Below are positions 1-64,000 of a stretch of 64,000 nt of DNA, in pieces (position 1 is the first letter of the stretch; each line of letters opens with the position of its first letter). The position numbers and the translations under genes were made by a program. Source of the stretch: Limimaricola hongkongensis DSM 17492. Lineage in GTDB: Bacteria > Pseudomonadota > Alphaproteobacteria > Rhodobacterales > Rhodobacteraceae. Location: the NCBI RefSeq assembly GCF_000600975.2, contig NZ_KK088653.1, forward strand, positions 868,501 through 932,500, given 5' to 3'. The notes below the pieces were generated by a model, which was not told the DNA's origin, made no database searches, and was given only the letters and a program-made list of their open reading frames with translations.

Positions 1-1
1 C

Positions 2-724
2 GTGGGCTTTCTCAATTACCGGCTGTTCTACGAAAACCCGGCCTTCTGGACCGCGATGCTGAACACGCTGCTGCTGGTCGGCGGGGTGCTGATCGTCACG
101 GTGGTGGGCGGTATCCTGCTGGCGATCCTGCTCGATCAGCCGATCTGGGGGCAGGGGATCGTGCGCATCCTCGTGATCGCGCCGTTCTTCGTGATGCCCA
201 CCGTGTCGGCGCTGGTCTGGAAGAACATGTTCATGAACCCGGTTTCGGGGCTCTTTGCGGAGTTTTCCAAGGCGGTCGGGTTGCAACCCTTCGACTTCCT
301 GACCCACGCGCCGCTGGCCTCGATCATCGGCATCGTGTCGTGGCAATGGCTGCCCTTCGCGACGCTGATCCTGCTCACCGCGATCCAGTCGCTCGACTCT
401 GAGCAGATGGAAGCCGCCGAGATGGACGGGGCCTCGCCGCTGTCGCGCTTTTGGTACATCACCCTGCCGCATCTGAGCCGGGCGATCACCGTGGTGATCC
501 TGATCCAGACGATCTTCCTGCTGTCGGTCTTCGCCGAGATCCTCGTGACCACCAATGGCGGGCCGGGCGTGGCCTCCACCAACCTGACCTATCTCGTCTA
601 CGCCCGCAGCTTGCTGAACTTCGACGTGGGCGGCGGCTCGGCAGGCGGCGTGGTCGCCATCATCCTCGCCAACATCGTCGCGATCTTCCTGATGCGGATG
701 ATCGGAAAGAACCTCGATGCCTGA
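2..724 (+). CDS. smoF: Polyol ABC transporter permease SmoF/MtlF-like, 5' truncated
   Basis: This is an inner-membrane permease of a binding-protein-dependent sugar/polyol ABC importer (MalF-like family). The window cuts off the N-terminus: 240 residues remain against about 290 in the family, so roughly 50 residues and the first membrane helix are missing. Several hydrophobic helices are visible, and so is the EAA loop that docks on the ATPase (EAAEMDGAS, near residue 139 of the visible part). The partner permease, ATPase, sorbitol dehydrogenase and mannitol dehydrogenase follow on the same strand in the order known from the Rhodobacter sphaeroides smo operon, which supports sorbitol/mannitol as substrate. 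The binding protein smoE would lie just left of the window. Confidence 0.88.
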   Translation: MGFLNYRLFYENPAFWTAMLNTLLLVGGVLIVTVVGGILLAILLDQPIWGQGIVRILVIAPFFVMPTVSALVWKNMFMNPVSGLFAEFSKAVGLQPFDFLTHAPLASIIGIVSWQWLPFATLILLTAIQSLDSEQMEAAEMDGASPLSRFWYITLPHLSRAITVVILIQTIFLLSVFAEILVTTNGGPGVASTNLTYLVYARSLLNFDVGGGSAGGVVAIILANIVAIFLMRMIGKNLDA

Positions 725-740
725 GCACATCATCATCGCC

Positions 741-761
741 GCGCGGGGCCTGACCCCGCGC
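741..761 (+). terminator. Intercistronic hairpin between smoF and smoG
   Basis: A perfect 8-bp stem (GCGCGGGG with CCCCGCGC) encloses a 5-nt loop in the 83-bp gap between the two permease genes. No T-tract follows, so it is more likely an RNA-stabilising or attenuating hairpin than a full terminator. Confidence 0.4.
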
Positions 762-807
762 CAACCCCGCCCTTCGCACAGCACACCGAACAGAGGGAGT
801 GCCTGAC

Positions 808-1638
808 ATGGCCCGCGCCGTCTCCACCCGCCGCAAGGCCGGCTACACCATCGCCGCCTGGATCATCGGTCTCGCGATCTTCTTCCCGATCCTTTGGACC
901 ATCGTCACCAGCTTCAAGACCGAAGCCGAGGCGATTTCCTCGCCGCCCTCGTTCATGTTCTTCCAGTGGACCACCGAGAACTACTCCACCGTCATGGAGC
1001 GCTCGAACTACTTCCGGCACTTCTGGAACTCGGTGGTGATCTCGCTGGGCTCGACCGTGCTGGGGCTGATCATCGCGATCCCCGCCGCCTGGTCGATGGC
1101 CTTCGTGCCGGCCAAGCACACCAAGAACGTGCTGATGTGGATGCTGTCGACCAAGATGCTGCCCCCCGTCGGCGTGCTGATCCCGATCTACCTGATCTTC
1201 CGCGACGTGGGTCTTCTCGACACCAAGACCGGCCTGGTCATCGTGCTGACCCTGATCAACCTGCCGATCATCGTCTGGATGCTCTACACCTACTTCAAGG
1301 AAATTCCCGGCGAGATCCTCGAAGCCTCCCGCATGGATGGCGCCAGCCTGCGCGACGAGATCATCTACGTGCTGACGCCGATGGCGGTGCCCGGGATCGC
1401 CTCGACGCTGCTTCTCAACGTCATCCTCGCCTGGAACGAGGCGTTCTGGACGCTCAACCTGACGGCGGCCAAGGCCGCACCCCTCACCGCCTTCATCGCC
1501 AGCTATTCGAGCCCCGAAGGCCTGTTCTACGCCAAGCTCTCGGCCGCCTCGACCATGGCCATCGCGCCGATCCTCATCCTCGGCTGGTTCAGCCAGAAGC
1601 AGCTCGTCCGCGGGCTCACCTTCGGCGCAGTGAAATAA
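808..1638 (+). CDS. smoG: Polyol ABC transporter permease SmoG/MtlG-like
   Basis: This 276-residue inner-membrane permease is the MalG-like partner of the preceding gene. It has an N-terminal helix after a short basic segment, several further hydrophobic helices, and the EAA loop [10 protein letters not shown] near residue 172. I chose the ATG at 808 because the purine-rich AGAGGGA sits about 9 nt upstream; an in-frame GTG at 799 would add three residues and has poorer spacing. It lies between smoF and the ATPase gene smoK, only 11 bp before the latter, so the two are surely cotranscribed. The substrate is inferred from the downstream sorbitol and mannitol dehydrogenases. Confidence 0.9.
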
Positions 1639-1649
1639 GGAATAGACCA

Positions 1650-2654
1650 ATGGGACGCATCACGCTCGACAAGGTGACCAAGAAATTCGGCGACGTGGAG
1701 GTCATCCCGCCGCTCGACCTGACGATCAATGACGGAGAGTTCGTCGTCTTCGTCGGCCCCTCCGGCTGCGGCAAGTCCACGCTTCTGCGGCTGATCGCCG
1801 GGCTCGAGGACGTCACCGATGGTGAGATCCGCATCGACGGCAAGCCCGCCACCGACCTGCCGCCCGCCAAGCGCGGCCTCGCCATGGTGTTCCAGAGCTA
1901 CGCGCTCTACCCGCACATGTCGGTGCGCAAGAACATCGCCTTCCCGATGAAGATGGCGGGCATGCCCGAGGACGAGCAGAAGCGCCGGATCGAGAACGCG
2001 GCGCGCGCGCTCAACCTCACCGATTATCTCGACCGCCGCCCCGGCCAGCTGTCGGGCGGCCAGCGCCAGCGGGTCGCGATCGGCCGCGCCATCGTGCGCG
2101 AACCGGCGGCCTTCCTGTTCGACGAGCCGCTGTCGAACCTCGACGCGGCGCTGCGCGTCGGCATGCGGATGGAAATCTCCGAGCTGCACAAGAAGCTCGA
2201 CACCACGATGATCTACGTCACCCACGACCAGGTCGAGGCGATGACCATGGCCGACAAGATCGTCGTGCTGCGCGCGGGCAACATCGAGCAGGTCGGCTCG
2301 CCGCTGGAGCTGTATCGCAACCCGCGCAACACCTTCGTCGCGGGTTTCATCGGCTCGCCCAAGATGAACCTGATCGAGGGAGCGGAGGCCAAGAAGCACG
2401 ACGCCGCCACAATCGGCGTGCGGCCCGAGCATATCGACGTCTCGGCCAGCGAAGGCGCGTGGAAAGGTCGGATCGGCGTGGCCGAGCATCTCGGCTCGGA
2501 CACCTTCTTTCACGTGCACGACACCGGTCTGGCCGAAACGCTGACCATCCGCGCGGGCGGCGAGGTCGACCTGCATCACGGCGATACCGTGTTTCTCACG
2601 CCGCAGGCCGACAAGATCCATCGCTTCGACGGGCAGGGGCTGCGCATCTCATGA
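1650..2654 (+). CDS. smoK: Polyol ABC transporter ATP-binding protein SmoK (UgpC/MalK family)
   Basis: This cytoplasmic ATPase of 334 residues energises the SmoEFG importer. Visible motifs are the Walker [10 protein letters not shown] (36-44), the signature LSGGQRQR (about 134-141), the Walker B FLFDEP (about 155) and the switch histidine in YVTHDQVEA. The C-terminal 100 residues form the TOBE/OB regulatory domain of MalK-type ATPases and include GVRPEHIDV. The ATG at 1650 follows a TAAGGA element. Its stop overlaps the smoS start by ATGA, which implies translational coupling. Confidence 0.93.
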
Positions 2655-3424
2655 CCCGGCTGGCTGGAAAATCCGCGCTGATCACCGGCGCCGGTCGCGG
2701 CATCGGCAGGGCCTTCGCCGAAGCCTATGTCCGCGAGGGAGCGCAGGTCGCCATCGCCGATATCGATCTCGGGGCGGCGCAGGAGGCCGCCGCCGCGATC
2801 GGCGCGGGGGCCTATGCCGTCCGGATCGACGTGACCCGGCAGGGCAGCATCGACGCCGCCATTGCGACGGTGGTCGAGAAGACCGGCAAGATCGACATTC
2901 TCGTCAACAACGCAGCCCTGTTCGACGCCGCCGAGACGGTCAACATCACCCGCGAGAGCTATGAGCGGCTCTACGCCGTCAACGTCGCGGGCACGCTGTT
3001 CACCATGCAGGCGGCGGCGCGGCAGATGGTCGCCCAAGGTCACGGCGGCAAGATCATCAACATGGCGAGCCAAGCCGGGCGCCGGGGCGAACCTCTCGTG
3101 CTGGTCTATTGCTCGACCAAGGCCGCCGTCATTTCGATGACGCAGTCGGCGGGGCTCAACCTCATCAGGCACGGCATCAACGTCAACGCCATCGCGCCCG
3201 GCGTCGTCGACGGTGCGCATTGGGAGCATGTCGACAGCATGTTCGCCAAGCTCGAAGGCAAGGCGCCCGGGCAGAAGAAGGCCGAGGTCGCCGCCGGCGT
3301 GCCGGCAGGCCGCTTTGCGACACCGGGGGATCTCACCGGCATGGCCGTGTTCCTCGCTTCGCCAGAGGCCGACTACATCGTGTCGCAGACTTACAACGTC
3401 GATGGCGGCCAGTGGATGAGCTGA
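2651..3424 (+). CDS. smoS: Sorbitol dehydrogenase SmoS (L-iditol 2-dehydrogenase, SDR family)
   Basis: This classical short-chain dehydrogenase has 257 residues and by family oxidises D-sorbitol to D-fructose with NAD. It carries the nucleotide motif TGAGRGIG (12-19), the NNA structural motif, a catalytic serine near 140 and the YCSTK dyad (Tyr153, Lys157). From memory, the central segment (SQAGRRGE, then [19 protein letters not shown]) is nearly the same as in the characterised Rhodobacter sphaeroides SmoS. Its start overlaps the smoK stop. Fructose made here could be handled by fructose-specific functions such as those encoded at 23-27 kb. Confidence 0.93.
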
Positions 3425-3455
3425 TGGCTCATCCCGTATCTACAGGAGGCTGACA

Positions 3456-4925
3456 ATGGCCATTGATCTCAAAGCCGCCGCTCTCGATCTCCTTCCCGAA
3501 GGGGTCGAGGGGCCGGGTTACGACCGCGTCGGTCTCTCGGCGGGCATCGTGCATATCGGCGTCGGCAATTTTCACCGAGCCCACATGGCGGTCTATCTCG
3601 ACCGGCTGTTCGAAACCGGGACGGATCACGACTGGGCCATCTGCGGCGCAGGCGTGCGGCCCGGCGACGCGAAGATGCGCGACGCGCTCGCCGCGCAGGA
3701 CTGGCTCACAACGGTGGTCGAGCTGGACCCGGCCGGGCTTTCGGCGCGCGTGACCGGCGCGATGATCGATTTCGCCGAGATCGACGCCGCCAGTCTCGTC
3801 GCCCGGATGAGCGATCCGGCGATCCGCATCGTCTCGCTCACCGTCACCGAAGGCGGCTGGTTCGTCGATGCCCGCAGCGGCGGGTTCGACGACAGCCACG
3901 CCGACATCTGCCACGACGCGCAGGCTCCCGATGCGCCAAGAACCGCCTTCGGGATGATCCTCGCCGCGCTGAAGCGCCGCCGCGACGCGGGCCTCGCGCC
4001 CTTCACGGTGATGTCTTGCGACAACCTGCCCGAGAACGGGCACGTGGCGAAACAGACAATCGTCGGGCTGGCGGCGCTGTCGGATGCGGGCTTTGCCGAC
4101 TGGATCGCGGCCAATGTCGCGTTCCCCAACACCATGGTCGATTGCATCACGCCGGCGACTTCGGACCGGGAACGCGCCATCGTGCGCGACCGCTTCGGGC
4201 TGAACGACGCGGTGCCGGTCGCCTGCGAGCCGTTCCGGCAATGGGTGCTCGAGGACAACTTCCCGCAAGGCCGCCCGCGGCTCGAACGGGTCGGGGCCGA
4301 ATTCGTGACCGATGTCGCACCCTTCGAGCTGATGAAGCTGCGTATTCTCAATGGCGGTCATGCCGCCATCGCCTATGCGTCGGCATTGCTCGGGCATCAT
4401 TTCGTGCATGACGCCATGGCCGATCCGCGCATCGTGTCCTGGCTCGCCGCGCTCGAGACGCGCGAGATCATCCCGACGCTCGCGCCGATCGACGGCGTCG
4501 ATTTCGAGGCCTATCGCCGCAAGGTGGCCGAGCGTTTCGCCAATCCCGAGATCGGCGACACCATCCCGCGGCTGTGTTTCGACGGCACGAACCGGCAGCC
4601 GAAATTCATCCTGCCGGTGGTCCGCGACGCGCTGGCGGCGGGGCGGCCGGTCGATGGGCTGGCGCTGGAGGTGGCGATGTGGTGCCGCTACTGCGCGGGC
4701 ACCGACGAGGCAGGGGCCGAGATCGCCCCCAATGACGACAATGCCGACGACCTCAAGCGCCGGGCGATGGCCACGAAGGACGACCCGAAGGCGTTCTTGT
4801 CCAACGCGGCGGTGTTCGGTGATCTGGGCGATGATCCGACCTTCGCCGGCGCCTTCGCGCGGCAGATCGGCGCGATCTGGTCCGATGGCGTGGCGGCCAC
4901 GCTCGACCGCTACGCCAAGGGGTAG
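3456..4925 (+). CDS. mtlK: Mannitol 2-dehydrogenase (polyol-specific long-chain dehydrogenase)
   Basis: This 489-residue protein oxidises D-mannitol (and often D-arabitol or sorbitol) to the ketose with NAD. The N-terminal Rossmann part has GVGNFHRAH (35-43). The family signature KLRILNGGH supplies the catalytic lysine (294), asparagine (299) and histidine (302). An AGGAGG-type ribosome site (ACAGGAGGC) lies 8 nt before the ATG. It is the last gene of the smo operon and its TAG stop sits inside a hairpin shared with the convergent regulator gene. The length is normal for the family. Confidence 0.93.
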   Translation: MAIDLKAAALDLLPEGVEGPGYDRVGLSAGIVHIGVGNFHRAHMAVYLDRLFETGTDHDWAICGAGVRPGDAKMRDALAAQDWLTTVVELDPAGLSARVTGAMIDFAEIDAASLVARMSDPAIRIVSLTVTEGGWFVDARSGGFDDSHADICHDAQAPDAPRTAFGMILAALKRRRDAGLAPFTVMSCDNLPENGHVAKQTIVGLAALSDAGFADWIAANVAFPNTMVDCITPATSDRERAIVRDRFGLNDAVPVACEPFRQWVLEDNFPQGRPRLERVGAEFVTDVAPFELMKLRILNGGHAAIAYASALLGHHFVHDAMADPRIVSWLAALETREIIPTLAPIDGVDFEAYRRKVAERFANPEIGDTIPRLCFDGTNRQPKFILPVVRDALAAGRPVDGLALEVAMWCRYCAGTDEAGAEIAPNDDNADDLKRRAMATKDDPKAFLSNAAVFGDLGDDPTFAGAFARQIGAIWSDGVAATLDRYAKG

Positions 4926-4947
4926 CGCCCGAGGCCGGGCGGCTACC
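4921..4947. terminator. Bidirectional hairpin between mtlK and the SorC regulator gene
   Basis: GGTAGCGCCCG pairs with CGGGCGGCTACC around the loop AGGC, with one bulged base. The hairpin contains both stop codons of two convergent genes, so it probably ends transcription from each side. There is no long T-tract. Confidence 0.6.
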
Positions 4948-5902
4948 GCTTCAGGAGCCGCTCGGCGGTCGCCTCGTCGGTGATCAACCCGTCGATCAGC
5001 CGCCCCCTGAGAGCGGCGCGGATCGCGTCCGCCTTGCCGGGCCCGGCGGCGAGCCCCACCACGGGCCCGCCACCGCGCACCGGCAGCGGCGCGGAGGCGA
5101 CGCGGCGGTTGAACGCATTGTCCAGAACCCGGCCTTCGGCGTCATAGACCCAGCTCGTGATTTCGCCCACCACGCCCTGAGCGATCAGGTCGTCCATCCC
5201 TTGCTGGTCGAGAAAGCCATCGAGATGGATCGGTGCGTTCGCCCCGACCTGTCCCACGCCGACCAGCGTGAAATCGGCACGCGCGCAAAGCTCCATCGTG
5301 TGACGCACCGGTTCCTGGCTGTGCATCACCCGCAGCTCTTCCTCGTCGCGTGCGCGCACCGGCAACGGGTAGGGGTAGTGCTTGGCGCCGACCCGCTCGG
5401 CCATGCGGATGACGGCGTTGTAGGGCGTGGCCGAGCCGTCCGACATCATGTTGCCCAGTCGGCTGACGATGCGATGCTGGGGGCAATCCATGCGCGGAAG
5501 CTGTTCGACGCAGGCCCGAAGCGCGCGGCCGGTGCCCAACGCGATGATTTTTTCCTCGGGGCTTTTGAGCAGCTTTTCCAGCTCGGCGGCGGCGGCGATG
5601 GCGATGCCGGTCATCAGCTCTGGCGCGGTGGGGTCCGACGGGACCACCTCGGCCACCCGCAGGTTGTAGCGTTCGGCCAAGGCGCCGGACAGGTCCATGC
5701 AGCGGGCGATCGGATGGTCGAGCCGCACCTTGACCAGCTTTTCGGACACCGCGAGAGACACCAGCCGCTGCGCCGATTGCCGCGACACGCCGAGCTTCCT
5801 GGCGATTTCGTCCTGGGTGTTGCCCGCGACATAGTAAAGCCAGCCCGCGCGGGCGGCATCGTCGAGCCGGGCGGTTTCGGGGGTGAAGCGTGACTGGCTC
5901 AT
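4943..5902 (-). CDS. Sugar-binding transcriptional regulator, SorC/DeoR type (SmoC-like)
   Basis: This 319-residue regulator has an N-terminal helix-turn-helix (about residues 15-55, with AGNTQDEIARKLGVSRQSAQR) and a C-terminal sugar-phosphate-binding domain of the SorC family (about 65-315, with ALGTGRALRA and AAGPGKADAIRAAL). SorC regulators respond to phosphorylated sugars or polyols. Its gene faces the polyol operon, and a SorC-type gene called smoC belongs to the Rhodobacter smo cluster, so I infer that it controls that operon. It is translationally coupled (ATGA) to the upstream HAD phosphatase gene. Confidence 0.9.
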   Translation of the reverse strand: MSQSRFTPETARLDDAARAGWLYYVAGNTQDEIARKLGVSRQSAQRLVSLAVSEKLVKVRLDHPIARCMDLSGALAERYNLRVAEVVPSDPTAPELMTGIAIAAAAELEKLLKSPEEKIIALGTGRALRACVEQLPRMDCPQHRIVSRLGNMMSDGSATPYNAVIRMAERVGAKHYPYPLPVRARDEEELRVMHSQEPVRHTMELCARADFTLVGVGQVGANAPIHLDGFLDQQGMDDLIAQGVVGEITSWVYDAEGRVLDNAFNRRVASAPLPVRGGGPVVGLAAGPGKADAIRAALRGRLIDGLITDEATAERLLKR

Positions 5903-6579
5903 GCCACGGCCTCCGGGCGCAGCCGGTCCAGCAGGGCGGGAAATTCGGCCCAGTCCCGCAGCAGCGGCACCGCCGGATCATGGCGCAGCGTGGCCCCCGC
6001 GAGGTGACCGCCGCCGATGAAGCGTACCGCGATCATGCCCGCCGCCGCCGCCGCCTCCAGCCCGGGCAGGCTGTCCTCGATCACCAGCGTGCGGGCGGGT
6101 TCTGCGCCCATTTCCTTGGCGGCCAGCAGGAACAGATCCGGCGCGGGCTTGCCGCGGGCCACCTGGCTTGCGGTAAAGACATGCCGCAACGCCGGGGCCA
6201 GCCCGGCGATGTCAAGAGACCGCGACACTCGCGGCGGCGAGGAGGAGGTGGCCACGCAGACCGGCACGCCGCGTGCCGCGGTCAACGCCAGCGCCGGCGC
6301 GATGCCCGGCATCGGTTTCAATTCGGTCTCGAACCGCGCGAGCAGCCGGGTGCGGTAAAGCTGTTCGAAATCGGGGGCGAGATCATGACCCAGATCCTCG
6401 CGGATATGCTTTGCCACGGTCGCGAAGCTGCGCCCGAGGAAATTGCGCCGCACATGGTCAAAGCCGATGTCGACGCCGGCCTCGGCCAGAAGCTCGATCA
6501 GCACCTCGGCGCTCAGCAATTCGCTGTCGATCAGCACACCGTCGCAATCGAAGATGATCAGGTCCCAGTCATGCGTCAT
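5899..6579 (-). CDS. HAD family hydrolase, beta-phosphoglucomutase/phosphatase-like
   Basis: This 226-residue subfamily I HAD phosphatase has motif I DCDGVLIDSE (nucleophile Asp11, acid Asp13), a helical cap, motif II ATSSSP, the lysine in GKPAPD and motif III/IV VIEDSLPGLEAA. Such enzymes dephosphorylate small sugar or polyol phosphates. I chose the ATG at 6579, which has GGAG seven bases upstream; another ATG at 6591 would add four residues. It is cotranscribed with the SorC-type regulator, so a sugar-phosphate substrate linked to polyol use, possibly tuning the inducer level, is a reasonable inference. Confidence 0.85.
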   Translation of the reverse strand: MTHDWDLIIFDCDGVLIDSELLSAEVLIELLAEAGVDIGFDHVRRNFLGRSFATVAKHIREDLGHDLAPDFEQLYRTRLLARFETELKPMPGIAPALALTAARGVPVCVATSSSPPRVSRSLDIAGLAPALRHVFTASQVARGKPAPDLFLLAAKEMGAEPARTLVIEDSLPGLEAAAAAGMIAVRFIGGGHLAGATLRHDPAVPLLRDWAEFPALLDRLRPEAVA

Positions 6580-6619
6580 GCCGTTCTCCATGCGGTGTTC
6601 TGTCCCGTAGGCCCCTGGC

Positions 6620-6651
6620 TGGCAGAGTGCCATAGCTGCGGGCATTTGCCC
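6620..6651. promoter_or_regulatory. Two adjacent short palindromes in a divergent promoter region
   Basis: The 168-bp gap between the HAD gene and the oxoprolinase gene contains TGGCA-GAG-TGCCA (6620-6632) and GGGCA-TT-TGCCC (6640-6651). They are candidate operator sites for one or both divergent units. The second could be chance in GC-rich DNA. Confidence 0.3.
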
Positions 6652-6747
6652 ATAGGCTGGGCTTATGCGTGAATCCGCGCGACGGCTTGACCACCGGCGG
6701 AGGAATGCGCACCCCTTGGCAAATCGCAACACGAGAGGGCAGGGGCA

Positions 6748-9700
6748 ATGAGCGTTTGGGATTTCTGGGTCGATCGTGGCGGCACCTTTACCGACGTCGT
6801 CGGTCGCGATCCAGAGGGCGCCCTGCATCCGTTGAAGCTGTTGTCGGAAAACCCCGAGGCCTATGAGGACGCGGCGATCGAAGGGATCCGCCGGCTTCTG
6901 GGCGGTGCGATCGAACCCGCGCGCATCGGCACGGTCAAGATGGGCACCACGGTCGCCACCAATGCGCTTTTGGAGCGCAAGGGCGACCGGACGGCATTGT
7001 TGATCACGCGCGGCTTTCGCGACGCGCTCAGGATCGCCTATCAGGGGCGCCCCGACATCTTCGCCAAGGAGATCGCGCTGCCCGAACAGCTCTATGACCG
7101 GGTGATCGAGGTAGACGAGCGCATCCGCGCCGATGGCCGGGTCGAGACGCCGCTCGATGCCGACGCGCTGCGCCCCGAGCTGGAGACGCTGCGCGCCGAG
7201 GGCATCGACGCGGTGGCCATCGTGCTGATGCATGCGTGGAACGCGCCCGCGCACGAGGCGGCGCTGGCCGAGGCGGTGCGCGGCATGGGCTTCGGGCAGG
7301 TATCGGTCAGCCACGAGGTGTCGCCGCTCCTGAAGCTCGTCGGGCGGGGCGACACCACCGTGGTTGATGCCTATCTCTCGCCGATCCTGCGCCGCTACGT
7401 GGCGCGGGTCTCCGGTGCGCTGGGCGCCACGCCGCCGGGCGAGCCGGGCCCGACGCTGCAATTCATGATGTCCTCGGGCGGCATGACCGCGGCCGAGGCG
7501 TTTCAGGGCAAGGACGCGATCCTGTCGGGCCCGGCGGGCGGCGTGGTCGGCATGGTCGAAACGGCGCGCGCCGCGGGCTGGGACCGGGTGATCGGTTTCG
7601 ACATGGGCGGCACATCGACGGATGTGGCGCATTGCGCGGGCGAATACGAGCGGGCCTTCGATACCGAGGTGGCGGGCGTGCGCATCCGCGCCCCGATGAT
7701 GCGCATCCACACGGTCGCGGCGGGCGGCGGGTCGGTGTTGCATGCGGACACCAACCGCTTTCGCGTCGGCCCCGACAGCGCCGGGGCCGATCCGGGACCG
7801 CTTTGCTACCGGCGCGGCGGTCCGCTCACGGTGACGGATGCCAATGTCATGCTGGGCAAGCTCGACCCCGATCTCTTTCCGGCGATCTTCGGCCCCGGTC
7901 AGGATCAGCCGCTCGACCGCGACGGTGTGCGGGCGGGTTTCGCGGCGGTGGCGGGCGAGCGCAGCCCCGAGGAGGCCGCCGAGGGCTTCGTGCGCATCGC
8001 GGTGGAAAACATGGCCAACGCGATCAAGAAAATCTCCGTGCAGCGCGGCCATGACGTGACGCGCTATTTGCTCAATTCCTTCGGGGGCGCGGGTGGGCAG
8101 CATGCCTGTCTCGTTGCCGACGCGCTGGGCATGGAGGCGGTGCTGGTCCACCCGCTCTCCGGCCTGCTTTCGGCCTATGGCATCGGCCTTGCCACCGTTT
8201 CGGCCAGCCGCCAGCAGGGATTGGTGCAGCCATTGAAAGAGGGCACGCGGCCCGCGCTCGACGCGGTGATCGCCGAGCTGACCGCGCAGGTCGGCGCCGA
8301 GCTGGCCGGTCAGGGCGTGTCGGGCGAAAGCTATGCCACGCGGCTGCATTTGCGCTACGAGGGCACGGATACGGCGCTGCAGGTCGCATATGCGGACGAC
8401 ATGGCGGCGGCGCGCGCGGCGTTCGAGGCGGCGCACGAGGCGCAGTTCGGCTTTCTCAGCCCCGAGCGGATGCTGGTGATCGAGGCGGTCGAGGTCGAGG
8501 GCACCGAGCCGGCGCATGCGCTGGCCGAGACGGGAGGCATGGCGCCCGAGCGCGGTGTCGCGCAGGCGGAGGAGACCGCGCGCTTCTTCTCGGGCGGCGC
8601 ATGGCACGAGGCGCGGGTGCATCGCCGCGCCGATATCGCGCCGGGCCACGAGATGCGCGGGCCCGCGCTGATCATCGAGCCGAACCAGACCATCGTGGTC
8701 GAGCCGGGCTGGACCGCGCGGCTGACGGGCCGCGACGACATCCTGCTCACCCGCCACGAGGCCGCGCCGCGCGCCCTGGCTGCCGGGACCGAGGCCGACC
8801 CGATCCTGCTCGAAGTGTTCAACAACCTGTTCATGAACATCGCCGAGCAGATGGGCGTGGCGCTGCAGAACACCGCCCAGTCGGTCAACATCAAGGAACG
8901 GCTCGATTTCTCCTGCGCGGTGTTCGACCGCGACGGGGCGCTGGTCGCCAACGCGCCGCACATGCCGGTGCATCTGGGAAGCATGGACCGTTCGGTCGAG
9001 GCGGTGATCCGGCAGAACCCGGTGATCCACCCCGGCGACGTCTTCGCGCTCAACGCGCCGTATAACGGCGGCACGCATCTGCCCGACATCACCGTGGTGT
9101 CGCCGGTCTTCGACGATGCGGGCGCAGACATCCTGTTCTGGACCGCCAGCCGCGGTCACCATGCCGATGTCGGCGGCACCGCGCCGGGATCCATGACGCC
9201 GCTGGCCACGACCGTGGACGAGGAAGGCGTGCTGATCGACAATTTCCAGCTCGTGGATCGGGGCCGCTTCCGCGAGTCGGCGCTGCAGGAGCTTCTGACC
9301 GACCACCCCTATCCTTGCCGCAATCCCGGCCAGAACATCGCGGATCTCAAGGCGCAGGTCGCCGCCAATGCCCGCGGCGCGGCGGAACTGCGGCGCATGG
9401 TCTCCGAGTTCGGCCTCGACGTGGTGCGCGCCTATATGGGCCATGTGCAGGACAACGCCGCCGAAGAGGTGGCGCGGCTGATCGGGCGGCTGTCGGATTG
9501 CGAATGCGCCTACGAGACCGATACGGGCCAGACGATCCGGGTGCACATCACCGTCGACCGCGCCGCCCGGCGCGCAAAGGTCGATTTCACCGGCACATCT
9601 GAGGCGCGCGAGAACAATTTCAACGCGCCCGAGCCGGTGGCCCGCGCCGCCGTGCTCTATGTGTTCAGGGTGATGTGCGAACAACCCATCCCGATGAACG

Positions 9701-10338
9701 CGGGCTGCCTGCGGCCGATCGAGATCGTGATCCCCGAAGGCTCGATGCTGCGGCCCGCCTATCCGCGCGCCGTGGTGGCGGGCAATGTCGAAACCTCGCA
9801 GCACGTGACCAACGCGCTGTTCCAGGCGCTTGGCGCGCTGGCCAATGCGCAGGGGACGATGAACAATCTCACCTTCGGCAATGACGCGCACCAGTATTAC
9901 GAGACGATCTGTTCGGGCAGCCCGGCGGGGCGGATGAATGACGGGCGCGGCTTTGCCGGGACGGCGGGCGTGCACACCCACATGACCAATTCGCGGCTGA
10001 CCGACCCGGAGGTGCTGGAAACCCGCTTCCCGGTGCTGCTCGAAGAGTTCGCGCTACGGCCCGGATCGGGCGGGGCGGGCGCGTTCCCCGGCGGTGACGG
10101 CACGCGGCGCAGGCTGCGGTTTCTTCAGGAGATGGACCTGTCGATCCTGTCCTCGCACCGGCACCGCCCGCCCGAAGGGCTCGATGGCGGCCGCGCGGGC
10201 GAGGTCGGGCGCACCGAGGTGCGGCGGCATGACGGGTCCACCGAAACGCTCGCCGCCTGCGCGCAGACCCGGCTTGGCGCGGGCGAGACGGTGACGGTGA
10301 TCACGCCGACGCCGGGCGGGGTCGGGCACAAGGAATGA
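6748..10338 (+). CDS. 5-oxoprolinase (ATP-hydrolysing), fused HyuA-HyuB
   Basis: This cytoplasmic enzyme of 1196 residues should open 5-oxo-L-proline to glutamate at the cost of ATP, recycling pyroglutamate from glutathione turnover or peptide breakdown. The N-terminal two thirds is a hydantoinase/oxoprolinase A part with phosphate-binding motifs ([11 protein letters not shown] at the start and [13 protein letters not shown] near 288). The B part begins near residue 683 ([17 protein letters not shown]). Many bacteria encode the two halves as separate genes; this single chain resembles the eukaryotic enzyme. The start ATG has GAGAGGGCAGGGGC upstream. It stands alone as a transcription unit. 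N-methylhydantoinase or acetone carboxylase activity is less likely, given the length and fusion. Confidence 0.85.
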
Positions 10339-10357
10339 GGAGCGGGCGCGGGCGGTG

Positions 10358-10394
10358 GCGTCGGGATTTGCGTATTTGGAGAATGGTGAAAGGG
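10358..10394 (+). repeat. Left copy of a 37-bp inverted repeat
   Basis: The segment begins 20 bp after the oxoprolinase stop and has the core GCGTATTTGGAGAATGGTGA. An imperfect inverted copy lies at 10500-10537; about 32 of 37 positions match. It is relatively AT-rich for this genome and may be a dispersed repeat unit. Confidence 0.6.
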
Positions 10395-10499
10395 CCGGAG
10401 AAACCCGCGCGCGCCGCTCCCGACCCCCCGGCCTTCGTTTTCTTTTTCCCTTCCCTTTCCATGCGTGTCGGCAGGCGCAGCGCTTGGAGACGGCGCGAT
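10395..10499. other. Spacer between inverted repeats, no gene
   Basis: The 300-bp gap between the oxoprolinase and pqiA genes is mostly this spacer plus the two repeat arms. It contains a pyrimidine-rich tract near 10435-10460. I see no convincing reading frame with a ribosome site. Confidence 0.5.
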
Positions 10500-10537
10500 C
10501 CCATTCACCATTCCCCAAATACGCGAAAAGCCGACGC
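10500..10537 (-). repeat. Right copy of a 37-bp inverted repeat
   Basis: Read on the minus strand this has the core GCGTATTTGGGGAATGGTGA, matching the left copy at 10358-10394. The arms are about 105 bp apart, so a transcript through the region could fold into a long stem. Confidence 0.6.
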
Positions 10538-10638
10538 TTCGGCCCCGGCCGCATCGCATGGTCATAGGCGCCGCCCCGTGGTCATTCCCCGCCCGCGCGC
10601 CTATCATGCGGCGTGACTGATCTCACGGACGGACCCCC

Positions 10639-11301
10639 ATGCACAGCACTGACATCGCGCAGGTCGATCCCGGCGAGCTCATCGCCTGTCCGCAATGCGA
10701 CGCGCTGTACCGCGCGCGGATGCCGGGGCATGGCGAACGCGCGACCTGCGCGCGTTGTCACACGGTGCTGATCGCCCCGCGAAAGCGCGCGGGCATGATC
10801 ATCATCGCGCTGGCGGCGGCGCAGCTGATCCTCGTGCTCGGCGCGGTCTGGTTTCCGTTCCTGAAGATCAGCCGGCAGGGCTTCGTCAACAATGCGACGC
10901 TGCTCGACGCGGCGCTGAGCTTTACAGGCGGGCCACTGCTGGTGCTGTCGCTCGCGGTGACGGCGTTGATCGTGCTGGTGCCGCTGGCGCGGGCGATCCT
11001 CACCATCTACGTGCTCGGCCCCTTGGTGTTCGACCGGCCCGCGCCGCCCGGCGCGCTGCGGCTCTTTGCCATGTCCGAAGAGATGCGCCCATGGTCGATG
11101 GCCGAGATCTTCGCGCTGGGCTGCGCGGTGGCGCTGGTCAAGGTCGCCGATCTCGCGCATCTGAGCTTCGGCCCGGCCTTCTGGATGTTCGCGGGGCTGG
11201 TGTTTCTCACGGTGATCCATGACCGCTGGATGTGCCGCTGGTCGGTGTGGCAGGCGCTCGAACACGGCTACGGCGCGCGCCGTGACAAGGCCACGGCATG
11301 A
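10639..11301 (+). CDS. Paraquat-inducible protein A (PqiA family), first copy
   Basis: This inner-membrane protein of 220 residues opens with a rubredoxin-like zinc ribbon (Cys17, Cys20, Cys37, Cys40) and then has four hydrophobic helices. PqiA proteins work with PqiB (an MCE protein) and PqiC (a lipoprotein) in lipid movement between the inner and outer membranes. In Escherichia coli one PqiA chain holds two such units; here two half-length proteins are encoded in tandem. Its stop overlaps the next start by ATGA, so the whole pqi set is one operon. Confidence 0.88.
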   Translation: MHSTDIAQVDPGELIACPQCDALYRARMPGHGERATCARCHTVLIAPRKRAGMIIIALAAAQLILVLGAVWFPFLKISRQGFVNNATLLDAALSFTGGPLLVLSLAVTALIVLVPLARAILTIYVLGPLVFDRPAPPGALRLFAMSEEMRPWSMAEIFALGCAVALVKVADLAHLSFGPAFWMFAGLVFLTVIHDRWMCRWSVWQALEHGYGARRDKATA

Positions 11302-11930
11302 GCGGGCCGGTCACCGCGCGCGCGGCGGGGTTCGTCGCCTGCACCCGCTGCACCCGCGTCTGGCCCGGCGGCACCGCGCAATGCGGCCGCTGCGGCAAGC
11401 CGCTCGTGTCGCGCGACACCCATAGCCTGAGCCGGGTCTGGGCGTGGTGGGTGGCGGGGCTGTTGTGCTACATCCCGGCCAATCTCTACCCGATGCTGCG
11501 CACGCGGGTGCTGTTCACCACCTCCGAGGACACCATCGTCGGCGGCGCGGTGGAACTGGCGCTGCATGGCGCGCCTTTCGTGGCGCTGATCATCCTGGTT
11601 GCCTCCGTGGCGATCCCGATCGGCAAGTTCGTGGCCATTGCGTGGCTGGCCGTCTCGGTGCGGCGCGGCAGCCGCACGACACCGCATTCGCGCCACAGAA
11701 TGTATGAAATCGTCGAGTATATCGGCCGCTGGTCGATGATCGACGTCTTCGTGGTTGCGATCCTGACGGCGCTGGTGCAGTTGAATCTGGCCGCCTCGAT
11801 CAAGCCGGGCCCGGCGGCGCTCGCCTTCGCACTCTCGGTGATCTTCACGATGCTCTCCGCCCAAGCCTTCGACCCGCGCCTGATCTGGGATCGCGCGGAA
11901 GACGACACCGACGCCGGGCCCCGCGCGTGA
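11298..11930 (+). CDS. Paraquat-inducible protein A (PqiA family), second copy
   Basis: This is the second half-size PqiA with 210 residues. It repeats the layout of the first: a four-cysteine zinc ribbon (15, 18, 29, 32) and four membrane helices. It overlaps its neighbours on both sides (ATGA at the start, GTGA at the end). The two copies are diverged in sequence, so they probably form a heterodimer equal to one full-length E. coli PqiA. Confidence 0.88.
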   Translation: MSGPVTARAAGFVACTRCTRVWPGGTAQCGRCGKPLVSRDTHSLSRVWAWWVAGLLCYIPANLYPMLRTRVLFTTSEDTIVGGAVELALHGAPFVALIILVASVAIPIGKFVAIAWLAVSVRRGSRTTPHSRHRMYEIVEYIGRWSMIDVFVVAILTALVQLNLAASIKPGPAALAFALSVIFTMLSAQAFDPRLIWDRAEDDTDAGPRA

Positions 11931-14632
11931 GCGCAGAGCTGCCCGAGGTCCCGGTGTCCGGCCCGAAACGTTCGCTGCGCAGCCGTGTCTCCGTGGTCTG
12001 GCTGGTGCCGGTGGGGGCGCTTGCCGTGGCGCTGGGCATCGGCTGGCAAAGCTGGAACGACCAGGGCCCGCTGATCGAGGTGACCTTCGAGGATGCGGGC
12101 GGCGTGCTGGCGGGCGAGACCGAGCTGCGCTTTCGCGACGTGGCCGTGGGCGTGGTCGAGGAGGTGGGCTTTACCGACGGGCTCGACCGGGTCCGCATCG
12201 CGATCCGCCTCGACAAGGACGTGGCGCGCTATGTCGATGCCGGCTCCGATTTCTGGATCGTCCGGCCCGAGGTCACGACCGAAGGCGTCTCGGGGCTCGA
12301 TACGGTGCTGTCGGGCGTCTATATCCGCGGCCAGTGGGATGGCCGGGCCGGATCGGAGGAGACCAGCTTCGAGGGGCTGGAGCGCCCGCCGCTGCTCGGC
12401 CCCGACCAGCAGGGCATCGAGATCACGTTGCGCGCCACCGAAGGCGTGCTCTCCGGCAACAGCCCGATCCTCTACAAGGGGGTCGAGGCGGGCCGGATCG
12501 GCGAGGCGGGGGTCTCGACCGACGGGTTCTACGTCGAGGCGCCGGGGGTGATCTACGCCCCCTATGACAACCTCGTCACCGAAACCACGCGGTTCTGGGA
12601 CACCTCCGGCTTTTCGGTCAAGATCGGCACCGGCGGCGCCGAGATCGATTTCGACAGCGTCGCGGCGCTGCTCGCGGGCGGGCTGGCTTTCGACACCTTC
12701 GTGTCCGGCGCGACACTGGCCGAGGACGGCCAGACCTTCGAGGTCTACGACGCCGAGGAAACGGCGCGCAATTCGGTGTTCAACACCCCCGACGGGCCGT
12801 CGCTCAACCTCGTGGCGGTGTTCGACGGCAATGTCTCGGGGCTCGCCGTCGGCGCGCCGGTCGAGCTTGACGGGGTGCGCATCGGCTCGGTTTCGGGGCT
12901 CAACGGGCTGGTCGACGAGGAGCGGTTCGGTGATCGCGGCGTGCGGTTGCAGACCGTGCTCAACATCCTGCCCTCGCGGCTTGGCATGGCCACCGATGGC
13001 GGCGTCGAGCAGGCGCTCGAATATTTCGTGGACGAGGTGGCAGAAGGACTGCGCGCGCGGCTCGTCACCGGCTCGATCCTGACCGGCGGGCTCAAGGTGC
13101 AGCTGATCGACGTGCCCGGCGCGCGGGCCGCAACGCTCGATGTCAATGCGCTGCCCTATCCCTCCGTCCCGGTCACCCAAAGCGAGATCTCGGACGTGCA
13201 GGCGACGGCGCAGGGCACGCTCGACCGGATCAACAACCTGCCGATCGAGGAGCTGCTCGCCTCCGCCACCAGCTTTCTCGAAAACTCGGCCCGGCTGATC
13301 GGCTCCGAAGACCTGCAACAGACGCCGGGCGACGTGCGCGCGCTTCTGGGCGACATCCGCGGTCTCGTCGGCTCCGAGGAGGTGCAGGCGGTGCCCGGCC
13401 AGATCGGTGGCGTCATGGAGGAGATCGAACTGGTCGTCTCGGATGTCCGGCTGATCCTCGACGAGGTGCGCGCCGCCGAAGCCGTGCGCCGCGTGCTCGA
13501 GGCGGTCGACAGCGCCGCCGCCGTGACCGCCGATCTCGACACCGCGCTCGACGGGGTGCCGGAGCTGGTCGGGAACCTCAACCGTGTGGCGGAGAACGCC
13601 GCCGACCTGCCGCTCGACCGGCTTCTGGCCGAGGTGTCGGGGCTGGCCGAGGAGGCGCGCGCGCTGGTCGGCGCCGAAGAGACGCAGGCCATGCCGGGAC
13701 GCATCAACGCGCTTCTGGCCGAGCTCGAAGCCGGCACCGCCGAGGCGCGCGGCCTAGTCGCCACCCTCGACGAGGAGCAGGGCATCGCCCGGCTGCTCGA
13801 CACGGTGGACGCGGCGGGCGCGGCGGCGGCATCGCTCGATGCCTCGCTCGCGGGGGTGCCGCAGCTGGTGGAGCGGATCGACGCGGTGGCGGCGACGGCG
13901 CAGGATCTGCCCGTCGAGGCGCTGCTCGATCAGGTGTCGGGATTGGCGCGCGATGCCCGGGCATTGATCGGTACCGATGCGGCGCGCGCGCTGCCGGGAC
14001 AGATCGGCACGCTGGCGGGCGAGCTGGAACTCGGCGTGACCGAGGCCCGCGCGCTGCTGGCCGAGGTCAATGCAGGGGGCGGCGGCGAAAGCCTCGTCGC
14101 CGCGATCGACAGCGCCGCCCGCGCCGCCGACAGCCTCGACCGGTCGCTTGCCGGTGCGCCGCAGCTGATCGACAGCCTCAACGCCGTGGCGGGCAAGGCC
14201 GCCGACCTGCCGCTCGAGGTGCTCGTCGCCGAAGCGAACAGCCTGATCAACTCCGCCGACCGCATCCTGTCGCAGGACACGGCGCGAGCGTTGCCGGGCG
14301 AGCTGAACGGCGCGCTCGACGAGCTGCGGCAGATCCTGGGCCAGGTGCGCGAGGGCGGGGTGGTCGAGAACGCCAACGCCACCTTCGCCTCCGCCGCCAA
14401 TGCCGCCGACCGGCTGGCCGAGGCGGCGCAGACGCTGCCCTCGCTGGTCAGCCGCGCCGAGGCGTTGCTGGTCACCTCGAACGGCACGGTGGGGGTGATC
14501 GGCGATGCGACGGAACCGGCGCTGCGCGACCTGCGCTCGGCGCTGCGCGACGTCTCCAAGGCCGCCGAGGCGGTGGGATCGCTCGCCCGTGCCATCGAAC
14601 GCCGCCCCAATTCGCTTCTGACAGGACGCTAG
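11927..14632 (+). CDS. pqiB: MCE-family lipid transport protein PqiB-like with C-terminal tandem repeats
   Basis: This 901-residue protein is anchored by one N-terminal helix (about 23-40) and extends into the periplasm. Three MCE domains start near residues 49, 164 and 291; in the family they stack as hexameric rings that form a lipid tunnel. From about residue 438 to 860 follow four repeats. The second and third are each exactly 100 residues (561-660 and 661-760), start with LPxxxLL and contain ALPGQI-like and AGxPQL segments. The first is longer (123), with an internal duplication. E. coli PqiB is about 546 residues, so the repeat region is an extra helical needle of some 350 residues. The GTG start overlaps the pqiA stop. 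Confidence 0.88.
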   Translation: MSAELPEVPVSGPKRSLRSRVSVVWLVPVGALAVALGIGWQSWNDQGPLIEVTFEDAGGVLAGETELRFRDVAVGVVEEVGFTDGLDRVRIAIRLDKDVARYVDAGSDFWIVRPEVTTEGVSGLDTVLSGVYIRGQWDGRAGSEETSFEGLERPPLLGPDQQGIEITLRATEGVLSGNSPILYKGVEAGRIGEAGVSTDGFYVEAPGVIYAPYDNLVTETTRFWDTSGFSVKIGTGGAEIDFDSVAALLAGGLAFDTFVSGATLAEDGQTFEVYDAEETARNSVFNTPDGPSLNLVAVFDGNVSGLAVGAPVELDGVRIGSVSGLNGLVDEERFGDRGVRLQTVLNILPSRLGMATDGGVEQALEYFVDEVAEGLRARLVTGSILTGGLKVQLIDVPGARAATLDVNALPYPSVPVTQSEISDVQATAQGTLDRINNLPIEELLASATSFLENSARLIGSEDLQQTPGDVRALLGDIRGLVGSEEVQAVPGQIGGVMEEIELVVSDVRLILDEVRAAEAVRRVLEAVDSAAAVTADLDTALDGVPELVGNLNRVAENAADLPLDRLLAEVSGLAEEARALVGAEETQAMPGRINALLAELEAGTAEARGLVATLDEEQGIARLLDTVDAAGAAAASLDASLAGVPQLVERIDAVAATAQDLPVEALLDQVSGLARDARALIGTDAARALPGQIGTLAGELELGVTEARALLAEVNAGGGGESLVAAIDSAARAADSLDRSLAGAPQLIDSLNAVAGKAADLPLEVLVAEANSLINSADRILSQDTARALPGELNGALDELRQILGQVREGGVVENANATFASAANAADRLAEAAQTLPSLVSRAEALLVTSNGTVGVIGDATEPALRDLRSALRDVSKAAEAVGSLARAIERRPNSLLTGR

Positions 14633-14635
14633 GCC

Positions 14636-15202
14636 ATGATGAACCGTACTCTCACCGCCATGGCGCTCGTCGCGGGTCTCGCGGCCTGCGGCGGCCCGGA
14701 ACTGCGCTACGCGGTGCCGCAGGTCGCGCCCGCCGAGAAGATGGCGATCGCCTTTCGCTCGGTCGAGCTGCGAGAGATCACCCTGCCGACCTATGCCGCG
14801 CTCGAAGACATCTATGTCGAAACGCCCGAAGGGGTGATCACACCGGCCAAGGATCTGCTCTGGGCCGACGACCCGGTGCGCGCGGCGACGCTGGAGCTGT
14901 CGCGGGCGCTGCGCCTGTCGACCGGCGCGCGCGTCGCCTCCGAGCCGTGGCCGTTCGACGATTTCGCCGAGGCGCGGGTCGAGGTCCGGCTGGAGGAATT
15001 CCTCGCCGATGCGCAGGGGCGGTTCCGGGTGGCGGGGCAGTATTTCGTGGCGACGCGCGACGCGCTGGGCCGCGACCGCGCCGAAACCTTCGAGATCGCC
15101 GTGCCGATCCCGCAGGCCGAGGGCGCCACGGGGCTGGCCGCGGCGCGGGCCGCGGCGATGACGCGTCTGGCCGAAATCATTGCAAGGGACGGGTTGCGCT
15201 GA
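14636..15202 (+). CDS. PqiC/YmbA-type outer membrane lipoprotein
   Basis: This 188-residue protein has a lipoprotein signal with lipobox LAAC (Cys18), so it should be anchored in the outer membrane. The rest matches the ABC-transport auxiliary/PqiC family, with RYAVPQVAPAEKMAIAF near the start and alternating strands. PqiC partners the tip of PqiB. The ATG at 14636 lies 3 bp after the pqiB stop; ATG 14639 is an equal alternative. It is the last gene of the pqi operon. Confidence 0.8.
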   Translation: MMNRTLTAMALVAGLAACGGPELRYAVPQVAPAEKMAIAFRSVELREITLPTYAALEDIYVETPEGVITPAKDLLWADDPVRAATLELSRALRLSTGARVASEPWPFDDFAEARVEVRLEEFLADAQGRFRVAGQYFVATRDALGRDRAETFEIAVPIPQAEGATGLAAARAAAMTRLAEIIARDGLR

Positions 15203-15259
15203 GCAAAACCGGGCCGTGCGAAGGAAACCGGCCTGTTCTTTCGGTGTGGGGGCGGCGCG

Positions 15260-15275
15260 GTCCTCTTGCGAGGAC
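15260..15275 (+). terminator. Hairpin downstream of the pqi operon
   Basis: A 6-bp stem (GTCCTC/GAGGAC, loop TTGC) lies in the 119-bp gap after pqiC, within flanking GC-rich complementary bases. It is a plausible weak terminator. Confidence 0.35.
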
Positions 15276-15321
15276 AGGCGCCTGCGCGCCATGATGATGG
15301 CATGACACCGCGAGGAGACCC

Positions 15322-15531
15322 ATGGGCAAGCTGTTCGACATCCAGAGCCCGTTTTTCATTCCGCCATGGCGGCGGGTGCTGGTGGTGGTCCTGACGCTGG
15401 GCTGGGCCGGGGTCGAGCTTTGGCGTGGCGCGCCCGGCTGGGCGGCCCTGTTCGGCGCGGCGGGGCTCTGGTGCGCCTACCAGTTCTTCGTGGTCTTCGA
15501 TCCGCCGCGCGAGGACGCCGGAGAAGACTGA
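15322..15531 (+). CDS. Small hypothetical membrane protein (69 aa)
   Basis: The product is a 69-residue protein with two predicted membrane helices (about 18-34 and 40-58) and an acidic tail (DPPREDAGED). GAGGAGA lies just before the ATG. I do not recognise a named family. It sits between the pqi operon and the metal channel gene, 122 bp before the latter, and could share its transcript. Confidence 0.7.
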   Translation: MGKLFDIQSPFFIPPWRRVLVVVLTLGWAGVELWRGAPGWAALFGAAGLWCAYQFFVVFDPPREDAGED

Positions 15532-15653
15532 GCGCTGACCGGTCTGCCGCATCGGAAAGGCCGCGGTTTTCATCGCAACCGACCAAGGCAGGTCTGGACG
15601 GCGGCCATGGCGCGCTAGCTCCTTGTTTCGACACATGGAACGAGGAGACGCCG

Positions 15654-16613
15654 ATGCTGTCCGCCTATCTTCCCGCCGAAAACGGCCTTGCGCCGCTCGG
15701 GGCAGAGCGCGATCTCGGGGAGGCGCTCTGGATCGATCTGTGCGGCCCGGACGCGGAAGAGACGGCGCGAGTCGAATCCTTCGGGATCGGGGTGCCGACG
15801 CTCGAGGACATGGAGGAGATCGAAATCTCCAACCGGCTGCACCGCGAGGGCGATTGCCAAGTGATGACGGTGATGCTGCCGGGGCGCGACGCCGAGGACC
15901 GGCAGTTCTCGGCTCCCGTGACCTTCCTGTTGACGCCCGACCGGCTGGTGACGGTACGCCATCACACGCCGCGCCCCTTCGCGACCTTTGCCACGCGGGC
16001 CGAGCGGTCGAGTGCCGGCTCGGGCACGCCGGTGCGGATCTTTCTGGGGCTGGTCGAGGAGATCATCGCGCGGCAGGCGGATCTGCTGGAGGCCGCGGGC
16101 CGCGTGCTCGACCGGGTGGCCAGCGATGTCTATGGCGAGGAAATGAACGACGTCGAGGGGTTGCGTCTGGCGCTGCGCGACATCGGCCAGCAGGGCGAAT
16201 TGACCGCCAAGGTGCGGCTGGCGCTGTTCACCATGGAGCGGATGTTGTCGACCTTCATGGTCTGGAACGGCACCATGAAGCACCGCGATCCGCAGATCGC
16301 GACGCTGGCCAAGGCACAGATGCGCGACATCAACGCGCTCGAGGTGCATCTCGATTTTCTCAACAGCCGCGTGGCGCTGGCGACCGACGCGACGCTGGGC
16401 ATGATCAATCTCGACGAGAACGCGGTGGTGCGTACGCTGTCGGTGGTGGCGGCGCTGTTCCTGCCGCCGACGTTGATCGCGTCCATCTACGGGATGAACT
16501 TTGCCAACATGCCCGAACTCGACGAACCCTTTGCCTATTACATCGCGCTCGGCGCGATGGTGGCGTCGGCGGCGGGCACGTGGATCTGGTTCAAGGCCAA
16601 GGGCTGGCTGTAA
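15654..16613 (+). CDS. CorA/ZntB family divalent metal transporter
   Basis: This 319-residue protein has a large cytoplasmic N-terminal domain, a long helix and two C-terminal membrane helices. The first membrane helix ends in the family signature YGMNFANMPE, which forms the mouth of the pore. CorA-type channels carry Mg2+, while the ZntB branch moves Zn2+ with protons; the sequence alone does not decide. I chose the ATG at 15654, preceded by GAGGAG about 9 nt upstream. Confidence 0.87.
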   Translation: MLSAYLPAENGLAPLGAERDLGEALWIDLCGPDAEETARVESFGIGVPTLEDMEEIEISNRLHREGDCQVMTVMLPGRDAEDRQFSAPVTFLLTPDRLVTVRHHTPRPFATFATRAERSSAGSGTPVRIFLGLVEEIIARQADLLEAAGRVLDRVASDVYGEEMNDVEGLRLALRDIGQQGELTAKVRLALFTMERMLSTFMVWNGTMKHRDPQIATLAKAQMRDINALEVHLDFLNSRVALATDATLGMINLDENAVVRTLSVVAALFLPPTLIASIYGMNFANMPELDEPFAYYIALGAMVASAAGTWIWFKAKGWL

Positions 16614-16639
16614 GGCCCCGCCGCGCGGGCGGCGGGGCC
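16614..16639. terminator. Bidirectional terminator between metal channel gene and pgm
   Basis: A perfect 10-bp stem (GGCCCCGCCG with CGGCGGGGCC, loop CGCGGG) starts right after the stop codon of the metal transporter and lies 9 bp before the convergent pgm stop. Confidence 0.65.
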
Positions 16640-16647
16640 GGGGCGTG

Positions 16648-20391
<3,744 letters not shown>

Positions 20392-20395
<4 letters not shown>

Positions 20396-21831
20396 GCGGT
20401 GGCGATAGCATCCCGGTACAGCGCCGCATAGGCCCGTGCCGAGCTGGCCCAGCCGACAGGCTGACGCATCGCGTTGGCCTGCATCTGCGCCCAGATCTCG
20501 GGCTGGGCGTGCAGATCGCACAGCCGGTCGATCGCGACGGCCAGCGGATCGGCGCTGACGGGATGAAACTGCAGCCCCGTGGCGACACCGCGGTCGATGG
20601 CGGCCGGCGAGGCATTGATGACGGTGTCGGCGAGACCACCGGTGAGCGCCACGAGCGGAATGGTGCCATAGCGCAGCCCGTAAAGCTGCGTCAGCCCGCA
20701 GGGCTCGAACCGCGACGGCACGAGGATCGCGTCGGCCCCGGCGATGAGCCGGTGCGACAGCGCCTCGTCATAGCCGATGCGCACCGCGACCCCATCCTCG
20801 CGCGCGGCCTCGCGGAAGGCCGCCTCGAGGCCCGGGTCGCCCGACCCCAGAAGCGCGAGCTGGCCGCCGCGCTCCAGAAGCGCGGGCAGCGCCGCGAGCA
20901 GCAGGTCGAGCCCCTTCTGTTCGGTCAGCCGCGAGACGACGCAGCAAAGCGGTCCCGTGGTTTCGGGCAGGCCCATCTCGGCGCGCAGCGCCTCGCGGTT
21001 CGCGGCCTTGCCCGCCGGGTGGCGGTAGGTCTCGGCGATCGCCGGGTCGGTCGCGGGGTTCCAGACGCTTTCGTCGATACCGTTGAGAATGCCCGACAGG
21101 TCGCGCCGGCGCGCCCGCATCACCCCGTCGAGCCCCATGCCGAAGTCCGGCTGCATCAGTTCGGCGGCATAGGTCGGCGAAACGGTGGTGAGCCGGTCGG
21201 CGCGCATCAGCCCGGCCTTGAGCGCCGAGAGCTTGCCGTAATATTCGAAGCCGTCGGGGTGAAAGCGCGATCGGGGCAGGCGCAGCCTTTCGATCATGTG
21301 GTGGCCGGTCAGCCCCTGGAAGGCGATGTTGTGGATCGTCAGCACCGTCGCGCATTGGCCGCCGAACTGGTCGAGGTAATCGGGCACCAACCCTGCCTGC
21401 CAGTCATGGCAATGCACCAGATCGGGGCGCCAATCCTGACCGTCGAGCGCCACGCCTTCGGCGCCGATCCGCGCGGCCATCAGGCTCAGCGCGGCAAAGC
21501 GTTCGGGGTTGTCGGGCCAGTCCTGCCCGTCGGGGCCGAGATAGATCGATCCCTCGCGCATGTAGAGGTGCGGCGCGTCGATCACGAACAGATCGAGCCC
21601 GCCCGCGCGCCCCGCGAGCAGCCGGGCCGAGCCGCCGAACAGGTCGGCCTCGGACATGACCTGTGCCGCACCCGGATCGAGCGCGGCCATCACCGCCGGG
21701 TAGCCCGGCAGGATGGTCCGCATCTCGATGTTCTCGGCCCTGAGCGCGCCGGGCAGGGCGCCCGCCACGTCGGCGAGACCGCCGGTCTTGACCAGCGGCA
21801 CGCATTCGGAGGCGACGGAGAGCGCCCGCAT
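20392..21831 (-). CDS. glgA: Glycogen synthase GlgA (ADP-glucose type)
   Basis: This GT5 glucosyltransferase of 479 residues extends alpha-1,4-glucan from ADP-glucose. It shows the N-terminal donor motif KTGGLADVAGALP (Lys15) and the C-terminal PSRFEPCGLTQLYGLRYG and LTGGLADTV segments. The GT-B fold length is typical. The ATG at 21831 shares one base with the glgC stop (TGATG), which indicates coupling. Confidence 0.94.
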
Positions 21832-23093
21832 CAGAGCGCCGCGGCCCGTTTGTCGAGCATGGCCTGCGTGATCAGCGTCACGCCGCCATCGGAGACGCGG
21901 AAATGCTTGGCGTCCTCTTCGGGATCCTCGCCCACGACGAGCCCTTCGGGAATGTGCACGCCCGCATCGATCACCGCGTTCTTGAGCCGCGCATGACGCG
22001 CGACGGTGGCGTAGGGCAACACCACGGTATGATCGAGCACCGAGTAGGAATTGGTGTGGACCTGCGTGAACAGCAGCGAATTGCGCACCTCGGTACCAGA
22101 GATGATGCATCCGCCCGAGACCATGGAGGACACCGCCGAGCCGCGCCGGTCCTTTTCGTCATGGATGAACTTGGCCGGCGGCACGCTTTCGGAATAGGTC
22201 CAGATCGGCCAGTCTCGGTCCCACAGGTTCAGCTCGGGGTCGAAATTGGTCATGTCGATATTGGCCTGCCAGAAGGCATCGACCGTGCCGACGTCGCGCC
22301 AATAGGCCTCGCGCCCCTCGTCGCGGACGCAGCTGTCGTCGAAGCGATGCGCGACCGCCTTGCCGTTCTTGACGATGTCGGGGATCAGGTCGGTGCCGAA
22401 ATCATGGCTGGAATTTTCGTCCTCGGCGTCGCGCATCAGCAGATCGCGCAGAAAGGGCCACGAAAAGACATAGATGCCCATCGAGGCCAGCGCCTTGTCG
22501 GGCTGGCCGGGAATCGAAGGCGGATCCTTCGGCTTTTCGAGAAACGAGGTGATGCGGCTGTTCTCGTCGACATGCATCACGCCGAAGGCGGTGGCCTCCA
22601 TGCGGGGCACGGTCAGGCAGCCGACGGTGACATCGGCGCCGGAGGACACATGCTGTTCCAGCATCGCCTCGTAATCCATCTTGTAGATGTGGTCGCCCGC
22701 GAGGACGACGATGTAGTCGACGTCATAGCCGTCGACGATGTCGACGTTCTGGGTGACGGCATCGGCGGTGCCGCGGTACCACCAGCTTTCGCTCATCCGC
22801 TGAGAGGCGGGCAGGATGTCGAGAAACTCGTTGCGCTCGGCGCGAAAGAAATTCCAGCCGCGCTGGCAATGGCGGATCAGGCTGTGCGCCTTGTACTGCG
22901 TCGCCACCGCGATCTTGCGAATGCCGGAGTTCATGGCGTTGGAGAGGGCGAAATCGATGATCCGCGCCTTGCCGCCGAAATAGACGGCCGGTTTCACGCG
23001 GCGATCGGTGAGTTCGCGCAATCGGGAGCCGCGCCCGCCCGCCAGCACGAAGGCCATGGAGCGTTGGGATAATCTGCGGTGGGTCTGTGTCAT
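21831..23093 (-). CDS. glgC: Glucose-1-phosphate adenylyltransferase GlgC
   Basis: This 420-residue enzyme makes ADP-glucose from ATP and glucose 1-phosphate, the committed and allosterically controlled step of glycogen synthesis. It has the nucleotide loop AGGRGSRL (18-25), the catalytic HIYKMDY motif and FLEKPKDPP, then a C-terminal left-handed beta helix. It is the first gene of the glg operon. Its upstream 170 bp contain an inverted repeat (23226-23245). No glgB or glgP is beside it, unlike many glg operons. Confidence 0.95.
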
Positions 23094-23225
23094 GTCGACG
23101 GGCCTCCCTGTCCCTTGTCCTCATTGGGCGAAGCGCTGGCCATGTCGGCACGCTGCGCTTCACCTGGATGTGAGCATAGGGCGGAATCGGCATGCAGCAA
23201 CGCCCAAAATTCCGGCAGAAAATGC

Positions 23226-23245
23226 GGAAAACCCACATGTTTTCC
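23226..23245. promoter_or_regulatory. Inverted repeat upstream of glgC (candidate operator)
   Basis: GGAAAAC and GTTTTCC face each other across the 6-bp spacer CCACAT, in a locally AT-rich stretch between frcK and glgC. It lies about 130 bp upstream of glgC, a position compatible with regulation of the glg operon. Confidence 0.35.
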
Positions 23246-23265
23246 AAGAATTCAGTGGGCTCGCC

Positions 23266-23937
23266 TTATCCCGTGCCGGGATGGCGCAGCACCAGATCGG
23301 CGGGCAGCACGTGATCGATCACCCGCTGGGCGTTGGGCACGTCGTTGTGCATCGCGCGCTGCGTCGCGGCGGCGCGGCTCAGCCCGTGGCCGAGCCAGCG
23401 CGCGATCAGCCGCGCCCGCAGCTCGGGCAGCGGCACGTCGAGATAGGCGGAAATGTCCCAGAGCTTTGCCAGTTCGGACCAGGGCGCTTCGTCGAACAGC
23501 AGGTAATTGCCCTCGACGATCACCACCTGCGCGTCGGCCTCGACGAGCTGCGCGCCGGCGATGGCGATGTCGCGGGCGCGGTCGAACACCGGGGCGAACA
23601 CCTCCTCGCCCCGCGCCAGCCGCTTGACGAGCAAGAGGAAGCCGCGCGCATCGAAGGTCTCGGGCGCGCCTTTCCGGGTTCTGAGCCCCCACAGGTCGAG
23701 CACGGTGTTGTCAAGATGAAACCCGTCCATCGGCACGGTGCGCGAGACCAGCTTCTGGCGTTGCAGCCGCTTGGCCAGTTCCTCCGCAAGCGTCGACTTG
23801 CCGCTTCCGGGCGCGCCGGCCACGCCGACGATCACCCGGGATTTGCGGCTGGCCAGATCGTGCACCCGATCGGCCAGCGCGTTGATGTGCAGTGTCGTGT
23901 CGAGCAACCGCGCCTCTTGTTCCTTGGGGGCCGTCAC
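23266..23937 (-). CDS. frcK: FrcK-like P-loop kinase of the fructose uptake operon
   Basis: This 223-residue protein belongs to the uridine kinase/pantothenate kinase-like P-loop family. The Walker A motif is GAPGSGKST (about 35-43), followed by PMDGFHLDN and the Walker B-like VIVEGNYLL. It ends an frcBCAK operon as in Sinorhizobium meliloti, where frcK accompanies a fructose transporter; its exact substrate is not established to my knowledge. I chose the GTG at 23937, which overlaps the frcA stop (GTGA) and has GAGG upstream. Confidence 0.83.
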   Translation of the reverse strand: MTAPKEQEARLLDTTLHINALADRVHDLASRKSRVIVGVAGAPGSGKSTLAEELAKRLQRQKLVSRTVPMDGFHLDNTVLDLWGLRTRKGAPETFDARGFLLLVKRLARGEEVFAPVFDRARDIAIAGAQLVEADAQVVIVEGNYLLFDEAPWSELAKLWDISAYLDVPLPELRARLIARWLGHGLSRAAATQRAMHNDVPNAQRVIDHVLPADLVLRHPGTG

Positions 23938-24728
23938 GCGGCCTCGAACTCGGTCTCGGGAACCTTTGCCCCAGTCATATAGGCCACCGCGTCCGACATC
24001 GAATGATTTTTCGGGTCGATGACACAAAGCCGCCTGCCGAGCCGGTGCACGTGGATGCGGTCGGCCAGCTCGAACACATGCGGCATGTTGTGGCTGATCA
24101 GGATGATCGGGATGCCGCGCGAGCGCACGTCGAGGATCAGTTCCAGCACCCGGCGGCTTTCCTTGACGCCGAGCGCGGCGGTGGGCTCGTCGAGGATGAT
24201 GACCTTGGAGCCGAAGGCCGCCGCGCGCGCCACGGCCACGCCCTGGCGCTGGCCGCCCGACAGCGTCTCGACCGCCTGGTTGATGTTCTGGATCGTCATC
24301 AGCCCGAGGTCGTTGAGCTTTTCGCGCGCGAACTTCTCCATCGCCGGGCGGTCGAGCTGGCGCAGCCATTTGCCGCGCAGGCCCGGCTTTCGCATTTCGC
24401 GCCCCATGAACATGTTGTCGGTGATCGACAGGGCGGGCGACATCGCGAGCGTCTGGTAGACCGTCTCGATGCCGGCGTGGCGCGCGTCGTTGGGCGAGTG
24501 GAAGTTGACCTTCCGCCCCTCCAGCGTCACCTCGCCATCCTCGGGGATGACCGCGCCCGACAGCGCCTTGATCAGCGTCGACTTCCCGGCGCCGTTGTCG
24601 CCGATCACGGCGAGGATCTCGCCCGGGTAGAGGTCGAAGTCGCAATGGTCGAGCGCCACCACCTTGCCGTAGCGCTTGACGAGATTGCGGCCCTTGAGAA
24701 TGGGTTCGCGGGTTTGATCGATGCTCAT
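23934..24728 (-). CDS. frcA: Fructose ABC transporter ATP-binding protein FrcA
   Basis: This single-cassette ATPase of 264 residues has Walker A GDNGAGKST (about 40-48), signature LSGGQRQGVAVARA, Walker B VIILDEPTAAL and the switch histidine in ISHNMPHVFE. Most importers of the ribose/CUT2 class have a duplicated cassette, but FrcA types carry only one, as here. It is coupled by ATGA to frcC and by GTGA to frcK. Confidence 0.9.
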   Translation of the reverse strand: MSIDQTREPILKGRNLVKRYGKVVALDHCDFDLYPGEILAVIGDNGAGKSTLIKALSGAVIPEDGEVTLEGRKVNFHSPNDARHAGIETVYQTLAMSPALSITDNMFMGREMRKPGLRGKWLRQLDRPAMEKFAREKLNDLGLMTIQNINQAVETLSGGQRQGVAVARAAAFGSKVIILDEPTAALGVKESRRVLELILDVRSRGIPIILISHNMPHVFELADRIHVHRLGRRLCVIDPKNHSMSDAVAYMTGAKVPETEFEAA

Positions 24729-25789
24729 GCCGACACCTTCCTGATCCACTGGTCCACGGCCACGGCGGCGATGATCAGCACACCGATGAAGAAATAGGTC
24801 CATTGCGCGTCCGCACCCAGAAGGCGCAGGCCAAGAGAGAACACGCCGACGATCAGCGCGCCGAACAGCGACCCCATGATCGAGCCGCGCCCGCCGAAGA
24901 GGGAGATGCCGCCGATCACCACGGCGGTGATGCTCTCGATGTTGGCGTCGTAGCCGGAGGTGGGCGAAACCGAGCCGATCCGCCCGATCAGGGCCCAGCC
25001 GGCAAAGGCGCAGATCAGCCCCGACAGCATGTAGACCGAGATCAGCGTGCGCTTGACGTTGACGCCCGACAACTGCGCGGCCTCGGCGTCGTCGCCCACC
25101 GCATAGACATGCCGGCCCCATGCGGTCTGGCGCAACACCCAGCCCAGCACCACGATCAGCGCGATCATGAACACCACGCCGACGGTGAACACCGCGCCGC
25201 CGATCTCGAACTTGGCGCCGAACAGCTGCAGGATCGGCGCGTTCGCCTCGATCTCCTGCGCGCGGATCGTCTCGTTGGCGGAATAGAGATAGTTGGTGGC
25301 GAGAAAGATCTGCCAGCTGCCCAGAGTCACGATGAAGGGCGGCAGCCGCATCACCGAGACCAGCCAGCCATTGACGAAGCCGCAGGCGGTGCCGACCGTC
25401 AGGCCGCACAGCACGGCGATCGGTGCGGGGATGCCGTATCGGAAGGTGAACTGTCCCATCACCACCGAGGAGAGCACCATGATCGCGCCGACGCTGAGGT
25501 CGATGCCCGCGGTCAGGATCACCAGGCTCTGTGCCGCGGCGACGATGCCGACGATCTGCACCTGTTGCAGGATCAACGTCAGCGCGAAGGGCGAGAAGAA
25601 ACGCGAGCCCAGAAGCAGGCCGAAGATGACGATCGAGGCGATCAGCACGATCAGCGGCACCAGCGCCGGGGTCACGTGCAGCGCGTGCTGGACCCGGCTC
25701 ATCACGCCTTTCGAATGGCTCTCGAACTCGGCCACCTTTTCGGCGCGTTTCTCGCGGACCGAGGATTCATAGTGATCGGTGTCTGTCAT
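24725..25789 (-). CDS. frcC: Fructose ABC transporter permease FrcC (CUT2/RbsC family)
   Basis: This inner-membrane permease of 354 residues has a hydrophilic N-terminus of about 40 residues followed by eight to ten hydrophobic helices. Family segments include TAGIDLSVGAIMVLSSV, GFVNGWLV and GRGSIMGSLFGALIVG. It probably works as a homodimer with FrcA. It is separated from frcB by 143 bp with a strong hairpin, typical where the binding protein is made in excess. Confidence 0.9.
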   Translation of the reverse strand: MTDTDHYESSVREKRAEKVAEFESHSKGVMSRVQHALHVTPALVPLIVLIASIVIFGLLLGSRFFSPFALTLILQQVQIVGIVAAAQSLVILTAGIDLSVGAIMVLSSVVMGQFTFRYGIPAPIAVLCGLTVGTACGFVNGWLVSVMRLPPFIVTLGSWQIFLATNYLYSANETIRAQEIEANAPILQLFGAKFEIGGAVFTVGVVFMIALIVVLGWVLRQTAWGRHVYAVGDDAEAAQLSGVNVKRTLISVYMLSGLICAFAGWALIGRIGSVSPTSGYDANIESITAVVIGGISLFGGRGSIMGSLFGALIVGVFSLGLRLLGADAQWTYFFIGVLIIAAVAVDQWIRKVSA

Positions 25790-25847
25790 GAGGCGCCCCT
25801 CCCGTGGCGTGTGGCATGGTCCGCGGCGACGCCGCGTGGCCCGCCGT

Positions 25848-25878
25848 GATCGGGGTGGGGACGCATCCCGCCCCGATC
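25848..25878 (-). terminator. Hairpin between frcB and frcC
   Basis: GATCGGGGTGGG pairs with CCCGCCCCGATC (11 of 12, plus one wobble) around GACGCAT. A smaller stem lies beside it near 25823. The likely effect is partial termination or 3'-end protection of the frcB message, which would raise the amount of binding protein. Confidence 0.5.
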
Positions 25879-25932
25879 GCGGCCGTTCCGCGCCCCCGCG
25901 AGGGCCCGGAACAATTCAATCGTGCCGCGGCC

Positions 25933-26958
25933 TCAGCCCCAGCAGAGGTTCTGGCCTTCCTCGACCGAGACCGACTCGACGCCGTCGACCGGCTTGTCGG
26001 TGACCAGCTTCACGCCGGTGTCGTAGAAATCCTTGCCTTCGGTGTTCTCGGGCAGGGTGCCGTCCTCGGCATACTGGGCGATCGCCTCGACGCCGAGCCG
26101 CGCCATGTCGAGCGGGTATTGCTGCGAGGTGGCGCCGATGATGCCGTCGGCGACATTGGCCACGCCGGGGCAGCCGCCATCGATCGACACGATCAGAACG
26201 TCATTCTCGCGGCCGATCGCCTTGAGCGCCTCATAGGCGCCGGCGGCGGCGGGCTCGTTGATGGTGTAGACGACGTTGATCTCGGGGTCCTTGGCGAGCA
26301 GGTTCTCCATCGCCGTGCGGCCGCCTTCCTCGTTGCCCGCCGTCACGTCGTTGCCGACGATGCGCGGATCGTCCTCGTCGCCCCACTTGTTGGGATCTTT
26401 CACGTCGATGCCAAAGCCGGTCAGGAAGCCCTGGTCGCGCAGCACGTCGACCGAGGGCTGGCTCACGCCGAGATCGAGCATCGCGATCTTGGCGTTCTCG
26501 GCCTCGTCGCCGAGCTGGGCACGGGCCCATTGGCCGATCAGCTCACCGGCCTTGAAGTTGTCGGTGGCAAAGGTCGCGTCGGCCGCGTCGATCGGGTTGA
26601 GCGGCGTGTCGAGCGCGATCACCAGAAGTCCCGCGTCGCGTGCCTGCTCGACCGCCGAGACGATGGCCGAGGTGTCCGAGGCGGTGATCAGGATGCCCGA
26701 GGCGCCGTTGGCGATGCAGGTCTCTATCGCGTCGACCTGGGTTTCGTGGTCGCCATCGACGGTGCCGGCATAGGCGTTGAGCGAGATTCCCAGCTCGTCG
26801 GCGGCCTGCTGCGCGCCTTCGCGCATCTTCACGAAGAAGGGGTTGGTGTCGGTCTTGGTGATCAGGCAGGCCGAAACGTCCTGCATGTGGCTTTCGGCCT
26901 GTGCGCCGCCGGCGGCCGCGACGAGGGCGAGCGCGGTTCCCGCGAGAAGTGTCTTCAT
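25933..26958 (-). CDS. frcB: Fructose ABC transporter substrate-binding protein FrcB
   Basis: This 341-residue periplasmic binding protein has a cleavable signal peptide (about 1-21, ending GGAQA) and the two-lobed ribose-binding fold (Peripla_BP_4), with [18 protein letters not shown] and SIDGGCPGV. Two or three cysteines are present. The ATG at 26958 has GGGAGG 9 nt upstream. The complete frcBCAK order together with a divergent ROK repressor matches the S. meliloti fructose system, so fructose (also ribose or mannose) is the inferred ligand. Confidence 0.9.
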
Positions 26959-27041
26959 GTCCGTAATCCTCCCAGATGTCGCCCCGGGGCTCCTCCACCG
27001 CCGGGATCGCGGCCAGATGACACCGATTCCAGAGCGTCGGT

Positions 27042-27072
27042 CAATAAATAAATCCTGTTGATTTATTAATTG
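27042..27072. promoter_or_regulatory. AT-rich palindrome, candidate FrcR (ROK) operator
   Basis: CAATAAATAAATC and GATTTATTAATTG form inverted arms (12 of 13 positions match) around the spacer CTGTT, in the 148-bp region between frcB and frcR. ROK repressors such as Mlc and NagC bind similar AT-rich inverted repeats. The composition stands out sharply from the GC-rich surroundings, and the site could control both divergent genes. Confidence 0.7.
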
Positions 27073-27106
27073 TGGGCGCGTCATGCTGTAGCCGGGAGGA
27101 CGTCCC

Positions 27107-28306
27107 ATGGACATATCCGAAGTGCGCAGCCTCGCGGGCGGGGCGAACCAGCGCGGGCTGCGCGACCACAACGCGCGTCTGCTGCTGACCTTGCTGCAGC
27201 GGCACGGGCCGATGCCGGGCAGCGATCTGGCGCGGCTGTCGGGGCTGTCGCCGCAGACGGTCTCGGTGATCCTGCGCCGTCTCGACGCAGATGGCATGGT
27301 GCTGCGCGGCGCGCCGCAGCGCGGCCGCGTCGGCAAGCCGCGCGTGCCGGTGGGGCTGAACCCAGACGGTGCCTTTTCGATCGGGCTCAAGGTCGGTCGG
27401 CGCAGCGCCGACCTGATGCTGGTCGATCTGCACGGGCAGGTGCGCGGGCAGCTGCACGACACGTATCGCTATCCCGATCCCGACGGGATCTTGCGGTTTT
27501 TGCAGGAAGGACTCGCAAAGCTCGCGGCCTGCCTTCCATCGGCGCTGCGCGACCGGATCGTCGGGATCGGCGTGGCGCGTCCGGGCGAGCTGTGGGTCTG
27601 GCAGGAGACGGTGGGCGGGCCGCCCGCGGCACTCGATGGCTGGCGCGGCTTTGATTTCGCCGCCGAGGTCGCGCGGTTTTCGGACTTGCCGGTCTATGTC
27701 GAGAACGACGCCACCGCCGCCTGCCGCGCCGAGCACGTGTTCGGCCGTGGCCGGGCGTTCCGCGATTATGCTTATTTCTTCATGGGCTCTTTCATCGGGG
27801 GCGGCATCGTTCTCAACCATTCCGTGTTCGGTGGCGCGCAGGGCAATGCGGGCGCGATGGGGCCGTTGCCCACGCATGATGCCCAGGGGCGCCCGGCGCA
27901 GCTGCTCGACACGGCCTCGCTGCACATTCTCGAAAAGCGTCTCGTGGCGGCGGGGCACGATCCGTCGCGGCTGTGGATGTTGCCGCAGGACTGGTCGGGG
28001 CTCGACGCGGTGGTCGACCCATGGCTCGACGCGGTCGGCGAAGAGCTGGCCCGTGCCGCGGCCACGGTCTGCGCGGTGATCGATTTCGAGGCCGTGCTGT
28101 TCGATGGCGGCTTTCCCGAAGCGGTCCGTATGGCTCTCGTGGAGCGGATTCGCGCCGCCATGGGGCGGATCGACCTGCGCGGCCTGGTGCCGCCCCGGAT
28201 CGAGGCGGGCACGGTCGGGGGGAATGCGCGCGGGCTCGGGGCCGCCTGCGCGCCGATCTTCGCGCAGTTCCTGCTCGACACCCATTCGGGCTTCGCCGCG
28301 GCCTGA
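27107..28306 (+). CDS. frcR: ROK family transcriptional repressor, FrcR-like
   Basis: This 399-residue protein has an N-terminal winged helix-turn-helix (about 20-85, [20 protein letters not shown]) and a ROK sugar-binding domain with the phosphate loop [12 protein letters not shown]. The usual zinc-binding CxCGxxGC motif of ROK proteins is not visible; the segment [15 protein letters not shown] stands in that place, so metal binding is doubtful. It diverges from frcBCAK across a strong palindrome, pointing to a repressor released by fructose or a derivative. GGGAGGA precedes the ATG. Confidence 0.87.
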
Positions 28307-28373
28307 ACGATGGCCCGCGCTGGGCGGAGACGGCGCTTGTCAAGCGATGCGCCATGCCCGACAAATGAAAGGC

Positions 28374-28394
28374 GGCCTGCCGCGACGGCAGGCC
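28374..28394 (+). terminator. Terminator-like hairpin after frcR
   Basis: A perfect 9-bp stem (GGCCTGCCG/CGGCAGGCC) with loop CGA lies 68 bp after the frcR stop and just before the otsB promoter region. Confidence 0.55.
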
Positions 28395-28412
28395 GGGGAA
28401 GACCGCCGAACG

Positions 28413-28437
28413 GGAACCCGCGCCACCGCGCATGGTT
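28413..28437 (+). promoter_or_regulatory. EcfG-like promoter upstream of otsBA
   Basis: GGAAC (28413-28417), a 16-bp spacer and GGTT (28434-28437) match the alphaproteobacterial EcfG consensus GGAAC-N16/17-CGTT except for one base. The start would be about 65 nt before otsB. Trehalose genes are known EcfG/RpoE2 targets in other alphaproteobacteria. Confidence 0.5.
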
Positions 28438-28509
28438 GTATCCAAAAGCCACCTTCGCGTCTGCGATCCGGGTGGCTGCGGGCCGTTGGCCGCCAGTTGG
28501 AGACAGGGA

Positions 28510-29292
28510 ATGTATTACGAGATGATCGGATTTCACGGTGAGCACCAAAGCGAGCACACGGTCGACGGTGTGCCCGAGCCAAAGCTGGATCGATCGACCC
28601 TGTTTCTCGATTTCGACGGCACGCTGGTCGAACTTGCCGATCGCCCCGACGCGATCGAGGTCGATGCCGGCATGGGCGACCTTCTGCGCGCCTTGTCGGC
28701 CAAGACCGATGGCCGGGTGGTGATCATCACCGGGCGCGCGATCGAGGATGTGCAGCAATATCTGCAGGGGTTCGACGGCCCGATCATCGGCGGTCATGGC
28801 GCGCAGGAGCGCCAGGCGGGCGAGATCCGCAACCACGAGCTGGCCGACCCCGCGACCGTCGGCCATCTGGGAACGATGACCGCGGCCTTCGCCGCCACCC
28901 ATGAGGGGCTGATCTGCGAGCAGAAGCCGACCGGCGTGGTGCTGCATTTCCGCCAGAACGAGGATCTCGCATCGCAGGCCTACGCCTTCCTTCGGGCGCT
29001 TTCCGAAACCCATGACGGTTTCGATCTGCACCACTCCAAGATGGCCTACGAGCTGCGCCCCGCCGGCATCGGCAAGGATGTCTCGATGCGCCGTATGATG
29101 GAGAGCGGCGCCTTCGCGGGCACCATGCCGATCTTCTTCGGCGACGACGTCACGGATGAGCCGGCGCTGCACTGGGTGGCCGAGCAGGGCGGCATCGCCG
29201 TCAAGGTGGGCGAGGGCGAGACCGCCGCGGGCTGCCGCCTGAAGAATCCCGAGGCCGCCCGGAGGACGTTGCGCCGCTGGGCCGAGGCGTAA
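28510..29292 (+). CDS. otsB: Trehalose-6-phosphate phosphatase OtsB
   Basis: This HAD-type phosphatase of 260 residues removes phosphate from trehalose 6-phosphate. It shows DFDGTL (Asp34, Asp36), IITGRA and the metal-binding GDDVTDEPA. I chose the ATG at 28510 with GGAG 7 nt upstream; an upstream ATG at 28432 would overlap the promoter -10 element (28434-28437) and is unlikely to be used. The next gene otsA begins 2 bp after the stop, so trehalose synthesis is one unit. Confidence 0.9.
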   Translation: MYYEMIGFHGEHQSEHTVDGVPEPKLDRSTLFLDFDGTLVELADRPDAIEVDAGMGDLLRALSAKTDGRVVIITGRAIEDVQQYLQGFDGPIIGGHGAQERQAGEIRNHELADPATVGHLGTMTAAFAATHEGLICEQKPTGVVLHFRQNEDLASQAYAFLRALSETHDGFDLHHSKMAYELRPAGIGKDVSMRRMMESGAFAGTMPIFFGDDVTDEPALHWVAEQGGIAVKVGEGETAAGCRLKNPEAARRTLRRWAEA

Positions 29293-29294
29293 CC

Positions 29295-30674
29295 ATGTCC
29301 GAAGGTCGCCTCATCGTCGTTTCCAACCGCATCCCCACGGAGGCCGCCCCATCGGGCGGCCTGGTGGTGGCGCTGCATGACGCGCTCAAGGAGCGCGGCG
29401 GCGTCTGGATCGGAAATTCGGGCAAGCGGGTCGCACCCGAAGAGGCCGCGAAGGGGCTGACCCGGATCGCCGCGGACCCCTATGAGCGCTACAGCTTCGA
29501 TCTGACCGAGGAGGAGCATGATGGCTTCTATCTCGGCTACGCCAACGCCACGCTCTGGCCGCTTTTCCATCATCGGACCGACCTGCTCGAAGTCGATCCC
29601 GACCAGGCCCGGGTCTACCGCGAGGTCAATGAGCGCGTGGCGGGGCTGATCGCCGAGGTGGTGCGGCCCGGAGACGTGATCTGGGTGCATGATTACCATT
29701 TCCTGCCTCTGGCCGAGGCGCTGCGCCGTCGCGGCGTGGCGAACCGCGTCGGGTATTTCCTGCACATCCCGTTCCCGAACCCTTCCGACATGCCCGCACT
29801 GCCGGAACGCAAGCTGATGCCCGGATGGCTGTCGTCCTTCGATCTGATCGGGCTGCAGACCAAGCGCGACGTGTCGAACGCGCTCGATTTCCTGCGCGAC
29901 AACGGGGCCGAGATCCTGCTGCGGGGCAGGCTCAAGCTCGATGACCGGCAGTTCGAGGTGGCGAGCTTTCCGATCGGCATCGATGTCGACGGTTTCATCG
30001 AAGCCGCCGAGAAGAACGCCGATGCGGGCGAGCATCTGCGCCTGTCGCCGGGCGAGAGGCTGGTGCTCGGGGTCGACCGGCTGGATTACTCCAAGGGCCT
30101 GCCGCAGCGCTTCGCGGCCTTTGGCGAATACCTGTCGCACCGGCCCGACCCGCAGGTGCGCGCCACGCTTTTGCAGATCGCGCCGCCTTCGCGCGAGAAT
30201 GTCGAGGCCTACAAGGACATCCGTCAGGAGCTCGAAACCATCACCGGCCGGGTCAATGGCGAAATGGCCGAGCTCGACTGGACGCCGATCCGCTACATTC
30301 GCCGCAATATCGAGCGCGATGTGCTGGCGGGGCTCTACCGGCGCGGCGACGCCTGTCTCGTGACGCCGTTGGCCGACGGGATGAACCTCGTCGCAAAGGA
30401 ATTCGTGGCCGCGCAGGACGGGGCCGATCCGGGCGTGCTGATCCTGTCGCATTTCGCGGGCGCGGCCGAGCAGATGGACGCGGCGCTGATGGTCAACCCA
30501 TATGATCCGGGGGAAACCGCCAAGGCGATCGACCAGGCGCTGTCAATGCCGCTGCACGAGCGGCAGGCCCGCCATCTGAGCCTGATGCAGTCGATCCGCG
30601 AGACCGATATCGACTGGTGGACCCGGACCTATCTCGCGGCGCTGCAAAAGCCGATCGCGCCTGTCGGAAACTAA
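29295..30674 (+). CDS. otsA: Trehalose-6-phosphate synthase OtsA
   Basis: This GT20 glycosyltransferase of 459 residues joins UDP-glucose and glucose 6-phosphate. It has the N-terminal VVSNRIP and GGLVVAL segments, the acceptor region WVHDYHFLPL, the donor-site GVDRLDYSKGLPQR and PLADGMNLVAKEF. The product, trehalose, protects against osmotic and heat stress. The position next to the general stress response genes fits this. Confidence 0.95.
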   Translation: MSEGRLIVVSNRIPTEAAPSGGLVVALHDALKERGGVWIGNSGKRVAPEEAAKGLTRIAADPYERYSFDLTEEEHDGFYLGYANATLWPLFHHRTDLLEVDPDQARVYREVNERVAGLIAEVVRPGDVIWVHDYHFLPLAEALRRRGVANRVGYFLHIPFPNPSDMPALPERKLMPGWLSSFDLIGLQTKRDVSNALDFLRDNGAEILLRGRLKLDDRQFEVASFPIGIDVDGFIEAAEKNADAGEHLRLSPGERLVLGVDRLDYSKGLPQRFAAFGEYLSHRPDPQVRATLLQIAPPSRENVEAYKDIRQELETITGRVNGEMAELDWTPIRYIRRNIERDVLAGLYRRGDACLVTPLADGMNLVAKEFVAAQDGADPGVLILSHFAGAAEQMDAALMVNPYDPGETAKAIDQALSMPLHERQARHLSLMQSIRETDIDWWTRTYLAALQKPIAPVGN

Positions 30675-30698
30675 ATCGAACCGCGTCGATTTTTCTGG

Positions 30699-30723
30699 GG
30701 AACCAAGTGCCGCGCCGCCGGTT
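30699..30723 (+). promoter_or_regulatory. EcfG-like promoter upstream of the BrkB gene
   Basis: GGAAC (30699-30703), 16 bp, then GGTT (30720-30723) match the EcfG consensus with one mismatch, just as upstream of otsB. The site lies 25 bp after the otsA stop and about 185 bp before the membrane protein gene. Confidence 0.4.
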
Positions 30724-30768
30724 TGGTGGATGAAGAGGCGCCGTTCCCTCGCCTCTCTCATTCCCCAA

Positions 30769-30821
30769 GGCCGGCGGCGGACCTTCCTGATCATTCCCTC
30801 GGGGAAGATCCACCGCCGGCC
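30769..30821 (+). terminator. Long hairpin in the otsA-brkB gap
   Basis: GGCCGGCGGCGGA pairs with TCCACCGCCGGCC (12 of 13) across a 27-nt loop. It could end the otsBA transcript or act in the leader of the BrkB gene, because the EcfG-like promoter lies upstream of it. Confidence 0.4.
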
Positions 30822-30906
30822 ACCCCCATGTTTCCCGTGCCCTTCACAACCTCCGGTCCGCATGCAATCCTGCATGTGAGCGAGCATCCGCTCATGTTAT
30901 GGCGGA

Positions 30907-31824
30907 GTGCAGCTGTTGTCCCGATCGACCCGTTTTTTCACCCTGCCGCGCCTGCTGTGGCGGTTGCTGATCGGGCTGTGGACCCTGTCGGGCGAGGTGC
31001 AGCTCGGGCTGGTCGCGGCGGGGGTGGCCTTTTACTCGGTCTTCGCGATCTTTCCCGCCATCGCCGCGCTGATCGCGATCTTCGGCCTCGTCGCCGATCC
31101 CGAGGTGATCAAGGCGCAGCTCGAACTGATGCGCGAGATCATCCCGGTCGAGGCCTACGGGCTATTGACCGAGCAGTTGAACCTGATGGTGTCGACCCGG
31201 CCTGAAACCTTGGGTTTCGCGACGGTCATGTCGACCTTCGTGGCGCTGTTCTCGGCCCGCAATGGGGTCGCCTCGCTGATCCTCGGGCTCAACCAGATCT
31301 ATGGCCGTCCCAATCGCAACGGCGTGTGGCAACTGCTCGTGGCGATGCTGCTGACCTTTTCGCTGATCGCGATCGCGGTGCTGGCGATGCTGGTGGTGGT
31401 GGTCGCGCCGATCCTGCTGGCGGTGCTGCCGCTGGGCAGCGGCACGGGCTGGGCGCTCGAGGCGGTGCGATGGATCGCGGCCTTCGGCATCGTACTGGCG
31501 GGGCTCGGGGTGCTCTACCGGTTCGGGCCCAACATGCGCGGCGCGCGTGGGCGCTGGATCACGCCGGGGGCCTTTCTGGTGATCCTGTTCTGGCTGCTCG
31601 CCTCTGCCGGGTTCTCGTATTACCTGTCGAATTTCGGCAATTACAACGAGGTCTACGGCTCGATCGGCGCGGTCGTGGCGCTGCTGATGTGGCTGTTCAT
31701 CTCGGCATGGCTGGTGCTGCTTGGGGCTGCGATCAACGTGGTCTGGGCCCGGATCGTCCGGTCGGGCACCGGCATTTCGCAGGGCGCCATTCATCCCGGC
31801 CCGCGGCCAAGAGAGATCGGTTAG
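30907..31824 (+). CDS. YihY/BrkB family inner membrane protein
   Basis: This 305-residue protein has about six membrane helices and the family pattern AAGVAFYSVFAIFPAIAALIA near residue 40. YihY/BrkB proteins are of uncertain function; they are sometimes misannotated as RNase BN. The start is ambiguous: GTG at 30907 overlaps the GGAG element, whereas TTG at 30916 has GGAG at ideal spacing. It lies between trehalose synthesis and the stress regulators and may belong to the same regulon. Confidence 0.8.
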   Translation: MQLLSRSTRFFTLPRLLWRLLIGLWTLSGEVQLGLVAAGVAFYSVFAIFPAIAALIAIFGLVADPEVIKAQLELMREIIPVEAYGLLTEQLNLMVSTRPETLGFATVMSTFVALFSARNGVASLILGLNQIYGRPNRNGVWQLLVAMLLTFSLIAIAVLAMLVVVVAPILLAVLPLGSGTGWALEAVRWIAAFGIVLAGLGVLYRFGPNMRGARGRWITPGAFLVILFWLLASAGFSYYLSNFGNYNEVYGSIGAVVALLMWLFISAWLVLLGAAINVVWARIVRSGTGISQGAIHPGPRPREIG

Positions 31825-31843
31825 GCCGATGCGCGGCGGCAGG

Positions 31844-31868
31844 TCGCCCGGCCTTTGGGGCCGGGCGA
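31844..31868. terminator. Bidirectional terminator between the BrkB gene and phyR
   Basis: A perfect 10-bp stem (TCGCCCGGCC/GGCCGGGCGA) with loop TTTGG lies in the 52-bp gap between two convergent genes. Confidence 0.65.
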
Positions 31869-31876
31869 GGGGAGCG

Positions 31877-32689
31877 TCAGCCGTGCAGGGGGCCCGTCGA
31901 GGAAAAGAACATCGCCTGGCTCACCGCCGAGCGCACCTGCTCTTCGCCGTAAGGCTTGGAGATCAAGAAGGCGGGCTCGGGACGCTCGCCGGTCAGCAGC
32001 CGCTCGGGGAAGGCGGTGATGAAGATCACCGGCAGGTTGCCATGCGCCTCGAGAATGTCGCGCACGGCGTCGATGCCCGAGGAGTTGTCGGCGAGCTGGA
32101 TGTCGGCCAGCACGAGGTCGGGCTTTTCCTGCTGCGCCAGCTTGACCGCGTCGTCGCGGGTGCGCGCGACGCCAGTGATGGCGTGGCCCATGTCCGAGAC
32201 GATGGATTGCAGGTCCATGGCGATGATCGCCTCGTCCTCGATCACGAGGATACGGCCCGAGATGCTGTCTTCCATCTCCTGGCGCGCGATCTTGACGAGA
32301 TGCGCGACCTCGTCCTCGTCGGTCTGCATGATCTCGGCGATCTCGGCGGTCGAGAAATCCTCGATCGTGTTGAGCAGCAGCGCCTCGCGGGTGTTGGGGG
32401 TCAGCTTGGCGAGATGCGCCTGCGCCGCGGCGGCAAGGCCGCTTTCGTCGCCGGAGACGGGCGCGCCGGAGCTTTGCCAGATCAGGTGGAACACGCGAAA
32501 CAGCGCCGTGCGCGGCGAAGCGTCGGTGTCGAAGACCGAGCGATCCTCGAGAATGGCCTCGAGCGTGGCTGCGGCATAGGTGTCACCGCTGTCCTGGCTT
32601 CCTGTCAGCGCCCGCGCATAGCGGCGCAGATAGGGCAGCTCGTGCCCGATCACCGTGGCGAGGTCGGGTGCGGTGGTGGTTGTCGTCAT
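31877..32689 (-). CDS. phyR: Response regulator PhyR (sigma-factor-mimic) of the general stress response
   Basis: This 270-residue regulator has an N-terminal sigma-like domain (about 1-130) that mimics EcfG and a C-terminal receiver domain with VIEDEAIIAMDL and phosphoacceptor Asp196 in LADIQLAD. When phosphorylated, PhyR binds the anti-sigma factor NepR and frees EcfG. I chose the ATG at 32689 because the EcfG-type promoter (-10 at 32727-32730) places the transcript start downstream of the next in-frame ATG at 32743, which therefore cannot be used. It is divergent from nepR-ecfG, the classical arrangement. Confidence 0.95.
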   Translation of the reverse strand: MTTTTTAPDLATVIGHELPYLRRYARALTGSQDSGDTYAAATLEAILEDRSVFDTDASPRTALFRVFHLIWQSSGAPVSGDESGLAAAAQAHLAKLTPNTREALLLNTIEDFSTAEIAEIMQTDEDEVAHLVKIARQEMEDSISGRILVIEDEAIIAMDLQSIVSDMGHAITGVARTRDDAVKLAQQEKPDLVLADIQLADNSSGIDAVRDILEAHGNLPVIFITAFPERLLTGERPEPAFLISKPYGEEQVRSAVSQAMFFSSTGPLHG

Positions 32690-32719
32690 CGGCTGAGAGT
32701 CCCCAAATTCATTTTTTCT

Positions 32720-32744
32720 GGAACCGAACGCGGCCATTGGCATT
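32720..32744 (+). promoter_or_regulatory. EcfG-like promoter for nepR-ecfG
   Basis: GGAAC (32720-32724), 16 bp and CATT (32741-32744) give the EcfG consensus with one mismatch. It overlaps the perfect opposite-strand promoter of phyR. Confidence 0.5.
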
Positions 32745-32752
32745 GTGGTTCC
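32727..32752 (-). promoter_or_regulatory. EcfG promoter for phyR
   Basis: On the minus strand GGAAC (32752-32748), a 17-bp spacer and CGTT (32730-32727) match the EcfG consensus exactly. It predicts a 5' leader of about 30 nt before phyR and positive autoregulation. Confidence 0.75.
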
Positions 32753-32806
32753 ATGATGCGGTCATGCTATGCGAGGCTGCCGACAATGACGAGGGTATAA
32801 GCGGGA

Positions 32807-33022
32807 ATGACACAGAGGGACCAGGGGAGCGCGCGTGGAGACATCGACGCCCATCTTAAGCGCGCCTTCCAGCAGCTCACCGACGAGGCTTTGCCAGACC
32901 GGTTCACCGATCTGCTGGCGCGGCTGAAGGCCGGTGAGGATGCGGATGACGCATCGTCCGAGGCCGACCAGACGCATTCGGACCGGGAAACGGCGGACGC
33001 ATCCAAGGTGGGCAGGGGCTAG
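32807..33022 (+). CDS. nepR: Anti-sigma factor NepR
   Basis: This 71-residue acidic protein has the conserved NepR core of two helices, IDAHLKRAFQQLTDEALPDRFTDLL split around residues 13-39, followed by a disordered charged tail. NepR holds EcfG inactive until PhyR-P binds it. Its TAG stop is 1 bp before the ecfG ATG, so anti-sigma and sigma are coupled at synthesis. Confidence 0.93.
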   Translation: MTQRDQGSARGDIDAHLKRAFQQLTDEALPDRFTDLLARLKAGEDADDASSEADQTHSDRETADASKVGRG

Positions 33023-33023
33023 A

Positions 33024-33581
33024 ATGAGCCAACAGGATCCGAAAGAAGAGCTGGTCGAACACCTCCCGGCCATGCGGGCCTTTGCGCTGTCGCTGACGCG
33101 CAACGGCGCCCAGGCCGACGATCTCGTGCAGGACACGGTGGTCAAGGCATGGACCAATTTCGACAAGTTCAAACCGGGCACCAACCTGCGTGCGTGGCTG
33201 TTCACCATCCTGCGCAACACGTTCTATTCGGGCCGCCGCAAGGCGCAGCGCGAGGTGGCCGATGTCGACGGCGTGTTCACCGCGTCGCTGGCCGAGAAGC
33301 CGGCGCATGACGGGCGGCTTCAGATGAACGATTTCCTGCGGGCTTTCGCGCAATTGCCCGACGAACAGCGCGAGGCGCTGGCCCTGGTCGGGGCATCGGG
33401 CTTTTCCTACGAGGAAGCGGCTGGAATGTGCGGTGTCGCGATCGGCACCATCAAGAGCCGCGCCAACCGCGCACGGGTGCGGCTGGCCGAGCTGCTCGAG
33501 CTCGAGGATCAGGACGGGCTCGGCATGACCGACGAGGCAACGATGGCCGTTCTGGCGGCCAGTGGTGGGTCTCACTTGTGA
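33024..33581 (+). CDS. ecfG: ECF sigma factor EcfG (general stress response)
   Basis: This ECF sigma factor of 185 residues has region 2 (about 12-75, DDLVQDTVVKAW and LFTILRNTFYSGRR) and region 4 (about 105-160, YEEAAGMCGVAIGTIKSR). The nepR-ecfG pair opposite phyR defines the ECF15/EcfG group. It should recognise GGAAC-N16/17-CGTT promoters, several of which occur in this window. The stop overlaps the GTG of the histidine kinase gene. Confidence 0.95.
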   Translation: MSQQDPKEELVEHLPAMRAFALSLTRNGAQADDLVQDTVVKAWTNFDKFKPGTNLRAWLFTILRNTFYSGRRKAQREVADVDGVFTASLAEKPAHDGRLQMNDFLRAFAQLPDEQREALALVGASGFSYEEAAGMCGVAIGTIKSRANRARVRLAELLELEDQDGLGMTDEATMAVLAASGGSHL

Positions 33582-35338
33582 CGGACGCCACCGGCGAACG
33601 GGCCCGGCCGGCGAAGGGCGGCGGCTGGTTCAACGCGCATGGGCTGGTCTTGCGCGTGGTCGCCTTCCTGACCATCGCGCTGATGCCCATCGGCCTGATC
33701 GCGATCTACCAGACCGCCGAGTTTCAACGCGAAACGCTGCGGCGGTCCGAGCTTTCCCTGCTTGCGCTGACGGCGCAGGCGGGGGCGCCGGTGGAGCAGA
33801 CCATCGAACGCGCCTTCGGCGTGGCCGAAGCGCTGGGCGTCGTGATCGACGAGCTCGACGATCCGGCCAGTTGTTCGAGCTATCTCGACCGCTATATCGA
33901 GGGGCGCAGGCTCTATGCGCTGATCGGTCTGGTCGATCCCGACGGGATCATGCGCTGTTCTTCGCATGACGTGCCGCTCGACATGCGCGACACTCGCATC
34001 TGGGAACAGATGTCGCTGTCGCCCGATGCCATCGTCACGCTGAACCAGCGTGACGAGGTGGCCGACGAACCGGTGATCAACGTCGCCAGCCCGATCGAGC
34101 GGGACGGCGAGTTCCGGGGCTATGTCCAGCTCGCGATTCCGCAGCGCCGTATCGCCGCACCGGTCGGCCCCGCAGAGGCCGACCGCAAGCCGGTCCAGCT
34201 CGTGACCTACAACGAATTGGGCGAGGTGCTCACCTTGCAGAACCCCGACCGGCCGCTCGAGACGCTGTTGCCCGAAGGGTTCGACCTGCGCGAGAAGACC
34301 GGCCTGCGCGCCGTCGCCGCGTCCGGCCGTTCGCCCGAAGGCGAGCAGCTCGTCTATGCCGTGACGCCGCTGGTTACGGGGACGGTGTTCGAGCTGGGCA
34401 TCTGGCCCGCCTCGGGGGCCTTCGCCTCGCCGCTCCTGCCGAGCCTGTTTCCGATCCTGATGTGGGCGGCGAGCCTGCTCGTGGCCTATTACGCGATCCA
34501 CCGGCTGGTGATCCGCCATGTCCGGCGGCTGGGCCGGTCGATGCGCCGTTTCGGCACGAGCCGCCAGCTGCCGCAGCAGGGCAGCACCGGCGACATGTCG
34601 CGCGAGCTGCGCGAGATCGAGGGCGAATTCGTGCAGATGGCCGGCAACATCCTGCAGGACGAGGCCCGGCTCGAAGACCAGCTGCGCGAGCGCGGCATCC
34701 TGCTCAAGGAGGTGCATCACCGGGTGAAGAACAACCTGCAGCTCATCTCCTCGATCATGTCGATGCAGATGCGCCGCACCCCCGACGCCACCACGCGCGA
34801 GATCCTGAGCCGGCTGCAGGACCGGGTGCTCGGCCTCGCCACGATCCACCGCACGCTCTACGAGAGCCAGGATGTCGGCCGGGTCAATGCGGCCCGGCTC
34901 TTGCGCGAGATCGTGGCCCAGCAATCGGGCGCGTCGAGCCCGCGCCCCGAGATGACCACGCGGCTCGATCTCGAGGATCTCGAACTGCTGCCCGATCAGG
35001 CGGTGCCGCTGTCGCTGCTGACCTCCGAGGCGCTGGCCAACGCGCTGGCCAATGCCGCGCCGGATGCCGAAGGGGCGGTCTGGGTGTCGGTGTCGATGCG
35101 CGCGGAGGCCGGCGGCATGGTGCGGATCGAAATCGCCAACTCGGCCGGGGCGGCGCCGCAGGGCCATGAAGAGGCCTCCGGCAAGGGGCCGCGCGCGCAG
35201 GGTCTGGGCATGAACCTCATCCAGGCCTTCGCGGCGCAGCTCGGTGGTCCGAGCGAAACCCTGCACGAAGGCAATGTCTACCGCCTCTCGACCGCCTTCC
35301 CGGTGCGCGAGATGCAATATGATCCGCAGGACTACTGA
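33578..35338 (+). CDS. Sensor histidine kinase of the HisKA_2/HWE type, candidate PhyR kinase
   Basis: This 586-residue membrane kinase has a helix near 26-45, a periplasmic sensor region of about 240 residues, a second helix near 290-312, a HAMP-like linker and a HisKA_2 dimerisation domain with H-box EVHHRVKNNLQ (His about 379), then an ATPase domain ending with GLGMNLIQAFAAQL. HisKA_2/HWE kinases are the usual partners of PhyR. The GTG start overlaps the ecfG stop, so sigma factor and kinase are cotranslated. Signal and phosphotransfer to PhyR are inferred from position and family. Confidence 0.9.
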   Translation: MTDATGERARPAKGGGWFNAHGLVLRVVAFLTIALMPIGLIAIYQTAEFQRETLRRSELSLLALTAQAGAPVEQTIERAFGVAEALGVVIDELDDPASCSSYLDRYIEGRRLYALIGLVDPDGIMRCSSHDVPLDMRDTRIWEQMSLSPDAIVTLNQRDEVADEPVINVASPIERDGEFRGYVQLAIPQRRIAAPVGPAEADRKPVQLVTYNELGEVLTLQNPDRPLETLLPEGFDLREKTGLRAVAASGRSPEGEQLVYAVTPLVTGTVFELGIWPASGAFASPLLPSLFPILMWAASLLVAYYAIHRLVIRHVRRLGRSMRRFGTSRQLPQQGSTGDMSRELREIEGEFVQMAGNILQDEARLEDQLRERGILLKEVHHRVKNNLQLISSIMSMQMRRTPDATTREILSRLQDRVLGLATIHRTLYESQDVGRVNAARLLREIVAQQSGASSPRPEMTTRLDLEDLELLPDQAVPLSLLTSEALANALANAAPDAEGAVWVSVSMRAEAGGMVRIEIANSAGAAPQGHEEASGKGPRAQGLGMNLIQAFAAQLGGPSETLHEGNVYRLSTAFPVREMQYDPQDY

Positions 35339-37002
35339 TGTCGCGCGCCGCGGATGAAGGCGCGGGCTCTTCCTCTCGCGCGCCCCGCGGCACCGGTGGT
35401 CGCGACAGCGATCCGGCCCATGCCCGCTGGGCGCGCGAGACGCTCCCCGATCCCGACCTGCCAAGGGATCCGCAGATCCCGATGCCGTTGATCACCGCCG
35501 AGCAGGCCTACCCGGTGTTCGAGCGCTGCTTCCTGGAGGCCCGCTCGCGGGTGCGCATGTCGTTTCGGGTGTTCGACCCCTTCACCCGCCTGCATTCGGC
35601 CTCGGCCCGCGAAATCGGCACCACATGGTTCGATCTGATCGTGCACAAGCTGCGCGCCGGGCTTCGGATCGAAATCGCGATCACCGATTTCGATCCGATC
35701 GCCGTCACCGCGATGCATGCGATGACATGGCAGTCGATTGAGGGGCTGATCGCGGCCGGAGAGGCCTCGGGCCATCCCGATCGCCTGGTGCTGCGCGCGG
35801 CGATGCATCCCGCCCGGGTCGGCGCGGTGCCGCGGACGCTGTTGTGGTACAAAAGCTGGAGCGAACTGCGCCGCGTCGCCCGCAGGCTCGGCGGCCTGCC
35901 GCCGGAGGAACGCACCCGGATGCTGCGGCTGCGGCGGGGCCTGGCCGGACATATCGGCGAACGGCGGGGCAGGCCGGTCGCCAAGATCTGGCCGATCCCC
36001 GAGCTTCACCTCGCGACGCATCACCAGAAGCTCGCCGTGTTCGACGATGATTGGCTCTATATCGGCGGTCTCGATCTAGATGATCGCCGTTACGACACGC
36101 TGCGCCATGACCGCCCCGCGCAGGAGACATGGCACGACGTGCAGCTGTTGATGGGCGGCACGGCCGTCGCCGATGCGCATCGCCATCTCGACAGCTATCT
36201 TTCCATCAACGAGGGGGTCGACCCGGTGCCGACGGGGCGGATCCTGCGCACGCTTTCGGCGCGGCGCAGCCCCGCGATCTGGCGGATGTCGCCCAAGCGC
36301 CAGGTCGAGGAGCTTTACGAGGCGCATCGCGATCTCTTCGCCGGGGCGCGCGACCTGATCTATGTCGAAACCCAGTTCATGCGCGACCGCGACATCGCGC
36401 GCAGCCTCGCGCGGGCGGGCCGCGCCAATCCGGGGCTGGGGCTTGTCATGGTGCTCCCGGCGGCACCCGAGGACGCGGCGTTCGACACCGCGCGCATGGA
36501 TGCGCGCTACGGCGATTACCTGCAGGCGCGCTGCATCAACAAGATCCGCCGTGCCTTTGGCGACAGGGCGCTGATCGTCTCGCCCGCGGTGCCGCGCCGG
36601 GCGCGCCCGGCGGATGTCGGGCCGCGCGCCCGGATGTGGCGCGCGCCGATCATCTATGTCCACGCCAAGGTCGCCATCGCCGACGGGACCGCCGCCATCG
36701 TGTCCTCGGCCAATCTCAACGGGCGCTCGATGCATTGGGACACCGAGGCCGGGGTGCGGCTCGACGGGGCGGAGTCGGTCGAACGGCTGCGCGAGGCCTG
36801 CATGCGGCACTGGATGGGCGCGGAGGGGCTGCCGCGACCGGGCGAGGGCGGCGCGGCGCTGGTGGCGCGCTGGCGCGGCATGGTCGAGGCGGATCGCGCG
36901 CGGGTGCCAGAGCTGCGCGCGCACATGCTGCTGCCATATCCGCTGCGTCCGGCCTGGCGACTGGGGCGCAATCTTCCGGGCATTCCCGAGGCGATGGTCT
37001 GA
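35338..37002 (+). CDS. Phospholipase D family protein
   Basis: This 554-residue protein has two HxKxxxxD motifs, HQKLAVFD (about 228) and HAKVAIAD (about 441), each followed by the usual GG or SSAN segment, so both halves of the PLD active site are intact. It lacks a clear signal peptide. It could hydrolyse or exchange phospholipid head groups (cardiolipin synthase-like) but is longer than Cls proteins and has no N-terminal membrane helices. It is coupled to the histidine kinase gene (TGATG), which suggests a role in membrane adjustment under stress. Confidence 0.88.
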   Translation: MSRAADEGAGSSSRAPRGTGGRDSDPAHARWARETLPDPDLPRDPQIPMPLITAEQAYPVFERCFLEARSRVRMSFRVFDPFTRLHSASAREIGTTWFDLIVHKLRAGLRIEIAITDFDPIAVTAMHAMTWQSIEGLIAAGEASGHPDRLVLRAAMHPARVGAVPRTLLWYKSWSELRRVARRLGGLPPEERTRMLRLRRGLAGHIGERRGRPVAKIWPIPELHLATHHQKLAVFDDDWLYIGGLDLDDRRYDTLRHDRPAQETWHDVQLLMGGTAVADAHRHLDSYLSINEGVDPVPTGRILRTLSARRSPAIWRMSPKRQVEELYEAHRDLFAGARDLIYVETQFMRDRDIARSLARAGRANPGLGLVMVLPAAPEDAAFDTARMDARYGDYLQARCINKIRRAFGDRALIVSPAVPRRARPADVGPRARMWRAPIIYVHAKVAIADGTAAIVSSANLNGRSMHWDTEAGVRLDGAESVERLREACMRHWMGAEGLPRPGEGGAALVARWRGMVEADRARVPELRAHMLLPYPLRPAWRLGRNLPGIPEAMV

Positions 37003-37024
37003 CAGCGGCGCGCCGTGCCGGGGC

Positions 37025-37049
37025 GGAACCTCCCGCTGCGGCCCGCGTT
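37025..37049 (+). promoter_or_regulatory. EcfG promoter upstream of the 28-residue peptide gene
   Basis: GGAAC (37025-37029), exactly 16 bp, then CGTT (37046-37049) match the EcfG consensus perfectly. The predicted transcript start is close to 37056, about 20 nt before the start codon. Confidence 0.7.
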
Positions 37050-37075
37050 GCGCCAGACACGACCAGGAGGACGCC

Positions 37076-37162
37076 ATGACCATCGCCATGATGGTGGCCG
37101 CCCTTGCGGGTCTGGTGGTGGTAGCGTTCCTGATCTTCCTGCTGACCGGCGGAGACGACTGA
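37076..37162 (+). CDS. Small single-span membrane peptide (28 aa), putative stress peptide
   Basis: The frame encodes 28 residues: a short start (MTIAMM), one hydrophobic helix of about 19 residues, and a GGDD tail. A near-ideal ribosome site, CAGGAGG, lies 7 nt before the ATG, and a perfect EcfG-type promoter lies 27-51 bp upstream. Such spacing of promoter, ribosome site and membrane helix is hard to explain by chance. Small membrane peptides of this size (KdpF, stress-induced E. coli peptides) often bind and tune larger membrane proteins; the partner here is unknown. I know of no named family for it. Confidence 0.68.
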   Translation: MTIAMMVAALAGLVVVAFLIFLLTGGDD

Positions 37163-37368
37163 CCAAAGACTGGAACCGCGCCATGGCCGTTTCGCTGCCG
37201 GACGGTCGCCGGGCCGGCCCGTCACGCCCGTTCTGCCCGGGCGGGACAGGCCGGCCTTACCCCCGCGTCGTCGTCCGGGCTGCAGTTGAAACCCCTCCGG
37301 CAGACCACTAAGACTCTGTGAGGACAAGATCCGCATGAGACGCAAGCGTTCCCGAAAAGGCAGAGCAG

Positions 37369-38010
37369 ATGCACGATCCCGTTGAGACCTACATGAACCT
37401 CGTCCCGATGGTGGTCGAACAGACCAGCCGCGGCGAGCGCGCCTACGACATCTTCTCGCGCCTCCTGAAGGAACGCGTGATCTTCGTGAACGGCCCGGTG
37501 CATGACGGCATGAGCCAGCTCATCGTCGCGCAGCTGCTGCACCTCGAGGCCGAGAATCCGAAAAAGGAAATCTCGATGTACATCAACAGCCCCGGCGGTG
37601 TCGTCACCTCGGGCCTGTCGATCTACGACACCATGCAGTACATCCGGCCCAAGGTCTCGACGCTGGTGATCGGCCAGGCGGCCTCGATGGGCTCGCTGCT
37701 GCTGACCGCGGGCGAAAAGGGCATGCGCTTCTCGCTGCCGAACTCCCGCGTCATGGTGCACCAGCCCTCGGGCGGCTACCAGGGGCAGGCGACGGACATC
37801 ATGATCCACGCCGCCGAAACCCAGAAGCTCAAGACCCGGCTGAACGAGATCTATGTTCACCACACCGGCCAGCCGCTGGAAAAGGTCGAAGCGGCGCTGG
37901 AGCGCGACAACTTCATGTCGCCGACCGAAGCCCGCGACTGGGGCCTGATCGACGAGATCCTGACCAGCCGCGCGCAGGGCGAGGACAAGACGCCCAACAC
38001 CGCGGGTTGA
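37369..38010 (+). CDS. clpP: ATP-dependent Clp protease proteolytic subunit ClpP
   Basis: This 213-residue serine peptidase forms the tetradecameric ClpP chamber. The catalytic triad is Ser106 ([11 protein letters not shown]), His131 (MVHQPSGG) and Asp180 (RDNFMSP). A short N-terminal extension precedes the mature protein. The ATG has AAAGGCAGAG upstream. clpX follows on the same strand after a gap of about 150 bp, the usual order. Confidence 0.97.
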
Positions 38011-38017
38011 TCAGGCT

Positions 38018-38050
38018 GCGCGATCACTCCGCCGATGCGGGGGATCGCGC
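38018..38050 (+). terminator. Hairpin between clpP and clpX
   Basis: GCGCGATC pairs with GATCGCGC across a 17-nt loop starting 8 bp after the clpP stop. It may allow separate control of clpP and clpX. Confidence 0.35.
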
Positions 38051-38157
38051 TTCCGGCGCCGGGATTTTGGCGTTGTGGCCGCGAAATGGCTGCCCTATCG
38101 TCTCAGGAAGGGCAGTCCGAGAGAGATAAAGCAGGGCCGATGGCCCGGGGGTTCGAT

Positions 38158-39423
38158 ATGGCAAGCACGTCCGGCGGCGACAGCAAGAACACACTCTACT
38201 GCAGCTTCTGCGGCAAGAGTCAGCACGAGGTGCGCAAGCTCATCGCGGGGCCGACCGTGTTCATCTGCGACGAATGCGTCGAGCTGTGCATGGACATCAT
38301 CCGCGAAGAGACCAAGGGCTCCGGCCTGAAATCCTCCGAAGGCGTCCCGGCGCCGCGCGAGATCTGCGACGTGCTCGACGATTACGTGATCGGCCAGATG
38401 CATGCCAAGCGCGTGCTCTCGGTCGCGGTCCACAACCACTACAAGCGGCTCAACCACGCGGCCAAATCCTCCGAGATCGAGCTGTCGAAATCCAACATCA
38501 TGCTGATTGGCCCGACCGGCTGCGGCAAGACGCTGCTGGCGCAGACGCTGGCGCGGATCCTCGACGTGCCGTTCACCATGGCGGATGCGACGACGCTGAC
38601 CGAGGCCGGTTACGTCGGCGAGGATGTCGAGAACATCATCCTCAAGCTGCTGCAGGCCAGCGAGTACAACGTCGAGCGGGCGCAGCGCGGCATCGTTTAT
38701 ATCGACGAGGTCGACAAGATCACCCGCAAGTCGGACAACCCCTCGATTACACGCGACGTGTCGGGCGAAGGGGTGCAGCAGGCATTGCTGAAGATCATGG
38801 AAGGCACCGTGGCCTCCGTGCCGCCGCAGGGCGGGCGCAAGCATCCGCAGCAGGAGTTCCTGCAGGTCGACACCACCAACATCCTGTTCATCTGCGGCGG
38901 CGCCTTTGCCGGTCTCGACAAGATCATCGCGCAGCGCGGCAAGGGCTCGGCCATGGGCTTTGGCGCCGACGTCCGGTCGGATGACGATCGCGGCATCGGC
39001 GAGATCTTCGGCGACCTGGAGCCCGAGGATTTGCTGAAATTCGGCCTGATCCCGGAATTCGTCGGTCGTCTGCCGGTGATCGCGACGCTGACCGATCTCG
39101 ACGAAGAGGCGCTGGTCACCATCCTCACGCAGCCCAAGAACGCGCTCGTCAAGCAGTACCAGCGCCTGTTCGACATCGAGGACACCAAGCTGACCTTCAC
39201 CGACGACGCGCTGATGGCGATCGCCCGCAAGGCGATCGAGCGCAAGACCGGTGCGCGTGGCCTGCGCTCGATCATGGAGGGCATCCTGCTCGACACCATG
39301 TTCGAGCTGCCGAGCCTCGACAGCGTCACCGAGGTGGTCGTCAACGAAGAGGCGGTGGGCGAGGGCAAGCCTTTGATGATCCACGCCGACGGCGCCAAGA
39401 AAGAGACCGCTTCGGCTGGCTGA
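38158..39423 (+). CDS. clpX: ATP-dependent Clp protease ATP-binding subunit ClpX
   Basis: This 421-residue AAA+ unfoldase feeds proteins to ClpP. The N-terminal zinc domain shows LYCSFCGKS and [10 protein letters not shown] (four cysteines), then Walker A GPTGCGKT and Walker [10 protein letters not shown], arginine-containing sensor segments and [11 protein letters not shown] chose the ATG at 38158 since it gives the family length; an in-frame ATG at 38140 would add six residues. Confidence 0.97.
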
Positions 39424-39427
39424 AGCC

Positions 39428-39811
39428 GTGCAGCGGTTCAGCTCGGGATCGGAATTCGAGGGACGGATCGGCTACAGCCGGTCCGTCCTTTGCGATGGGT
39501 GGGTCTTCGTGTCGGGCACCACCGGCTATGATTACGAGACGATGACCCTGCCCGACGGGATCGAGGCGCAGTGCCAAGCCGCGCTCGACAATCTGGCCCG
39601 CGCGCTGGAAGCGGCCGGCTCCGGCATGGACCGGGTCGCGCGCGTCACCTACATGCTGCCCGACCGCGCCGATTTCCCGGCCTGCTGGCCGCTGTTGCGG
39701 GCGGCGTGGGGCGCGTCGGCCCCGGCGGCGACGATGATCGAATGCGGCCTGATGGAGCCCGCGATGCGGATCGAGATCGAGGTGACCGCGCGGCTGCGCG
39801 AAGGGCGCTGA
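39428..39811 (+). CDS. RidA family protein
   Basis: This 127-residue protein has the chorismate-mutase-like RidA/YjgF fold, with FVSGTTGYD near 31 and a C-terminal [17 protein letters not shown]. RidA enzymes hydrolyse reactive enamine/imine intermediates; a member with a full active site carries an arginine near the C-terminus, seen here as MRIEIE. The GTG start lies 4 bp after the clpX stop, so it may be read from the clpX transcript. Confidence 0.85.
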
Positions 39812-39868
39812 CCACTGGACCTCGGGGGCGCTTTGCGGCATGACGGGGCGCAGGACAGGAGACCCGTC

Positions 39869-40252
39869 ATGAGCCTCGGCAGCATTCTCAAGCGCACCTT
39901 CACCTGGTGGAACGGTCAGACCTTCGGCACCCAGCTCTTCACCTGGCGCAAGGGCCAGAAGGTGGGCGAGGACCGGCAGGGCAACATCTTCTACCGCAAC
40001 GCCGACGATTCGAAGCGCTGGGTCATTTATAACGGCGAGGTCGAGGCGAGCCGCATCGACCCCGAATGGCATGGCTGGCTGCATCGGATCTGGAACGAGA
40101 CGCCGGTCGAGCGTCCGATGCCGCACCGGGCTTGGGAAAAAGAGCATGAGCCCAACCATACCGGCACCGCGATGGCCTATGCGCCCAAGGGCTCGATCCG
40201 CCGCGCCGCCCCGGCGCTCGACAAGGATTACGACGCGTGGCAGCCCGAGTGA
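39869..40252 (+). CDS. NADH:ubiquinone oxidoreductase accessory subunit, NDUFA12 family
   Basis: This 127-residue protein matches the NDUFA12/B17.2 accessory subunit of complex I, found in alphaproteobacteria and mitochondria. The diagnostic middle part is RWVIYNGEVEASRIDPEWH with the following WLHRIWNETP. It binds at the peripheral arm near the 18-kDa subunit. The ATG at 39869 has CAGGAGA upstream. The next gene begins inside its 3' end. Confidence 0.92.
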   Translation: MSLGSILKRTFTWWNGQTFGTQLFTWRKGQKVGEDRQGNIFYRNADDSKRWVIYNGEVEASRIDPEWHGWLHRIWNETPVERPMPHRAWEKEHEPNHTGTAMAYAPKGSIRRAAPALDKDYDAWQPE

Positions 40253-40608
40253 TCCGCCTGGGCGCGCTGCTGGCCCTGGGCCTGTCCGCGCTGCCCTTGG
40301 CCGCGCAGGAGGCGGCCGTGGCGCCGGGCGGCGTGCTGCGCGTGCTCGACAAGATCACCGGCATCAGCACCGATCTCGACCTCGCTTCCGGCGAGACGGG
40401 CCGCGTCGGGCATCTGTCAATCATGCTCGACGAGTGCCGCTACCCCGCCGACAACCCGTCCGGCGATGCCTATGAGCGGCTGATCGTGCGCTATCAGGCC
40501 ATCGAGGAGCCGGTATTCCAAGGCTGGATGATTGCTTCGGCGCCGGCGCTCAACGCCATGGATCACCCGCGCTACGACGTCTGGGCGTTGCGCTGCAAGA
40601 CGTCCTGA
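40237..40608 (+). CDS. DUF2155 domain-containing exported protein
   Basis: This 123-residue protein has a signal peptide (about 1-23, ending LPLAAQ) and the DUF2155 core, LRVLDKITGISTDLDL followed by two conserved cysteines (CRYP and LRCKTS) that may form a disulfide. The family accompanies NDUFA12 genes in alphaproteobacteria; its function is unknown. The GTG at 40237 overlaps the upstream gene by 16 bp; GTG 40249 would give a coupled GTGA start and a shorter signal. Its 3' end overlaps the convergent aat gene by 37 bp. Confidence 0.83.
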   Translation: MAARVIRLGALLALGLSALPLAAQEAAVAPGGVLRVLDKITGISTDLDLASGETGRVGHLSIMLDECRYPADNPSGDAYERLIVRYQAIEEPVFQGWMIASAPALNAMDHPRYDVWALRCKTS

Positions 40609-41225
40609 GCGGGCGCGGGGGCGCCCGGCGCATCGAAATCGCCGCGCTGTTCGAGCGCTGTGGCCAGAGCCGCGCGGTAGCGCGCGCGCGGCACTTCCTC
40701 AAAACCGAGACTGGCGAGATGCGGCGTCAAGAATTGTGCGTCGAACAGCGCGAAGCCGCCCAGCCGTAGCCGGTCGACCAGCCAGGCCATCGCCAGCTTG
40801 GAGGCATCCGTGCGGCGCGAGAACATGCTTTCGCCGAAGAACGCGGCCCCCAGCGTCACGCCATAGATCCCGCCGGTCAGTTCGCCGTCATGGCGCACCT
40901 CGACGGAATGGGCAAAGCCCATCCGGTGCAGCGCGGTGTAGAGATCGAAGATTTCGGCGTTGATCCATGTCTCGGACCGGTCGGCGCAGCCACTGAGCAC
41001 GCCGGTGAAATCGCGGTTCACCGCGATCTCGAAGCCGCCGCGTCGCATCCGCCGCGCGAGGCTGCGCGAAATGCGCAGGCCACCGAGCGGCAGCACGCCG
41101 CGTTGGCGCGGATCGACCCAGAAGATCTCCGGGTCGTCGCGGCTTTCGGCCATGGGAAACACGCCCTGCGCGTAGCCGTGCAGCAGCAGCTCGGGCGTGA
41201 GCCGGGGTTGGGGCCGCAAGGACAT
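40572..41225 (-). CDS. aat: Leucyl/phenylalanyl-tRNA--protein transferase Aat
   Basis: This 217-residue enzyme attaches Leu or Phe to N-terminal Arg/Lys residues, marking proteins for the ClpS-ClpAP N-degron route. Family segments are GVFPMAES, FWVDPRQRGVLPL and GGIYGVTLGAAFFGESMFS. I chose the ATG at 41225 (MSLRPQPR); an upstream start at 41267 would overlap accC. Overlap of the 3' end with the DUF2155 gene is unusual but both frames are family-supported. Confidence 0.92.
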   Translation of the reverse strand: MSLRPQPRLTPELLLHGYAQGVFPMAESRDDPEIFWVDPRQRGVLPLGGLRISRSLARRMRRGGFEIAVNRDFTGVLSGCADRSETWINAEIFDLYTALHRMGFAHSVEVRHDGELTGGIYGVTLGAAFFGESMFSRRTDASKLAMAWLVDRLRLGGFALFDAQFLTPHLASLGFEEVPRARYRAALATALEQRGDFDAPGAPAPAQDVLQRNAQTS

Positions 41226-41239
41226 GCGCGGCCCCCGCC

Positions 41240-42590
41240 TTACCCTTGGAGCGTCTGCTCGAGCCAATGCTCGAGCCAGTGGATGTTGTAGTCGCCCGAC
41301 TGGATGTCGGGCTCGCCCAGAAGCGCGTGATGCAGCGGCACGGTGGTATCGATGCCGTCCACGATCAGCTCGCCCAGCGCCCGGTTGAGCCGCGCCAGCG
41401 CCTCGGCCCGGTCCTGGCCGTGCACGATCAGCTTGGCGATCAGGCTGTCGTAATAGGGCGGGATGCGGTAGCCGTCATAGAGCGCGCTGTCCATCCGCAC
41501 GCCGAGCCCGCCGGGGGCGTGATACTGCGTGATCCGGCCCGGGCAGGGCGCGAAATTTGGCAGCTTTTCGGCGTTGATCCGCACCTCGATGGCGTGGCCG
41601 CGGATCTTGAGGTCGTCCTGCGTGAAGGACATCGGCAGGCCGGAGGCCACGCGGATCTGCTCGCGCACGAGATCGACGCCGAAGATCGCCTCGGTCACCG
41701 GATGCTCCACCTGAAGACGGGTGTTCATCTCGATGAAGTAGAACTCGTCATTCTCGAACAGGAACTCGATCGTGCCGGCGCCGGCATAGTTGATCTTGGC
41801 CACGGCGTCGGCGCAGACCTTGCCGATGCGGTCGCGCAGCTCTTGCGTGATGGCCGGGCCGGGGGCCTCCTCGAAGACCTTCTGGTGGCGGCGCTGCAGC
41901 GAACAGTCGCGCTCGCCCAGATGCACCGCGCCGCCCTTGCCATCGCCGAAGACCTGGATCTCGATATGGCGCGGCGTGGTGAGGTACTTCTCGATGTAGA
42001 CCTCGTCATTGCCGAAGGCCGCCTTCGATTCCGAGCGCGCGGTCTGGAAGGCGCGCTCCATCTCGGCCTCGGTCTTCGCGACCTTCATGCCGCGCCCGCC
42101 GCCGCCGGCGGTGGCCTTGACGATGACCGGGTAGCCGATCTCCTTGCCGATCTTCTTGGCCGCCTCGACGGTGGGCACGCCGCCGTCGGAGCCGGGCACG
42201 CAAGGCACGCCCAGCGCCTTCATCGTGTCCTTGGCGGTGATCTTGTCGCCCATGACACGGATATGTTCGGCGGTGGGGCCGATGAAGGTCAGGCCGTGAT
42301 CCTCGACCGCCTGCACGAAGGCGGCGTTCTCGGACAGAAAGCCGTAACCGGGATGGATCGCCTGCGCGCCGGTGATCTCGCAGGCCGAGAGGATCGCCGG
42401 AAAGGACAGGTAGGATTGGCCGGAGGGCGGCGGGCCGATGCAGATCGCCTCGTCGGCCATGCGCACATGCATGGCGTCCGAATCGGCGGTGGAATGCACG
42501 GCGACGCTCTTGATGCCCAATCTCGCGCGCGGCGCGCACGACCCGGAGCGCGATCTCGCCGCGATTGGCGATGAGGATCTTGTCGAACAT
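41240..42590 (-). CDS. accC: Biotin carboxylase AccC with a frameshift near the N-terminus
   Basis: This is the ATP-grasp biotin carboxylase subunit of acetyl-CoA carboxylase, which carboxylates biotin on AccB for fatty acid synthesis. The C-terminal 426 residues read in one frame ([22 protein letters not shown]). The conserved first 24 residues ([16 protein letters not shown] and on) are in another frame. Removing one A of the AA at 42519-42520 restores [12 protein letters not shown] exactly. The gene is normally essential, so a base-calling error is likelier than a true pseudogene. The start is ATG 42590 or a GTG at 42599 overlapping the accB stop. Confidence 0.88.
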
Positions 42591-42595
42591 GGGAC

Positions 42596-43096
42596 TCACT
42601 CGATGATCATCAGGGGCGCGCCGAACTCGACCGGGCTGCCATCCTCGACGAGGATGCGCTTGACCGTGCCGGAGCGGGGCGCGGGGATCTGGTTCATGGT
42701 CTTCATCGCCTCGATGATGAGGACGGTGTCGCCCTCCTTCACCTGCGCGCCTTGGGTCACGAAGGCGGGCGAGCCGGGTTCGGCCTGCAGGTAGGCGGTG
42801 CCGACCATGGGCGAGGTGACGGCGCCCGGATGGCTGGCCGGATCCTCGGACACGGCGGCAGCGGGTGCCGGGGCGGCGCTCGGCGCGGCGGCGGGCGCCG
42901 GGGCCGGGGCGGCGGCGGGCTGCTGCATCGCGACCTGCTGGACCACTTCGCGGGCGCGGCTGACGCGGACGTTCAGGCTGTCATTCTCGCCGTAGTCGCG
43001 CTTTACCTGAAGCTCGGTCAGGTCGTTCTCGTGCAGCAATTCCGCGAGCGCGCGGATGAAGCTGACATCGCTGTCGTGGCTGGTCTTGTCGCTCAT
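42596..43096 (-). CDS. accB: Biotin carboxyl carrier protein AccB
   Basis: This 166-residue protein has an N-terminal domain, an Ala/Pro-rich flexible linker (about 57-82) and a C-terminal biotinyl domain with EAMKTMNQI, where Lys132 receives biotin. It shuttles the carboxyl group from AccC to the carboxyltransferase. It lies immediately upstream of accC in the conserved accB-accC order. Confidence 0.95.
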   Translation of the reverse strand: MSDKTSHDSDVSFIRALAELLHENDLTELQVKRDYGENDSLNVRVSRAREVVQQVAMQQPAAAPAPAPAAAPSAAPAPAAAVSEDPASHPGAVTSPMVGTAYLQAEPGSPAFVTQGAQVKEGDTVLIIEAMKTMNQIPAPRSGTVKRILVEDGSPVEFGAPLMIIE

Positions 43097-43218
43097 AGCT
43101 CTGGGCCCCTCGTATCGCGCCCGTCCGGGCTGCAGTTCCGGGGGCTTATACGCCGGTTCGCGGGGCGAGGAAAGCAGCCCGGCGCAGCAAGCGCCGGGGC
43201 GGCGGGATGAATATCGGT

Positions 43219-43743
43219 TCAGCCGGGGGGCGGCGCGCTTTCGTCGGGGGCCGGTGGCGGGGCGGGGGCCGTCGCGTCGGGTGCCGCGCGGGCGGGAAAC
43301 AGGCGCGTCGGCACCGGCTCTGCCGGGGGGGTGGTCGCGATGGGCCGGGTGTCGGCGCCGGCTGCTTCGTGTCCGTCGGGGGCCGGGGCGGCGGGTGCCG
43401 ATGCCGGCAGGGCGCGGGTCTGCTCCGCGACGGCGTCGGCCTGTTTCGCGCGGCGTTCCTCCGCGCGTTCGCTGTCGGGAAGCATCGCAACGCCCCAGGG
43501 TTTGAGAACGCGTTCGGGCGCGTGGTCGCGGACCGGAGCGGGGCCGGCCAGCAGGCCGGCCTGCACGAGGCCGAGCCGCATCTGGTCGGGCGGGCGCGGC
43601 GCGGCGGGGGCGGGACCTTCGCCGCGTGCCACGGGCGGCACGTCCGGCCGCGGCGCAGAGGCCGGCGCGTCGTCGGGCGGCACAACCGGCCCGATCCCGT
43701 TGGCCGGGCTGAGAACCGGCGACATCGGTCTGACAATTTCCAT
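43219..43743 (-). CDS. Hypothetical Pro/Ala-rich protein
   Basis: The 174-residue product is rich in Pro and Ala, with a more regular middle part (about 50-115, MRLGLVQAGLLAGP and WGVAMLPDSERAEERRAKQADAV). No signal or membrane helix is evident. Two other frames are also open here because of GC bias; this one has a GGGAG element before ATG 43743 and the best residue mix. It does not match a family I recognise. It is divergent from nothing: accB upstream and acs downstream lie on the same strand. Confidence 0.55.
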   Translation of the reverse strand: MEIVRPMSPVLSPANGIGPVVPPDDAPASAPRPDVPPVARGEGPAPAAPRPPDQMRLGLVQAGLLAGPAPVRDHAPERVLKPWGVAMLPDSERAEERRAKQADAVAEQTRALPASAPAAPAPDGHEAAGADTRPIATTPPAEPVPTRLFPARAAPDATAPAPPPAPDESAPPPG

Positions 43744-43810
43744 CTCATGCTCCCGAATCAGGAGCCCCCACGAGCGACAGGCTGTCAGGCGAACATGTGC
43801 AAATCGTGAA

Positions 43811-43839
43811 GGCGCCGGGACGAGACCCGCCCCGGCGCC
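43811..43839 (-). terminator. Terminator-like hairpin after acs
   Basis: GGCGCCGGG pairs with CCCGGCGCC around an 11-nt loop, 7 bp past the acs stop on the minus strand; a TTCACGATTT stretch follows. Confidence 0.5.
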
Positions 43840-43845
43840 GCGGTT

Positions 43846-45810
43846 TCAGCCGCGGTTCATGCGGTTCTCGATCAGTTCCTCGACCACCTGCGGCTCGGCC
43901 AGCGTCGAGGTGTCGCCGAGACTGCCGTAGTCGTTTTCGGCGATCTTGCGCAGGATGCGGCGCATGATCTTGCCCGAGCGGGTCTTGGGCAGGCCGGGCG
44001 CCCACTGGATGCAGTCGGGCTTGGCGATCGGGCCGATCTCCTGGCGCACCCAGGCCTCCAATTCATTGCGCAGCGCCTCGGTTGCCTCGACCCCCTCCAT
44101 GAGCGTGACATAGGCATAGATGCCCTGTCCCTTGATCTCGTGCGGATATCCGACCACCGCCGCCTCGGAGACGGCCTTGTGCGCGACCAGCGCGCTTTCG
44201 ACCTCGGCCGTGCCCATGCGGTGGCCCGAGACGTTGATCACATCGTCCACGCGCCCGGTGATCCAGTAATAGCCGTCGCCGTCGCGGCGGCAGCCATCGC
44301 CCGAGAAGTAGTACCCCTTGTATTGCGAAAAATAGGTCTGCTCGAAACGGTCGTGATCGCCCCAGATGGTGCGCATCTGCCCCGGCCAGCTATCGGCGAT
44401 GGCGAGCACGCCCTCGGCCTCCGTCTTCTCGATCACCGCGCCCGATTGCGGGTCGAGCACGACCGGCTGCACGCCGAAGAAGGGCAGGGTGGCCGAGCCC
44501 GGCTTGGTGGCGATGGCGCCGGGCAGGGAGGTGATCATGTGGCCGCCGGTCTCGGTCTGCCACCATGTGTCGACGATCGGCACGCGGCCCTTGCCGATGA
44601 CACGGTCGTACCATTCCCAGGCCTCGGGGTTGATCGGCTCGCCCACCGTGCCCAGCACCTTGAGCGTCGACAGATCCGCCCCTTCGGCCCAGTGATCGCC
44701 CTTGCCCATCAGCGCCCGGATCGCGGTGGGGGCGGTGTAGAACTGGTTCACCTTGTGCTTCTCGCAGACCTGCCAGAAGCGCGAGGCGTCGGGCCAGGTC
44801 GGCACGCCTTCGAACATCACCGTGGTCGCGCCATTGGCGAGGGGCCCGTAGACGATGTAGCTGTGGCCCGTGACCCAGCCGACATCCGCGGTGCACCAGA
44901 ACACGTCGCCATCATGGTAGTCGAAGGTGTATTGATGCGTCATCGCGGCATAGGCGAGATAACCGCCGGTCGTGTGCACGACGCCCTTGGGCTGGCCGGT
45001 GGAGCCGGAGGTGTAGAGGATGAAGAGCGGATCTTCGGCGCCCATCTCCTCGGCCGGGCAGTCGTCCGAGATGCCGTCCTCCATCTCATGGAGCCAGTGG
45101 TCGCGGCCCTCCACCATCTCGACCGCGCCGCCGGAACGCCTGACGACCAGCATCTGCGTGCCTTCGGGGCATTTCTCGAAGGCCTTGTCGGCATTGCTCT
45201 TGAGCGGGGTGTTCCTGCCGCCGCGCGGCGCTTCGTCGGCGGTGATCACCAGCTTGGCATCGCAGCCCGTCACCCGCGCCGATAGCGCGTCGGGCGAAAA
45301 GCCCGCGAAGACCACCGAATGGATCGCGCCGATCCGGGCGCAGGCCAGCATCGCATAGGCCGCCTGCGGGATCATCGGCATGTAGATGACGACGCGGTCG
45401 CCCTTTTCCACGCCCATCTTCTTCAGCACATTGGCGAATTTGCCGACATGCGAATGCAGCTGCCGGTAGCTGACATGCTGCGCCTCGGCCTTTGGGTCGT
45501 CCGGCTCCCAGATGATCGCGGTCTGATCGCCGCGCGTGGCGAGATGTCGGTCGATGCAGTTCTGCGCGACGTTGAGCGTGCCGTCCTCGAACCACTTGAT
45601 CGAGACGCGGCCAAGGTCGAAATTCGTGTCCTTCACCTTGCTGAAGGGGGTGATCCAGTCGAGCCGCTGGCCCTGTTCGGACCAGAAGCCTTCGGGGTCC
45701 TGCACCGATTGCGCGTACATCCGGTCATAGGCGGCGCGGTCGGCATGGGCGCGCGCGCGCGTCTCCTCGCTCGGCTCGTGAAGCTGCGGTGTCATGAGCT
45801 GATCCTTCAT
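43846..45810 (-). CDS. acs: Acetyl-CoA synthetase (acetate--CoA ligase)
   Basis: This 654-residue adenylate-forming enzyme activates acetate (and often propionate) to acyl-CoA. It shows the phosphate loop [11 protein letters not shown], the acyl-pocket segment [10 protein letters not shown], and the C-terminal lysine in [10 protein letters not shown] that catalyses adenylation and is the usual acetylation target. The ATG at 45810 has GAGGGAGAGAGA upstream. It begins 16 bp after livF and ends the same operon, tying acetate activation to that importer. Confidence 0.95.
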
Positions 45811-45826
45811 TCTCTCTCCCTCGTGC

Positions 45827-46582
45827 TCAGATCGCGAGGTAGCGCTGGCGCAACGCCTCGTCCTCGAGCACCTCCTGTGCCGATCCGTCATAGACGACCG
45901 AGCCGGTGTCAAGGATCACCGCCCGGTCCGCGAGCTTGAGCGCGGCCACGGCGTTCTGCTCGACGATGATCGTGGTGATGCCCTGATCGCGGATGATGTT
46001 CAGCGTCTTGGCGATCTCCTGCACGATCACCGGGGCCAGTCCTTCGTAGGGCTCGTCGAGCAAGAGCACCTTGATGTCGCGGGCCAGAGCGCGGGCGATG
46101 GCGAGCATCTGCTGCTCGCCGCCCGACAAGGTCACGCCCTCTTGGCGGCGGCGCTCCTTGAGCCGCGGGAAAAGACCGTAGATCCGTTCCAGGGACCAGC
46201 CCACGGGCGGCGCGATCTGCGCCAGCTGCAGGTTCTCTTCGACCGTGAGACCGGGGATGATGCGCCGGTCCTCGGGCACCAGCGCGATGCCGCTGGCCGC
46301 CGCCTCATGCGCCTTCATCTTGTGCAGCGGCTTGTGGTCGAGCCAGATCTCGCCATGTCGGAGCGCCGGATCGTCGAGCCGGGCGATGGTGCGCAGGGTC
46401 GATGTCTTGCCCGCGCCGTTGCGGCCCAGAAGTGCCAGGATCTCGCCCTCGTGGATGTCGAAGCTGACACCCTGGACGATGTAGCTTTCGCCGTAATAGG
46501 CTTGGATGTCCCAGATGGAGAGGAACTTGGGATGGGTCGCGGCGCTGCTGCGATCGCGGTCGAATGTCGCTGTCTCGGTCAT
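45827..46582 (-). CDS. ABC transporter ATP-binding protein, LivF type
   Basis: This 251-residue ATPase of the branched-chain amino acid/amide class (HAAT) has Walker [10 protein letters not shown] (about 53-61), signature LSGGEQQM and Walker [12 protein letters not shown]. It pairs with the LivG-type ATPase upstream. The gene is followed by acs after 16 bp. Confidence 0.9.
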
Positions 46583-46598
46583 GTCGTCTCTCCCGCGT

Positions 46599-47357
46599 TC
46601 AGACCTGCGCTTCGCCCAGATAGGCTTCGCGCACCTTGGGGTGGCCCTTGATGTTCTCGGGCGTCTCCTCGACCAGCGGCGTGCCCTGCGCGAGCACGGT
46701 GATCCGCTCGGCCAAGGAGAACACCACGTGCATGTCGTGCTCGATGATGCACATCGTGATGTCGCGCTTGGCCTTGATCTCCTTGAGCAATTCGATGGTG
46801 TTGTTGGTGTCGGCCCGCGCCATGCCCGCGGTTGGCTCGTCGAGCAGCAGGAGCTTGGGCGTCTGCACGAGGCACATCGCCATCTCCAACCGCCGCTTGT
46901 CGCCGCGCGACAGGCTCGCGGCGGTCATGTGCCGCTTGTCGGCCATGTTGACGTCCGCCAGCATCGCTTCGGCCTGCTCGCGGATGCCCGCCTCGCGGCG
47001 CACCGTTTCGTAGGCATGCAGCCGGAACGCCCCGTCGCGCCGCGCGAAGCAGGGGATCATCACGTTTTCCAGAACGCTGAGATCGGCGAAGATCTCGGGC
47101 GTCTGGAACACGCGGGAGATGCCCATCTGGTTGATCTCGTGCGGCTTGCGCCCGAGCACCGACTGGCCGTCGAACATCACGCTGCCCGAATCCGGGATCA
47201 GCTTGCCGACGAGGCAGTTCAGGAGCGTCGACTTGCCCGCGCCGTTGGGTCCGATGATGGCGTGGACCGTGTTCTCCTTGACCGAGAGATTGACGTCGCC
47301 CAGCGCCTGCAGCCCGCCGAAGCGCTTGTTGACGCCCTTGACTTCGAGAATGCCCAT
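46599..47357 (-). CDS. ABC transporter ATP-binding protein, LivG type
   Basis: This 252-residue ATPase has Walker A GPNGAGKST (about 37-45), signature LSRGDKRRLEMAM (SRGD in place of the usual SGGQ), Walker B LLLLDEPTAGM and the histidine in IEHDMHVVFS. It lies 10 bp after the LivM-type permease gene in an operon of binding protein, two permeases, two ATPases and acs. Confidence 0.9.
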   Translation of the reverse strand: MGILEVKGVNKRFGGLQALGDVNLSVKENTVHAIIGPNGAGKSTLLNCLVGKLIPDSGSVMFDGQSVLGRKPHEINQMGISRVFQTPEIFADLSVLENVMIPCFARRDGAFRLHAYETVRREAGIREQAEAMLADVNMADKRHMTAASLSRGDKRRLEMAMCLVQTPKLLLLDEPTAGMARADTNNTIELLKEIKAKRDITMCIIEHDMHVVFSLAERITVLAQGTPLVEETPENIKGHPKVREAYLGEAQV

Positions 47358-47367
47358 GACGGCCTCC

Positions 47368-48576
47368 TTATTCCGCGGCGGCGCGCTGGCGCGCGGCGTC
47401 GGATTCGACGTGATCTGCGTTGCGGTCGCGGCGGCGGAACAGCCGGCCCGTGCGCTGCGCCCCCTCGACCAGACCGCCGGGCAGGAAGATGACGACCAGC
47501 ATGAACATGATGCCCAGCGTCAGGTGCCAGCCCTTGCCGATGAAGGGGTGGATGACGGCGACCATGACGTTCTCCAGCCCGTCGGGCATGAAGGCGAACC
47601 ACTGGTGCAGGATGCCGTCGTTGATCTTCGAGAAGATGTTCTCGAAATACTTGATGAAGCCCGCGCCCAGCACCGGCCCGATCAGGGTTCCGGCACCGCC
47701 GAGGATGGTCATCAGCACCACCTCTCCGCTCGCCGTCCATTGCATCCGGTCGGCGCCCGCCAGCGGGTCCATCGCCGCCAAGAGCCCGCCCGCGAGCCCC
47801 GCATACATGCCCGAGATCACGAAGGCCGCGAGCGTGTAGGGGCGGGTGTTCAGGCCGGTGTAGTTCATCCGCTGCTGGTTCGACTTCACCGCCCGCAGCA
47901 TCATGCCGAAGGGCGAACGGAAGATGCGCACCGACAGGTAGAAGGCCACGAGCATCAGCGCCGCGCTGAAGTAATACCCGACCGAGAAGTCCCAGGACCA
48001 CGGGCCCACGAACAGCGTGGTGGTGTCGCGCATCTCGGCCCCGAACAGCGAGGTGACGGGCAGCCCGCCGGTGGAGGCGCCGTCGAGGATGCGCGGGTCC
48101 GACAGGGTGAGTTGCAGCCCGGTTTCGCCGTTGGTGACGGGGGTCAGCACCGAATAGGCGAGGTTGTAGCTCATCTGCGCGAAGGCCAGCGTCAGGATCG
48201 AGAAATAGATGCCCGAGCGGCGCAAGGAGACAAAGCCGATCACGAGGGCGAAGAGCCCGGCCATGACGATCGACAGGATGATCGCCGGGATGACGTTCAT
48301 CGACAGAAGCTTGAACATCCACACGGCGGAATAGGAGCCGATCCCGAGAAACGCCGCGTGGCCGAAGGACAGGTAGCCGGTCAGGCCGAACAGGATGTTG
48401 AAGCCGATGGCGAAGATCCCGAAGATCACGAAGCGCTGCATCAGGTCGGGATAGCCCGCGTTGAACTGCGCCAGAGCCGAGCCCGCCGGAAAGGGGTTGA
48501 GGATGATCGGGGCGAACAGGGTGATCGCCGCCACCACGATCAGCAGAAGGGTGTCTTTGCGTTCAAGTCCGAGCAT
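47368..48576 (-). CDS. ABC transporter permease, LivM type
   Basis: This 402-residue permease has about ten hydrophobic helices and family segments [16 protein letters not shown] and [16 protein letters not shown]. Its loop between helices (about 165-200) and C-terminal basic tail are longer than in E. coli LivM, as in amide/urea-type systems. The ATG lies 3 bp after the LivH-type gene, showing tight coupling. Confidence 0.9.
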
Positions 48577-48579
48577 GGC

Positions 48580-49611
48580 TTATTCCTCCATCACGCCGCG
48601 ACGGCCCATCAGGCCGCGCGGGCGGGTCAGCAGAATGACGATGGCGACGAGGTAGATGATGATCTGGTCGATGCCGGGCAGCAGCGACTTCACCTCGTTC
48701 ATCGAGGCGAAGCTCTGCAGGATGCCCAATAGGAACCCCGCCAGAACGGCGCCGGGCAGGGAGCCCATGCCGCCCACGACCACCACCACGAAGCTCAGCA
48801 CCAGGAAATCCATGCCCATGTGGTAGTTCGGGCTCAGGATCGGCGTGTACATGACACCCGCGAGACCGGCGACGGCCGCCGCGAGGCCGAACATCAGCGT
48901 GAAGCGGCGGTCGATGTCGATGCCCAGCAAGCCCACCGTTTCTCGGTCGGCCATGCCGGCGCGGACCACCATGCCGAAGGTGGTGAATTGCAGGAAGGCG
49001 AAGACGCCCGCGATGATGATGCCCGCGAAGAAGAAATAGACCAGCCGCCAGTAGGGGTAGATGATCGAATAGGGATCGAAGCCGAGCCAGACGCCGATGT
49101 CGAGGCTGCCGGTGAAAGCCTGCGGCGCGGGCGTCGGGATCGGATTGGCGCCGTAGAAATACTTGATGATCTCCTGCAGCACGATGGCGAGGCCGAAGGT
49201 CACGAGGATCTGGTCGGCATGCGGGCGCTTGTAGAAATGCTTGATTAGCCCGCGCTCCATCACGAAGCCCACCAGCACCATCACCGGGATCGCCAGCAGG
49301 ATCGCCAAGGGCACGGCCCAGTCGACGATTGCGGCGCCGATTTCGGGACCGAACCAGTTTTCCACATAGGGGGTCTTCACCTTGAGCGGATTGCCGAGGA
49401 AATCGGTGCGCTCGGGGTCGATGGTGGTGACGCTGATGGTCAGGATCTTCTGCAGGGTGACCGCGCAGAACGCGCCGATCATGAACAGCGCGCCATGGGC
49501 GAAATTCACCACGCCGAGCGTGCCGAAGATGAGCGTGAGCCCGAGCGCGATCAGCGCGTAGGCCGATCCCTTGTCGAGCCCGTTCAGAATCTGGATGAGT
49601 ATGGCGTCCAT
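48580..49611 (-). CDS. ABC transporter permease, LivH type
   Basis: This 343-residue permease has a full set of hydrophobic helices with GLTLIFGTLGVVNFAHGALF near the N-terminus and GGMGSLPGAVLAGFLLGI near the C-terminus. A hydrophilic insert of about 40 residues (62-103) follows the second helix. It is separated from the binding-protein gene by a 128-bp gap with a strong hairpin. GAGGGGGACC precedes the ATG. Confidence 0.9.
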   Translation of the reverse strand: MDAILIQILNGLDKGSAYALIALGLTLIFGTLGVVNFAHGALFMIGAFCAVTLQKILTISVTTIDPERTDFLGNPLKVKTPYVENWFGPEIGAAIVDWAVPLAILLAIPVMVLVGFVMERGLIKHFYKRPHADQILVTFGLAIVLQEIIKYFYGANPIPTPAPQAFTGSLDIGVWLGFDPYSIIYPYWRLVYFFFAGIIIAGVFAFLQFTTFGMVVRAGMADRETVGLLGIDIDRRFTLMFGLAAAVAGLAGVMYTPILSPNYHMGMDFLVLSFVVVVVGGMGSLPGAVLAGFLLGILQSFASMNEVKSLLPGIDQIIIYLVAIVILLTRPRGLMGRRGVMEE

Positions 49612-49698
49612 GGTCCCCCTCCTTGCTGAGGCTGGCCGTGTTGTGATGGGTCAAGCCGCCCCCGGTCGCGCACCCCGTCAGGGCGCGCGTCGGGAGGG

Positions 49699-49723
49699 GC
49701 CGGTCGCGGGGGCCGCGACCGGC
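49699..49723 (-). terminator. Hairpin between the binding-protein gene and livH-type gene
   Basis: A perfect 10-bp stem (GCCGGTCGCG/CGCGACCGGC) with a 5-nt loop lies just after the substrate-binding protein gene, as at the frc operon. It probably stabilises the upstream message or terminates part of the transcripts. Confidence 0.5.
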
Positions 49724-49739
49724 AATGTCGGGTGGGGCG

Positions 49740-51083
49740 TCAGGCGCCCGGGTTGCACTCGCCCAGCGCGCCGCCCGCGAACATCGGGTGGTCATGCGCA
49801 TAGGTGACCTGCGCGGTCGGCGTGACCTCGACGATCTCCACGAGGTGGAACTCGTCCTGCGGGTTCTCGGCCCCCTTCACGACGACCACGTCCTTGAAGC
49901 ACTGGTGGTCTTCGGCGCGGTACAGCGTCGGGCCGTTGCCCATGCCGTCGAACTCGAAGCCCTCCAGCGCCTCGACCACGGCGCAGGGGTTGAAGTCATT
50001 CGCCCGCGTGACGGCGTCGGCATAGAGCAGCGCCTGCACGTAGCAGGTATGCGCGGCCTGCGACGGCGGGAAGCCGTATTTCTCGCCAAAGCTCTTCACG
50101 AAGGCCTTGGTGCCCTCGTCTTCGAGCTTCCAGTCCCAGTTCTGCGAGCCGGGAATGCCGGCGATGGCCGAGCCCGCGCCGCGCGCCATCAGCTCGGAAT
50201 AAAGCGGCACGACGATCTGGAAGTCCTGGCCGTTGGCCTGCCGTTCGCGCAGTCCGAACTGCACCGCCTGGGTCAGCGAGTTCACCATGTCCCCGCCGTA
50301 GTGGTTGAGCACGAGCACATCGGCGCCCGAGTTCAGCACCGGCGCGATATAGGAGGAGAAGTCGCCCGCGCCGAGCGGCGTGCGCACCTTTTCGGCGGTC
50401 TGCCAGCCCATTGCCTCGGTCGCGGCGGCGATCGATTCCTCCTGGGTCCAGCCCCAGGTGTAGTCGGCGGTCAGGTGATAGGCCTTTCGCTCGGTGCCAT
50501 AGAGGTTTTGCAGTACCGGCGCGAGGGCGGCGGCCGACATGTAGGCGTTGAAGAAATGCCGGAAGCCGTTGGCCTTGCGGTCCTTGCCCGTGGTGTCGTT
50601 GGAATGGGTGAGACCGGCCATGAAGATCACGCCCGCCTCCTGGCACAGCCCCTGCACGGCGACCGCGACGCCCGAGGAGGAGCCGCCCGAGATCATCACG
50701 GCGCCGTCCTTCTGGATCATCGATTGCGCTGCGGCGCGGGCGGCGTCGGACTTGGTCTGGGTATCGCCGGTGACGAACTCGACCTTCTTGCCGAGGATGC
50801 CGGTGCCGTCGAGCGCCTTCGACGAGAAGGTGTTGAGCATCCCCCCGTCGCCTTCGCCGTTCAGGTGCTCGACCGCGAGTTGGAAGGCGCGCAATTCGTC
50901 GGCGCCCTCGTCGGCATAGGCGCCGGTCTGCGGCACGTTGAAGCCGAGCGTCACCGAAGAGCCGGTCGGCGCGTTGGTGAAGGCCGATGCGCTCGAGGTG
51001 AAGATCGTCGGCAGCGCGAGCCCCGCGCTACCCACCGCGCCGGTCTTCAGCAACCCGCGCCGCGAGAAGTTCTGTCGTCTCAT
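49740..51083 (-). CDS. ABC transporter substrate-binding protein, HAAT family, Tat-type signal
   Basis: This 447-residue periplasmic protein has a twin-arginine leader (SRRGLLK at 7-13, then a hydrophobic stretch ending SASA) and a Peripla_BP_6 fold like amide, urea or branched-chain amino acid receptors. Cysteines occur near the C-terminus (NPCAVVE, HQCFKD, GECNPG). Tat export implies folding before export. The ligand is not evident; cotranscription with acetyl-CoA synthetase suggests a carboxylate or a compound broken down to acetate. Confidence 0.87.
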   Translation of the reverse strand: MRRQNFSRRGLLKTGAVGSAGLALPTIFTSSASAFTNAPTGSSVTLGFNVPQTGAYADEGADELRAFQLAVEHLNGEGDGGMLNTFSSKALDGTGILGKKVEFVTGDTQTKSDAARAAAQSMIQKDGAVMISGGSSSGVAVAVQGLCQEAGVIFMAGLTHSNDTTGKDRKANGFRHFFNAYMSAAALAPVLQNLYGTERKAYHLTADYTWGWTQEESIAAATEAMGWQTAEKVRTPLGAGDFSSYIAPVLNSGADVLVLNHYGGDMVNSLTQAVQFGLRERQANGQDFQIVVPLYSELMARGAGSAIAGIPGSQNWDWKLEDEGTKAFVKSFGEKYGFPPSQAAHTCYVQALLYADAVTRANDFNPCAVVEALEGFEFDGMGNGPTLYRAEDHQCFKDVVVVKGAENPQDEFHLVEIVEVTPTAQVTYAHDHPMFAGGALGECNPGA

Positions 51084-51308
51084 GTGGTCTCCTCCCTGAT
51101 TTGCGGTCGGCGCACCGGAAACCTCCTCCGTTCCCGGCGCGCCGCCACACCGTTCGGTGCAGGTCGATTATCGGGTCCGAACTGAAAATCAGGCAATAAA
51201 GGCTTGGAGGTGGGCGGCTTTTCTGTAAATTTGTGAACATGCCTGTCCGAAAATCTGTCAATTGCTTTTCTCGCAACCGCAGCAAGCCCTTGATCGGGCG
51301 GGGCGGGC

Positions 51309-52634
51309 ATGGCGGTTGATCCGGGCAGACGCAGGCTCGCGGGGGGGCGGATCCGGGCGCGGCGGCTCGATGCGGGGCTGGCGCAGGCTGATCTGGCGCG
51401 CCGGGTCGGGATCTCGCCGTCCTATCTCAACCTCATCGAGCATGATCGCCGTCGGATCGGCGGGCGGCTTCTCATCGCCATCGCGCAGGCGCTCGGTCTC
51501 GAACCGGCACAGATCGCCGAAGGGGCCGGGGATGCCCTGATCGACCGGCTGGGCGCGGCGGCGGCGGCGCGGGGGCACGGGGCCGAGGATGCCGAGGCTT
51601 TCGCGGGGCGGTTTCCGGACTGGGCCGGGCTGGTCGAGGCGCAGGCCGCGCGGATCGAGGCGCTGGAGGCGCAGGTGGCCGGGCTGAACGACCGGCTGGC
51701 CCACGACCCCGAGCTGTCGGCTTCGCTGCACCAGGTGATCACCGCCGCCACCGCGATCCGGTCCACCGCCTCGATCCTGGTCGAAGGAGAGGCGCTCGAC
51801 CGCGACTGGCAGGCCCGCTTTCACAACAACATCCACGCCGACAGCCTGCGGCTGGCTGAAAGCAGCCGCAGGCTCGCGGGCTATCTCGAAGCGCCCGGCG
51901 AGGCGGCGGGCTCCGGCGCGCTGTCACCGCTCGACCGGGTCGAGGCGGCGCTCGACCGGTTGGGGCACCATGTCCCGGCGCTGGAGGGCGAGAGCCCCTC
52001 GCTGCGCCCCGCCGAGGTCGCCGCGGGCGTGCCGGGGCTCGATGCCTCGGCGCGGCAGATCCTGAACGGCTGGTGCGACACCTACCGCGCCGACGCGGTC
52101 GCGCTGCCGCTCGACACCATGGCGCGCGGCTGGCGCGAGACGCCCGAGCCGCTGGCGCTGGCCGCGCGGCTTGGTTGCACGCTGCCACGGCTCTTGCGGC
52201 GGCTGGCATCGCTGCCGCCCGGCATCGGCCCGACTCGGGCCGGGCTCGTCACCTGCGACGCGGGCGGCGCGCTTGGCCCGCGCCGGGCGCTGGACGGGCT
52301 GACGCTGCCGCGCGGGGGCGCCGCCTGTCCGCTCTGGCCGCTGTTCGAGGCGCTGTCGCAACCCGGCCGCCCGCTGCGGGCGCTGGCCGCGATGCCGGGT
52401 GAGACGGCGCCCGAAGTGCTTTGCATCGCCGTCTCGACGGTGGAGACCGGCCCCGACTGGGCCGCGCCGCCGCGCGCGGGTGCCGTGATGCTGATGCTGC
52501 CGCGCGATGCCTTGCCCGAGGCCGCGCCCCGGTTGCGGCGCGCGGTCGGCCCCGGTTGCAGGCTCTGCCCGCGCGACGGCTGCCCCGCACGGCGCGAGCC
52601 CTCCTTGTTGCCCGCATCGCCCCGGCCGCTTTGA
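51309..52634 (+). CDS. XRE-type short-chain acyl regulator (ScfR/RamB family)
   Basis: This 441-residue regulator has an N-terminal helix-turn-helix (about 12-66, AGLAQADLARRVGISPSYLNLIE), a short coiled segment near 105-125 and a long C-terminal domain ending in a cysteine cluster (CRLCPRDGCPAR). This layout belongs to the DUF2083/short-chain acyl-CoA regulator family; Mycobacterium RamB controls the glyoxylate cycle and acetate activation. It diverges from the binding protein/acs operon over a 225-bp, partly AT-rich region, so it is the likely regulator of that operon. Confidence 0.87.
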   Translation: MAVDPGRRRLAGGRIRARRLDAGLAQADLARRVGISPSYLNLIEHDRRRIGGRLLIAIAQALGLEPAQIAEGAGDALIDRLGAAAAARGHGAEDAEAFAGRFPDWAGLVEAQAARIEALEAQVAGLNDRLAHDPELSASLHQVITAATAIRSTASILVEGEALDRDWQARFHNNIHADSLRLAESSRRLAGYLEAPGEAAGSGALSPLDRVEAALDRLGHHVPALEGESPSLRPAEVAAGVPGLDASARQILNGWCDTYRADAVALPLDTMARGWRETPEPLALAARLGCTLPRLLRRLASLPPGIGPTRAGLVTCDAGGALGPRRALDGLTLPRGGAACPLWPLFEALSQPGRPLRALAAMPGETAPEVLCIAVSTVETGPDWAAPPRAGAVMLMLPRDALPEAAPRLRRAVGPGCRLCPRDGCPARREPSLLPASPRPL

Positions 52635-52710
52635 CAGCGCGGCACGGCATGGTGATAGTATCGCTCGGGGCCGCGCAGCCGGGGAGGGATGCGCGCCGAG
52701 GGGGGGCTAC

Positions 52711-53079
52711 ATGGCCAGACGCGTTCTGTTGATCGAGGATGAGCCGAACATCATCGAGGCGGTCAGCTTCATCCTGTCGCGGGATGGCTGGACCGTGCAC
52801 ACCCATTCCGACGGCGCCAGCGCGGTGGCCCGGGTGCATGCGCATCCGCCCGATCTCGTGATCCTGGACGCGATGCTGCCGGGACGGTCGGGCTATGACA
52901 TCCTGCAGGAGCTGCGCGGCGCCGAGGCCACGCGTCACCTGCCGGTGATGATGCTCACCGCGCGCGGGCAGGCCCGCGACCGCGAGTTGGCGTTGAAGCT
53001 CGGGGCCACGCATTTCATGACCAAGCCTTTCTCCAACGCCGAAGTGCTCGACCGGGTGCGCGCCCTTGCCGGGGGGTGA
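52711..53079 (+). CDS. Single-domain response regulator
   Basis: This 122-residue CheY-like receiver has acidic residues DE at 10-11, phosphoacceptor Asp53 (LVILDAMLPG), the conserved Thr/Ala region MLTARG and Lys in FMTKPF. There is no output domain, so it must act through protein contacts or a phosphorelay. It precedes a small membrane protein and a symporter-type histidine kinase, its likely partner. Confidence 0.9.
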   Translation: MARRVLLIEDEPNIIEAVSFILSRDGWTVHTHSDGASAVARVHAHPPDLVILDAMLPGRSGYDILQELRGAEATRHLPVMMLTARGQARDRELALKLGATHFMTKPFSNAEVLDRVRALAGG

Positions 53080-53344
53080 GACCCCGCGCAGGGGCGGTCG
53101 GCCGGTCTTTCTCGCCCGGGCCTCCTACCGCCGCCGCCGCCTGCATGACGCGGCACGGCTCGCACCGCTGGCGGCGGGCTTTCTGTGGACGCTGCCGTTG
53201 CTGTGGCCGCGCGGGAGCACCCCGGTGTCGACGGTGCTGGTCTATCTTTTCGCGACTTGGGGCGTGAGCGTGCTGGTCTCGGTGCTGCTGGCGCGCGCGT
53301 TGCGCCGGGCGGACGCCGAAGCCGGGGTGCAGGAGGAAGGCTGA
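53066..53344 (+). CDS. Small membrane protein upstream of a symporter-kinase
   Basis: This 92-residue frame has two hydrophobic helices (about 31-48 and 56-76) after a basic segment, with charged ends. No ATG or GTG is available in frame; TTG 53066 is the only standard start and overlaps the response regulator gene by 14 bp, so the true start is uncertain. The stop lies 1 bp before the next ATG. It may be an accessory subunit of the sodium/solute-symporter-like kinase, as small helper proteins precede some SSF transporters. Confidence 0.65.
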   Translation: MPGGETPRRGGRPVFLARASYRRRRLHDAARLAPLAAGFLWTLPLLWPRGSTPVSTVLVYLFATWGVSVLVSVLLARALRRADAEAGVQEEG

Positions 53345-53345
53345 G

Positions 53346-56030
53346 ATGCTCGGCTTCAACGCGCTTGTCGGCATCGCGCTTTTCTACGTGGCCTTCCTGT
53401 TCGGCGTTGCCTTCGCGGCCGAGCGCCGCGCCGCGCAGGGGCATGACAGCTGGCTCAGGAGCCCGTGGATCTACACGTTGTCGCTGTCGATCTACTGCAC
53501 CGCGTGGACCTTTTATGGCGCGGTCGGCTACGCGGCGCGCTCGGGGCTCGAATACCTGACGATCTATCTCGGTCCGAGCCTCGTCATGCTTGGCTGGTGG
53601 TGGCTGTTGCGCAAGCTGGTGCGAGTCGGGCGGGCGCAGCGCATCACCTCGATCGCCGACCTGATCTCCTCGCGCTATGGCAAATCGACCCTGCTTGGGG
53701 TCATCGTGACGCTGCTCGCGGTGATCGGCGTGACGCCCTACATCGCGCTGCAGCTGCAATCCATCGCCCAATCGCTCGACGTCTTCGCCGGGCCGGAGGA
53801 CGCGGCTCTGGGCGGAAGCTCGGTGGCGCTGTGGTCGGCGATCGGGCTGGCGCTGTTCACCATCCTGTTCGGCACTCGCAACCTCGATGCCAATGAACGC
53901 CACCACGGCATCGTCATGGCGATCGCGGTCGAGGCGGTGGTCAAGCTCGGCGCGCTTCTGGCGGTGGGCGTCTTCGTGGTCTGGGATCTGGGCGGTGGGC
54001 CCGCGCAGATGCTGGCGCGGATCGACGCCTCGCCGATCGCGGCATGGGATCAGCAGAGCGGTCGCTGGATTGGCTTTACGCTGTTGTCGGCGGCGGCGCT
54101 TTTGTGCCTGCCGCGCATGTTCCAGGTGCTTGTGGTCGAGAACGCCGACGAGGCGCATCTGGGCACCGCGAGCTGGGCGTTTCCGCTCTACCTTGCGCTG
54201 ATGAGCCTGTTCGTGGTGCCGATCGCGGTGATGGGGCTGGAGCGGCTGCCCGAGGCGAACCCGGACATGTTCGTGCTGACGCTGCCGCTCGACGCGGGCC
54301 GCGACGGGTTGGCGGCCTGGGCGTTTCTGGGCGGCTTTTCCTCGGCGGCGTCGATGGTGATGGTGGCGACGATCGCGCTGGCCACCATGGTGTCGAACCA
54401 CATCGTCGTGCCTCTGTGGTTGCATGCGCGCAGCCAGGGCGCGGTGATGTCGGGCGATGTGCGCGCCATGGTGCTGACCTCGCGGCGGCTGTCGATCCTG
54501 GGGGTGCTGGGGCTGGGCTATCTCTATTTTCACCTGTCGGGCGGCGGCGCCGCGTTGGCCTCGATTGGTCTGGTGGCCTTTGTCGGCGTGGTGCAAGTGC
54601 TGCCCGCCATGCTGGGCGGGCTGTTCTGGCGTGGCGCCACGCGCGGCGGCGCGGCGGCGGGGCTGGTGCTGGGCTTTGCGGTCTGGCTCTGGGCGATGTT
54701 CCTGCCGAGCGTCGGCGACGGCACAGCGATCCCGGCTTCGGTGATGGCGCAGGGGCCCTTCGGGCTGGGCTGGCTCAGGCCGCAGGCGCTGTTCGGGACA
54801 GGCGGGCTCGACCCGGTGCTGCATGCCGCGATGTGGTCTCTCACGCTCAATGCCGCGGCCTTCGTGGCGGTGTCTCTGGCGAGCTTTCCGGGGCCGGTGG
54901 AGCGATTGCAGGGCGCGCAGTTCGTCGGCGTCTTCGATGTGTCCGGCGGGCCGGGCGGCTGGTCGCGGGGCGCGGCGGATGCCGAAACGCTTCTGGTCAT
55001 GGCGCAGCGCATCATCGGCGCCGCGCAGGCGCAGGCGCTGTTCGCCCGCGCCGCCGCCGCCCAGGGGCGGGCGGGCGCACTGCCCGAGGTGACGCCGAAT
55101 TTCATCCGCGCGCTCGAACGCGATCTGGCGGGATCGGTCGGCGCGGCCACGGCGCATGCGATGATCGGCCAGATGACCGAAGGCGCTAGCGTCACCGTCG
55201 AGGACCTGATCGCCGTGGCCGACGAGACCGCGCAGATCGTGGAGTATTCGGGACGGCTGGAACAGAAATCTGCCGAGCTGGAGCGCACCGCAGGCGCGCT
55301 GCGCGAGGCCAATGCCAAGCTCACCGCGCTCTCGGTGCAAAAGGACGGGTTTCTCAGCCAGGTCAGCCACGAGCTGCGCACGCCGATGACCTCGATCCGG
55401 GCCTTTGCCGAAATTCTGCGCGAAGGTGGTCTGGAGCCGCGTGACCAGGCGCGTTTCGCGGCGATCATAGGCGACGAGGCGGGGCGGCTGACGCGGCTGC
55501 TCGACGATTTGCTCGACCTGTCGGTGCTGGAAGCCGGGCAGGGACGGCTCGACCTGCGGCGGGTGCGGCTTGGGGAGGTGATCGACCGTGCGGTCGCCGC
55601 GGCGCTGCCCGATCCCGGCGGGCTGCGGCTGCTGCGCGATCCGCAGGCCGAGACGGTGCAGATCGAGACCGATCCCGACCGGCTGGCGCAGGTCTTCATC
55701 AATCTGATCGCCAATGCCCGCAAATATTGCGATGCCGGGCGTCCCGAGCTGCGCATCGTCTGGCACCCGGCGCTGGGCGCGGTGGATTTCATCGACAACG
55801 GCCCGGGGATTCCGGCGGATCATGGCCGGGTGATCTTTGAAAAGTTTTCGCGGCTGGGCGATCCGGGGCGGGCCGGAGGTGCGGGGCTGGGGCTGGCGAT
55901 CTGCCGCGAGATCATGACCCGGCTCGGCGGCGCGGTCCGTTTCCTGCCGGGGCCGGGCGGCGCGACCTTCCGCGTGGAGCTGCCGCGGGCGGTCTCGCCA
56001 TTAGCGATTGATCAACCCGAGGCGGTGTAG
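53346..56030 (+). CDS. Sodium:solute symporter-domain histidine kinase (CbrA/CrbS-like)
   Basis: This 894-residue protein fuses a transporter-like part of about 13 membrane helices (residues 1-520, SSF family, with SIYCTAWTFYGAVGYAARSG) to a linker (about 530-665) and a histidine kinase with H-box LSQVSHELRTPMTS (His675) and ATPase motifs (NLIANARK, DNGPGIP, GAGLGLAICREI). Related CbrA and CrbS kinases govern carbon use, and CrbS/CrbR switches on acs in Vibrio and Pseudomonas. The neighbouring acs operon and acyl regulator support a role in sensing acetate or similar substrates. Confidence 0.9.
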   Translation: MLGFNALVGIALFYVAFLFGVAFAAERRAAQGHDSWLRSPWIYTLSLSIYCTAWTFYGAVGYAARSGLEYLTIYLGPSLVMLGWWWLLRKLVRVGRAQRITSIADLISSRYGKSTLLGVIVTLLAVIGVTPYIALQLQSIAQSLDVFAGPEDAALGGSSVALWSAIGLALFTILFGTRNLDANERHHGIVMAIAVEAVVKLGALLAVGVFVVWDLGGGPAQMLARIDASPIAAWDQQSGRWIGFTLLSAAALLCLPRMFQVLVVENADEAHLGTASWAFPLYLALMSLFVVPIAVMGLERLPEANPDMFVLTLPLDAGRDGLAAWAFLGGFSSAASMVMVATIALATMVSNHIVVPLWLHARSQGAVMSGDVRAMVLTSRRLSILGVLGLGYLYFHLSGGGAALASIGLVAFVGVVQVLPAMLGGLFWRGATRGGAAAGLVLGFAVWLWAMFLPSVGDGTAIPASVMAQGPFGLGWLRPQALFGTGGLDPVLHAAMWSLTLNAAAFVAVSLASFPGPVERLQGAQFVGVFDVSGGPGGWSRGAADAETLLVMAQRIIGAAQAQALFARAAAAQGRAGALPEVTPNFIRALERDLAGSVGAATAHAMIGQMTEGASVTVEDLIAVADETAQIVEYSGRLEQKSAELERTAGALREANAKLTALSVQKDGFLSQVSHELRTPMTSIRAFAEILREGGLEPRDQARFAAIIGDEAGRLTRLLDDLLDLSVLEAGQGRLDLRRVRLGEVIDRAVAAALPDPGGLRLLRDPQAETVQIETDPDRLAQVFINLIANARKYCDAGRPELRIVWHPALGAVDFIDNGPGIPADHGRVIFEKFSRLGDPGRAGGAGLGLAICREIMTRLGGAVRFLPGPGGATFRVELPRAVSPLAIDQPEAV

Positions 56031-56077
56031 ATCTGGAAAGCCGGGGGCTTCATCGCGCGCCGCCGTCGCCAGACAGG

Positions 56078-56977
56078 ATGGCCGAGATGACCATGGAAAG
56101 CGTGCTGCGCCGGTTGATCGGCGGCCACGAAACGCCCGCCACCGGGTCCGCCAACGGCGGCGGGGCGGGGCTGGCGCTGGCGCGCGCGGCGCAGGACACG
56201 ATCGGGCTGCCGCTCGTGGTGCGCGGGGTCGCGCGCGACCGGGTGGCGCGTGATGCGCTCGGGGAGATGCTCGGCCCCGAGATGCTGTTGATCGGGCTTG
56301 GCGCGGACGGGGCGATCACCGGGCTGGCGGCGGTGGAGGCGCAGCTGCGTTGCGCCGTGGTCGAGGTGCAGACCCTGGGCGTCCCACGTGCGCAGCCAGT
56401 GCCCGCAGGGCCGGTCACCGGCACCGAGGCCGCGATGATGGCGCCACTGCTGTCGGGCCTGCTGGATCGGCTTGCGTCCGTCGATGATCCTGACCTGCAG
56501 TCTGTGGCGGGGCTGCGGCCCGGAGTGCGGCTGGAGGATGCGCGCGCCGCCGGGCTGATCCTGCCGGAGGCGCGCTACGAGCTGCTGCGTTTCGAGGTCG
56601 AGATCGGCCCGGGAAGCGGCCGCGGCGGCGTCTTGGTGCTGGCGCTTCCCGGCCGGGCCGATGCGTCCTGCAAAACGCCGCCCGCTGCGGCATGGGAGAC
56701 CGCGCTGCGCGACAGCGTGCTGCAAGCCCCGGCAGAGCTGGAGGCGGTGCTGCACAGGATGCGGCTGCCCGCGCGCGACATCGAAGCGCTTGCTTCGGGC
56801 GATCTGCTGATGCTGCCGGGGGTGGATCTGACCGCCATCCGTCTCGAAGACGGGCGGGGGCGGCAGGTCGCCACCGTCAGGCTGGGCCAGCGGGCGGGCC
56901 TGCGGGCGGTGCGACTTGCGCCGCCCGAGGCCCCGCCGGACTTGCCGCTCGATATCCCGCCCCGGCTGCCGGAGTGA
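56078..56977 (+). CDS. FliM/FliN-like SpoA-domain protein, orphan
   Basis: This 299-residue protein has a C-terminal SpoA (FliN/FliM surface-presentation) domain at about 205-290, with LHRMRLPARDIEALASGDLLMLPG split across the key strands. The N-terminal part resembles a FliM middle domain but weakly. Such domains form the flagellar C-ring or type III secretion sorting platform, yet no flagellar gene is nearby. It could be a second motor switch protein or a divergent adaptor. I chose ATG 56078 although ATG 56090 is also possible. Confidence 0.7.
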   Translation: MAEMTMESVLRRLIGGHETPATGSANGGGAGLALARAAQDTIGLPLVVRGVARDRVARDALGEMLGPEMLLIGLGADGAITGLAAVEAQLRCAVVEVQTLGVPRAQPVPAGPVTGTEAAMMAPLLSGLLDRLASVDDPDLQSVAGLRPGVRLEDARAAGLILPEARYELLRFEVEIGPGSGRGGVLVLALPGRADASCKTPPAAAWETALRDSVLQAPAELEAVLHRMRLPARDIEALASGDLLMLPGVDLTAIRLEDGRGRQVATVRLGQRAGLRAVRLAPPEAPPDLPLDIPPRLPE

Positions 56978-56985
56978 GCGGCGGG

Positions 56986-57444
56986 TCAGTCCTTGTCGGA
57001 AGCGCCGTCCGCGTCGCCGCTATCCTCGCGCAGCGCGTCGAGCTGCGGGCGAAGGCGATCGAGGTCGTAGCCGGCCTTGGTGGTGGCGGCGATGATCTCG
57101 TCGGTCTCCATCCGGCCCACCTGTCCCAGAGACCAGACGATGGAGGAGCGGGTGCCGGAGGCGCAATAGGCCAGCACCGGCCCGTCCGAGCTGTCGAGCA
57201 CCTGCATCTGCCGGTCGACGGTCTCGCGGTTCAACCCCTGATGGGTCACCGGGTTGGTGGCAAAGCGCAGACCGGCGGCCTCGGCGGCGATGCGCAGCGC
57301 CTCGGCCTGAAGCTCGGCGGGCACCTCGTCATCGGGGCGGTTGCAGAGCACCGTGGCAAAGCCGGCCTCGGCAATGGCGGGAATGTCCTCCGGCTCGATC
57401 TGCGGGCTGACGGCGTAGTCGGGGCTGATGCGGCGAATATCCAT
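56986..57444 (-). CDS. BLH-type (DUF442) phosphatase/sulfurtransferase-like protein, TIGR01244
   Basis: This 152-residue protein has a tyrosine-phosphatase-like fold with the active loop CASGTRSS (Cys near 114) and the family opening ISPDYAVSPQIEPEDIPAIA. In related bacteria the domain is fused to or near the persulfide dioxygenase Blh and sulfide regulators, where a sulfurtransferase role has been proposed. Here no sulfur gene is adjacent. The C-terminus is acidic. Confidence 0.82.
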   Translation of the reverse strand: MDIRRISPDYAVSPQIEPEDIPAIAEAGFATVLCNRPDDEVPAELQAEALRIAAEAAGLRFATNPVTHQGLNRETVDRQMQVLDSSDGPVLAYCASGTRSSIVWSLGQVGRMETDEIIAATTKAGYDLDRLRPQLDALREDSGDADGASDKD

Positions 57445-57587
57445 GCGGGATGATTACAGCGCCCTCCGCCGCGCGTCCAGCGGCGTTGCGTTGCGGTCAT
57501 GCGCCGCCTCCGCCGATGGCACGGGGCCTTGCGCATGCGGGGTGGGCCGCCGATCATGCGCCAGGATGGGGCAGCGGGGGGACGGCC

Positions 57588-58850
57588 ATGGAGGGCGCGC
57601 CGGTCACGACACGGCTTATCGACCGGATCGTCGAAGTGACGATCGATCTCGCGCCGGGTAACCCGCTCGGTGCCGCGACACGGCGTGGCCTGGGAGCCGC
57701 GCTTGACGAGATCGAGGCGGCGCTCGGTGATGATGCGCCACCGTGTGGGGTGGTGCTGCGGGGCGCCAACGCCGTCTTTTCGGTCGGGTTGGACCTGCGC
57801 GAGATCGGGGTGTCCGACGCCCCCGACACGCCGCCGCTGCACCGGCTCTGCCGCCGGATCGAGCAATTGCCGGTGCCGGTGGTCGCTGCGCTGTCGGGCA
57901 GCGCAATCGGTGGCGGCGCCGAGCTGGCGCTGGCCGCGCATTACCGGCTCGCGGCACCGGGCGCGCGGATCGGCCTGCCCGATATCGTGCTCGGCCTGCC
58001 GCCCGGCGCGGGCGGTGGTCAGAGGCTTGCCGCGCTCTGCGGTGCCGAGGCGGCGCTCGACATGCTGCTCTTGGGCCGATTGGCCCCCGCACAGGTGGCG
58101 CGGCAGGCCGGAGTGATCGACGGTGTGGTCGAGGAGGGGCTCGGCGCGGCGGCCCGCGATCTCGTCACGCAGCTTGCCGCGGCGGGGTTTCGGCCTCGGC
58201 CCGTGGCCGGGCGGCGCGAGAGGATGGCCGATGGTGCCGCCTGGCTCGCCGCCACCCGTCGGCGCCGACAGGTGGTTCAGGAGACCCCGCTGCGCAGCGC
58301 CGGGCGGGTGGTCGATTGCGTCGAGGCGGCCGTGTTGCTGCCGGCGGCCGCGGCGTTGCGGTTCGAACGGACGGCGCATCGCGACGCGCTTGGGGACCCG
58401 CAATTCGCGGCGCTGCGCCATCTTTACTTCGCGGAGCGACGGATCTCGTCGCAACTGCTCGACCGGGAGGGGGACGATCCCCGGCCGACCGCGCAGGGGC
58501 GCGGGCTGCTCGCGGCGCTGGTTCGCGGCAGCGAGGGGCAGGAGGGCTTACGGCGGCTCGCCGCGACGGTGGCGCAGGGGGCGCGGCTTCTGGCGGCGGG
58601 GCGGGTGGCGCATAGCGCCGATCTCGACGCGCTGGCGGTGCATGGTCTTGGCTGGGCGCGGCTGTCGGGCGGACCGTTCCATGCCGCGCGCGAGATCGGC
58701 ATGGCCGAGCTCGTCGGACAAATGCAGGGCTGGAGCGGCGAGGACCCGGTGTTCGAGGTGCCGCCGCTCATGCGCGCCGCTCTGGAGACCGATGGCGATC
58801 TCGATGCGGCGCTGCGGCGCGGCCGGAGCGCCGAGATCAGGACAGGATGA
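57588..58850 (+). CDS. Enoyl-CoA hydratase-like protein with FadJ-type C-terminus but no NAD domain
   Basis: This 420-residue protein starts with a crotonase fold (about 1-190; oxyanion-hole segments NAVFSVGLDL and SGSAIGGGAELALAA) and ends with a helical region like the C-terminal domain of 3-hydroxyacyl-CoA dehydrogenases (about 300-415). The Rossmann domain with a GxGxxG motif, which normally sits between them, is absent, so dehydrogenase activity is not expected. The catalytic glutamates should be checked. ATG 57588 is preceded by GGGGGGA; a longer frame reaching 57450 lacks support. Confidence 0.75.
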   Translation: MEGAPVTTRLIDRIVEVTIDLAPGNPLGAATRRGLGAALDEIEAALGDDAPPCGVVLRGANAVFSVGLDLREIGVSDAPDTPPLHRLCRRIEQLPVPVVAALSGSAIGGGAELALAAHYRLAAPGARIGLPDIVLGLPPGAGGGQRLAALCGAEAALDMLLLGRLAPAQVARQAGVIDGVVEEGLGAAARDLVTQLAAAGFRPRPVAGRRERMADGAAWLAATRRRRQVVQETPLRSAGRVVDCVEAAVLLPAAAALRFERTAHRDALGDPQFAALRHLYFAERRISSQLLDREGDDPRPTAQGRGLLAALVRGSEGQEGLRRLAATVAQGARLLAAGRVAHSADLDALAVHGLGWARLSGGPFHAAREIGMAELVGQMQGWSGEDPVFEVPPLMRAALETDGDLDAALRRGRSAEIRTG

Positions 58851-59052
58851 TGCCGACCACGACCATCATCAGGCCCAGCATCGACAGCATCAGTGCCCCG
58901 ATATTGAGCGGCACGATCCGGGCCAGCCGCGTCCGCATCTGTGCGTCGTCGAGCCCCTGACGCCGCAGGCGCAGCACCGCCAGCAGGCTCCACAGGATGG
59001 CGGCGAAGCCCACCAGCGTGATCGCCGCGCCGATCCAGATGATGATGTCCAT
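58837..59052 (-). CDS. Small two-helix membrane protein (71 aa)
   Basis: The product has 71 residues with helices near 4-26 and 47-70 and a basic, charged loop between (LRLRRQGLDDAQMRTRLAR). GGGAGACCGGGC lies before the ATG. Its 3' end overlaps the convergent hydratase gene by 14 bp. I do not recognise a functional family. Confidence 0.7.
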   Translation of the reverse strand: MDIIIWIGAAITLVGFAAILWSLLAVLRLRRQGLDDAQMRTRLARIVPLNIGALMLSMLGLMMVVVGIILS

Positions 59053-59202
59053 GCCCGGTCTCCCGCCCGTGTTCGCTGCCGTGCCGGACTAGCGCCCCCC
59101 GCCGGGCGGCACAAGACCGCGCGCCGGTGGCGGCAGCCGCTTGATGCCGCGCGGGCCCGGCGCTAGGGAGAGGGTCCGTTATCGGCCCATCAGGAGATCC
59201 CC

Positions 59203-59466
59203 ATGAGCGACGCATCCGTGATCGACGAGCAGAGCAACGCGGCAGGCGAGGAGCTGCGCCAGTTCATCGAACGCGTCGAGCATCTCGAGGCCGAGAAGAA
59301 GGACATCGCCGAGCAGATCAAGGAAGTGATGGCCGAGGCCAAGGGCCGCGGCTACGACACCAAGATCCTGCGCAAGGTCATCGCGCTCAGGAAGCGCGAT
59401 GCCGACGACATCGCCGAGGAAGAGGCGGTGCTCGACATGTACAAGGCCGCGCTCGGCATGAGCTGA
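59203..59466 (+). CDS. gapR: GapR family DNA-binding protein (DUF2312)
   Basis: This 87-residue helical protein carries the DUF2312 core ([20 protein letters not shown], then [18 protein letters not shown]). In Caulobacter GapR clamps overtwisted DNA ahead of replication and transcription forks. AGGAGA lies 8 nt before the ATG. It is a single-gene unit ended by a large hairpin. Confidence 0.93.
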
Positions 59467-59509
59467 GCCGGATGGCGGGGCGCGCAGGCGCCCCGCCGCC
59501 ATCCGGCTC
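59465..59509. terminator. Large bidirectional terminator after gapR
   Basis: GAGCCGGATGGCG pairs with CGCCATCCGGCTC (13 bp), with further inner GC pairing (GGGCGC/GCGCCC). It overlaps the stop codons of both convergent genes. Confidence 0.7.
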
Positions 59510-60386
59510 AGGCCCTGAGCAGGCGCACGCCGTCCATCGCGGCGATCCGCTCCAGATCGGTCTCGTAGATCGCCGTCAGTTCGGCGACGAGAGCCGCGTT
59601 CCATCCGGGCATGTCGATCTCGGTCTCGACCGCCTCCGCGCGGGCGTATTTGTCGAGAAAGGCCGAGACGACCCGGCGGTGCTGCGCTGCCGTCGCGGGC
59701 GGGTGCGCCGCGAGATAGGCGCGCAGCCGCGCCGTACCCTCGGGACGCATGATCTCGTTCACGAGATCCTGACCGCCCTCGACCGGCGCGTCCTCTGCCA
59801 TCCCCGCCAGCGCCCGCACGAGATCGGGCCAGAGCAGGGCCGAATCCTCGTCGCACCAGACCGTCAGGCGGATATCCGGCGCCGCCTCGCGCAGCCGCGC
59901 CACCACGTCCGACCACAGGATCCCGCGCGGGTCCGTCCCGGCCATGAAGGCGTCGACGCCGCGGCCGCGTGCCTGATCCCAGCAGGCGGGCACGAAGGCG
60001 GCCGGGTTGCGGATGCCGAGAAACATCTCGATCCGGTCGTCGGGAAACAGCGCCCGCAGCGAGCGCGCCTTGAAGCCCGCCAGATCGTGAAAGCGGCCCG
60101 CGTCGAAGATCCGCGCCGGGGTGCAGATGAAGGCCGGGTTGCCCAGCACCAGCCGCTCGGTCGTTTCGCCATGCTCGAGGATCGCGTCGATCAGCACGTC
60201 GCGCGTGCCCGGTTCGGGGGCCTCGCCGCGCAGGTGCTGGATCGCTTCGCGCAGCAGCCTGCGATAGCGCGCGGGGTTGGGCGCGCGGATGCCTTGCTCC
60301 GCAAGGCCCGGCAGGTTCCTGGTCACGGATTTCAGCAACCGGTCGTCATCGGTGCAGTTCGCGCCGATGTGAAAGGCGATTTCCAT
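59508..60386 (-). CDS. Conserved hypothetical protein (292 aa)
   Basis: This soluble protein of 292 residues begins MEIAFHIGANCTDDDRLLKS and contains LVLGNPAFICTP and FLGIRNPAAFVPACWDQ. The opening HIGANCTDD and the later LGIRNPA segment recall sulfotransferase-like or glycosyl-type folds, but I cannot assign a function. I remember similar openings only in Rhodobacteraceae hypothetical proteins. The start at 60386 gives the family-like N-terminus. It diverges from an iron-type permease gene. Confidence 0.75.
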   Translation of the reverse strand: MEIAFHIGANCTDDDRLLKSVTRNLPGLAEQGIRAPNPARYRRLLREAIQHLRGEAPEPGTRDVLIDAILEHGETTERLVLGNPAFICTPARIFDAGRFHDLAGFKARSLRALFPDDRIEMFLGIRNPAAFVPACWDQARGRGVDAFMAGTDPRGILWSDVVARLREAAPDIRLTVWCDEDSALLWPDLVRALAGMAEDAPVEGGQDLVNEIMRPEGTARLRAYLAAHPPATAAQHRRVVSAFLDKYARAEAVETEIDMPGWNAALVAELTAIYETDLERIAAMDGVRLLRA

Positions 60387-60518
60387 GCGTCTGCCGTCCC
60401 TCTGCCCGCTTGCCGCGGGTCCTCGTGGTGCCGGGCCCGATGGGGCGCCCGGGCCGTATCCCGCCCAATATAAGGAGTTATCTGGACAGCGAAACCGCTT
60501 TGAGCTACCGCGGGGCCC

Positions 60519-62174
60519 ATGTCCGATAAAACCAGTCAGACAAGCGTCCCCGGCGGCGCAGGACGCGGAATCGACCCGTGGTCGGCAGGCGCGGTGGCGA
60601 TTGCCGCGCTGGTGCTGTTGCCGGTGGTGTCGGTGATCTGGTTCGCTTTCAACCCCGAGGACAACATCTGGCCGCACCTGCTGTCGACGACGCTGCCGCG
60701 CTATCTCGGCAACACGGTGCTGTTGATGCTTTCGGTCGGCGCGATCACCGCCGCCGTCGGGGCGGGCGCGGCCTGGCTGGTGGTGATGTACCGCTTTCCG
60801 GGGCATTCATGGCTGCAATGGGCGCTGCTGCTGCCGCTCGCGGTGCCTGCCTATGTGGGCGCCTATGCGCTGGTCGATTTTCTCGAATATGCCGGGCCGG
60901 TGCAGACCGGCCTGCGCGGGCTCATGGGCTGGCAGGACGCGCGCGATTACGCCTTTCCGCAGATCCGGTCGCGGGGGGCGGCGATCCTCGTGCTGTCGGC
61001 GGCGCTTTACCCCTATGTCTATCTGCTGGCCCGCGCGGCGCTGCGCGAGCAATCGGGGGCGGGGTTCGAAGTGGCCCGCGCGCTCGGCGTCGGGCCATGG
61101 GGGCGATTCTTTCGGGTCGGGCTGCCGCTGATCCGCCCCGCCATCGCCGCGGGGGTCGCGGTGGTGATGATGGAGACGGTCAACGATTTCGGCGTGGTCG
61201 ACTATTTCGCGGTGCAGACGCTGACCACCGGCATCTTCACGGTCTGGCTGCAGGCGGGCAACCTGGGCGGCGCGGCGCAGATCGCGACGCTGGTTCTGGC
61301 GATGATCGTGTTCCTCGTGACGCTGGAAAAGCTGAGCCGTCGCCGTTCGCGCTTTTTCGGCTCGGCCCGACAGCCGCGCCCGGTGACGCCGATGCGGCTG
61401 TCGGGCGGGCAGGGCGCGCTGGCCTGTTTCGCCTGCCTTCTGCCGTTCCTTGCAGGGTTCGTGCTGCCGGTGGCGGTGTTGTCCGGCCACGCGCTCGACG
61501 CCGGTGAATGGGCGGCGCCGGGGCTGATCCGGGCGCTGGTGCACACTCTGGCCACCGGTGGGGCGGCGGCGTTTGTCACGGTGCTGGCGGGGCTGTTCAT
61601 GGTCTATGGCACGCGGCTGTCGGGTCGCCGCCTTCCGGTGCTGCTGCTGCCGATCACGGCGATCGGTTACGCCGCGCCGGGCGCGGTGTTGGGCATCGGT
61701 ATCCTGATCCCGCTGGCGCAGTTCGACAACGCGCTGGCGGATGCGGTGCTCGCGCTGACCGGGCGCGATCCGGGGCTCATCTTCACCGGCACGGCGGCGG
61801 CGCTGGTTCTGGTGTATTGCGTGCGGTTCTTCGCGATCGCGCAGGGCACCGCCGATGCGGCGCTGGGCCGGGTGTCGCCGAGCCTGCCGATGGCGGCGCG
61901 TTCGCTGGGCCAGAGCGCGGGCGGTACGCTGCGCCGCGTTCATGTGCCGCTGATCCGGGCCAGCGTCGGTTCGGCGCTGCTTCTGGTCTTCGTCGATTGC
62001 ATGAAGGAGCTGCCCGCGACGCTGCTGCTGCGCCCCTTTGGCTATGATACGCTGGCGACGCGGGTGCATGCCAAGGCCAGCCTCGAGAACATCGCCGAAG
62101 CCGCGCCCGCCGCGCTGATGATCACCGCCGTCGGGCTGATCGCGGTTGGGCTTCTGGCGCGCGCCAACCGCTGA
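60519..62174 (+). CDS. Fused Fe(III)-type ABC transporter permease (FbpB/AfuB family)
   Basis: This 551-residue permease consists of two fused permease halves of about six helices each. The first half has the EAA loop EVARALGVGPWGRFFRVGLPLIRP (about 190-213) and the second an analogous SLGQSAGGTLRRVHVPLIRA loop near 475. The sequence LPLAVPAYVGAYALVDF is typical of iron(III) permeases; thiamine (ThiP) or phosphonate types are less likely. No binding protein or ATPase lies beside it in this window, so its partners must be encoded elsewhere. Confidence 0.85.
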   Translation: MSDKTSQTSVPGGAGRGIDPWSAGAVAIAALVLLPVVSVIWFAFNPEDNIWPHLLSTTLPRYLGNTVLLMLSVGAITAAVGAGAAWLVVMYRFPGHSWLQWALLLPLAVPAYVGAYALVDFLEYAGPVQTGLRGLMGWQDARDYAFPQIRSRGAAILVLSAALYPYVYLLARAALREQSGAGFEVARALGVGPWGRFFRVGLPLIRPAIAAGVAVVMMETVNDFGVVDYFAVQTLTTGIFTVWLQAGNLGGAAQIATLVLAMIVFLVTLEKLSRRRSRFFGSARQPRPVTPMRLSGGQGALACFACLLPFLAGFVLPVAVLSGHALDAGEWAAPGLIRALVHTLATGGAAAFVTVLAGLFMVYGTRLSGRRLPVLLLPITAIGYAAPGAVLGIGILIPLAQFDNALADAVLALTGRDPGLIFTGTAAALVLVYCVRFFAIAQGTADAALGRVSPSLPMAARSLGQSAGGTLRRVHVPLIRASVGSALLLVFVDCMKELPATLLLRPFGYDTLATRVHAKASLENIAEAAPAALMITAVGLIAVGLLARANR

Positions 62175-62188
62175 GATATCGTGATTGA

Positions 62189-62264
62189 TGGTGCCGGCTG
62201 AGGGACTCGAACCCCCGACCCCCTGATTACAAATCAGACGCTCTACCAGCTGAGCTAAGCCGGC
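62189..62264 (-). tRNA. tRNA-Thr (anticodon UGU)
   Basis: Read on the minus strand the 76-nt gene folds into a full cloverleaf: acceptor GCCGGCT with AGCCGGC, D arm TAGCTCAGCTGGTAGAGC, anticodon stem TCTGA/TCAGG with loop TTTGTAA (anticodon TGT, reads ACA), and T arm with GTTCGAGTC. The 3' CCA is encoded. Confidence 0.97.
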
Positions 62265-62425
62265 CCCGACGTCGATGTATCCAGACCGCGGCGGGGTGGC
62301 AAGCGGGTTGGCGCTCTTCGTGTTACATCCGGCGACAAAACTCCGCGCCGAAGAGGACGGGCCGTGCTGGCATACCGGCCTGACTACCCCCTAGAAAGGG
62401 GGCCGAGACCCGCAGGAGGCCGCCC

Positions 62426-63142
62426 ATGACCGATACCGCCGAGCAGATTCTCGTCGTCGACGATGCGCGCGACATTCGCGAACCGCTTGGGCAGTACCTC
62501 AAGAAACAGGGGTTCCGGGTGCGTCTGGCCGCCAACGCCGCCGAAGCGCGCAGCATCGTGGAAACGGCGCGGATCGGTCTGGTCGTGCTCGACGTCATGA
62601 TGCCGGGCGAGGACGGGCTGAGCCTGTGCCGCTGGCTGGTGGCGCGCGGCGGGCCGCCGGTGATCCTGCTGACGGCGATGGCGGACGAGACCGACCGCAT
62701 CGTCGGGCTGGAGCTGGGGGCCGATGACTACGTGACCAAGCCGTTCAACCCGCGCGAGCTTCTGGCGCGGGTCCGGGCGGTGCTGCGCCGCGCGCCGCCG
62801 CCGCCGCCCGCCTTTGACGCGACGCGCCGCCGCTTTGCGGGCTGGACCCATGATCCCACCGCGCGGAAGTTGCACCATGATGACGGGCGCGTGGCCGGGC
62901 TGACCTCGGGCGAAAGCCGCCTTCTGGCGCTGTTTCTCGACGCGCCGCGCACCGTGCTCGACCGCGCGCGGCTGCTCGATCTCGTGGCCGGGCGAGAGGC
63001 CAAGGCCTATGACCGCGCCATCGACAACCAGATCAGCCGCCTGCGCCGCAAGATCGAGGACGACCCGAAACATCCGAGGCTGATCCTCACCGAATGGGGC
63101 GGCGGCTACCTGCTGGCCGCCGATGTGGAGGTGGCGCCGTGA
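62426..63142 (+). CDS. OmpR-family response regulator
   Basis: This 238-residue regulator has a receiver domain (acidic residues DD at 12-13, phosphoacceptor Asp56 in VVLDVMMPG, Lys in VTKPFNP) and a C-terminal winged helix (about 135-235, ending with LILTEWGGGYLLAADV). GCAGGAGG precedes the ATG. The stop overlaps the start of the histidine kinase gene by GTGA. The 160-bp region upstream contains GTTACAT near 62322. The stimulus is unknown. Confidence 0.92.
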   Translation: MTDTAEQILVVDDARDIREPLGQYLKKQGFRVRLAANAAEARSIVETARIGLVVLDVMMPGEDGLSLCRWLVARGGPPVILLTAMADETDRIVGLELGADDYVTKPFNPRELLARVRAVLRRAPPPPPAFDATRRRFAGWTHDPTARKLHHDDGRVAGLTSGESRLLALFLDAPRTVLDRARLLDLVAGREAKAYDRAIDNQISRLRRKIEDDPKHPRLILTEWGGGYLLAADVEVAP

Positions 63143-64000
63143 TCTCGCGGTTGCTGCCGCGGGGCATGGCGGCGCGCTTTGCGCTGTTGCTCGCCGCGGC
63201 CTTGCTGGTGGCCAACCTCGTGGCGCTGGGATTGCTGTCGTTTGAGCGCAACCGGCTCGACCGCGAGGCGGGCGCCGCGCGCGAAGTGGAGCGGATCGTG
63301 GCCTTGGTGCCCGCCATGGAGGCGTTGCGCCCCGTGGCCCGCGAACGGCTGGCGCGCCGGGCCTCGACCCGGCTGGCGCGGATCGATGTCGGGCCGGTGC
63401 CGATCGTGTCGTCGGCGGCGACCGGGGATCGCGCCCGCGCGCTGGAGGCGCGGCTGGCCGCGGCGCTTGGCGACCGCGAGGTGCGGGTGACGACCGTCGA
63501 GAGGGGGCGCCTCGCCGGTGCGGATCGCGGCGGGCCGGAAGGCGGGCGCGGCGAGGTCATCGTCGTGTCGATCGCGCTCGACCCGGCGGGGGCGGGCGGC
63601 TGGCTCAATGTCGCGGCGGCGCAGTTGCGCCCGCCGGGCGGCGCGCGGCACGAGGTGTTCTGGCTGGGCCTCGGGCTGTCGCTTCTGTCGGTGCTTGGGG
63701 TGGGACTTTGGTTCGTGCGCCAGCTCACGCGGCCCCTGGGGGCGCTGGCGGCGGCGGCACGCGCCGCCGGGCGCGGCGATCGCAGCATCCGCGTGGCCGA
63801 GACCGGCGCGCGTGAAATGCGCGACGCGGCGGCGGCCTTCAACGACATGCAGGCCCGGATCGCCCGGTTCGAAGCCGAACGCACGCGAACGCTCGCCGCC
63901 GTGGGGCACGATTTGCGCACGCCGATCACCAGCCTGCGCATCCGTGCGGAAATGCTCGACGACGAGGATGGCGCACCGATGATCCGCACGCTCGACGAAA
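63139..64000 (+). CDS. Sensor histidine kinase, 3' truncated by the window edge
   Basis: About 287 residues are visible with no stop. They include a first membrane helix (about 12-34), a periplasmic region of about 140 residues, a second helix (about 175-193), a HAMP domain and the H-box AVGHDLRTPITSLRIRAEM (His257). The ATPase domain lies beyond the window. The EnvZ-like layout and the coupled GTG start make it the partner of the OmpR-type regulator. Confidence 0.9.
   Translation, partial: MISRLLPRGMAARFALLLAAALLVANLVALGLLSFERNRLDREAGAAREVERIVALVPAMEALRPVARERLARRASTRLARIDVGPVPIVSSAATGDRARALEARLAAALGDREVRVTTVERGRLAGADRGGPEGGRGEVIVVSIALDPAGAGGWLNVAAAQLRPPGGARHEVFWLGLGLSLLSVLGVGLWFVRQLTRPLGALAAAARAAGRGDRSIRVAETGAREMRDAAAAFNDMQARIARFEAERTRTLAAVGHDLRTPITSLRIRAEMLDDEDGAPMIRTLDE

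Follow-up and report, generated by a model that had tools for sequence, protein, structure and literature searches.

A conserved EcfG-type promoter and a 28-residue single-helix membrane peptide behind the general stress locus of Limimaricola hongkongensis

Background

Does the short interval between a phospholipase-D-like gene and clpP in Limimaricola hongkongensis DSM 17492 hold a gene, is that gene read by the sigma factor encoded just upstream, and what could its product do? The interval lies in a 64,000-nt stretch of contig NZ_KK088653.1 (the window, positions 868,501 to 932,500), whose numbering is used throughout. The gene order was found as the first-pass annotation had described it, phyR (minus strand)/nepR-ecfG-kinase-PLD, with the peptide directly after it; clpP comes next. 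The phyR gene (31877..32743, minus strand) matches PhyR_sigma2, PhyR_sigma-like and receiver models. An EcfG box, GGAAC-N17-CGTT, lies on the minus strand at the phyR/nepR gap (32727..32752). On the plus strand follow a nepR-like small ORF (32807..33022), assigned from position and length alone, ecfG (33024..33581), a HisKA_2 sensor histidine kinase with two hydrophobic segments (33578..35338, start assumed) and the phospholipase-D-like protein (PLD, 35338..37002).

The same phyR-nepR-ecfG-kinase-PLD locus is located on plasmid pDSHI02 in Dinoroseobacter shibae (L307, NC_009956.1 40000-49000), where it adjoins a glucosylglycerol-phosphate synthase gene and a DNA starvation protection gene.

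Results

The gene and its promoter

The gene proper occupies 37076..37162 of the plus strand, stop included, and with its promoter it spans 37025-37162. From translation and conservation, it encodes a 28-aa single-helix membrane peptide (MTIAMMVAALAGLVVVAFLIFLLTGGDD) with a best 19-mer mean Kyte-Doolittle value of 2.97 and a C-terminal GGDD tail. A Shine-Dalgarno sequence, AGGAGG (37065..37070, plus strand), is found 5 nt ahead of the ATG, and GAGGACG is present there in all eight Limimaricola genomes. Translation, ribosome site and hydropathy agree with the earlier description of the 28-codon frame. When ORFs are listed from the first start after a stop, this frame has no entry of its own but closes a longer open frame that runs from 36614.

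The promoter consists of a -35 element GGAAC (37025..37029) and a -10 element CGTT (37046..37049), both on the plus strand and separated by a 16-nt spacer. It had been noticed as an exact EcfG consensus, GGAAC-N16-CGTT, and was read as such at 37025-37049; the product of ecfG is its expected reader. In passages of published studies the consensus is given as GGAAC-N16-17-C/GGTT (PMC12148442), GGAAC-N16-CGTT (PMC7083833) or GAAC-N16,17-C/GGTT (PMC4814048). The pattern GGAAC-N16/17-CGTT was found 50 times on both strands of the 3.19-Mb genome, compared with 32 times when the pattern was reversed; a single box therefore says little on its own, and the case has to rest on conservation. Arithmetic from the backwards-pattern control gives a chance of about 3 in 10,000 for a box in a given 66-nt stretch of one strand.

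Two GGAAC-N16-GGTT boxes are also present on the plus strand of the window, at 28413-28437 and at 30699-30723, the latter about 200 nt ahead of a BrkB-like gene (30907-31824).

Conservation in Limimaricola and Pseudoroseicyclus

All eight Limimaricola genomes carry the PLD gene, and the same eight carry the peptide (81-100 % identical to the query). In each of them the -35 element is kept and GGAAC-N16/17-CGTT stands 51-61 nt ahead of the peptide start, in the gap behind PLD; the spacer is 17 nt in G004. Pseudoroseicyclus aestuarii (G341) encodes a peptide of 71 % identity with GGAAC-N16-GGTT at the same place. The outcome that the first-pass annotation had named as contrary to its proposal, a frame or promoter without conservation in relatives, did not occur in these genomes. 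Two features expected of an EcfG regulon member were present: the promoter GGAAC-N16/17-C/GGTT upstream, at 37025-37049 and in all eight genomes of the genus, and PhyR and EcfG encoded in the genome (NepR by position and size alone).

Within the Limimaricola set, variable sites at codon positions 1, 2 and 3 number 3, 5 and 16, respectively. Pairwise codon differences were synonymous in 197 cases and not in 63, where 28 % synonymous would be expected of single changes, with the pairs being non-independent. When the peptide alone was searched against 61 genomes, 11 had a match at E ≤ 1; the three matches outside the genus (G020, G040 and G045) were rejected as weak and lying within frames of 182-407 codons.

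Across the eight Limimaricola genomes, the interval from PLD to the clpP promoter region has three conspicuous elements, namely the box, the ribosome site with its frame, and a 27-nt block (CCATGGCC...ACGGTC; 37181..37207, plus strand) that lies 3' of the gene and is identical in seven of the eight. The block may be part of the 3' UTR or 3' end, or a clpP control site. A strong hairpin follows at 37211..37257 (plus strand; 101-nt fold, z = -1.7, this genome alone, without a long T run after it) and could be the end of the peptide transcript.

A wider family of single-helix proteins

With a consensus-like peptide query, five of 394 genomes of the bacterial family gave a match at E ≤ 0.05 (two Limimaricola, G341, G119 and G293). 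The G293 match (E 0.05) was dismissed because it lies inside a 552-codon frame, which we take to be a transporter permease. The first link outside was G119 (E 0.02 from the hand-made consensus query), a 34-aa frame with its own box, away from PLD. In G281, a 44-aa helix protein with a box was found directly behind PLD. These two and three Limimaricola/Pseudoroseicyclus peptides made up profile A2, which matched 38 of the 394 genomes at E ≤ 0.1. Twenty-eight loci were inspected. Short frames that begin close to or at position 1 of the profile were found in 14, and 13 of the 14 carry a box 48-69 nt ahead of the match; no box was seen at the other 14 loci apart from L101 (G242), a member with a box.

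Profile A3, built from 16 rows (the seeds), matched 94 of the 394 genomes at E ≤ 0.1. L. hongkongensis itself (G000) matched from the initiator Met with an E-value of 5.3e-11, its sequence being among the seeds. Seventy rows were inspected (30 loci given and 40 fetched; the rest, mostly long frames, were left out), of which 57 were judged members and 13 set aside, a division made by eye after the boxes were displayed and not blind. From these comparisons, the peptide belongs to an apparently unnamed family of single-helix proteins of 28-82 aa.

Two types were divided by eye: a short type of 28-55 aa (...GL...ALTS) and a longer type of 47-82 aa (...FALxSKKRxExR..DPNAPKSTLAxD). They were treated as one family because L146 and L147 join a short-type helix to a longer-type tail. 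Over the 57 members, residues 1-7 contain no K/R and 48 D/E, and residues 24-33 contain 197 K/R and 88 D/E. By the positive-inside rule, an N-out/C-in topology is likely for members with a K/R-containing tail, and it is predicted for most members other than the Limimaricola form because the K/R tail comes after the helix and residues 1-7 are free of K/R. In Limimaricola and Pseudoroseicyclus the tail reads GGDD, GGDG or GGGQ in place of the basic segment; this form is a tail-less branch of the family, and as the Limimaricola form is without a basic tail, its topology is not predicted.

Relatives of 57-60 aa (L232, L235 and L237; ...GILTFGTLGFVVAF...PKSxLSxDG) have no EcfG box and occur in genomes without strong PhyR; they are perhaps a housekeeping branch of the family. 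Longer-type members often stand beside recurring neighbour frames (L163, L166, L170, L175, L206, L208 and others). Two of the neighbour clusters (15 and 9 genomes) have representatives with matches to models of acetohydroxy acid isomeroreductase and phosphoglucomutase, and the conserved neighbours of the longer type pointed to no function. A different 60-aa one-helix protein (MAKDEKDTTVIS...), unreported by the family profile, follows an EcfG box behind PLD in L040, from about position 3070 of that locus.

Boxes upstream of family members

An EcfG box was found 45-110 nt upstream of 43 of the 57 judged members and of none of the 13 non-members; it was absent from this interval in the remaining 14 members. 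The search pattern accepted xGTT as the -10 element and spacers of 14-17 nt, and all boxes found have spacers of 16 or 17 nt. Forty members have the box within 45-75 nt, with CGTT in 22, GGTT in 13, TGTT in 4 and AGTT in 1, so that five of the 40 are off the C/GGTT consensus. The boxes were already visible when the seeds were chosen, so a fairer measure comes from the members outside the seeds (28/41), for which the controls gave 0 (pattern read backwards), 0 (window at -400), 1 (downstream window) and 1 (other strand). Of the seeds, 15/16 have a box and 5/16 also have one on the other strand, where paired divergent boxes occur.

Membership of the peptide gene in the EcfG general stress regulon, as proposed in the first-pass annotation, is thus strongly supported by comparison (eight of eight genomes of the genus, the neighbouring genus and 43 of 57 members), and we infer from these promoter patterns that it is very probable.

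Distribution and known families

In a set of 115 family genomes, whose matches were inspected down to E ~0.004, the PhyR_sigma-like cut-off was passed by 78 genomes, of which 51 were counted strong (≥38 bits); many of the weaker matches, in frames of about 200 codons, look like ECF sigma factors. All 20 judged members of this subset fall in the 51 strong-PhyR genomes (Fisher p 7e-9). Related-looking proteins of 57-60 aa in G027, G141 and G018, without box and without strong PhyR, were left out of the 20; if counted as members, the tally is 20/23. In a class-wide sample of about one genome per family, 16/115 had a match at E ≤ 0.05 and no convincing member was found outside the own bacterial family. 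The matches there beyond the own genome, at E 0.013 or worse, were rejected, lying in frames of more than 190 codons except for one 21-codon frame. As far as sampled, the family appears to be confined to this bacterial family.

No Pfam family was found for the peptide at E ≤ 0.1 and none above cut-off for 16 relatives; likewise, no NCBIfam model was above cut-off for the peptide and 15 relatives. In the open-licence literature, we found no description of the peptide family. Two longer-type relatives are recorded as 'hypothetical protein', WP_012187309.1 (Dinoroseobacter shibae pDSHI02) and WP_187432055.1 (Roseobacter litoralis pROLI81), with 51-55 % identity over 47-51 residues to the longer-type query. 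By coordinates they are 54 and 56 aa in length, roughly twice the size of the 28-aa form.

Position relative to phyR

No seed is farther than 6.7 kb from phyR. Of the 16, four (G000, G004, G341 and G281) were found at least partly by position, and the other 12, found by sequence alone, are all 2.9-6.6 kb from phyR. Five additional short-type matches were looked at: three (G086, G170 and G308) fall within the phyR locus, and two (G286 and G241) have no phyR in a stretch of 3.4-5.4 kb either side. For the longer type, 10 of 12 genomes in the 115-genome set have the member at least 75 kb from phyR or on another contig; in G089 and G097 it is within 7 kb.

Discussion

A probable small effector of the envelope

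The best reading, and one that we think somewhat probable, is a small inner-membrane stress effector transcribed by EcfG. The kinase/PhyR/NepR switch would release EcfG under stress; EcfG-RNA polymerase would start at about 37056 and give a short mRNA for the 28-aa peptide, which would insert in the inner membrane as one helix and alter the membrane or a membrane protein. Given membership in the regulon, a role as an envelope effector is rather probable.

An effector is favoured over a tuner of a membrane enzyme or of the kinase, the role suggested in the first-pass annotation, because genes for CsbD (PF05532), DUF1328 (PF07043) and entericidin-like (PF08085) proteins share the neighbourhood in relatives. 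These genes lie near the same kinase, encode short products and have their own EcfG box 51-91 nt ahead of the start. Among 20 phyR loci with strong PhyR and without the short peptide, CsbD was counted in 7, DUF1328-like genes in 8 and an entericidin-like gene in 1, with at least one of them in 13, as judged by reading the loci and checking one example of each in Pfam; in these loci the boxes stand 57-91 nt ahead of the starts. The peptide family differs from these proteins in being of one helix and 28-82 aa, and neither the peptide nor 16 relatives matched any of the three models above the Pfam cut-off. According to a passage on Sphingopyxis, csbD and ecnAB are EcfG targets (PMC7083833).

CsbD genes with an EcfG box were seen in other genera directly behind PLD (L048, L049, L060, L061, L117, L125 and L143), as were DUF1328 or entericidin-like genes close to the kinase (L286, L293 and L304).

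The place behind PLD is not a general slot for stress genes, as a box within 250 nt after PLD was absent in 26 of 39 PLD loci outside the genus (those with the PLD end placed; it was unplaced in 29/40 of one fetched set). The box was found within 250 nt in 13 of the 39, CsbD in 7 and a family member directly behind PLD in 2.

A possible modulator of the adjacent kinase

MgrB binds the sensor kinase PhoQ. Other small proteins that bind sensor kinases exist, such as DUF1127 with PhoR, as stated in part of a published account (PMC12501420). The peptide likewise stands beside a sensor-kinase pathway, a resemblance of linkage alone, and has no DUF1127 match. The helix of the peptide might bind the membrane-spanning region of the neighbouring HisKA_2 kinase, a possible partner with two hydrophobic segments, and so damp or prolong PhyR phosphorylation, with EcfG closing the loop. 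Eighteen of 20 loci compared hold phyR, ecfG and the kinase along with the peptide, which immediately follows the kinase in five (G013, G086, G098, G308 and G411). However, since relatives have genes for CsbD, DUF1328 and entericidin-like proteins close to this kinase, position alone fits plain effectors as well, and four loci (G112, G136, G175 and G396) encode the peptide on the other strand, at a distance of 1.4-3.7 kb from the kinase. The mostly unlinked longer type (10 of 12 genomes) also counts against it, as does the short-type helix, whose conservation has no helical period (p 0.81) and hence no conserved face; the marginal period in the longer type (p 0.04) would fit a protein partner and was not relied on. 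We consider such feedback rather unlikely. The same doubtful standing is given to its broader version, in which an overlooked component of the general stress locus, a tiny membrane protein made by EcfG, would bind the locus kinase and set the strength or duration of the response, and the mostly unlinked longer paralogue would do likewise for other membrane partners.

Other explanations

A YohP-like action is less probable still. The 27-aa YohP of E. coli is reported, in a portion of one study, to lower membrane potential and fluidity and to slow metabolism (PMC12719787), and the peptide might silence the membrane under stress in this way. YohP is from another lineage and was likened to the peptide by size (<30 aa), single helix and stress link alone, the last being a stress-type promoter in the case of the peptide. 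Against this, the wider family has an acidic N-side and a tail rich in K/R, which suggest something more specific, although the 28-aa form is without that tail.

It is very unlikely that the frame is incidental and the box a promoter for a regulatory RNA or for clpP. The 27-nt block with clpP next to it would suit such a reading, but the bias towards synonymous changes, the kept ribosome site and the protein-level relatives elsewhere speak for a protein gene.

An accessory subunit of the PLD-like enzyme is the least credible. The peptide is directly behind PLD in Limimaricola, Pseudoroseicyclus and G281 (three of the 18 loci: G004, G281 and G341), but PLD is an optional neighbour: it was missing from the stretch fetched for 12 of these loci, some of which carry it elsewhere, and only two of the 39 PLD loci outside the genus have a family member directly behind PLD. 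Where genomes have PLD, 14 of 35 members are within 20 kb of it.

Significance

The gene, the box, their conservation, the family and the linkage to phyR are seen in the sequences themselves, and dependence on EcfG, insertion in the membrane, topology and the leading reading as a small envelope effector are inferences from sequence comparison. This stress gene, shorter than gene callers normally report, has relatives in dozens of genera, and the short form of the family mostly sits within the control locus of the general stress response. A survey of the EcfG regulon that starts from annotated genes could overlook the gene. For Rhodobacter sphaeroides, one study reports that the PhyR cascade serves membrane stress and not general stress (PMC5830050); with a membrane output specific to the lineage, there would be a concrete gene for testing that role. 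The box, the family profile and the locus position allow a search for the gene in a tractable strain.
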